From positions 1 to 33,885 of the forward strand of contig JAODBK010000074.1 in assembly GCA_025463925.1 (NCBI GenBank): a stretch of 33,885 bases of DNA. The letters are read 5' to 3'. Position 1 is the first letter of the stretch, and each line of letters begins with the position of its first letter. Positions 1-33,885 of this stretch are shown here, piece by piece. The notes below the pieces were generated by a model. The model saw only the letters and a program-made list of their open reading frames with translations. It was not told the DNA's origin and ran no database searches. A program made the position numbers and the translations under genes. The stretch is from Acidimicrobiales bacterium. GTDB taxonomy: Bacteria; Actinomycetota; Acidimicrobiia; Acidimicrobiales; AC-14.

Positions 1-235
1 CGGTCGCCGGGCGCTGCGCTTCCCGCCGGCGACCGCCCTGGCCGCCGTCTCCGGCGCGTCGGCCGACCGCTACGTCGACCAGCTGCGCGGCCGCGTCGAC
101 GTCGAGCTGCTCGGCCCGGCCGACGGCCGTTGGCTCGTCCGCGCGCCCGACCACCAGACGCTGTGCGACGCGCTGGCATCGGTCACCCGGCCGCCGGGCC
201 GCCTCCGCGTCGAGGTCGACCCCCTCCGTCTCTGA
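1..235 (+). CDS. priA: Primosomal protein N' (PriA), C-terminal fragment
   Basis: This is the 3' end of a gene entering from the left edge. It reads in frame from base 2 to the TGA at 233-235, about 77 residues. The tail shows the PriA C-terminal pattern: RFPP, then ALAAVSGASAD, then ELLGPADGRWLVRAPDHQTL, ending PPGRLRVEVDPLRL. PriA reloads the replicative helicase at stalled forks. Actinobacterial PriA proteins often lack intact helicase motifs, but those motifs lie outside the window, so activity cannot be judged. It sits just upstream of def and fmt, a common bacterial order. The assignment rests on the C-terminal domain alone. Confidence 0.8.
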   Translation, partial: GRRALRFPPATALAAVSGASADRYVDQLRGRVDVELLGPADGRWLVRAPDHQTLCDALASVTRPPGRLRVEVDPLRL

Positions 236-265
236 ACGTCGTCGGAGAACGGAGAGTGGCGCCGC

Positions 266-271
266 TACCAT
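266..271 (+). promoter_or_regulatory. Candidate -10 element upstream of def
   Basis: The hexamer TACCAT ends 11 bases before the def ATG at 283. It matches the TANNNT form of the actinobacterial housekeeping -10 and resembles the -10 boxes before ribD, argC and tyrS in this window. No convincing -35 box is visible. If used, transcription would start only a few bases before the ATG, and no Shine-Dalgarno sequence is seen there, which agrees with a very short or absent leader. Confidence 0.35.
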
Positions 272-282
272 CGACGACTGCA

Positions 283-813
283 ATGGCGCCCTATCAGATC
301 CGGATCTTCGGCGACCCCGTGCTCAAGGAGCGCGCCGCCGACGTCACCGACATCGACGGGCGGCTGGCCAGGCTGGCCGACGACATGATCGTGACCATGC
401 ACGATGCTCCGGGCGTCGGCCTGGCGGCACCGCAGGTCGGCGTGCAGAAGCGGATGTTCGTGTACGAGGTGCCCGACGGCGACGGCCCCCACACGATCGT
501 CAACCCGGTCATCACCGAGAGCCGTGGTGAGTGGGTCTACGACGAGGGTTGCCTCTCGGTCCCCGGCCTGAGCTTCGAGATCGTGCGGCCGAAGGAGGTG
601 CACCTCACCGGGCTCGACCTCGACGGCAACGAGGTCTCGATCGAGGCCGACGAGCTCATGGGCCGCCTCTTCCAACACGAGCTCGACCACCTCGACGGGG
701 TGCTGCTGTTGGAGCGGCTGGACAAGGTCCAGCGCAAGGTCGCCATGCGGGCGTGGCGGGAGCGCACCATGGGCCTCGACGCTGACCGGCTCGACCGGTC
801 GCACCTGCTGTAG
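283..813 (+). CDS. def: Peptide deformylase
   Basis: The enzyme removes the formyl group from the N-terminal formyl-methionine of nascent proteins at the ribosome exit. The 176-residue product has all three family motifs: GVGLAAPQVG (44-53), EGCLSVP (88-94) and QHELDH (131-136). Metal ligands are predicted as Cys90, His132 and His136, with Glu133 as the catalytic base. The reading frame is open further upstream, to 130, but that part overlaps the end of priA and has no family similarity. The ATG at 283, giving MAPYQIRIFGDPVL, aligns with normal deformylase starts. fmt, which adds the formyl group that this enzyme removes, follows directly in the same frame after the TAG stop. Confidence 0.96.
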   Translation: MAPYQIRIFGDPVLKERAADVTDIDGRLARLADDMIVTMHDAPGVGLAAPQVGVQKRMFVYEVPDGDGPHTIVNPVITESRGEWVYDEGCLSVPGLSFEIVRPKEVHLTGLDLDGNEVSIEADELMGRLFQHELDHLDGVLLLERLDKVQRKVAMRAWRERTMGLDADRLDRSHLL

Positions 814-822
814 GGACGCGCC

Positions 823-1635
823 ACGCGCCTCGCCTTCTTCGGCTCGCCCGACGCCGCGGTGCCGCCGCTGCGCGCCCTCGTCGAGCACGGCCACGACGTG
901 GCGCTGGTCGTGTCGCAACCGGACAAGCGCCGCGGTCGCGGAACGGCCCTCTCGCCCAGCCCGGTGAAGGCGGCGGCGACGGAGCTGGGTCTCACGGTCA
1001 CCGACCGCGTCGACGACGTCCTCGCCCTCGACCCTCCGGCCGAGCTGGGTGTCGTCGTGGCCTTCGGCCGGATCATCAAGCCCCACGTGCTCGCGCAGCT
1101 CCCGATGGTGAACCTGCACTTCTCGCTCCTCCCGCGTTGGCGGGGGGCGGCGCCGGTGGAGCGGGCGCTCCTCGCCGGCGACGACGAGACCGGCGTCTGT
1201 CTCATGGCCGTCGAGGAAGGGCTCGACACCGGTGGGGTCTACCGCTGCGAGCGGGTCGCGATCGCGCCCGCCGAGACCGCGGGCGAGCTGCGCGACCGCC
1301 TGGTCGCCGTCGGCACCCGGATGCTGGTCGACTCGTTGGCCGCCGGCCTCGGGGATCCCGAGCCGCAACGAGGTGAGCCGACGTACGCCGCCAAGATCGA
1401 CCCGGCCGAGCTCGAGCTCGACTGGTCCCGGCCGGCGGAGGACCTCGACCGCATCGTGCGCGTGGGCGGCGCCTGGACGACCCACCACGGCCGGCGGCTG
1501 AAGATCCACCGGGCCCACGTCGCCGACGGTCGGCTGCTCCCCGACGTCGTGCAGCCCGAGGGCCGGGCCGCCATGCCGGCGGCCGACTGGGCCCGCGGGT
1601 CCCGGTGGCAGCCGGGCGACGCGTTGGGCACCTGA
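823..1635 (+). CDS. fmt: Methionyl-tRNA formyltransferase, apparent ACG start
   Basis: The enzyme formylates initiator Met-tRNA using 10-formyltetrahydrofolate. Visible signatures are the N-terminal strand RLAFFGSPD, the QPDKRRGRG loop and SLLPRWRGAAP (101-111). The likely catalytic residues are Asn97, His99 and Asp135. The first canonical start in frame is GTG at 859, but it would remove the whole first strand RLAFFGSPDAA of the nucleotide-binding-like fold. Between the def stop (811-813) and 859 the only plausible start is ACG at 823. It sits where the family methionine should be and lies 6 bases after AGGGA (812-816). The product is about 270 residues, shorter than the roughly 310 usual for the family. 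The loss is in the C-terminal OB-fold domain, which still ends in the recognisable DVVQPEGRAAMPAADWARG. The stop TGA overlaps the rsmB ATG. Confidence 0.9.
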   Translation, partial: TRLAFFGSPDAAVPPLRALVEHGHDVALVVSQPDKRRGRGTALSPSPVKAAATELGLTVTDRVDDVLALDPPAELGVVVAFGRIIKPHVLAQLPMVNLHFSLLPRWRGAAPVERALLAGDDETGVCLMAVEEGLDTGGVYRCERVAIAPAETAGELRDRLVAVGTRMLVDSLAAGLGDPEPQRGEPTYAAKIDPAELELDWSRPAEDLDRIVRVGGAWTTHHGRRLKIHRAHVADGRLLPDVVQPEGRAAMPAADWARGSRWQPGDALGT

Positions 1636-2747
1636 TGACCGACGCGCGCGCGGTCGCGCTCGACGCCATGCTCCGCATCGACGTCGACGGGGCGTATGCC
1701 AACTTGGTGCTCCCTCCGATGCTGGCGCGCTCGCGACTCTCAGCGCGCGATCGCGCCTTCGTCACCGAGCTGGTGTACGGCGCCACCCGGTTGCGCGGCC
1801 TCCTCGACTGGGCCATCGACCGGTTCCTGCGCGCCGGCGCGCCGGTCGAGCCGGCAGTTCGCAACGCGCTGCGACTCGGCGCGTACCAGTTGCTCGTGTT
1901 GCGAACCCCGCCGCACGCCGCAGTGTCGACGTCGGTCGACCTGGTGCCGCAGCGAGCCCGCGGCCTGGTGAACGCGGTGCTGCGCAAGGTCGCGGCGTCG
2001 CCCGATCGGCCGCCGGTCACGGCGAGCTACCCGCGATGGATCATCGACCGCCTCCAGGCCGATCTCGGCGCCGAGGACGCGGCCGGCGCGCTCGCCACCA
2101 TGAACACCGCGCCCCCGGTTCATCGTCGCGACGACGGCTATGTCCAGGACCTGGCGTCGCAGTGGGTTGCCGATCTGGTGGGAGCGGCGGCGGGGGAGCG
2201 GGTACTCGACCTGTGTGCCGGCCCCGGCGGAAAGGCGACCGCGATCGCGCACCACGCGGCCGTGGTCGCGGCCGACGCGCGGATCGGGCGGGCCCGGCTG
2301 GTCGCGGGCAACGCGGCGACGACCGGCGTCACCGACTCGACCATGGTCGTCGCGGCCGACGGCACTGCGCCGCCGTTCGCACGGGAGTCGTTCGATCGGG
2401 TGCTGGTGGACGCGCCGTGCTCGGGGCTCGGGGTGCTCCGCCGCCGGCCCGACGCCCGCTGGCACGTGCAGCCCACCGACGTCGACGAGCTGTCGGCGTT
2501 GCAGCGCCGGCTCCTCGATGCTGCCGTCCCGTTGCTGCGGCGCGGCGGCCATCTCGTCTACTCGGTGTGCACGATGACCGGGGCCGAGACCGTCGACGTC
2601 GACCGGTGGCTGGCGGAGGTCCATCGGGATCTGGTGGCCGAGCCGCCGCCGGGTGCGCTGTGGCACCCGCTCGGGCGGGGCGCGCTCCTGCTCCCGCAGG
2701 CCGCCGACACCGACGGGATGTACGTCCTGCGGCTCCGGCGCCCATAG
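1635..2747 (+). CDS. rsmB: 16S rRNA (cytosine-967-C5)-methyltransferase
   Basis: RsmB (also called Sun or Fmu) methylates C967 of 16S rRNA using S-adenosylmethionine. The 370-residue product has an N-terminal NusB-like helical domain (about 1-130) containing RDRAFVTELVYGATRLRGLLDW. A Rossmann methyltransferase domain follows, with SAM motif LDLCAGPGGK (191-200). The two family cysteines are present: Cys262 in DAPCSGLG and Cys312 in SVCTMTGAE. The linker between the two domains is shorter than in the E. coli enzyme (429 residues). The ATG overlaps the fmt stop as TGATG, so translation is probably coupled. The fmt-rsmB-rpe order is common in actinobacteria. Confidence 0.93.
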   Translation: MTDARAVALDAMLRIDVDGAYANLVLPPMLARSRLSARDRAFVTELVYGATRLRGLLDWAIDRFLRAGAPVEPAVRNALRLGAYQLLVLRTPPHAAVSTSVDLVPQRARGLVNAVLRKVAASPDRPPVTASYPRWIIDRLQADLGAEDAAGALATMNTAPPVHRRDDGYVQDLASQWVADLVGAAAGERVLDLCAGPGGKATAIAHHAAVVAADARIGRARLVAGNAATTGVTDSTMVVAADGTAPPFARESFDRVLVDAPCSGLGVLRRRPDARWHVQPTDVDELSALQRRLLDAAVPLLRRGGHLVYSVCTMTGAETVDVDRWLAEVHRDLVAEPPPGALWHPLGRGALLLPQAADTDGMYVLRLRRP

Positions 2748-2757
2748 GGTGGATCTG

Positions 2758-3408
2758 GTGACTCGCATCGCCCCGTCGATCCTGTCGGCCGACTTCGCGG
2801 AGCTGGCGGCGTCGATCGATCGCGTCGCCCCCGAGGCCGACCTGCTGCACGTCGACGTGATGGACGGACACTTCGTGCCGAACCTCACGATCGGTCCGCC
2901 GGTGGTCGCGGCGATTCGCCGGCACACCGACCTCTACCTCGACTGCCACCTGATGATGACGAACCCCGGTGACTTCCTCGAGGCTTTCGCCAAGGCGGGC
3001 GCCAACGGCGTGTCGGTGCACATCGAGGTGGATGGCACCGCCGAGCTGTTCGCGGAGATGCGGAAGCTCGGCCTCGACGTCGGCCTGGCGGTCAACCCGG
3101 ACACCCCGTTCGAGGCCTACGAGCGCTGGCTCCCCGAGCTCGACCTGGTGCTGGTGATGACGGTGTTCCCGGGGTTCGGCGGCCAGAAGTTCATGGCCGA
3201 GGTGATGCCGAAGCTGGCGCAGACGCGCGCCGCCATCGCCGAGCGCGGCCTGCGCGTCTCGGTCGAGGTGGACGGCGGCATCGACGAGCGCACCGGCCCG
3301 GTCGCGGCGCTCAATGGTGCCGACACCTTCGTCGCCGGCAACGCCATCTTCGGCGCCGAAGACCCGCGCGCCGCGGCCCGCCGCATCCGCGACGCGGTCG
3401 ACGAGTGA
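2758..3408 (+). CDS. rpe: Ribulose-phosphate 3-epimerase
   Basis: The enzyme interconverts ribulose 5-phosphate and xylulose 5-phosphate in the pentose phosphate pathway, which also supplies the ribulose 5-phosphate used by RibB downstream. The 216-residue TIM-barrel product shows SILSADF, LLHVDVMDGHFVPN, DCHLMM, TVFPGFGGQKF and VEVDGGID. The metal-binding residues by family alignment are His31, Asp33, His64 and Asp172, all present. GTG 2758 is chosen because AGGG (2746-2749) lies 8 bases upstream. GTG 2749 is in frame and would add three residues. The gene begins 10 bases after the rsmB stop. Confidence 0.95.
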   Translation: MTRIAPSILSADFAELAASIDRVAPEADLLHVDVMDGHFVPNLTIGPPVVAAIRRHTDLYLDCHLMMTNPGDFLEAFAKAGANGVSVHIEVDGTAELFAEMRKLGLDVGLAVNPDTPFEAYERWLPELDLVLVMTVFPGFGGQKFMAEVMPKLAQTRAAIAERGLRVSVEVDGGIDERTGPVAALNGADTFVAGNAIFGAEDPRAAARRIRDAVDE

Positions 3409-3415
3409 CCTTCGC

Positions 3416-3889
3416 GTGAAGCTCGACGCCAAGGTCCTCACCGTCTCTGACGGGGTGATCCACGGCACGCGCCTGGACACCAGCGGCGAGGCCCTCGTCG
3501 AGCGGCTCACCGCGGCCGGATGGACGGTCACGCACCGCGCCACGGTCGAGGATGGCGTCGAGAGCGTCGCCACCGCCATCCGCGACCTCGCCGGCGGCTT
3601 CACCGGCCTCATCGTCACCACCGGGGGCACCGGCTTCGCGCCCCGCGACCTCACGCCGGAAGGGACGCGCGCGGTGATCGACCGCGAAGCCGCCGGCCTG
3701 GCCGAGGCCATGCGCCTGACCAACCCGGACAAGGGCCGCCTGTCGCGTGGGACGGCTGGCACCCTCGCCCGCTGCATTGTGCTGAACACGCCCGGTTCCC
3801 CGGCGGGCGCGGTCGAGTGCCTCGACGCCGTGCTCGACGCGCTGCCGCACGCGCTGGCCCTCCTGGCCGACGAGCCGACGCAGCATTGA
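3416..3889 (+). CDS. moaB: MoaB/MogA-family molybdopterin-binding protein
   Basis: The 157-residue product belongs to the MoCF-biosynthesis family of MogA and MoaB, whose active members adenylate molybdopterin before molybdenum insertion. The diagnostic stretch VTTGGTGFAPRDLTPEGT is present, along with an N-terminal KVLTVSDGVIHG strand and a C-terminal NTPGSPAGAVECLDAVLDALPHAL. MogA and MoaB cannot be separated by eye, so the symbol is provisional. GTG 3416 places KVLTVSDG in the expected position. It begins 7 bases after the rpe stop and is likely cotranscribed with it. No other molybdenum cofactor gene is in the window, so its role here is not explained by context. Confidence 0.85.
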   Translation: MKLDAKVLTVSDGVIHGTRLDTSGEALVERLTAAGWTVTHRATVEDGVESVATAIRDLAGGFTGLIVTTGGTGFAPRDLTPEGTRAVIDREAAGLAEAMRLTNPDKGRLSRGTAGTLARCIVLNTPGSPAGAVECLDAVLDALPHALALLADEPTQH

Positions 3890-3894
3890 TCCGA

Positions 3895-3923
3895 TTCTGG
3901 AACGCGTTCTAGACCGGTACCCT
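3895..3923 (+). promoter_or_regulatory. Candidate leaderless promoter for ribD
   Basis: TACCCT at 3918-3923 is a TANNNT -10 box lying exactly 6 bases before the ribD GTG at 3930. Transcription starting about 7 bases after the -10 would begin on the start codon itself, giving a leaderless mRNA. No Shine-Dalgarno sequence is present before the GTG, as expected. The -35 position (TTCTGG, 3895-3900, spacer 17) is weak. This suggests the rib genes have their own promoter inside the longer gene block. Confidence 0.5.
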
Positions 3924-3929
3924 GGGCCG

Positions 3930-4901
3930 GTGGCCGACAACGACGCCATGCGTCGGGCCGTCGAGATCGCCGAACGAGCCCGGGCTGCCGGGGTGTCGCC
4001 GCGGCCGTGGGTCGGCTGCGTGATCGAACCGGGCGGCTTCGAGGGCGCGACCGAACCGAGGCCCGGCCGGCACGCCGAAGCGGTGGCCCTCGCCGCCGCC
4101 GGCGACGCCGCGCACGGCGCCACGGCCTACGTCACCCTCGAACCCTGCGCGTTGCCCGGTCACGGGGAGCCGTGCGCCGCCGCGCTCATCGGCGCCGGCG
4201 TCCGTCGAGTGGTGGTGGGCATCGAGGACCCCGATCCGCACGCCGCCGGCCGGGGCATCGCCTCGCTGCGGGCCGCCGGCATCGACGTCGAGCTCGGTCC
4301 TGAGGCGGACGCGATCCGGAGGCAGCTGGCGCCGTACCTCATCCATCGCACGACCGGCCGGCCGTTCGTCACCCTCAAGTTGGCGGCGACGCTCGACGGG
4401 CGCACCGCGGCACCGGACGGGTCGAGCCGTTGGATCACGGGCGAGGCCGCCCGCCGCGACGCCCACCGGTTGCGGGCCGAGCACGACGCCGTCCTCGTCG
4501 GCGCCGGGACGGTGAAGGCCGACGACCCCGAGCTGACGGTTCGCCACGTCGACGCGGCGCGCCAACCGTTGCGGGTCGTCCTCGGGCGAGCGCCGGCCGG
4601 CGCGAAGGTGCAGCCCTGTGTCGAGGTCGACGGACCGCTCGAAGCCGTGCTCGACGAGCTCGGGACGCGCGACGTGATGAGCCTGCTCGTCGAGGGCGGC
4701 GCCACCGTCGCCGGTGCCTTCCACCGGGCCGGCCTCGTCGACCGTTACGTCGTCTACCTGGCCCCGGCGTTCCTCGGCGGAGACGACGGTCGCCCGCTGT
4801 TCGCCGGTCCCGGTGCGCCGACGATGGCCGACGTGTGGCGCGGCCGCGTCGGGTCGGTCACGCAACTGGGCGACGACGTGCGAATCGACGTGACGTCCTA
4901 G
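3930..4901 (+). CDS. ribD: Bifunctional riboflavin deaminase/reductase RibD
   Basis: RibD carries out steps two and three of riboflavin synthesis: deamination of the pyrimidine and reduction of the ribose side chain. In the 323-residue product the N-terminal deaminase domain has His48 and Glu50 (HAE) and Cys73 and Cys82 (TLEPC...GEPC) as zinc and catalytic residues. The C-terminal reductase domain begins near [16 protein letters not shown] and contains [11 protein letters not shown]. An oddity is that the usual PNPxVG motif reads PRPWVG, with Arg25 where the family usually has Asn. The loop before HAE is also atypical. The GTG start is supported by the leaderless -10 box just upstream. ribE follows after 2 bases. 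Confidence 0.93.
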
Positions 4902-4903
4902 CC

Positions 4904-5470
4904 ATGTTCACCGGGATCGTGGAGGAGCTCGGCCGGGTGGTGAGACGCGACGGCAACCGGTTCACGTTCGGCGCGCGCCTCGTCGTCGAGGACAGCAAGA
5001 TCGGCGACTCGATCGCCGTCAACGGCTGCTGCCTCACCGTGGTGGACGTCAACGAGGACACCTGGACCGCCGACATCGTGGACGAGTCGCTGCGCCGTAC
5101 CAACCTCGGCGCCCTGCGCGACGGCGATCCGGTGAACTTCGAGCGCCCGGTCCGGCTGGCCGACCGGCTCGGCGGCCACCTCGTGCAGGGCCACGTCGAC
5201 GCCGTCGGCGAGATCGTCAGCCCGGCGCCCGAGCTGCGGGTGCGGATCCCCACCGCGCTCACCCGCTACGTCGTCGAGAAGGGCTCGATCACGGTCGACG
5301 GGTGCAGCCTCACCGTGGTTGCGGCGCTGGACGACGGCTTCACCGTGGCTGTGATCCCGCACACCGCCGACGTCACCACACTCGGGCGGAAGCAGCCCGG
5401 CGACACCGTGAACGTGGAGGTCGACATGCTCGCCAAATACGTCGAGCGGCTCCTACAAGGCAGGATGTAG
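4904..5470 (+). CDS. ribE: Riboflavin synthase, alpha subunit
   Basis: The enzyme dismutates two 6,7-dimethyl-8-ribityllumazine molecules into riboflavin and the pyrimidine precursor. The 188-residue product shows the internal duplication typical of the family. Each half carries a lumazine-binding barrel with matching motifs: [10 protein letters not shown] and [11 protein letters not shown] in the first half, then [25 protein letters not shown] and IPHT in the second. The first-barrel Cys pair (GCC) and the second-barrel GCSLTV are intact. It starts 2 bases after ribD and ends 2 bases before ribBA, so the three are almost certainly one operon. Confidence 0.96.
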
Positions 5471-5472
5471 CC

Positions 5473-6693
5473 ATGGCATTGGCCCCGATCGAAGAAGCCG
5501 TCGCCGCCATCGGGCGGGGCGAGATCGTCGTCGTCGTCGACGACGAGGACCGCGAGAACGAGGGTGACCTCATCATGGCGGCCGAGGCGGCGACGCCCGA
5601 GAAGATCGCGTTCTTCCTCCAGCACACGTCGGGCCTGATCTGCGTCCCGATGATGGCCGACCGCCTCGAGGAGCTCGACCTCCCGCTGATGGTCACCGCC
5701 AACACGGAGAGCCAGCGCACCGCGTTCACGGTGTCGGTCGACTACCGGCACGGCACCACCACCGGCATCTCGGCCTACGACCGCGCCGCCACGATCCAGG
5801 CGCTCATCGACCCCGACACCCGCCCCGGCGACCTGGCCCGCCCCGGCCACATCTTCCCGCTGCGCTACGCCGAGGGTGGCGTCCTCAAGCGGGCCGGCCA
5901 CACCGAGGCCGCGGTCGACCTGGCCCGCATGGCCGGCCTCTACCCGGCCGGCGTGCTGTGTGAGGTCGTCGACGCCAAGAAGACCGACATGGCGCGGCTC
6001 CCCGAGCTGCAGTCGTTCGCCGAGCGCGAGGGCCTGCTCGTCATCTCGATCGCCGAGCTCATCAAGTACCGCCGCCAGAGCGAGAAGCTCGTACGTCGCA
6101 TCGCCGAGGCCCGGATCCCGACGGAGTGGGGCGACTTCACCTGTTACGCGTACGAGTCCATGCTGAACCAGGACCAGCACCTGGCCTTCGTGCGGGGCGC
6201 GCCCTCGGGTGAGGAGAGCGTGCTCGTGCGGATGCACAGCGAGTGTCTCACCGGCGACGTCTTCAACTCGTTGCGGTGCGACTGCGGACCGCAGCTCCAC
6301 GCCGCGATGAAGGCGGTCGCCGAGGCCGGGCTCGGCGTCGTCGTCTACCTCCGCGGCCACGAGGGTCGGGGCATCGGCATCGCCCACAAGCTGCGGGCGT
6401 ACACGTTGCAGGACCAGGGCCGCGACACCGTCGACGCCAACCTGGAGCTCGGGCTGCCCGTCGACAGCCGCGAGTACGGCATCGGCGCGCAGATCCTCAC
6501 CGATCTCGGGATCACGACAATGCGCCTGCTCACCAACAACCCCGCCAAGTACGGTGGCCTCGACGGGTTCGGCCTCGAGATCGTCGAGCGGGTGTCGCTG
6601 CAGGTGGCGCCGAACCCCGAGAACATCCACTACCTGCGGACCAAGAAGGACCGCATGGGCCATCTGCTCGAGGGCTTGGACGACGTGCTCTGA
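5473..6693 (+). CDS. ribBA: Bifunctional DHBP synthase / GTP cyclohydrolase II
   Basis: This fused enzyme makes both inputs to lumazine: the four-carbon unit from ribulose 5-phosphate (RibB domain, about 1-200) and the pyrimidine from GTP (RibA domain, about 205-400). The RibB domain shows [19 protein letters not shown], the RHGTTTGIS loop and [24 protein letters not shown]. The RibA domain carries the zinc cysteines Cys258, Cys269 and Cys271 (SECLTGDVF...RCDCG) and [10 protein letters not shown]. Both halves look intact over 406 residues. The stop overlaps the ribH start as TGATG. Confidence 0.96.
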
Positions 6694-7196
6694 TGACTGC
6701 CGAGGGCTACCGGTACCAGGGCGACGTCGACGGCCGCGGCATGCGCATCGCGATCGCGTCCGGGCGCTTCAACGACCACGTCACCGGCCGCCTCCTCACC
6801 GGCGCTCGCGGCGCGCTCGGCGACCACGGCGTCGACGAGGGGTCCATCGCCGAGGTGTGGGTGCCGGGCGCGTTCGAGCTGCCCCTGGTGGCGAAGCGGC
6901 TCGCGGGCTCGGGCGAGTTCGACGCCGTCATCTGCCTGGGCGCGGTGATCCGCGGCGACACGCCGCACTTCGACTACGTCGCGGGGGAGTGCGCCGCAGG
7001 GATCATGCGGGCCCAGCTCGACACCGGCGTGCCGGTCGTGTTTGGCGTGCTCACGACCGACGACCTCGACCAGGCGATGGCCCGCGCCGGCGACGAGCCG
7101 GACGCGCGCAACAAGGGGTTCGAAGCGGCGATGACGGCCATCGAGATGGTCGACCTCCTGCGGCAACTGCCCAAGGCGCAGCTCCCGAAGCCGTAA
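6693..7196 (+). CDS. ribH: 6,7-dimethyl-8-ribityllumazine synthase
   Basis: Lumazine synthase condenses the RibA/RibD pyrimidine with the RibB four-carbon unit and usually assembles into pentamers or 60-mer shells. The 167-residue product contains SGRFND, VPGAFELPLVAKRL, GAVIRGDTPHFDYVAGE with the catalytic His, GVLTTDDLDQA and the phosphate-loop region NKGFEAA. With ribD, ribE and ribBA it completes the pathway except for the phosphatase step. The ATG overlaps the ribBA stop. Confidence 0.96.
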   Translation: MTAEGYRYQGDVDGRGMRIAIASGRFNDHVTGRLLTGARGALGDHGVDEGSIAEVWVPGAFELPLVAKRLAGSGEFDAVICLGAVIRGDTPHFDYVAGECAAGIMRAQLDTGVPVVFGVLTTDDLDQAMARAGDEPDARNKGFEAAMTAIEMVDLLRQLPKAQLPKP

Positions 7197-7198
7197 CC

Positions 7199-8074
7199 GT
7201 GCTGCGACTCGTCCTCCCCAAGGGCTCGCTGGAGCGGGCCACGCTCGACCTGTTCGAGGCGGCCGACCTCGGCGTCACCCGGTCGTCCGACGTCGACTAC
7301 AACGGCACCATCGCCGACCCGCGCGTCCTGTCGGTGAAGATCCTGCGGCCCCAGGAGATCCCGGTCTACGTGGCCGACGGCCTCTTCGACCTCGGCATCA
7401 CCGGCCGGGACTGGATCGAGGAGACCGGCGCCGACGTGGTGTCGCTCGGTGAGCTGCACTACTCCAAGGCGACGGCCCGGCCGATCAAGGTGGTGCTGGC
7501 GGTGTCGGCCGACTCACCCTGGCAGGACGCCAGCGAGCTGCCGTCCGGCGTGCGGGTCTCCACCGAGTATGTCGGCCTCACCCGCCGCTACTTCGAGAAG
7601 CACGGCATCGACGCCGAGGTGAGCGTCAGCCACGGCGCCACCGAGGCCAAGGTGCCCGACGTCGCCGACGCCGTCGTCGAGATCACCGAGACCGGTCGGG
7701 CGCTGCGGGCCGCCGGCCTCCGGGTGATCGACACCATGCTGGTGAGCTACACCGAGTTGATCGCCAACCCGGCGGCCCACGGCGACGCGGCCAAGCGCCA
7801 CGCCATGCACCAGATCCACACGTTGCTCTCGGGCACGCTCGAGGCGCGCGGCAAGGTGCTGGTCAAGCTCAACGTGGCGGCCGACGACCTGGCCGCGGTG
7901 CTGGCCATCCTGCCCTCGATGAAGTCGCCGACGGTCAGCGAGCTGTCGGGCGAGAGCGGGTTCGCGGTCGAGACCGTCGTGCCCAAGGCGGAGATCAACG
8001 TGTTGATCCCGGCGCTCAAGGACGCGGGCGCGTCCGACATCATCGAGCTCCCGATCGCCAAGATCGTCCACTGA
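7199..8074 (+). CDS. hisG: ATP phosphoribosyltransferase, long form
   Basis: HisG catalyses the first step of histidine synthesis, joining ATP and PRPP. At 291 residues this is the long form, with a catalytic bilobed domain (about 1-210; LRLVLPKGSLERATLDLF, DLGITGRDWIEETG) and a C-terminal ACT-like domain (about 215-290) that binds histidine for feedback inhibition. The PRPP-binding region is seen at VVEITETGRALRAAGL. GTG 7199 lies 2 bases after the ribH stop. No other his gene is present, so hisG rides at the end of the riboflavin operon. Mycobacterial hisG follows hisE instead. Confidence 0.94.
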   Translation: MLRLVLPKGSLERATLDLFEAADLGVTRSSDVDYNGTIADPRVLSVKILRPQEIPVYVADGLFDLGITGRDWIEETGADVVSLGELHYSKATARPIKVVLAVSADSPWQDASELPSGVRVSTEYVGLTRRYFEKHGIDAEVSVSHGATEAKVPDVADAVVEITETGRALRAAGLRVIDTMLVSYTELIANPAAHGDAAKRHAMHQIHTLLSGTLEARGKVLVKLNVAADDLAAVLAILPSMKSPTVSELSGESGFAVETVVPKAEINVLIPALKDAGASDIIELPIAKIVH

Positions 8075-8079
8075 CGCCT

Positions 8080-8109
8080 GCCCGCCGACCTGGGGCGGGG
8101 CCGGCGGGC
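8080..8109 (+). terminator. GC-rich hairpin after hisG
   Basis: GCCCGCCG (8080-8087) and CGGCGGGC (8102-8109) form a perfect 8-bp stem around a 14-base loop, 5 bases after the hisG stop. There is no run of T after the stem, so this is not a standard intrinsic terminator. It could act as an I-shaped terminator or protect the 3' end of the long rib-his transcript. It also covers the place where a ribosome-binding site for the next ATG (8111) would lie. Confidence 0.4.
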
Positions 8110-8110
8110 G

Positions 8111-9370
8111 ATGTCGACCGCTTTCGGCCCTCATTTCCGGCCCGCAGATGCCGATGCAAGGGACATGAACCCGACCCGGACCGCGGCCGCACCGATCGCG
8201 CCACCGCGAGCAAGCTGTCGCTGGATCGGGTTCGGCAGATCGACCCAGCTGGACCCCCGGGCCGCGGGTGCGGAGGCGGCAGGTGCCGCGCTCGAGCAGT
8301 CCGATGGCAAGTTGCTCATCGTCTTCGCGGCCGAGACCTACGAGCGGCAGCAGTTGCTCGCCGGCATCGAGGACGCCGCACCCGGGATCCCCATGATCGG
8401 GTGCACGACCGCGGGTGAGATCGCCGCCGACGGTCCCGGCGATGCCAGCGTCGTCGTCATGGCGCTCGGTGGGCCGGGTCTGTCGGTCGCCACTGCGTCG
8501 GCGGCCGACGTGACGGATCGGCTCCGAGATGCGAGCGCGGACGTGGCCTCGTGCTTCGCCGCGGTCGAGGACCATCCGCACAAAGTGCTCCTCCTCTTGA
8601 GCGACGGCCTCAGCGGTGACCAGCAGGAAGTCGTGCGCGGCGCGTACCGCGTCGTCGGCGCCGGCGTGCCGCTGGTCGGCGGCTGTGCCGGCGACGGCCT
8701 CAAGATGGAGGCGACGTACCAGTTCCACAACGGGCACGTGCTGACGAACGCCATCGTGGGTGCGGCCATCGCGTCCGACGGGCCGATCGGCATCGGCATG
8801 CGGCACGGGTGGCGACATGTCGGCGAGCCGATGCTCGTCACGCGCAGCGAGAACAGTCGCGTCTACACCCTGGACGACGAGCCGGCGCTCGACGTCTACC
8901 TCAGCCGGCTCGGCGCACCCGCCGAGGCGCGCGAGGACCCGGCGGCGTTCACCCATTTCGCCATCACCCACCCATTGGGGCTCATCCGGCGGAGTGGTGA
9001 GGAGGTGCGCTTCATCGGCGGGGCCAACTTCGCCGACCGCTCACTCGGCTGCATCGCCGAGGTGCCGCAAGGCGGCCTGGCGTGGTTCATGGAAGGCGAC
9101 GCCGATTCGGTGCTGGCCGCGACCGACGAGGCATGTGCCGAGGCACTCGAGAATCTCGGCGGCCAGCCACCGCTGGCGTTCGTCGCCTTCGACTGCATCG
9201 CTCGCCGCGGGGTCCTGGGCGACATGGGCCTCGCGGTGGAGGTCGAGCGGATCGCGCGGCACGCGCGCGGTGCTCCGGTCGCCGGCTTCTACACGTACGG
9301 GGAGATCGCGCGCACCCACGGGGTGCGCGGGTTCCACAACCAGACCCTGGTGGTCTTGGCCTTCGGGTGA
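8111..9370 (+). CDS. FIST-domain sensory protein
   Basis: The product, up to 419 residues, has a FIST N domain (about residues 35-235, from CRWIGFGRSTQ through GCTTAGEI, LLLLSDGLSGDQQEVVRGAY and PLVGGCAGDG) and a FIST C domain (about 240-400, ending GFYTYGEIARTHGVRGFHNQTLVVLAFG). FIST domains are predicted ligand-sensing modules, and some members (NosP) bind haem and nitric oxide. No signal peptide or membrane segment is seen, so it is probably cytosolic. It lies directly before a GGDEF-EAL protein, which suggests it feeds a small-molecule signal into cyclic-di-GMP turnover. The start is uncertain: ATG 8111 follows a strong hairpin, and ATG 8165 is in frame and nearer to the conserved region (401 residues). 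The ligand is unknown. Confidence 0.88.
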   Translation: MSTAFGPHFRPADADARDMNPTRTAAAPIAPPRASCRWIGFGRSTQLDPRAAGAEAAGAALEQSDGKLLIVFAAETYERQQLLAGIEDAAPGIPMIGCTTAGEIAADGPGDASVVVMALGGPGLSVATASAADVTDRLRDASADVASCFAAVEDHPHKVLLLLSDGLSGDQQEVVRGAYRVVGAGVPLVGGCAGDGLKMEATYQFHNGHVLTNAIVGAAIASDGPIGIGMRHGWRHVGEPMLVTRSENSRVYTLDDEPALDVYLSRLGAPAEAREDPAAFTHFAITHPLGLIRRSGEEVRFIGGANFADRSLGCIAEVPQGGLAWFMEGDADSVLAATDEACAEALENLGGQPPLAFVAFDCIARRGVLGDMGLAVEVERIARHARGAPVAGFYTYGEIARTHGVRGFHNQTLVVLAFG

Positions 9371-9375
9371 CGAGC

Positions 9376-11643
9376 ATGTTCAGCGAGAGTTGGGCGGCGC
9401 AGCAGCTGGCGGAGTTCCTTGCGGCGGTCGCGGCCACCAGCGACGAGCAGGCCGCGCTCGAGGCGGCCGTCGAACGGGCCGCGGAAGCGCTGGAAGCCGA
9501 AGTCGGCGCGCTCGTGCGGCACGGGCAACTCGTCGCATCGGTCGGGTTCCCGGCCGGGTACGAGCCGGCGGAGTCGCTCGTCGCGGTCGCCATGTCGGAA
9601 GAGCCGACGGCGGTGATCGGCGACCTGGGTCACTGGAGTGTGCTGCGCGCGTCGTTCAGCGACCCGACGCCGAGCCGGCTCATGGTCGCCCGCCTCGGTG
9701 AGGAGCCGTTCGCCCGCAGCGAAGCCGGCCTGCTCGTGGCGATGGCGCGGGTGCTGGGCCTCACCGTGGGCTCGTTGCGACGACAGATGATGCTGGAGCG
9801 CCTGGCGCTCATCCAGCGGGCCATCGCCCGCCGCGCCCCGCTGCAAGACGTGCTCGACGCCATCGCGCAAGGAACGCACGAGTTGCTCGGTGACGAGGTC
9901 GTCGGCCTGCGGCTGCTCGATCCCAACGACCCCTCGATGCAGGCGTTGCGCTCCACCGTCGGCATGGACGCCCAGCAGATCGCGGCCATCCGGCGGTCGG
10001 CCGTCGGTGAGGGGATCGGGGGGGCGGCGATGGTCGAGAACGGCCTGGTGGTGTGGACCGACTACCCCCGCAACGCCACCGCCCTACCGCCGATCGCGGA
10101 GGCCGGCCTGAAGACGGCCATGGGTGCGCCGATCCGGGAGGAGGGCGTACCCGTCGGGAGCCTCGTCGTGGGCTCCTACCGGCCTGAACGGCACTACAGC
10201 AAGGTGGAGCAGGAGACGCTCGAGGTGTTCGCCGAGCAAGCGAGTCTGGCGATCAACGACGCCCGGACAGTGGACGCCTTGCACCGAGCGGTCGACGAGG
10301 CCACCCACCAGGCGTTGCACGACCCGCTCACCGGGTTGCCGAACCGAGCGCTGTTCGTCGACCGGCTCGAGCACGCGATCGCGCGCGCCAGCCGGACCGA
10401 CGTGACGGTGAGCGTGCTGTTCATCGACATCGACGACTTCAAGCTGGTGAACGACGGCCTGGGCCACACCGCCGGCGACGAGCTCCTCGTCGAGGTCGCG
10501 CGCCGCCTGGCCGAATGCGTGCGAACCACCGACACCGCGGCCCGGCTCGGCGGTGACGAGTTCGCGGTGGTGCTCGAAGACGTCGGCAGCGACATCGAGG
10601 CGGTGGCCGCGGCCCGGCGGGTCCTCGACGCGCTGCAAACGCCGATCCGTGCCGGAACCGAGGACGTCATCGTCGGCGCGAGCGTCGGCATCGCCATCGC
10701 CAGCGGCGACACCGAGGCCGGAGAGCTGCTGCGCAACGCCGACGTCGCCATGTACCGCGCCAAGGCGTCGGGCAAGGGTGGCTCCGTCGTGTTCGAGGAC
10801 GAGATGTACCAGGCGCTCATCGATCGCCGCGGGTTCGACGGCCAGCTCAACCACGCGATCGACACCGGCGGTCTCTGCCTGCACTACCAGCCCATCGTCG
10901 ACCTGGAGGACGGCCGGCCCGTCGGGGTCGAGGCGCTCGTGCGTTGGGACCATCCCACGCGTGGGTTGCTGGCGCCCGACCAGTTCGTCGGCGCGGCCGA
11001 GGAGAGCGGTCTGATCATCCCGCTCGGGAAATGGGTGCTCGACGAGGCGTGCCGGCAACTCGCGGCGTGGCGGGACGAGGGGATCGCCGACCCCGACCTC
11101 TACGTCAGCGTCAACGTCTCGGCCGGCGAGCTGCTCCAGCCAGGTCACGCGGCCGCGGTCGCGAGCGCGCTGAGCCGCCACGGGCTCCCGCCGTCCGCGG
11201 TGGTGCTCGAGATCACCGAGACCGTGTTCGTCCGCGACACCGAGCTCACCGGTCAACGGCTGCACGCGCTCAAGAACCTCGGCGTGCGGCTCGCGCTCGA
11301 CGACTTCGGCACCGGGTACTCGTCACTGGCGTACCTCCGCCGCTTCCCGGTCGACATCTTGAAGATCGACAAGTCGTTCATCGACGACGTCGCCGTCGCG
11401 CGGGGAGACGCCGCCCTCGCACACGCGATCGTCGACCTTGCCGCGGCCCTCGACCTCCAGACTCTCGCCGAGGGCGTCGAGCACGCCGACCAGGTGACGC
11501 GGTTGCGCATGATCGGGTGCGAGCTGGCCCAGGGGTTCTTCTACGGCAGGCCCAGCCCGCCGGGCGAGATCGCCGCCGTCCTCGGTCGGGCCGCGCTGCC
11601 GGCGGCGCCGCGGCCGGCGTTGGCGCTCGGTTCTCACGTGTGA
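9376..11643 (+). CDS. GAF-GAF-GGDEF-EAL cyclic-di-GMP signalling protein
   Basis: The 755-residue soluble protein has, in order, two GAF-like sensor domains (about 15-140 and 150-300), a GGDEF diguanylate cyclase domain (about 315-475) and an EAL phosphodiesterase domain (about 490-735). GGDEF is exact at 392-396. An RxxD inhibitory site (RTTD, 383-386) lies exactly 5 residues before it, suggesting product feedback. In the EAL domain, EAL (519-521), NVSA and DDFGTGYSSL (from 642) are intact, so both activities are possible. No membrane segment is seen. ATG 9376 follows GGGTGA by 5 bases. GTG 9367, overlapping the FIST stop, is an alternative. It is probably cotranscribed with the FIST gene. 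Confidence 0.95.
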   Translation: MFSESWAAQQLAEFLAAVAATSDEQAALEAAVERAAEALEAEVGALVRHGQLVASVGFPAGYEPAESLVAVAMSEEPTAVIGDLGHWSVLRASFSDPTPSRLMVARLGEEPFARSEAGLLVAMARVLGLTVGSLRRQMMLERLALIQRAIARRAPLQDVLDAIAQGTHELLGDEVVGLRLLDPNDPSMQALRSTVGMDAQQIAAIRRSAVGEGIGGAAMVENGLVVWTDYPRNATALPPIAEAGLKTAMGAPIREEGVPVGSLVVGSYRPERHYSKVEQETLEVFAEQASLAINDARTVDALHRAVDEATHQALHDPLTGLPNRALFVDRLEHAIARASRTDVTVSVLFIDIDDFKLVNDGLGHTAGDELLVEVARRLAECVRTTDTAARLGGDEFAVVLEDVGSDIEAVAAARRVLDALQTPIRAGTEDVIVGASVGIAIASGDTEAGELLRNADVAMYRAKASGKGGSVVFEDEMYQALIDRRGFDGQLNHAIDTGGLCLHYQPIVDLEDGRPVGVEALVRWDHPTRGLLAPDQFVGAAEESGLIIPLGKWVLDEACRQLAAWRDEGIADPDLYVSVNVSAGELLQPGHAAAVASALSRHGLPPSAVVLEITETVFVRDTELTGQRLHALKNLGVRLALDDFGTGYSSLAYLRRFPVDILKIDKSFIDDVAVARGDAALAHAIVDLAAALDLQTLAEGVEHADQVTRLRMIGCELAQGFFYGRPSPPGEIAAVLGRAALPAAPRPALALGSHV

Positions 11644-11651
11644 TCGACGGA

Positions 11652-11657
11652 TACCTT
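11652..11657 (+). promoter_or_regulatory. Candidate leaderless -10 for the csd leader ORF
   Basis: TACCTT ends exactly 6 bases before the GTG at 11664, the same geometry as at ribD and tyrS. It predicts a transcript starting on that GTG. No clear -35 is seen. Confidence 0.4.
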
Positions 11658-11663
11658 GGGCTC

Positions 11664-11720
11664 GTGACCAGGAACGCCGCGTTCGCGCGGATCGACGAGC
11701 TCGGCGGGTCCCCGGGTTGA
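11664..11720 (+). CDS. Putative 18-residue leaderless leader peptide
   Basis: A short ORF encodes MTRNAAFARIDELGGSPG. It is supported by the -10 box 6 bases upstream, which would put the transcription start on its GTG, and by its stop. TGA at 11718-11720 overlaps the TTG start of the cold-shock-domain gene as TTGA, the arrangement of translationally coupled genes. The peptide has no recognised family. It may be a leader whose translation carries ribosomes to the weak TTG start that follows. The alternative is that it is chance, and that the csd start is read another way. Confidence 0.4.
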   Translation: MTRNAAFARIDELGGSPG

Positions 11721-11926
11721 CGGGCACGGTCCTCGAGTTCGACGAGGCCAGGGGGTTCGGCACCATCCGCGGCGGGGATGGGGCCGACCACTTCTTCCAC
11801 TGCACCGCGATCGTGGACGGATCCCGGAGGATCGACGTGGGTGCCGCGGTGCACTTCGACGTCGTCGCCGGCCATCTGGGCCGGTGGGAGGCGACGGCGG
11901 TCAGCCCGGTGGCGGACCGGCCTTGA
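11717..11926 (+). CDS. Small cold-shock-domain-like protein
   Basis: The 69-residue product resembles the nucleic-acid-binding OB fold of cold shock proteins. An RNP1-like GFGTI (about 15-19) and an RNP2-like HFFHCTAI (about 26-33) correspond to GFGFI and VFVHFSAI of CspA. The C-terminal half (AAVHFDVVAGHLGRWEATAV) keeps the strand pattern but departs from classical CspA. The aromatic RNA-contact residues are partly changed. No ATG or GTG is available in frame upstream, so TTG 11717 is the only reasonable start. The 3' end overlaps the convergent DUF1844 gene by 26 bases. Confidence 0.72.
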   Translation: MTGTVLEFDEARGFGTIRGGDGADHFFHCTAIVDGSRRIDVGAAVHFDVVAGHLGRWEATAVSPVADRP

Positions 11927-12287
11927 CCTGGACGAACGCCAGCCGGATCTGCGCCAGCGCGTCGGCGAGCACCACCGCGTCGTCGCCCAGTCGATCGCCG
12001 AGGGCCTCGACCACGGCCGCCAGCGCATCGATGGCGAGTTGGGCCTCCACGAAGTTGGGCTCGGCCTGATTGAGATGCAGCGCGGCCAGGTTGAACAGGC
12101 CGACACAGTGATTGGTGATGACGACGCGCGCCGGCGTCTCGGCCAGCTGCCGTTGGACCTCGGCCAGCTCGGCCTCGAACTCCTCGGGCGTCGGCTCCCG
12201 TTCGTCGTCCGGACCTCCGGCGCGCTCCGGTTGGTCGGCCGCTCGCTCGACCGGCCGCTCCCCGCCAGGGGTCCAGATCGTTCCCAT
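11901..12287 (-). CDS. DUF1844-family protein
   Basis: The 128-residue product has an acidic, disordered-looking N-terminus (PGGERPVERAADQPERAGG, then EPTPEEFEAEL). A C-terminal helical domain (about 60-125) follows with the DUF1844 core ARVVITNHCVGLFNLAALHL and EAQLAIDALAAVVEALGDRL. The function of the family is not known. Members are often encoded next to infC in actinobacteria, as here, where the two are divergent. The start is placed at 12287 because TAGGGT on the minus strand (12300-12295) lies 7 bases upstream, giving a leaderless mRNA. The frame is open 18 codons further, but that part has no family similarity. Confidence 0.85.
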   Translation of the reverse strand: MGTIWTPGGERPVERAADQPERAGGPDDEREPTPEEFEAELAEVQRQLAETPARVVITNHCVGLFNLAALHLNQAEPNFVEAQLAIDALAAVVEALGDRLGDDAVVLADALAQIRLAFVQVKAGPPPG

Positions 12288-12293
12288 GGCTGC

Positions 12294-12300
12294 TACCCTA
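12294..12300. promoter_or_regulatory. Overlapping divergent -10 elements (infC / DUF1844)
   Basis: The 7-base sequence TACCCTA contains a plus-strand -10 (TACCCT, 12294-12299) facing infC and a minus-strand -10 (TAGGGT, 12300-12295) facing the DUF1844 gene. The two are offset by one base. The minus-strand one would give a leaderless mRNA. The plus-strand one would give a leader of about 125-130 bases before infC. No strong -35 is seen for either. Confidence 0.45.
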
Positions 12301-12372
12301 CGCAACTGACAACTGAGGGAAAGCGGGGTCTCGGCCCCCACCCGGCCACTCGGAGTGCGTCGGGTCGAATGA

Positions 12373-12411
12373 CCGCCACGGGCGGACGTTGCTTTCCACG
12401 TCCGCCTTTTT
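12373..12411 (+). terminator. Attenuator-like intrinsic terminator in the infC leader
   Basis: GGCGGACGT (12381-12389) and ACGTCCGCC (12398-12406) form a perfect 9-bp stem with an 8-base loop, followed at once by five T (12407-12411). This is a textbook intrinsic terminator, placed only 22 bases before the infC start and after its promoter. The segment CCGCC (12373-12377) can instead pair with GGCGG (12381-12385), which would disrupt the terminator. This suggests a switchable attenuator controlling infC-rpmI-rplT. L20 controls this operon by leader attenuation in Bacillus, but the ligand here cannot be read from the sequence. The rest of the 12301-12433 leader also holds a small GGTC/GACC hairpin (12363-12374). 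Confidence 0.75.
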
Positions 12412-12433
12412 CGCGTTCAAGGAGTGATGCCCG

Positions 12434-13066
12434 ATAGCCGCAGCCCCTGCCACCAACGAGCCCAGGATCAACGATCGCATCCGGGCCCGGGAAGTGCGCC
12501 TCGTCTCCCCCGAGGGGGAGCAGATCGGCATCAAGCCGCTGCCCGAGGCGCTGCACATCGCCCGTGAGCTCGAGATGGACCTGGTCGAGGTGGCACCCCA
12601 GGCCAATCCGCCCGTCTGCCGGATCATGGATTACGGCAAGTTCAAGTACGAGACGGCGCAGAAGGCCAAGGAGTCGCGGCGCAAGACGACGAACGTGGCC
12701 ATCAAGGAGATGAAGTACCGCCCCAAGATCGGCGGCGGCGACTTCGACACCAAGACCCGCAAGGTCGGTGAGTTCCTCGACCAGGGCCACAAGGTGAAGA
12801 TCACGATCATGTTCCGTGGCCGGGAGATGGCGCATCCCGAGCTGGGCAAGAAGATCCTCGACCGGATCGCCGACCAGCTGCAGCCCCTGGCCAAGATCGA
12901 GGCCCACCCCAAGCTCGACGGCCGCAACATGATCATGGTGCTCGCGCCGGACAAGCGGGCCAAGGCCCATGCGAAGGACGGTCCGGGAGACGCGCCCGAG
13001 ACGCACGAGATGCACGAGACGCCCGGCGAGGCAACGCCGCCCGCCGCGACGGAGGAGAGCAGCTGA
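12434..13066 (+). CDS. infC: Translation initiation factor IF-3, apparent ATA start
   Basis: IF3 binds the 30S subunit, blocks premature 50S joining and checks the start codon and initiator tRNA. The 210-residue product has the N-terminal domain (NEPRINDRIRAREVRLVSPEG, LDLVEVAP-like DLVEVAPQANPPVCRIMDYGKFKYE) and C-terminal domain (KEMKYRPKIGGGDFDTK, FRGREMAHPELG). A family-atypical acidic tail of about 35 residues rich in Glu, His, Pro and Ala follows. The frame opens after TGA 12425-12427. The only start before the conserved RINDRIR is ATA 12434, set 9 bases after AAGGAG (12419-12424). GTG 12494 would delete that motif, and ATG 12427 is out of frame. Non-canonical infC starts (AUU in E. coli) are a known autoregulatory device. 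Confidence 0.93.
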   Translation: MAAAPATNEPRINDRIRAREVRLVSPEGEQIGIKPLPEALHIARELEMDLVEVAPQANPPVCRIMDYGKFKYETAQKAKESRRKTTNVAIKEMKYRPKIGGGDFDTKTRKVGEFLDQGHKVKITIMFRGREMAHPELGKKILDRIADQLQPLAKIEAHPKLDGRNMIMVLAPDKRAKAHAKDGPGDAPETHEMHETPGEATPPAATEESS

Positions 13067-13067
13067 G

Positions 13068-13262
13068 ATGCCCAAGATGAAGACCCACCGGGGGGCCAAG
13101 AAGCGATTCAAGGTCACCGGCTCCGGCAAGCTGACCCGTCGGCACGCCTTCATGAACCACATCCTCGAGAAGAAGCCGTCGAAGCGCACCCGGCGGCTCA
13201 AGCGCGAAGAAGTCGTGCACCCCGGCGACGAGGCCCGCGTCCGTCGTCTCCTCGGTCTCTAG
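13068..13262 (+). CDS. rpmI: 50S ribosomal protein L35
   Basis: The 64-residue basic protein has the L35 signature MPKMKTHRGAKKRFKVTGSGK and ends in an Arg-rich region with RLKREEVVHPGDEARVRRLL. Its length is normal for the family. GGAGGAG (13051-13057) lies 10 bases before the ATG, and infC ends one base before it. The infC-rpmI-rplT order is almost universal in bacteria. Confidence 0.97.
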   Translation: MPKMKTHRGAKKRFKVTGSGKLTRRHAFMNHILEKKPSKRTRRLKREEVVHPGDEARVRRLLGL

Positions 13263-13289
13263 TCCCGCCTACGCGAAAGGAGCACCCCG

Positions 13290-13652
13290 ATGGCCAGGGT
13301 CAAGCGCGCCGTCCACGGTCGAAAGCACCACCGCGCGGTCCTCGAGCAGGCAAAGGGCTACTACGGCAACAAGTCCCGCTCGTTCAAGTCCGCCAACGAG
13401 CAGATCAACCATTCGCTCCAGTACGCCTACCGCGACCGCAAGGATCGCAAGGGCGACTTCCGTCAGCTCTGGATCACGCGCATCAATGCCGCGTGCCGCC
13501 TGAACGGCGTGAGCTACAGCCGGTTCATCGCCGGGCTGCGGACCGCGGGCATCGAGGTCGACCGCAAGATCCTCGCCGACCTCGCGGTCCAGGAGCCGGC
13601 GGCGTTCGCGGCACTGGTGAAGGTGGCCGGGGAGGCCCGCGAAGCGTCCTGA
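13290..13652 (+). CDS. rplT: 50S ribosomal protein L20
   Basis: The 120-residue product has the L20 signature: [31 protein letters not shown] at the N-terminus (seen here in order) and the globular RNA-binding part [20 protein letters not shown]. It is needed early in 50S assembly and is a known feedback regulator of its own operon in other bacteria. AAAGGAG precedes the ATG at a good distance. Confidence 0.97.
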
Positions 13653-13656
13653 TGGC

Positions 13657-14448
13657 GTGACCGGACGCGTGGACGGCCTCGGGCTCCGCCACCAGAAGGT
13701 CCAACGGCTGCGGAAGCTGGTCGCCCGCCGCTCGGCCCGCGACGCCGAGGGCGTGTTCGTCGTCGAAGGCGCCAACGTGCTGGACGAGGCGCTCGACGCC
13801 GGTGCCCGGGTCGAGGCGGTGTTCGTCGGTGCCGGCGCCTCGGAGCCCGTCGTGTCGCGGGCCGCGGCCATGGGCCACCGGGTGTTCGACCTCGCCCCCG
13901 GTGTGCTGGAGAAGGTCGCCGGCACCACGTCGCCCCAACCGGTGATCGCGATCGTGGCCCAGCCCGAGGCGGTGCTCGACGACCTGGCCGGGGCCTCGCT
14001 GCTGGTCGTGTGCGTCGACGTCCGCGATCCCGGCAACCTCGGCACCGTCCTCCGCAGCACCGAGGCCGCGGGGGCCGGCGGACTAGTGTGCTGCGACGGC
14101 TGCGTCGACATGTTCAACCCCAAGGCCGTACGGGCGTCGGCCGGAGCGGTGTTCCACGTCCCGGTGGTGGCTGGAGGGCAACCCGTGGAGGTGCTGGAGC
14201 GCATCGGCGCGTGGGGCGTGCGCAGGCTGGGCGCAGTGACCCGAGGCGGACAGCCGTACGACGATGCCGACCTCACCGGGCCGGTCGCGTTCGTGCTCGG
14301 CAACGAGGCCCAGGGCCTTCCCGACGGCCTGGCGACGCACCTCGACGGCACCCTGAGCATCCCGATGGCCGGGCGGGCCGAGTCCCTCAACGTCGGCATG
14401 GCGGCCGCGATCTTCACCTTCGAAGCCGCCCGGCAGCGTCGCGCATGA
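13657..14448 (+). CDS. TrmH/SpoU-family RNA 2'-O-methyltransferase
   Basis: The 263-residue product has an N-terminal substrate-binding domain (about 15-95, RRSARDAEGVFVVEGANVLDEAL) and a SPOUT knotted methyltransferase domain. The three SPOUT motifs are present: DPGNLGTVLRSTEAAG, FVLGNEAQGLP and IPMAGRAESLNVGMAAAI. The family methylates ribose 2'-OH in 23S rRNA or tRNA, and the TsnR group sits at this place beside rplT in actinobacteria. The exact target base cannot be read from the sequence. GTG 13657 begins 4 bases after rplT, and its stop overlaps the kinase ATG as ATGA. Confidence 0.9.
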   Translation: MTGRVDGLGLRHQKVQRLRKLVARRSARDAEGVFVVEGANVLDEALDAGARVEAVFVGAGASEPVVSRAAAMGHRVFDLAPGVLEKVAGTTSPQPVIAIVAQPEAVLDDLAGASLLVVCVDVRDPGNLGTVLRSTEAAGAGGLVCCDGCVDMFNPKAVRASAGAVFHVPVVAGGQPVEVLERIGAWGVRRLGAVTRGGQPYDDADLTGPVAFVLGNEAQGLPDGLATHLDGTLSIPMAGRAESLNVGMAAAIFTFEAARQRRA

Positions 14449-15515
14449 CCACACCCATGGACGCGCTGCCCGATGCCGTTCTCTGTCTCGACGCCGAGCG
14501 CCGCATCACCGAGGCCAACACCGCGGCCGCCGAGCTCAGCGGATTCGCGGTCGCCGACCTGGTCGGCCGCCCGATCGAGGAGACGTTGGCCCCGCGGGGC
14601 CGGGACGGCAAGCCGCTGCTCGACGGTGGCTGGCACCGGTCGACCGCGCTGCCGTCGGTGACCCGCATCCCCGAGCAGGAGATCCGGATCCGTGACGCGA
14701 AGGGCGGCGAGGTCCGGGCCAACGTCACCGGTCGGTACCAGCGCGACCGGGCCGGCGGCCTCACCGGCGCGGTCCTCGTGGTGCGGGGCTCGGCCCGCCG
14801 GGCGAAGCTCGCCGCGACGGGTATCGAGGTGGTGTCGACGGTGAGCCACGAGCTGCGGTCGCCGCTCACATCGGTCAAGGGCTACACGAGCCTGTTGCTG
14901 AACCGGTGGGACCGGCTGGCCGACGACCAGAAGCGCATGATGCTCGAGCAGGTGCACCACGACGCCGACCGCGTCACCCGGCTCGTCACCGAGCTGCTCG
15001 ACATCAGCCGCTTGGAGACCGGCCGGTTGGTGTTGCGCCGCCAGATGGTCGACCTCCGCGAGGTGACGGCCACGGTGATCGAGAAGGTGGGGCTCGAGTA
15101 CGCCGACCTCGACGTGGCGGTGTCGTTCGCCGACGACTTCCCGAACGTCTACGCCGACCCCGACAAGGTGGAGCAGGTGCTCACCAACCTCGTCGAGAAC
15201 GCCGCCAAGTACGCCAGTCCCAAGGGGATGGTGGTCGCCGGCGAGGTCGGCAGCGACGGGGACGACCGGGCCGTCGTCGAGGTGGACGTCACCGACAAGG
15301 GCGACGGCATCCCCACCCACGACATCCCGCGGATCTTCACCAAGTTCTTCCGCCGGGCGGAGACCAAACCCACCGGCTCGGGCCTCGGCCTCTGGATATC
15401 CCGTGGCCTGGTGGAGGCCCACGGCGGCAAGCTGGTGGCCGAGTCGCAGCCGGGCTCGGGCTCCACGTTCCGCTTCACCCTCCCCCTCACCGCATTCGAA
15501 GACATCCATGGTTGA
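14445..15515 (+). CDS. Soluble PAS-domain sensor histidine kinase
   Basis: The 356-residue protein has a PAS domain (about 5-115; DAVLCLDAERRITEANTAAAELSGF), a HisKA dimerisation domain with phospho-acceptor His135 in STVSHELRSPLTS, and an HATPase domain. The latter shows an N box (TNLVENAAKYA) and G boxes (DKGDGIP and GSGLGLWISRGLVEAHGG). No membrane segment is seen, so it probably senses an internal signal. No response regulator is adjacent. It is embedded between the rRNA methylase and pheS, with overlaps on both sides (ATGA with the methylase, 8 bases with pheS), so it must be translated with the translation machinery genes. Confidence 0.94.
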   Translation: MTTPMDALPDAVLCLDAERRITEANTAAAELSGFAVADLVGRPIEETLAPRGRDGKPLLDGGWHRSTALPSVTRIPEQEIRIRDAKGGEVRANVTGRYQRDRAGGLTGAVLVVRGSARRAKLAATGIEVVSTVSHELRSPLTSVKGYTSLLLNRWDRLADDQKRMMLEQVHHDADRVTRLVTELLDISRLETGRLVLRRQMVDLREVTATVIEKVGLEYADLDVAVSFADDFPNVYADPDKVEQVLTNLVENAAKYASPKGMVVAGEVGSDGDDRAVVEVDVTDKGDGIPTHDIPRIFTKFFRRAETKPTGSGLGLWISRGLVEAHGGKLVAESQPGSGSTFRFTLPLTAFEDIHG

Positions 15516-16554
15516 CGACTCCGACCTCGACGCTGCCCGGCGGCGCATCGCGTCCGCGGCCACCCTCGAGGAGCTGCGCGCCGTCGAGAACGACCTGCTC
15601 GGCAAGAAGTCGGCCATCGCCGCGATGAACACCCGGCTGGGCGAGCTGGCGCCCGAGGCCCGGAAGGAGCGCGGCCGCGAGATCAACGAGTTGCGGTCCG
15701 CGCTCACGGGCGCGGTCGCGGCGCGGCGAGCCGTGCTCGAGGAGGGCGATCGGTCCGCCGGCATCGCCGCCGATCGGATCGACCTGACGGAGGCGGTGCG
15801 CGTGCCGGGCGTCGGCCGGGCGGCGCGCCGCCGCGGCCAGCTCCACCTCGTCACCCAGACCCGCGACGAGCTGGAGGACGTCTTCATCGGCATGGGCTTC
15901 ACCGTCGCCGAGGGTCCTGAGGTCGAGACCGACTGGTACAACTTCGAGGCGCTGAACATCCCGCCGGCCCACCCGGCGCGCAGCGGCTTCGACTCGCTGT
16001 ACCTGAAGCTGGGTGAGCCCGGAACGGTGCTGATCCGGCCCCACACCTCGCCGGTGCAGGTGCGGGTGATGGAGGCGCAGCGGCCGCCCATCTACTCGAT
16101 CATGCCGGGGCGCTGCTACCGCAAGGACACGCCGGACGCCCGGCACACCCCGGCGTTCCACCAGATCGAAGGCCTGGTCATCGACCGCGGCATCACCTTC
16201 GGCGACCTGGCCGGCACGATCGAGGAGTTCACCAACGCGTACTTCGGCCCCGACATCCACTCGCGGCTGCGGCCGGCGTCGTTCCCGTTCACCGAGCCGT
16301 CGGCCGAGTACGAGGTCACCTGCGTGATCTGCCACGGCACCGGGTGCCGCACGTGCTCGGGCACCGGATGGATCGAGTTGGGGGGGTGCGGCATGGTGCA
16401 CCCAAACGTGTTCGAGGCGGTGGGCATCGACCCAGAGGAGTGGTCCGGGTTCGCCTTCGGCTTCGGCATCGACCGGCTCGCGCAGATCCGGCACTCCATC
16501 TCCGACATGCGCGTCATGGCCGACAACGACCTCCGCTTCGCGACCCAGTTCTAG
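15508..16554 (+). CDS. pheS: Phenylalanine--tRNA ligase alpha subunit
   Basis: The alpha subunit carries the class II catalytic core that activates Phe and charges tRNA-Phe as part of an alpha2-beta2 enzyme. The 348-residue product has an N-terminal coiled-coil (about 1-90) that contacts tRNA. Motif 2 follows (PGRCYRKDTPDARHTPAFHQIEGLVID read in parts), with motif 3 GFAFGFGIDRLAQIRH. A cysteine cluster Cys272, Cys275, Cys280 and Cys283 (CVIC...CRTC), followed by GTGWIE, looks like a zinc knuckle, known in a subset of bacterial PheS. The ATG lies inside the end of the kinase gene. Confidence 0.95.
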   Translation: MVDDSDLDAARRRIASAATLEELRAVENDLLGKKSAIAAMNTRLGELAPEARKERGREINELRSALTGAVAARRAVLEEGDRSAGIAADRIDLTEAVRVPGVGRAARRRGQLHLVTQTRDELEDVFIGMGFTVAEGPEVETDWYNFEALNIPPAHPARSGFDSLYLKLGEPGTVLIRPHTSPVQVRVMEAQRPPIYSIMPGRCYRKDTPDARHTPAFHQIEGLVIDRGITFGDLAGTIEEFTNAYFGPDIHSRLRPASFPFTEPSAEYEVTCVICHGTGCRTCSGTGWIELGGCGMVHPNVFEAVGIDPEEWSGFAFGFGIDRLAQIRHSISDMRVMADNDLRFATQF

Positions 16555-16563
16555 GAATCATTC

Positions 16564-18942
16564 GTGCTCGTCCCGCTCTCCTGGCTCCGCGACTTCGCGC
16601 CGTTCGACCTCGATCCGGTCGAGCTGGGCGAGGTGTTCGACAACCTGGGCATGGTCGTCGAGGGGATGACGCGCGTCGGCGAGGGCCTCGACGGCGTGGT
16701 CGTGGGCCGGGTCGTCGAGATCGCGGCCATCGCCGGCGCCGACAAGATCCGGCGCGTCGTCGTCGACGCCGGCGCGCCGGAGCCGGTCGAGGTGGTGTGC
16801 GGCGCGTGGAACTTCGACGTCGGCGACGTGGTGCCGCTGGCGACCGTGGGCACGACATTGCCCGGCGCCGACTTCCAGATCGGGCGGCGCAAGATGAAGG
16901 GCGTCACCTCGAACGGGATGATCTGCTCGTCGCGCGAGTTGGCGCTCGGCGACGACCACGCCGGCATCATGGTCCTGCCGGGTGCGATGGCGGCCGAGGT
17001 CGGCCGACCGTTCGCGGCGGCGATGGGGATCGAGTCCGATGTCGTGTACGACCTCGCCATCGAGACCAACCGGCCGGACGCGATGTCGATCGCGGGCGTG
17101 GCGCGCGACGCCGCGGCCAAGCTGGGACTGCCCTTCTCGATTCCCGCGCCGAAGGTCACGGCCACCGACGCCGGCGGCACCGCGACGATCGTCATCGAGT
17201 CCCCCGATCTCTGCGACCGCTTCGGGGCGACGATCATCCCCGGTGTCGCGGTCGGGCCTTCGCCGGAGTGGATCGCCCGGCGGCTGACGCGGGCCGGGAT
17301 GCGGCCGATCAACAACGTCGTCGACGCGTCGAACTACGTGATGCTCGAGCTCGGCCAGCCCACCCATCCATACGATCTCGATCGGCTCCCCGGTCGCGGC
17401 CTCCTGGTGCGGGCGGCGCGGAAGGGTGAGACGTTGGCGACGCTCGACGGCGTCGAGCGCCGCCTGGGGGAGGGGCCGCAGCCCGACTGCCTGATCTGCG
17501 ACGCCGAGGGGACGCCGGTCGGCATCGGCGGGATCATGGGCGGCGCTTCGTCGGAGATCTCCGACGGCACCAGCACGGTCCTGCTCGAAGCGGCGCACTT
17601 CGAGCGGATGGCGATCGCGCGCACGTCGAAGCGGCTCGGCCTGCGGAGCGAGGCTTCGGCCCGCTTCGAGCGCGGCGTCGATCCGGCCGGCATCGAGCGC
17701 GCCCGCGACCGCGTCGCCGAGCTGCTCGGGCTGGCGCAAGGCCATCGCGCGGTGGCCGGCGAGCCGCCGGTGCCGTCGCGTGTGCCGGTGCGGGTGGCGC
17801 GGGTGAACGCCATGCTCGGCACCGACCTCACCAGCGACGAGGTCCGCGCGTACCTCGGGCCCATCGGCTTCTCGGCCGAGCCGGTCGCCGACGGCATCCT
17901 CGACGTGACGGTCCCGACGTTCCGGCCCGACGCCGAGCGCGAGGTCGACGTGATCGAGGAGGTGGCGCGCCACCACGGGTACGAGCGCATCGCCCGCTCC
18001 GTGCCGCGCAGCCCGCAGGTCGGCCAGCTCACGGCGTACCAACACGACCGGCGCCGGGTGCGCGACGTGCTGGTCGGCGAAGGGCTCACCGAGGCGATCG
18101 GGCCGATGTTGCTGGGCCCGGGCGACCACGCCCGCGCCGGGTTGCCCGAGGCGCCGGGCGAGGTGATCGAGGCCGAGGACCCGCTGGCGCGCGAGGAGTC
18201 GGTCCTGCGCACGTCCCTGCTGCCCGGTCTCCTGCGGGCGGTGGTGACCAACGTCAGCCATCGGGTGATCGACGTGCCGCTGTTCGAGATCGGCCACGTC
18301 TACGGACCCCCGCCGGCCGGCCAGGTGCTGCCCGACGAGCGGGAGCGTCTGGCGGCGATCCTGTACGGCGAGGGTGGCGACGGGCGGGCCGCCGCCGACG
18401 TCGTCCGCACCCTCCTCGGCGCGCTGCGCATCGATGACGTGGCGTGGCGCGCGAGCCGCGACGAGCCCGGCCTGCACCCGACCAGGACCGTGCGGCTGAT
18501 CGCGCCTGACGGCGCCGTCGTCGGCGTCGTCGGCGAGGTCGCCCCCGACGCGCTGTCGGCGCACGACCTCACCGGTCGGGCCGGCTGGATCGACCTCGAC
18601 CTCGGGGTGCTGTTGTCCGGCGTCCCGCGTCGCGACCCGGCCGCCCGCGTCGTCAGCCGGTTCCCGTCGAGCGACGTCGACTTGGCGTTCGTGGTCGACG
18701 ACACCGAACCGGCGGCCGCGGTCGAGCGGACGCTGCGGGATGCCGCGGGAGACCTGCTGGTGGACGTCTGGCTCTTCGACGTGTTCCGAGGACCGCAAGT
18801 CGGGGATGGCCGCCGGAGCCTGGCCTACCGCCTGCGGTTCTGCGCGCCCGACCGGACCCTCACCGACGCCGAGGTCGCGGCCATCCGCCAGCAGTGCATC
18901 GACGCGGTCGAGCAACGCCACCCGGCGACCTTGCGCGCCTGA
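16564..18942 (+). CDS. pheT: Phenylalanine--tRNA ligase beta subunit
   Basis: The beta subunit supports tRNA binding and editing of mischarged Tyr-tRNA-Phe. The 792-residue product shows the usual domain order. An EMAP-type tRNA-binding domain (about 40-145) contains VVGRVVEI and VCGAWNFDVGD. The B3/B4 editing region (about 210-385) contains NNVVDASNYVMLELGQPTHPYD. The B5 domain is about 400-480. The C-terminal FDX-ACB anticodon-binding domain (about 698-792) contains SRFPSSDVDLAFVV and ends in ADRTLTDAEV-like DRTLTDAEVAAI. GTG 16564 follows pheS by 9 bases with AGGA ahead. It ends only 4 bases from a convergent gene, leaving no room for a terminator hairpin. Confidence 0.96.
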   Translation: MLVPLSWLRDFAPFDLDPVELGEVFDNLGMVVEGMTRVGEGLDGVVVGRVVEIAAIAGADKIRRVVVDAGAPEPVEVVCGAWNFDVGDVVPLATVGTTLPGADFQIGRRKMKGVTSNGMICSSRELALGDDHAGIMVLPGAMAAEVGRPFAAAMGIESDVVYDLAIETNRPDAMSIAGVARDAAAKLGLPFSIPAPKVTATDAGGTATIVIESPDLCDRFGATIIPGVAVGPSPEWIARRLTRAGMRPINNVVDASNYVMLELGQPTHPYDLDRLPGRGLLVRAARKGETLATLDGVERRLGEGPQPDCLICDAEGTPVGIGGIMGGASSEISDGTSTVLLEAAHFERMAIARTSKRLGLRSEASARFERGVDPAGIERARDRVAELLGLAQGHRAVAGEPPVPSRVPVRVARVNAMLGTDLTSDEVRAYLGPIGFSAEPVADGILDVTVPTFRPDAEREVDVIEEVARHHGYERIARSVPRSPQVGQLTAYQHDRRRVRDVLVGEGLTEAIGPMLLGPGDHARAGLPEAPGEVIEAEDPLAREESVLRTSLLPGLLRAVVTNVSHRVIDVPLFEIGHVYGPPPAGQVLPDERERLAAILYGEGGDGRAAADVVRTLLGALRIDDVAWRASRDEPGLHPTRTVRLIAPDGAVVGVVGEVAPDALSAHDLTGRAGWIDLDLGVLLSGVPRRDPAARVVSRFPSSDVDLAFVVDDTEPAAAVERTLRDAAGDLLVDVWLFDVFRGPQVGDGRRSLAYRLRFCAPDRTLTDAEVAAIRQQCIDAVEQRHPATLRA

Positions 18943-18946
18943 CCCT

Positions 18947-20656
18947 TCAGCTGATCGCGGCCGGTCCGTCGACGGACACCGCGTCCCGGCAGTACGCGAT
19001 GCCCTGCCCGTCGATTCGGACCGGCCCGACCGTGGTGCCGAAGGTGACGCGGATGGCGGCCGGCTCGACGAGTGGTGTCGGGCAATCGCCGCCACCGCCG
19101 GGCATGTCGCGCATGGTGAAGAACACGTCGAAGTAGGCGGTCGTCCCGGCCGGCGGCGGGTTGCCCGGCTTGGCCGGACCGGCCCGGAGGACGACGTCGT
19201 GCCCCGCGGGCTGCTGGTGCACCAGCATTCTGAGGCGGGTGCCGGACGCGGCGAGCAGGTCGACGGTGATGCTGCCTGGCAGCCGGCACGCCGTCGGCGA
19301 CGGGTTCGTCACCCAGTAGGCGGCACTCCACTGCCCGCCGCCGACGGCGTTGATCCCGGCCATCGTGACGGACAGCTGCTCGGTGCGGCAGACCGGCGCG
19401 TCGGGTGGCGGCACCGTCGTCATCGGTGACGGCGGTACGAGGGAGAGCCGCCATGCGTCGGTGCCGATCGAGCTCTGGGCCAACACGTAGACGGCGTCGT
19501 CCTCGACGGCGATCGCGCTGATCATGTCCACGCCCGATGGAACGGCGCCCCCGACCCACGACACCCCGTCGGTCGAGACGGCGAGCGCGTCACCGGTCGC
19601 CTGGAGGGCCACGACACCCGAGGGCAGGCTCGCGATGGTGGTCGCGTGGCTCGGTGCGGAGCCGATCACCGACGCTCGCGACCATGCGGCACCGGAGGAG
19701 TACCAGAGGCTCGCGCCGGCGTCCTGGGTCTGTCCGTTCGCAACCCGGTAGCTGGTGACTGCGGCGAGGGAGCGCGACCCGCGCTGCCCCAGCGCCGTGA
19801 CCTCGCCGGGGTCCGGCGTGAGGGCCGTCGCCTTCCAACCCGTCCCGCTCCGCGAGGACCAGACGGTCGGCCGGCCGATGGCCGGGTTGTCGGCACCGCC
19901 GGCGAGCAGCCCGTCCGGAGTGATCGCCACCGCGTCGAAGCGGTGCGGCCCACCGTCGAACGCGATCGCCGTCCACGACACCGCGTCGGTCGAGGACCAG
20001 AGTTGGTCCGGCGGCCCCTTGCCGAGGACCGCGGCGAGGTAGTGCCCGTTGCCGGACGCGAGGTCGGCGAGCACGCCGTCCTCCCACGGCAATCCCACTT
20101 GACTCCAATGGGTGCCGTCGGTCGTCCGCCAGAGCCGGGTACCGGGCGTGCCGACCTCGAACAGCAACAGCGCGGCGTCGGTTGCCACGAACCGCACCGT
20201 GGTCGCGCTCCCGAGATTCACGCGGCCGAGGTCCCAGGCCCGCTGCCAAGCCGTGCCGTCGGCCGACGACCAGACGACGGGTTCGAGCCCGACGGTCACC
20301 GCCGGGCTGAACATCGAGCCACCGGCGTACCAGCGACCGTTCCACTTGGCGACGTCGCTGACCAGTGCGCCGGATGGGAACGCCGGTGCACCGGTCGACA
20401 AGAGCGACCAGAACGGGAGCACTGGCCCACTCGTGATCTTCCCGGGCCCGGCCGCGACCGGCTCGCGGCTGGTGTCGCCGGCCAGGTTGTGCGCCAGCAG
20501 CCCGGCGGTCAACGCGATCACGGCCGTGAACACCACGCCGGTCTGGAACAGGCGCCGGCGGGCCCGCCGCTGGCGGGCCCGGTGGCGAATGGCGTCGATG
20601 TCGACCGGTGTCGCGGCTCCGACCGCCGCGTCGAGGAGGTCGCGGATCTCAGGCAT
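18947..20656 (-). CDS. Membrane-anchored beta-propeller protein, sigma-linked
   Basis: The 569-residue product has a short cytosolic N-terminus (1-35, ending in the basic run RHRARQRRARRR) and one membrane helix (about 38-56, GVVFTAVIALTAGLLA). A long outside part (about 75-425) contains repeats of the WSSADGTAW / WRTTDGTHW / WSSTDAVSW / WSSRSGTGW / VSTDGVSW type, typical of BNR-like propeller blades. The last 140 residues (from CRTEQLSVTM) resemble DUF4232. The start overlaps the end of the SigE-family sigma gene by 8 bases, and GGAGGAGG lies 9 bases ahead. The layout fits a sensor or anti-sigma-like partner, but no known anti-sigma domain is seen. This role is inference. Confidence 0.8.
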   Translation of the reverse strand: MPEIRDLLDAAVGAATPVDIDAIRHRARQRRARRRLFQTGVVFTAVIALTAGLLAHNLAGDTSREPVAAGPGKITSGPVLPFWSLLSTGAPAFPSGALVSDVAKWNGRWYAGGSMFSPAVTVGLEPVVWSSADGTAWQRAWDLGRVNLGSATTVRFVATDAALLLFEVGTPGTRLWRTTDGTHWSQVGLPWEDGVLADLASGNGHYLAAVLGKGPPDQLWSSTDAVSWTAIAFDGGPHRFDAVAITPDGLLAGGADNPAIGRPTVWSSRSGTGWKATALTPDPGEVTALGQRGSRSLAAVTSYRVANGQTQDAGASLWYSSGAAWSRASVIGSAPSHATTIASLPSGVVALQATGDALAVSTDGVSWVGGAVPSGVDMISAIAVEDDAVYVLAQSSIGTDAWRLSLVPPSPMTTVPPPDAPVCRTEQLSVTMAGINAVGGGQWSAAYWVTNPSPTACRLPGSITVDLLAASGTRLRMLVHQQPAGHDVVLRAGPAKPGNPPPAGTTAYFDVFFTMRDMPGGGGDCPTPLVEPAAIRVTFGTTVGPVRIDGQGIAYCRDAVSVDGPAAIS

Positions 20657-21170
20657 GGCCGACGACCTCCTCCAGGTCCACCGCCAGCTCGTCCCGGAGG
20701 GCGCCGATCGCCTTCGACGTGAGCGACTTCACCGTCCCTGGTGCGCACCGCATCGCCATCGCGGTGTCGTCGACCGTGAGATCCGCGAAGTACCGAAGGA
20801 CGAGCGCCGCTCGCTGTCGAGGTGGCAACGCCCGCACGGCCGTGCGGACCGCGAGCGCGTCGATGGCGTCGGTGCGGTGGGCCGGCGGGCGCCGGCTGGT
20901 GATGCGGTCCATCGCGGCCCGCTCGCGTCGCCGGCGGCGGAAGCGGCTGGCGGTCAGGTTGAAGGCGACGCGGAAGACCCACGCTTCCGGGGACTCCGAC
21001 GCGCGCACGCGATCCCACCGTTCCCACGCGCGAGCCAGGGCCTCTTGCGCGATCTCCGACGCCACGTCGGGGTCGCCGCAGTGGAGTGTCAACGTCCCGA
21101 CGAGCCGAGGGTGCAGGCGTTCGCACAACATCGTGAGCTCCTCGGCCGGATCATCGGGCATCCCCTCCAT
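20649..21170 (-). CDS. SigE-family ECF RNA polymerase sigma factor
   Basis: The 173-residue sigma factor has region 2 (about 20-85; GDPDVASEIAQEALARAWERWDRV and SPEAWVFRVAFNLTASRFRRRRRE read in parts). It also has region 4 (about 110-165; ALPPRQRAALVLRYFADLTVDDTAMAMRCAPGTVKSLTSKAIGALR). It belongs to the SigE-like ECF group that in actinobacteria is followed by a membrane protein gene, as here. Starts at 21170 and 21161 are possible. ATG 21131 has the best ribosome-binding site (GAGGAG 6 bases before) and would give 160 residues that still cover region 2. Its target promoter is not evident. Confidence 0.9.
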   Translation of the reverse strand: MEGMPDDPAEELTMLCERLHPRLVGTLTLHCGDPDVASEIAQEALARAWERWDRVRASESPEAWVFRVAFNLTASRFRRRRRERAAMDRITSRRPPAHRTDAIDALAVRTAVRALPPRQRAALVLRYFADLTVDDTAMAMRCAPGTVKSLTSKAIGALRDELAVDLEEVVGHA

Positions 21171-21203
21171 TAGACGCCCGAGCGCCCAGTCCGGTTCACT
21201 CCG

Positions 21204-22364
21204 TCATGCGGTGACCTCGGCCAGACGCTTCGCGAGGTAGCGGCGTTCGGCGTCCGACGTCGTGAGGGCCAGCGCCTCGCGGTACGCCGCCGCCGCTTCG
21301 GCGCCGCGATCGAGCCGGCGAAGGAGGTCGGCGCGGGCCGCGGGCAGGAGGTGGTACCCGGCGAGCGAGCCCGACGCCGTCAGCCCGTCGACCAGCTCCA
21401 GCCCGGCGGCCGGACCGTCGGCCATGGCCACCGCGACCGCCCGGTTCAGCTCGACCACCGGCGAATTCACCATTCGCCCGAGCTCGCGGTACAGCCCGGC
21501 GATCTCGGCCCAATCGGTCGCGCCCGCCTCGGCGGCGCGGGCGTGGCACGCCGCGATCGCCGCCTGCACCTGGTACGGGCCCGGCCGACCGCGCCGCAAC
21601 GCCGCGTCGAGCACCGCCACCCCTTCGTCGATGGCGGCCCGGTCCCATCGCGAGCGGTCCTGGTCGTCCAGCAGGACCAGCTCACCACCGGCGTCGGTGC
21701 GGGTGTCGCGACGGGAGTCCTGCAGGAGCAGCAGCGCCAGCAACCCGAGGGCTTCCGGCTCGACCGGCATGAGCTGCCCGATCAGGCGGGCCAGCCGGAT
21801 CGCCTCGTCGCACAGGATCGTCCGTACCAGTTCGGCGCCCGCGGTGGCCGAGTACCCCTCGTTGAACAAGAGGTACACCACCGCCAGCACCGCGCCGGTG
21901 CGCTCGGGCAACAGATGGCCGGGCGGGACGCGGTAGGGGATGGCGGCGTTGCGGATCTTGCGCTTGGCCCGCACCAGCCGTTGCGCCATCGTCGGCTCCG
22001 GCACGAGGAAGGCGCGCGCGATCTCGGCGGTCGTGAGGCCGGCGAGGGTGCGCAGGGTCAGCGCGACCTGCGCGTCCAGCGCGAGCGCGGGATGGCAGCA
22101 CGTGAAGATGAGGCGGAGGCGGTCGTCGCCGATGCCGTCGTCCTGGACGTCGGGCCAGTGGTCATCGGACGACATCACCGCAACCTCCTGCAACTTGGCC
22201 GCCCCGGTGGCGGCGCGGCGCAGCCGGTCGATGGCGCGGTGTCGCGCCGCGGTGGTGAGCCACGCCCCCGGATTGCGCGGGATGCCGTCGCGACGCCAGC
22301 GCTCGAGCGCCAGCGTGAACGCGTCCTGCGCACACTCCTCGGCGAGGTCCCAGTCGCCGGTCAC
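21204..22364 (-). CDS. ECF42-like sigma factor with TPR-like C-terminus
   Basis: Sigma regions 2 ([29 protein letters not shown]) and 4 ([32 protein letters not shown]) are followed by the long C-terminal extension of this group. That extension shows [19 protein letters not shown] and [17 protein letters not shown] earlier, then helical TPR-like repeats to the end. A DGPF gene lies directly upstream, as in ECF42 loci. The coordinates use GTG 22364, the only canonical start, giving 386 residues. This start is probably wrong. The frame upstream encodes [19 protein letters not shown] and VVATLIRV, which match the expected start of region 2, yet no ATG, GTG or TTG occurs there before the upstream stop. 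GTA 22442 (overlapping the DGPF stop) or CTG 22451 are possible starts. It ends 33 bases before the next sigma gene. Confidence 0.88.
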
Positions 22365-22438
22365 CCGGATCAGGGTCGCGACGACCTGTCCCCATTCCGC
22401 CCGGAAGGCGCCGGCGACTGCGGCCTCGACGTCGTCGG

Positions 22439-22786
22439 CTACATGTCCCAGATCGGCCGCACCTCGATCGACCCGTGACGCGCGCCCGGGATCTTCGCCG
22501 CGATCTCGATGGCCTCGTCGAGGTCCTTGGCCTCGACCACGTAGTAACCGCCGAGCTGCTCCTTGGTCTCGGCGAACGGGCCATCCGAGGTGAGCACCTC
22601 GCCGTCACGGACCTGCACCGTCGTCGCGTCGGTCGTCGGCCGCAGCCGCTCGCCGCCCTGGAGCACGCCTCGCTTGGTCATGTCTTCACCGAACTGCATG
22701 TACGCGGCCATCTCCGCCTCCGCCTCGGCGGGGCTCACCGCGGCAAAGCCGCTCTCGTCGGCACAGATCATCAGCAGGTATCGCAT
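22439..22786 (-). CDS. DGPF-domain (YCII-related) protein
   Basis: The 115-residue product begins [13 protein letters not shown] and contains [34 protein letters not shown] (seen in order), the DGPF signature of a YCII-related family. It has a dimeric ferredoxin-like fold and no proven general function. Genes of this type are the main targets and neighbours of ECF42 sigma factors. The ATG has a strong ribosome-binding site (GAGGAGGA, plus-strand 22791-22798). The TAG stop overlaps the region where the sigma reading frame should begin. Confidence 0.92.
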
Positions 22787-22819
22787 GTGGTCCTCCTCGT
22801 CGTGTCAGTTCACCACCCC

Positions 22820-22846
22820 GACGAACGGAACCGCGCTTGATCGACA
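22820..22846 (-). promoter_or_regulatory. Candidate ECF42-dependent promoter of the DGPF gene
   Basis: On the minus strand TGTCGA (22846-22841) is followed after 17 bases by CGTC (22823-22820). This matches the signature I recall for ECF42 promoters in Streptomyces venezuelae, TGTCGA at -35 and CG(A/T)C at -10. It would start transcription about 25-30 bases before the DGPF ATG, consistent with the leader and ribosome-binding site seen. It implies that the sigma factor drives its own operon. Confidence 0.65.
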
Positions 22847-22907
22847 CCACCGACCAACTTTCTGGGTGGACGTCCTGCCCGATCCTTTTTCGATCCTGTC
22901 GCATGAG

Positions 22908-22927
22908 TATGCACATTCCTGTATAGT
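22908..22927 (+). promoter_or_regulatory. argC promoter with candidate ArgR operator
   Basis: TATAGT (22922-22927), the best -10 in the window, lies 7 bases before the argC GTG and predicts a leaderless arg operon mRNA. An inverted repeat TATGCA (22908-22913), CATTCC, TGTATA (22920-22925) overlaps the -10, in an AT-rich island inside GC-rich DNA. ArgR operators are AT-rich inverted repeats placed over the promoter, and argR is in this operon, so this is the likely operator. The match to a formal ARG-box model was not scored. The remaining part of the 22787-22934 gap holds the divergent DGPF promoter. Confidence 0.55.
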
Positions 22928-22934
22928 TGCCCCC

Positions 22935-23951
22935 GTGGCCACCATCGGCATCGTCGGGGCGTCCGGCTACGCGGGCGCCGAGCTGCTGCGGCTCTGCGCC
23001 GGCCATCCGTCGGTCGACGTCGCCTGGGCGACCGCCGACACCCATGCGGGCACCGCGGTCGCCGAGCTGTACCCGAGCCTGGCCGCGGCCTACCCGGGCC
23101 TGGTGTTCGAGCGGTACGACCCGGCGCGGCTCGCCGGTCTCGACCTGGTCTTCTTCGCGCTGCCGCACGGCGAGTCGCAGCAGCTCGCGGGCGGCGCGCT
23201 GGCCGCCGGTGTCAAGGTCGTGGACCTGGCGGCCGACTTCCGCCTGCACGACGCCGGGATGTACCCGCGGTGGTACCGCGAAGCCCATGGTTCGCCAGAC
23301 CTGCTCGATCGGTTCGCGTACGGCCTGCCCGAGCTGTTTCGCGACGACGTGGTCAAGGCGGAGGCGGTCGCGGCGCCGGGTTGCTATCCCACGGCCTCGG
23401 CGTTGGCGCTGGCGCCGCTCGCCCGGGCCGGGGTGATCGAGCCGGCCGGTGTCATCGTCGACGCGGCGTCCGGCGTGTCCGGCGCGGGCCGCGCCCTCAA
23501 GCACACGTCGCACTACGGCACCGTCAACGAGGACTTCACCGCGTACGGTCTCCTCGATCACCGGCACACCCCCGAGATCGAGCAGGCGACCGGACTGCAG
23601 GTGTTGTTCACGCCGCACCTGGCCCCGATGACGCGCGGGGTCCTCGCCACCTGTTACGCCCGGCCGGCACGGACGACGAGCACCGCCGACGTCATCGGTG
23701 TCCTGGCCGATTCCTACGCGGGCGAGCCGTTCGTCGTCGTGGGCACCGCCTCCCCGTCGACCAAGGCGACGCTCGGATCGAACACCGCGCACCTCACCGC
23801 TCGGTTCGACGAGCGCACCGGCTGGGTGATCGCGTTGTGCGCCATCGACAACCTCGTCAAGGGCGCATCGGGCCAGGCACTCCAGTGCGCCAACATCCTG
23901 CTGGATCTGCCGGAGACCACCGGCCTCAGCGCGGTCGGGGTGTATCCGTGA
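22935..23951 (+). CDS. argC: N-acetyl-gamma-glutamyl-phosphate reductase
   Basis: ArgC reduces N-acetylglutamyl phosphate to the semialdehyde using NADPH. The 338-residue product has the Rossmann start IGIVGASGYAGAELLRL, the catalytic Cys in AAPGCYPTASALAL, and HTSHYGTVNEDFTAYG and FTPHLAPMTRGVLAT. GTG 22935 is chosen because it follows the -10 by 7 bases and begins directly with the glycine-rich loop strand. The frame is open far upstream, but that part covers the divergent DGPF gene. The stop overlaps argJ as GTGA. Confidence 0.96.
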   Translation: MATIGIVGASGYAGAELLRLCAGHPSVDVAWATADTHAGTAVAELYPSLAAAYPGLVFERYDPARLAGLDLVFFALPHGESQQLAGGALAAGVKVVDLAADFRLHDAGMYPRWYREAHGSPDLLDRFAYGLPELFRDDVVKAEAVAAPGCYPTASALALAPLARAGVIEPAGVIVDAASGVSGAGRALKHTSHYGTVNEDFTAYGLLDHRHTPEIEQATGLQVLFTPHLAPMTRGVLATCYARPARTTSTADVIGVLADSYAGEPFVVVGTASPSTKATLGSNTAHLTARFDERTGWVIALCAIDNLVKGASGQALQCANILLDLPETTGLSAVGVYP

Positions 23952-25090
23952 GTGTCACCGCGGTCCCCGGATTCGACGCCGCCGGCGTGGCGTGCGGCAT
24001 CAAGGCGTCGGGCGCGCCCGACCTGGCACTCGTCGCGTCGGCCGATCGCCAGCCGGTGGACGCGTTGGCGGTCTTCACCACGAACAAGGCGACGGCCGCG
24101 CCGGTGCAGGTCAGCCGGGCGCACCTGGCGTCGACCGGCGGCCGGGCCGTCGCCGTCGTCCTCAACAGCGGGAATGCGAACGCCGCCACCGGCGCCCCCG
24201 GCCGCGGGGATGCCGAGCGGATGTGCGCGTTGGTCGCGGGCGAGCTGGGTTGCCGCCCTGAAGAGGTGCTCGTCTGTTCGACCGGCCTGATCGGGATCCC
24301 GCTTCCGATGGCGCCGATCGAGTCCGGCGTCGCCCCGCTCGTCGCGGCGCTGGCCGCCGACGGCGGGCAGTCGGCGGCGACCGCCATCATGACGACCGAC
24401 ACCCGCCGCAAGGAGGTCGTCGTGCGCGGGGCCGGCTTCACGGTCGGTGGGATGGCGAAGGGCGCGGCGATGCTGGCGCCGAACATGGCGACCATGCTCG
24501 CGGTGCTCACCACCGACGCCGTCGTCCACCCCGACGATCTCCGGCTCGCGGTCGAGGGGTCGTTCCACCGACTCACCGTCGACGGGTGCACGTCGACCAA
24601 CGACACCGTGATCGTCCTGTCGACTGGCATGGTCGCGGCCGCCGGCATCGACGTGGCCCTCGCCCAAGCGTGCCGCGAGCTGGCCGAGGCAATGGCCGAG
24701 GACGCCGAAGGTGCGACCAAGGTCGTCACCGTCACGGTCACCGGCGCGGCGTCGGACGGCGAGGCCGCGATCGCCGCCCGGAAGATCGCCGAGAGCGAGC
24801 TGTGCAAGTGCTCGTGGTACGGGCAGGACCCCTACTGGGGCCGGGTCGTCAGCGAGCTGGGCTCAGCCGGGGTGGCGTTCGACGCCGACACCGTGAGCGT
24901 CACCTATGGGACCATCACCGTTGCCCGCGACGGTGTCGCGTGCGATCACGACGCCGCCGCGCTGAAGGACGTGATGGCGGCCCGGCGCCTCCATCTCACC
25001 GCCGACCTCGGCATCGGCGACGGCCACGGTCTCGTGATCACCAACGACCTGACCCACGCGTACATCGACGAGAACATGGGCACCTCGTGA
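23948..25090 (+). CDS. argJ: Glutamate N-acetyltransferase / ornithine acetyltransferase
   Basis: ArgJ transfers acetyl from N-acetylornithine to glutamate, giving the recycling form of the pathway. The 380-residue precursor contains VLNSGNANAATG, the family GGMAKGAAMLAPNMATML motif and ESELCKCSWYGQDPYWGR. Self-cleavage is expected before Thr182 in NMA-TML, which makes the alpha and beta chains and the new N-terminal nucleophile. The oxyanion-hole region (CSTGLIGIPLP) is present. No argA is visible, so whether the enzyme also uses acetyl-CoA is not known. Confidence 0.96.
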   Translation: MSVTAVPGFDAAGVACGIKASGAPDLALVASADRQPVDALAVFTTNKATAAPVQVSRAHLASTGGRAVAVVLNSGNANAATGAPGRGDAERMCALVAGELGCRPEEVLVCSTGLIGIPLPMAPIESGVAPLVAALAADGGQSAATAIMTTDTRRKEVVVRGAGFTVGGMAKGAAMLAPNMATMLAVLTTDAVVHPDDLRLAVEGSFHRLTVDGCTSTNDTVIVLSTGMVAAAGIDVALAQACRELAEAMAEDAEGATKVVTVTVTGAASDGEAAIAARKIAESELCKCSWYGQDPYWGRVVSELGSAGVAFDADTVSVTYGTITVARDGVACDHDAAALKDVMAARRLHLTADLGIGDGHGLVITNDLTHAYIDENMGTS

Positions 25091-25962
25091 CCTCCACCAC
25101 ATCGGCAACCAACGAGCGGGCGGGGGAGAAGGCGGCGATCCTCGTCGAGGCGCTCCCGTGGATCCGGCGGTTCCACGACAAGGTCGTCGTCGTGAAGTAC
25201 GGCGGCAACGCCATGGCCGGCGACGACGAGCTGGCCCTCTTCGCGTCCGACGTCGTGCTCATGCGCTCGGTCGGCCTCCAGCCGGTGGTCGTCCACGGCG
25301 GCGGACCGCAGATCGGCGACCTCCTGACCCGGCTCGGCAAGACGACGGAGTTCCGCGACGGGCTGCGGGTCACCGACGCCGAGACGCTCGACATCGCCCG
25401 CATGGTGCTGGTCGGCAAGGTGAACCGCGAGATCGTCGCCGCCGTCAACCGCCACGGCGCGCTGGCCGTCGGGCTGTCGGGCGAGGACGCGCAGCTCATC
25501 ACCGCGAGCGCGCACTCGCCCGAACACGGTTTCGTCGGTGACGTCGACGCCGTCAACCCGGCCATCCTCGAGCGGTTGCTGAACGAGGACCTCATCCCGG
25601 TCGTCGCCACCATCGGCACCGACGCTCTCGGGCAGGCCTACAACATCAACGCCGACACCGTGGCCGGCGCCATCGCCGAAGCCTTGCTGGCCGAGAAGCT
25701 GGTGTACCTCACCAACGTCGAGGGCATCCGGCGCGACGCCGCCGACCCGGCCACGACCATCAGCACGCTCACCGCCGACGAGCTCGACGCGCTGCTGGGC
25801 ACGGGCGCGATCGCCGAGGGGATGATCCCGAAGGTGGCGTCGTGCCTGCGCGCGGTCCGCAAGGGGGTCGGCCACGCCCACATCCTCGACGGCCGGGTCC
25901 CGCACGCGCTGCTGCTCGAGGTGTTCACCGACGAGGGTGTCGGCACCATGGTCGGGCCATGA
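25087..25962 (+). CDS. argB: Acetylglutamate kinase
   Basis: ArgB phosphorylates N-acetylglutamate and is usually the arginine feedback point. The 291-residue product has KYGGNAM (phosphate-binding Lys and Gly pair), VVVHGGGPQIG, FRDGLRVTDAETLD, NINADTVAGAIA and the C-terminal GMIPKVASCLRAV. The N-terminal extension (about 1-25, GEKAAILVEALPWIRRF) is of the type that forms the N-helix of arginine-sensitive hexameric kinases, so feedback inhibition is likely. GTGA overlap with argJ, and ATGA overlap with argD. Confidence 0.96.
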   Translation: MTSTTSATNERAGEKAAILVEALPWIRRFHDKVVVVKYGGNAMAGDDELALFASDVVLMRSVGLQPVVVHGGGPQIGDLLTRLGKTTEFRDGLRVTDAETLDIARMVLVGKVNREIVAAVNRHGALAVGLSGEDAQLITASAHSPEHGFVGDVDAVNPAILERLLNEDLIPVVATIGTDALGQAYNINADTVAGAIAEALLAEKLVYLTNVEGIRRDAADPATTISTLTADELDALLGTGAIAEGMIPKVASCLRAVRKGVGHAHILDGRVPHALLLEVFTDEGVGTMVGP

Positions 25963-27116
25963 CCAGGGATCACCTCATGAACACCTACCCTCCGCCGCCG
26001 GTGACGTTCGTTCGCGGCGCCGGCAGCCGGTTGTGGGACGACGCCGGCAACGAGTACCTCGACTTCCTCGGTGGGCTGGCGGTGACGGCGCTGGGGCACG
26101 CGCACCCCGTGGTCGCCGATGCCGTCTGCGAACAGGCCCGCACCCTCTTGCACGTGTCGAACCTCTACGGTACGACGGTCGCGCCCGAGGTCGCCGAGAC
26201 CCTCGACCATCTCGTCGGTGGCGGCGGTCAGGTGTTCTTCTGCAACTCCGGCGCCGAGGCCAACGAGTGCGCGATCAAGCTGGCCCGCAAGTGGGGCGGC
26301 CACGGGAGGTACGCGGTCGTCAGCGCGTACGGGTCGTTCCACGGCCGGACGCTGGCGACCCTGCACGCGACCGGCCAGCCGCAGAAGCACGAGCCCTTCC
26401 AGCCGCTCCCCGAAGGGTTCCGGCACGTGGCCTGGTCGGACGTCGACGCCCTCGACCACGCCATCGACCCCGCCGTCGTCGCGGCGGTGTTGCTCGAACC
26501 CGTGCAGGGCGAAGGTGGCGTGATCCCCGCGACCGCCGAGTACTTCCAGGCCGTCCGCCGGTTGTGCGACGAGCGGGGTGTGCTGATGATCGTCGACGAG
26601 GTGCAGACCGGCCTCGGCCGCACCGGCCGGTGGTTCGGCTTCCAGCATTTCGGCGTCACGCCCGATGTCGTCACCATGGCGAAGGCACTGGGCAACGGCG
26701 TGCCCATCGGCGCGTGCTGGGCGCGCCGCGACGTGGCCGCCGCGTTCGAGCCCGGCGATCACGCCACGACGTTTGGGGGCCAGCCGCTCGCCGCGGCCGC
26801 GGCGCGGGCCGTCCTCGCAGTGATGCAGGCCGAGGACGTGCCGGCGCGCGCCGAAGCCGCCGGCGCCCGGCTCCGGAAGGCCCTGGGGGCGCTCCCGGAC
26901 GTGGGCCAGGTGCGCGGGCTCGGGCTCCTGTTGGCGGCGACGGTGCCGGCCGGGTCGGCGAAGGCGATCGCGGCCGCGGCCCTCCAGCGCGGCTTGGTCG
27001 TCAACCCGGTGAACGACGACGCCATCCGGTTCGCGCCGTCACTGCTGGTCACCGACGACGAGATCGACGATGCGGTCGGCCGGTTCGCCGGCGCGCTGGC
27101 CGAGGCGGGCGCGTGA
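25959..27116 (+). CDS. argD: Acetylornithine aminotransferase
   Basis: ArgD is a class III PLP aminotransferase converting N-acetylglutamate semialdehyde to N-acetylornithine. The 385-residue product has the PLP phosphate-binding loop NSGAEANECAIKLAR, the pyridine-contacting IVDEVQTGLGRTG and the Schiff-base Lys242 in TMAKALGNGVPIGA, followed by TTFGGQPLAAAAA. ATG 25959 overlaps the argB stop. ATG 25977 in frame is possible and would remove six residues. Confidence 0.96.
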   Translation: MTRDHLMNTYPPPPVTFVRGAGSRLWDDAGNEYLDFLGGLAVTALGHAHPVVADAVCEQARTLLHVSNLYGTTVAPEVAETLDHLVGGGGQVFFCNSGAEANECAIKLARKWGGHGRYAVVSAYGSFHGRTLATLHATGQPQKHEPFQPLPEGFRHVAWSDVDALDHAIDPAVVAAVLLEPVQGEGGVIPATAEYFQAVRRLCDERGVLMIVDEVQTGLGRTGRWFGFQHFGVTPDVVTMAKALGNGVPIGACWARRDVAAAFEPGDHATTFGGQPLAAAAARAVLAVMQAEDVPARAEAAGARLRKALGALPDVGQVRGLGLLLAATVPAGSAKAIAAAALQRGLVVNPVNDDAIRFAPSLLVTDDEIDDAVGRFAGALAEAGA

Positions 27117-28021
27117 CGGCGCTCCGCCACTTCCTCGAGATCGACGACCTCTCCCCGGCCGAGCTCACCGACGTGCTGGACGCCGCCGAGCGCCGCGATC
27201 CGCCGCGGGTGCTTGCCGGCCGGGGCATGGCGCTGGTGTTCGAGAAGCCGTCGGCCCGCACGCGGAGCTCGATGGAGCTCGCGGTGGTGCAGCTCGGTGG
27301 CCATCCGGTGTCGATCCGCGCCGACGAGGTCGCCATCGACGTGCGCGAGAGCGCGGAGGACATTGCCCGCACACTGTCCTGTTACCACGCCGCCATTGGG
27401 GCTCGAGTGTTCCAGCACGACAAGGTCGAACGACTGGCGGCCGCGGCGAGCGTCCCGGTCGTCAACCTCCTGTCCGATCACGAGCACCCGTGCCAGGCCC
27501 TGGCCGACCTCCTCACCATCCGCCAGCAGTTCGGGTCATTCGACGGCCGGACCGTCGCGTACATCGGCGACTTCAACAACGTCGCCCGGTCGCTGGCGCT
27601 CGGCGCCGCCGCGGTGGGGATGGCCCTGCGTATCGCCACCCCGCCCGGGCGCGCCCCGACGGCCCACGACGTCGACCGGGTGCGCGGCGCCGGCGCCGAG
27701 ATGCTCGTGACCCACCGCCCGGAGGAGGCGGCCGACGGTGCGGATGTGATCTACGCCGACGTGTGGGCGTCGATGGGCCAAGAGGCGGAAGCCGCGGCCC
27801 GCAAGCTCGAGTTCGAGGGCTTCACGATCGACGACGCGTTGATGGCCCGCGCCGCCGACGACGCGGTGTTCCTGCACTGCCTGCCGGCGCATCGGGGCGA
27901 GGAGGTCGCGGCGTCGGTCTGCGACGGTCCGCAGAGCCGCATCTGGCAGCTCGCCGAGAATCGCATGCACGCGCAGCGCGGCTTGCTGGTCTGGCTGCTC
28001 GAACGGGCGGGTGGCGCGTGA
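27113..28021 (+). CDS. argF: Ornithine carbamoyltransferase
   Basis: ArgF makes citrulline from ornithine and carbamoyl phosphate. The 302-residue product shows the carbamoyl-phosphate loop as SARTRSS (family SxRTR), the HPCQALADLLT motif, GDFNNVARSL and the ornithine-binding FLHCLPAHRGEEV. All expected residues are seen. It overlaps argD and argR by GTGA on both sides. Confidence 0.96.
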   Translation: MTALRHFLEIDDLSPAELTDVLDAAERRDPPRVLAGRGMALVFEKPSARTRSSMELAVVQLGGHPVSIRADEVAIDVRESAEDIARTLSCYHAAIGARVFQHDKVERLAAAASVPVVNLLSDHEHPCQALADLLTIRQQFGSFDGRTVAYIGDFNNVARSLALGAAAVGMALRIATPPGRAPTAHDVDRVRGAGAEMLVTHRPEEAADGADVIYADVWASMGQEAEAAARKLEFEGFTIDDALMARAADDAVFLHCLPAHRGEEVAASVCDGPQSRIWQLAENRMHAQRGLLVWLLERAGGA

Positions 28022-28485
28022 GGTTGGCCAAGACGCAGCGGCAGCACCGGATCGCCCGCATGCTCGAGAACCACGGGGTGACGAGCCAGGGGCAGCTCGT
28101 CGAGCTGCTCGCGGCCGACGGGGTGCTGGCGACCCAGGCCACGGTGTCGCGTGACCTGGAGGAGCTCGGCGCCGTCAAGGTCCGCGTCCCCGGCGGCGAG
28201 ACCGTCTACGCGATTCCCGAGCAGCCGAAGGACCGCATCGCCCCCGAGGAGATCCTCAAGCGGGCGTTCTCCGAGTGGGTCGTCGAGGTCGCCCACTCCG
28301 GCAACATCGTCGTCCTGCGCACCCCGCCGGGTTCGGCCCACGTCGTGGCGTCGGCGCTCGACCGCTCCGGTTTGGGCGGCGTGCTCGGGACGGTCGCGGG
28401 CGATGACACCCTGTTCGTGCTGGTGTCCGAGCGGGCCGAGGCCCGGACGGTCGCCCGCAAGCTGTCGGCCCTGGCCGGCCTGTAG
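28018..28485 (+). CDS. argR: Arginine repressor
   Basis: ArgR is a hexameric arginine-dependent repressor. The 155-residue product has an N-terminal winged helix (about 5-70, TQRQHRIARMLENHGVTSQGQL, then TQATVSRDLEELGAVKV). The C-terminal oligomerisation and arginine-binding domain (about 85-155) contains GSAHVVASALDRSGLGGVLGTVAGDDTLFVL, read in order. It lies inside the operon it should control. The candidate operator is over the argC promoter. It is followed after 9 bases by argG. Confidence 0.95.
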   Translation: MRLAKTQRQHRIARMLENHGVTSQGQLVELLAADGVLATQATVSRDLEELGAVKVRVPGGETVYAIPEQPKDRIAPEEILKRAFSEWVVEVAHSGNIVVLRTPPGSAHVVASALDRSGLGGVLGTVAGDDTLFVLVSERAEARTVARKLSALAGL

Positions 28486-28494
28486 AAGGGACGC

Positions 28495-29778
28495 ATGGTG
28501 GCGAAGCGAGTCGTGCTCGCGTACAGCGGTGGGCTGGACACGTCCGTCGCGGTTCGCTGGCTCATCGAGCAGCAGCACGTCGAGGTGATCGCGCTGGCGG
28601 TCGATGTCGGCCAGGACGGCGGCTCGATCGACCAGGCTGCGATCGTCGAGCGGGCGAAAGCTGCCGGGGCCGTCGAAGCCGCGGTCGTCGATGCCCGCGA
28701 GGAGTTCGCGGGCGAGTACTGCGTGCCGGCCCTCAAGGCCAACGCGTTGTACGAGGGCCGGTACCCGCTGGTGTCGGCGCTGTCGCGGCCGTTGATCGTC
28801 AAGCACCTGGTGCAGGCGGCGCACGAGCACGGTGCCGACGCGGTCGCGCACGGATGCACCGGCAAGGGCAACGACCAGGTCCGCTTCGAGGTTTCGACCC
28901 GCGCCCTCGACCCCTCGCTCGAGGTGCTGGCGCCGGTGCGCTCGTGGGGGATGACGCGGGAGCAGTCGATCCTCTATGCCTACGACCACGGCATCCCGAT
29001 CACCGCGACGAAGGAGAAGGTGTACTCGATCGACGACAACCTCTGGGGCCGGGCGATCGAGTGCGGCGAGATGGAGGACCCGTGGGCGGTACCGCCGCCC
29101 GGCGTGTGGTCGTTGACGCGACCCGGCGCGACCGAACCGCGCGACCTGGTGATCGGATTCGAGCACGGCGTGCCGGTGTCGGTCGACGGCCGGGCCCTCG
29201 GCTTGGTCGACGTGATCGAGACCGTCGGGCGCGCCGTCGGCTCCTACGGTTGGGGCCGGCTCGACATGGTCGAGAACCGGCGCGTGGGCATCAAGAGTCG
29301 CGAGACGTACGAGTGCCCGGCCAGCCTGGCGCTGATCCTCGCGCACAGCGACCTGGAGTCGATCACGCTGGAGCGCGACCTCGCCCGAGAGAAGGCGCGG
29401 CTCGAGCCGCGCTACGCCGAGCTGGTCTACGACGGCCTGTGGTTCTCGCCGCTCAAGCAGGCGCTCGACGCGTTCGTCGACACCAGCCAGCAGCACGTCA
29501 CCGGCGAGGTGCGGCTCCGCCTCGAGCCGAACTCGTGCACGGTCACCGGCCGCCGCAGCCCCGACAGCCTCTACGACTACGGGCTCGCGACGTACGACGA
29601 CGCCGACTCGTTCAATCACGAGGACTCGGCCGGCTTCGTCCGTCTCTGGGGCCTGAGCGTCGAGACATGGTCGGCCCGGCAGGGGCCGGGCCGCGAAGCA
29701 ACGTGGTCGGCCCGGCAGGGGCCGGGCCGCGAGAAGGAGTGGTCGGCCCGGCAGGGGCCGGGCCGCGAGCCGACGTGA
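28495..29778 (+). CDS. argG: Argininosuccinate synthase with repeat-encoded C-terminal tail
   Basis: ArgG joins citrulline and aspartate using ATP. The 427-residue product has the ATP pyrophosphatase loop AYSGGLDTS (9-17), GCTGKGNDQVRF and KEKVYSIDDNLWGRAIE. The enzyme core ends near FVRLWGLSVE (about 390), close to the usual length. It is followed by three 12-residue repeats, each starting WSARQGPGRE, encoded by 29668-29775. These repeats have no place in the known fold. AGAAGGGA precedes the ATG. The stop overlaps argH as GTGA right after the third repeat. Confidence 0.96.
   Translation: MVAKRVVLAYSGGLDTSVAVRWLIEQQHVEVIALAVDVGQDGGSIDQAAIVERAKAAGAVEAAVVDAREEFAGEYCVPALKANALYEGRYPLVSALSRPLIVKHLVQAAHEHGADAVAHGCTGKGNDQVRFEVSTRALDPSLEVLAPVRSWGMTREQSILYAYDHGIPITATKEKVYSIDDNLWGRAIECGEMEDPWAVPPPGVWSLTRPGATEPRDLVIGFEHGVPVSVDGRALGLVDVIETVGRAVGSYGWGRLDMVENRRVGIKSRETYECPASLALILAHSDLESITLERDLAREKARLEPRYAELVYDGLWFSPLKQALDAFVDTSQQHVTGEVRLRLEPNSCTVTGRRSPDSLYDYGLATYDDADSFNHEDSAGFVRLWGLSVETWSARQGPGREATWSARQGPGREKEWSARQGPGREPT
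29668..29775 (+). repeat. Three tandem 36-base palindromic units in argG
   Basis: Units run at 29668-29703, 29704-29739 and 29740-29775. The first 29 bases of each are identical, and only the last 7 or so vary. Each unit contains a perfect inverted repeat, CGGCCCGGC and GCCGGGCCG around a 4-base AGGG loop (29672-29693, 29708-29729, 29744-29765). All three are read in frame. The unit length is a multiple of three and has no stop, so the element has spread without breaking the gene. The hairpins lie directly upstream of the argH start. Confidence 0.95.
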
Positions 29779-31163
29779 CGCTGTGGCAGGGCCGCTTCGC
29801 TGACGGTCCCTCCGAGGAGCTGATGGCGTACACCGCCAGCATCTCGTTCGACGTCCGGCTCGCACCCGACGACATCGCCGGCTCGCGCGCCCACGTCCGC
29901 GGGTTGGGCCGCGCCGGGATCCTCACCACCGAGGAGGTCGCGCTCGTGATCACCGCGCTCAACCGGGCGGAGGAGGAGTTGGCCGACGGCGTCTTCAAGT
30001 TCGCGCCCGAGGACGAGGACGTGCACACGGCCGTCGAGCGACGGGTCACCGAGTTGGCTGGGGCGGCCGGCGCCAAGATGCACACCGGTCGCAGTCGCAA
30101 CGACCAGATCGCCACCGACCTCCGGCTCTTCGTGAAGCGCACGCTCACCGACCTGGCCGGCGGCGTGCTCACGCTTCAGCGCGTGCTGTTGCAGCGCGCG
30201 GTCGAAGCCGAGGATGCGTACCTCCCCGGGTACACCCATCTGCAGCGGGCGCAGCCGGTGCTGCTCGCACACCACCTTCTGGCCCACGGTTGGGCGCTGG
30301 CGCGCGACATCGACCGGATACTCGACGCGGTGCGCCGAGCCGACGTGTCGCCCCTCGGCGCCGGCGCTCTCGCCGGCTCGTCGCTGCCGCTGGACCCCGA
30401 CGGCGTCGCCGCCGATCTCGGCTTCGCGGCCCGCTTCGAGAACTCGCTCGACGCGGTGAGCGACCGCGACTTCGTCGCCGAGGCGCTCTTCGCGCTGGCG
30501 TTGCTCGGCGTGCACCTGAGCCGCATCGGTGAGGAGATCGCGATCTGGTCGAGCGACGAGTTCGGGTTCGTCCACCTCGACGACGCCCACGCAACCGGTT
30601 CCTCCATGCTCCCGCAGAAGAAGAACCCCGACATCGCCGAGCTGGCACGCGGCAAGGCGGGACGGCTGATCGGCCACCTCACCGGCTTGCTGGCGACCCT
30701 CAAGGGGCTTCCCCTCGCGTACAACCGGGACCTGCAGGAGGACAAGGAGCCGTTGTTCGACGCCGTCGACCAAACGCGCCTCGGGCTGTCGGCCGTCGCC
30801 GGCATGTTGGCGTCGGCCACGTTCGACACCGACCGCATGGCCACCTTCGCCGACACGCCCGAGTCGGCCGCGGTGGATCTGGCCGAGCACCTCGTGGCGC
30901 AGGGCATGCCGTTCCGTGAGGCGCACGCCGTGGTCGGTGCCCTGGTGCGCGACGCCCGCGAGCGCCATGTGTCCCTGGCCGAGCTGGTGGAGGCCCACCC
31001 GGCGCTGGGCGCGGCGGCGGTCGCGCTGCTCGAGCCCGGCGTCGCCGTCACCCGTCGAACCACGCCGGGTGGCGCCGGCCCGGCCGCGGTGGCCCAGCAA
31101 GTAAAGCGTTTCCGCGAGCGGCTCTCGGCCGACGCGGCGCGGCTCCCGAATCCCGCGGCGTGA
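29775..31163 (+). CDS. argH: Argininosuccinate lyase
   Basis: ArgH splits argininosuccinate to arginine and fumarate. The 462-residue product has the superfamily signature GSSMLPQKKNPD (275-286) with the catalytic serine in the flexible loop (Ser276/277). It also has TGRSRNDQIATDLRLF, PGYTHLQRAQPVLLAHHLLAH and the C-terminal region with TRRTTPGGAGP. GTG 29775 overlaps the argG stop and begins MTLWQGRFADGPSEEL, the normal start of the family. Its Shine-Dalgarno region would lie in the third argG hairpin. The stop overlaps the next gene as GTGA. Confidence 0.96.
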   Translation: MTLWQGRFADGPSEELMAYTASISFDVRLAPDDIAGSRAHVRGLGRAGILTTEEVALVITALNRAEEELADGVFKFAPEDEDVHTAVERRVTELAGAAGAKMHTGRSRNDQIATDLRLFVKRTLTDLAGGVLTLQRVLLQRAVEAEDAYLPGYTHLQRAQPVLLAHHLLAHGWALARDIDRILDAVRRADVSPLGAGALAGSSLPLDPDGVAADLGFAARFENSLDAVSDRDFVAEALFALALLGVHLSRIGEEIAIWSSDEFGFVHLDDAHATGSSMLPQKKNPDIAELARGKAGRLIGHLTGLLATLKGLPLAYNRDLQEDKEPLFDAVDQTRLGLSAVAGMLASATFDTDRMATFADTPESAAVDLAEHLVAQGMPFREAHAVVGALVRDARERHVSLAELVEAHPALGAAAVALLEPGVAVTRRTTPGGAGPAAVAQQVKRFRERLSADAARLPNPAA

Positions 31164-31747
31164 CGCGCCGCGTCCCGCGGGCCTTCTACGACGCCGACGC
31201 GCGCGACGTGGCGCCGCGCCTGCTGAACAAGGTGCTCGTGGCTGGACCGGTGGCGGCGCGCATCGTCGAGGTCGAGGCGTACGCCGGCGCCGAGGACCCC
31301 GGCAGCCACTCCTACCGCGGACCCACGGCGCGCAACGCCACGATGTTCGGCCGGCCCGGATTGCTCTACGTGTACTTCACCTACGGGATGCATTTCTGCG
31401 CGAACGCGGTCTGCGGGCCGGGCGACACGCCGACGGCCGTGCTGCTTCGGGGCCTCACGCCACTGCGCGGACTCGAGATCATGCGGGCGCGACGGCCGAA
31501 GGCCCGGCGCGACGCCGAGCTGTGCGCCGGCCCCGGTCGGATCGGCCAGGCCTTCGGGCTCACCCGCGATCACGACGGTGCCGACCTGGTTCGGGCCGAC
31601 CGGGGCGTCACGATCGTCGACGACGGCACCCCGGCGCCCGACGAGCCCGGCGTCACGACGCGCGTCGGCCTGCGCGAAGGTGCGGGTGACGCCCTGCTCT
31701 GGCGCTTCACCGTGCCGGGAGCGGTCGGCCTGTCCCGCCCCACCTGA
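31160..31747 (+). CDS. mpg: DNA-3-methyladenine glycosylase (AAG/MPG type)
   Basis: This base-excision repair enzyme removes alkylated purines from DNA. The 195-residue product has the AAG-family pattern: FYDADARDVAPRLLNKVLV, the catalytic ARIVEVEAYAG with the active-site Glu, DPGSHSYRGPTARNATMFGRPG, YVYFTYGMHFCANAV and LCAGPGRIGQAFGLT. The length is normal for bacterial members. It overlaps argH by four bases and is followed by tyrS, an order also found in mycobacteria. Confidence 0.94.
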   Translation: MTRRVPRAFYDADARDVAPRLLNKVLVAGPVAARIVEVEAYAGAEDPGSHSYRGPTARNATMFGRPGLLYVYFTYGMHFCANAVCGPGDTPTAVLLRGLTPLRGLEIMRARRPKARRDAELCAGPGRIGQAFGLTRDHDGADLVRADRGVTIVDDGTPAPDEPGVTTRVGLREGAGDALLWRFTVPGAVGLSRPT

Positions 31748-31828
31748 CCCGTCCATTTGCGGAAGACGCCACCGATTCGGAGCCGGAACGGTGACAAGAA
31801 GCCGCGTCGAGCGGCAGCGAGGGTCGGG

Positions 31829-31834
31829 TACCGT
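31829..31834 (+). promoter_or_regulatory. Candidate leaderless -10 for tyrS
   Basis: TACCGT ends exactly 6 bases before the tyrS GTG at 31841. No Shine-Dalgarno sequence precedes this GTG. This predicts a leaderless tyrS mRNA starting in the 93-base gap after mpg. No clear -35 is present. No T-box leader is seen. Confidence 0.45.
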
Positions 31835-31840
31835 GCCCGC

Positions 31841-33103
31841 GTGCCGCCCGACCTCCTCGACGAGCTCCAACAGCGCGGCCTGATCCACGACGCGACCGAC
31901 CGTGAGGCGCTGGCGGCGCGGCTCGCCGAGGGACCGATCACGCTCTACTACGGGTGCGACCCGACGGCCGACAGCCTGCACATCGGCAACCTGATCGGCC
32001 TGGTGGTGCTGAAGCGGTTCCAGGACGCCGGGCACCGTGCGATCGCGCTGGCCGGCGGCGCCACCGGGATGATCGGCGACCCGAGTGGCCGGTCGTCGGA
32101 GCGCAACCTCCTCGACGACGACACCCTCAGCGCCAACCTCGCCGCGATCAAGGCGCAGATCGGCGCCGTCCTGGGGCACGAGGCCGAGTGGCAGCTCGTC
32201 GACAACCTGGCGTGGACACGCGATGTGCCGCTGCTCGACTTCCTCCGCGACGTCGGCAAGCACTTCACCGTCAACCAGATGGTGGCCAAGGAGTCGGTGA
32301 AGGCCCGGATGCAGAGCGACGAGGGGATCTCCTACACCGAGTTCAGTTACATGCTGCTGCAGGCCAACGACTACCTGGTGCTCCACGGGCGCGAGGCGTG
32401 CCAGCTGCAGATCGGCGGATCCGACCAGTGGGGCAACATCACCGCCGGGATCGAGCTGATCAGGCGGCGCACCGGCGAGCACGTGCACGGGCTGACGTGG
32501 CCCCTGATCACCCGCTCCGACGGCCGCAAGTTCGGCAAGAGCGAGGAGGGCAACGTGTGGCTGGGCGCCGAGCGCACCAGCCCCTACCGCTTCTACCAGT
32601 ACTGGATGAACGTTCCCGACGCCGATGTCGGCCACTTCCTCAAGCTGTTCACCCTTCTCGACCTCGACGCGATCGCGCAGCTCGACGCCGAGACCGCGGC
32701 GGCGCCCGAGCGGCGCATCGGCCAGCGGGCCCTCGCCTTCGAGCTCACCGCGCTGGTCCACGGGAGCGAGCAGGCCGAGGCGGCCCGAGAGGCATCAGCG
32801 GTCCTCTTCGGGGGCGACCCCAGCCGTCTCTCGCCGGCGGCCCTCGAGACCCTGGCCGGTGAGGTGCCCACCGTGCGCATCCCGGTTGGTGGCCAGACCG
32901 TGCTGGATCTGGTCGTCGAGGCCGGCCTGGTGAAGTCGCGCGGCGACGGCCGCCGGCAGCTCGCCCAGGGCGCGGTCTACGTCAACAACGCGCGCCTGGC
33001 CGAGGATCGCCCGATCGGGGAATCCGACCTGCTGCACGGGCGTTGGATCCTGCTCAGGCGGGGCCAGCGGGAGTACGCGTTGGCGGTCGCCCCGGTCGGT
33101 TGA
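31841..33103 (+). CDS. tyrS: Tyrosine--tRNA ligase
   Basis: TyrS is a class I synthetase charging tRNA-Tyr. The 420-residue product has the HIGH-like HIGN (47-50), the tyrosine-binding YYGCDPTADSLH region, GGSDQWGNI (192-200) and the KMSKS-like loop KFGKS (230-234). A C-terminal S4 RNA-binding domain (about 352-418) carries KSRGDGRRQLAQGAVYVNN. The frame is open upstream to 31757, but the GTG at 31841 matches family starts and follows the -10 box. The TGA stop lies within the -35 box of the rRNA promoter. Confidence 0.96.
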   Translation: MPPDLLDELQQRGLIHDATDREALAARLAEGPITLYYGCDPTADSLHIGNLIGLVVLKRFQDAGHRAIALAGGATGMIGDPSGRSSERNLLDDDTLSANLAAIKAQIGAVLGHEAEWQLVDNLAWTRDVPLLDFLRDVGKHFTVNQMVAKESVKARMQSDEGISYTEFSYMLLQANDYLVLHGREACQLQIGGSDQWGNITAGIELIRRRTGEHVHGLTWPLITRSDGRKFGKSEEGNVWLGAERTSPYRFYQYWMNVPDADVGHFLKLFTLLDLDAIAQLDAETAAAPERRIGQRALAFELTALVHGSEQAEAAREASAVLFGGDPSRLSPAALETLAGEVPTVRIPVGGQTVLDLVVEAGLVKSRGDGRRQLAQGAVYVNNARLAEDRPIGESDLLHGRWILLRRGQREYALAVAPVG

Positions 33104-33128
33104 CGGCCTACCTGGCGGTAGCTACACT
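33100..33128 (+). promoter_or_regulatory. rRNA operon promoter
   Basis: TTGACG (33100-33105), a 17-base spacer and TACACT (33123-33128) form a near-consensus housekeeping promoter, the strongest in the window. It lies about 320 bases before the mature 16S 5' end. The -35 overlaps the tyrS stop codon. Transcription would start near 33135. Confidence 0.8.
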
Positions 33129-33447
33129 GAACCGCTGCTCAGGAGCCGGTCGGCTCCGAGTCGCGAGGAAGTGCCCGGTTCCCGGGTAACCCTCGCCCCA
33201 AGCGCACAATCCCGTTGCGCGAGCGACATGGACGTCTCCCTCTGGGAGAAGTGTGTCCCTCGGGCCGGTCGCTCCTTGAAAACGGAATAGAGACAAGCCA
33301 AAAGCCAGTGCGGGCGGCCGGGTGACCGGTCGTCAAAAGTCAAAAGCACTGAGAGAACGGACAACACAGTCTGTCTTGGTGCCAGTCGGTGGAGGGTTCA
33401 GTAGCCCGAAGCCGGCTCTCCGATTTTCGGCCGCCAGGCCGAAGGTC
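33129..33447 (+). other. rRNA operon leader
   Basis: This stretch has no protein gene. It holds a hairpin GGAGCC/GGCTCC (33142-33157). A motif CTCCTTGAAAACGGAATAG (33272-33290) resembles the boxA-type antitermination signal of actinobacterial rRNA transcripts. A direct repeat GTCAAAA-GTCAAAA lies near 33332-33345, and a hairpin TTCGGCC/GGCCGAA (33426-33443) lies just ahead of the 16S gene. The last may be part of the 16S processing stem. The small antisense ORFs here look random. Confidence 0.6.

Positions 33448-33885
<438 letters not shown>

Follow-up and report, generated by a model that had tools for sequence, protein, structure and literature searches.

A probable ACG start codon for fmt in an Acidimicrobiales bacterium and the recurrence of rare fmt starts among its relatives

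Described rare start codons and the def-fmt junction

The best-studied non-canonical start codon is that of infC, the autoregulated gene for initiation factor IF3, which begins at AUU, AUC or AUA. Like infC, the gene considered here, fmt, is a core initiation gene with a rare start that is common to relatives. The two differ in that infC begins at AUN codons and responds to its own product (PMC5472188, in excerpt), whereas fmt mostly uses CTG and adjoins def, and feedback on it is hypothetical. The infC gene of Staphylococcus aureus has an AUA start (PMC13009471, in excerpt), which is matched by the ATA of infC in the DNA analysed here. According to the excerpted text of PMC5472188, few non-canonical bacterial starts have been characterized. 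Streptomyces sigR, with a GTC start that is repressed by IF3, resembles fmt in being actinobacterial and in combining a conserved rare start with a strong ribosome binding site (RBS); an extensive, conserved RBS accompanies the GTC codon, the rare codon sets a low level of expression relative to the partner gene, and the start was missed by annotation (PMC5472188, in excerpt). Unlike fmt, sigR encodes a sigma factor and lies upstream of its partner, whereas fmt follows def and encodes a product whose target is initiation itself. Two other examples, cvfC1 and ccpN, are from Staphylococcus aureus, a species of another phylum than the bacterium studied here. These genes resemble fmt in their conserved non-canonical starts, which limit initiation, and in their predicted extended Shine-Dalgarno (SD) sequences; they differ in their functions and in that their starts were seen by ribosome profiling (PMC13009471, in excerpt), whereas that of fmt is read from sequence alone. 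A conserved rare start is therefore already known from infC, sigR, ccpN and cvfC1 (PMC5472188 and PMC13009471, both in excerpt). For fmt, no rare start is named in the titles, abstract openings and excerpts of the open-access papers listed by the searches, which are a part of those that matched. In common with genes of the infC and sigR type, fmt of the window and of a number of relatives has no canonical codon at a conserved start, and a rare codon, CTG, is common within the clade.

The window referred to below is the whole stretch of DNA analysed, 33,885 nucleotides of contig JAODBK010000074.1 from an Acidimicrobiales bacterium. The features relevant to this work are listed here.

283 to 813, + strand: def, peptide deformylase, with an ATG start and a TAG stop at 811-813
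812 to 816, + strand: AGGGA, an SD-like motif that overlaps the def stop and ends six bases 5′ of ACG 823
823 to 825, + strand: ACG, the putative fmt start codon, in the column of the family Met
823 to 1635, + strand: fmt, methionyl-tRNA formyltransferase, 270 amino acids with a short C-terminal domain
859 to 861, + strand: GTG, the first canonical in-frame start of fmt, at codon +12
1635 to 2747, + strand: rsmB, the gene after fmt, with an ATG that overlaps the fmt stop (TGATG)
12434 to 13066, + strand: infC (IF3), with an ATA start after AAGGAG at 12419-12424; a positive control for rare starts

From the def stop onward, the fmt frame of the window reads TAG GGA CGC GCC ACG CGC CTC GCC TTC TTC GGC. 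As a sequence-only reading of this DNA had stated, this frame contains no ATG, GTG or TTG between the def TAG at 811-813 and the GTG at 859-861. The only codon in this interval that is one base from ATG is ACG 823, which lies nine bases beyond the def stop; def and fmt share one reading frame. The placement of this ACG at the family Met, six bases after AGGGA, was likewise borne out by alignment with relatives and with Escherichia coli Fmt, and the conserved stretch RLAFFGSPDAA is encoded from position 826. A plain list of open reading frames begins fmt of the window at 859.

The encoded protein is, as judged from its domain matches and alignment, methionyl-tRNA formyltransferase (Fmt). The frame matches the NCBIfam model TIGR00460 with an E value of 4e-52 and a score of 177 bits, which is below the curated cut-off of 201.5 bits, a shortfall probably due to the short C-terminal part. 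The Pfam Formyl_trans_N domain is present with its N-terminal strand and GSPD-type loop, and the Formyl_trans_C match (window 1530-1635) covers only positions 1-49 of 100. The Fmt proteins of relatives are similarly short, with a median of 288 codons at 155 loci compared with the 314 residues of the E. coli chain of known structure (1fmt), and residues 2 onward of the window protein align with this chain from its residue 5. In the genome, which is 96.7% complete, one clear Fmt was found; the single other match is weak (E 3e-7) and located elsewhere.

Start codons of fmt in relatives and in control genes

To compare starts across the order, fmt junctions were read in the window and in 140 other species (first 100, then 40 more; 141 in total). 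These were taken from the upper part of lists ranked by likeness to the window Fmt (298 genomes searched, 261 matching), so the sample leans towards the kin of the window. A gene was scored as lacking a canonical start if no ATG, GTG or TTG occurred from 20 codons upstream to two codons into the matched block. By this test, 34 of the first 101 fmt genes and 4 of the further 40, from more distant genomes with fewer rare starts, lack a canonical start (38 of 141). With the upstream reach set to 5, 10 or 40 codons, the count among the first 101 becomes 63, 45 or 32. At 11 of the 34 loci, two of them among the cases without an assigned codon, the 20 codons upstream contain an in-frame stop, which makes an upstream canonical start impossible.

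Among the 38 genes, 17 have CTG at the family Met, 10 have it at the preceding codon and 2 have ACG; as background, CTG makes up 2.5% of upstream triplets and 6.5% of the codons of fmt. The other nine have neither CTG nor ACG at the family Met or at the codon preceding it (the far-CTG loci L103, L110, L111, L123, L325 and L329, together with L101, L116 and L135). The two ACG cases in the 141 genomes are the window and L102, a member of family f55, both with the def stop at −12; the L102 stop is TAA rather than TAG, and its def and fmt are in frame. Three further ACG codons were dropped as candidate starts, two owing to an in-frame GTG at codon −12 (L127 and L141) and one to a GTG directly before it (L151). 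The question raised by the sequence-only reading, whether ACG or another rare start is conserved in relatives, is thus answered in favor of rare starts in general, whereas ACG itself is confined to two genomes and the usual codon is CTG.

Within the family of the window, the fmt start codon is CTG in eight species, ATG in one and ACG in the window, among 10 species. Sister genomes exchange canonical and rare codons at the same position: ATG in L082 against CTG in L084 and L086; ATG in L109 against CTG in L087, L098 and L099; ATG-ACC in L091 against CTG-ACC in L093 and L104; GTG-GCC in L106 and ATG-GCC in L096 against CTG-GCC in L147 and L090; and GTG in L174 against CTG in L164. Canonical codons at this site in relatives, together with reads showing a sequencing error, had been named beforehand as counter-evidence; such codons do occur in sister genomes, but many relatives have CTG instead. 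In a quick tree of 135 rows based on Def, Fmt and RsmB, the smallest starred clade that includes the window (SH-aLRT 97) contains 28 rows, of which 20 have CTG, 2 have ACG, 1 has a distant CTG only (L111) and 5 are canonical. With seven rows without an assigned codon left out, 15 changes between the rare and canonical states are needed on this tree. Taken together, these comparisons suggest that the rare start is a recurrent property of fmt, widespread in the clade and mostly CTG.

The region upstream of the rare codons also differs from that of canonical starts. Pairing with the anti-SD sequence has a median of −6.4 kcal/mol before 41 CTG or ACG fmt starts, compared with −2.6 kcal/mol before the 36 canonical fmt starts that occupy the same pair of codon positions and −3.0 kcal/mol at sites drawn at random 60-300 bases upstream, which fall mostly in def (p 2e-6 and 1e-10, respectively, values that overstate independence because the genomes are related). 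The duplex energy before the ACG starts is −5.5 kcal/mol in the window, which is weaker than the median of its CTG relatives (−6.3), and −3.7 kcal/mol in L102. Stronger SD pairing before CTG and ACG is what real but weak starts would be predicted to show.

Fourteen control families from the same loci lack a canonical start in 24 of 896 genes at a reach of 20 codons (7 of 810 when rsmB is left out), compared with 34 of 101 for fmt. This contrast depends on the reach, since 109 of the 896 controls, mostly with variable N-termini, lack a canonical start at 5 codons (56 at 10 codons), against 63 and 45 of 101 for fmt; at each reach, fmt lies above every one of the 14 families. At 20 codons, no gene lacks a canonical start in def (87), ribE (58), ribBA (65), ribH (62), hisG (69), rpmI (64), rplT (61), pheT (45) or rpe (24), and few do in mog (1 of 85), ribD (3 of 72), pheS (2 of 52) and csp (1 of 66), where the sole case is the window's own csp, with a TTG three codons into the matched block. 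The controls that lack a start at 5 codons include rsmB (34 of 86), ribBA (20 of 65), mog (19 of 85) and ribD (14). As a candidate rare-start gene, rsmB was rejected: its variable N-terminus is read as reflecting longer proteins, the count falling from 17 of 86 at 20 codons to 3 of 86 at 40. Only infC exceeds fmt, with no canonical start at 55 of 65 loci (52 at 40 codons); in a crude scan, the codon at or near the aligned start of those 55 is ATA in 37, ATC in 12 and ATT in 6. These two genes are the strongest outliers of the 16 families, followed by rsmB.

The CTGA overlap at the def stop was dropped as evidence, as it is also seen at the upstream stops of control genes (ribE 17, hisG 19, pheT 11, csp 19). 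In ribE, hisG and pheT, these overlaps mostly miss the family start by one codon, the offset that TGATG junctions should give. Because CTGA overlaps are common in the controls, the nine fmt cases without CTG or ACG at or next to the family Met are weak.

Outside the order, the phylum was sampled through the best 30 loci of a search, 20 chosen loci and 20 more, which after removal of one without a readable N-terminus gave 69; one of these, L345, was picked because its family, f80, was already known. No canonical codon is found at the fmt family Met or within 20 codons upstream at 10 of the 69 loci (seven in family f65, one in f100 and two in f80), and the other 59 have ATG, GTG or TTG within 20 codons. 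In f65, the family Met position is occupied by CTG in 12 of 14 genomes, always as part of a CTGA that overlaps the def stop, and by ATG in the other two. None of the 12 has a canonical codon at this site or within 20 codons upstream, and in two of them a GTG follows two or three codons after the block begins. The def genes of this family have a canonical start in 14 of 14, and its infC genes have ATC or ATA at the aligned start at 14 of 14 loci; at eight of these, the 30 codons upstream contain no canonical codon. A canonical fmt start is absent from four of six f100 genomes (L189, L236, L238 and L240), and both f80 genomes seen (L206 and L345) have ATA ATC. By inspection, the f100 sequences show a GGAG-type SD and then ACG with GTA or ATA as the next codon, and those of f80 show ATA ATC CGG after a GA-rich, SD-like stretch, an infC-like arrangement for which GC drift is no explanation. 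The rare-start state thus appears, from these alignments, to occur in three actinomycetotal families outside the order. Ten loci more (L050-L058 and L060), presumably from Pseudomonadota, include nine with an in-frame ATG at or upstream of the fmt family Met and one that aligned badly (L057); the remaining named loci of that search, some of them from genomes already considered above, do not enter this count.

Explanations of the rare start

The fmt start is very probably a rare codon that ribosomes normally avoid, ACG in the window and CTG in many relatives, and the original assignment of the window start to ACG 823 is most likely correct. The favored explanation, which we consider likely, is that a real rare start at ACG 823 is coupled to termination of def, keeps Fmt low and renders its synthesis sensitive to IF3. 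The ordinary initiator tRNA (anticodon CAU) would read ACG 823 with one mismatch, and initiation would be supplied by ribosomes that end def at TAG 811, together with the AGGGA that overlaps this stop. The rare codon would keep Fmt low relative to Def and would make translation of fmt respond to IF3 and to the stringency of initiation, as in infC and sigR. Within this explanation, the start is well supported by the sequence comparisons, and we infer use of the codon, coupling to def, low Fmt and IF3 sensitivity. In 25 of the 33 lacking cases with a located def stop, this stop lies between −14 and +1 of the fmt family Met, a closeness that makes re-initiation by ribosomes leaving def likely.

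Initiator tRNAs are recognizable by a CAU anticodon and an anticodon stem with three G:C pairs. The tRNAs of the genome that have CAU, CAG or CGU anticodons, from the 46 loci with its 47 tRNA matches, include one that looks like an initiator, which carries CAU, and no initiator-like one with CAG or CGU. The start is thus most likely read by fMet-tRNA with a mismatch, at the first base of CTG or the second base of ACG. In this initiator tRNA, encoded outside the window, C72 appears by eye to lie opposite C1, which may matter for recognition by Fmt; the E. coli initiator tRNA has a C1 × A72 pair (PMC7949028, in excerpt).

The position of the def stop in those 25 of 33 cases also fits a rare start that is tolerated and not selected, an explanation given a little less than an even chance. 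Here, re-initiation from def would suffice at near-cognate codons, little Fmt would be needed and GC-rich mutation would turn ATG or GTG into CTG or ACG, with no regulation involved. The 15 changes of state on the tree and the canonical fmt starts of close sisters are in keeping with such tolerance. In contrast, other genes of the same loci stay canonical (0 of 45 lacking for pheT, 0 of 58 for ribE, 0 of 69 for hisG and 0 of 87 for def), including some that overlap the gene upstream (an NTGA overlap for pheT, 21 places in 45 loci). In addition, SD pairing is stronger at the rare starts, and the ATA ATC of f80 (two of two seen) is not GC-driven. Drift in GC-rich, coupled genes is therefore the main rival for the cause of the rare start, not for the start itself.

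It is improbable that the ACG of the window replaces a true ATG, GTG or CTG through an error of sequencing or assembly or through a local polymorphism. The draft genome comprises 119 contigs, of which the window is one, and close relatives have CTG or ATG at this site. However, L102 has ACG at the same codon with an equal distance to the def stop, two changes would be needed from CTG, and the wider rare-start pattern is independent of that base.

Highly improbable are a start at GTG 859 and a Def-Fmt fusion through readthrough of the def TAG. GTG 859 is the first canonical codon in the fmt frame, but it is rejected as the main start: a protein begun there would be missing the first strand and the GSPD loop, both of which are found in 101 junctions and in E. 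coli Fmt. In 8 of the 34 lacking cases, the next canonical codon comes only at codon 25 to 47. The fusion, an alternative raised at the outset, is compatible with the shared frame in the window and L102 but is not supported, as the two genes are in frame in only 17 of 82 genomes with the def stop near fmt, and L102 has TAA. From this comparison, a conserved fusion appears excluded for the clade, though not for the species of the window.

Possible consequences for control of initiation

Published work would allow a route by which a rare start, as favored above for ACG 823, holds Fmt low and is tied to initiation stringency, with the sign and existence of a feedback hypothetical. The rare starts of infC and sigR are repressed by IF3 (PMC5472188, in excerpt), and excess IF3 lowered re-initiation almost threefold in a reporter without an SD (PMC2268962, in excerpt), a construct that differs in this respect from the fmt junction with its SD-like site. 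In E. coli with low Fmt, selection of the initiator tRNA is looser, which is not the same as start-codon selection (PMC7949028, in excerpt). Counting against this route, an in vitro survey with E. coli factors reports that IF3 tolerates only Watson-Crick pairs at codon bases one and two (PMC10158994, in excerpt); CTG and ACG each break one such pair, so on this excerpt both should be very weak starts. By analogy with the described systems, a sensitivity of fmt to IF3 or to initiator-tRNA supply is plausible.

A broader proposal, tentative and on balance doubtful, would group fmt with infC in a small rare-start set. The rare fmt start (CTG, ACG or ATA/ATC) would have evolved repeatedly in Actinomycetota because Fmt sets the strictness of initiation: as formylation falls, initiation would loosen, the weak fmt start would be used more and formylation would be restored, in a homeostatic loop parallel to that of IF3.

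Owing to the rare starts, gene finders limited to ATG, GTG and TTG will probably place the start of fmt wrongly, or shorten the gene, both in this clade and in some other Actinomycetota. Next to infC, fmt would be the second gene of initiation in which a rare start recurs, and it is located beside its functional opposite, def. The making of Fmt may itself depend on how strict initiation is, and feedback of formylation onto start-codon stringency becomes a testable question.
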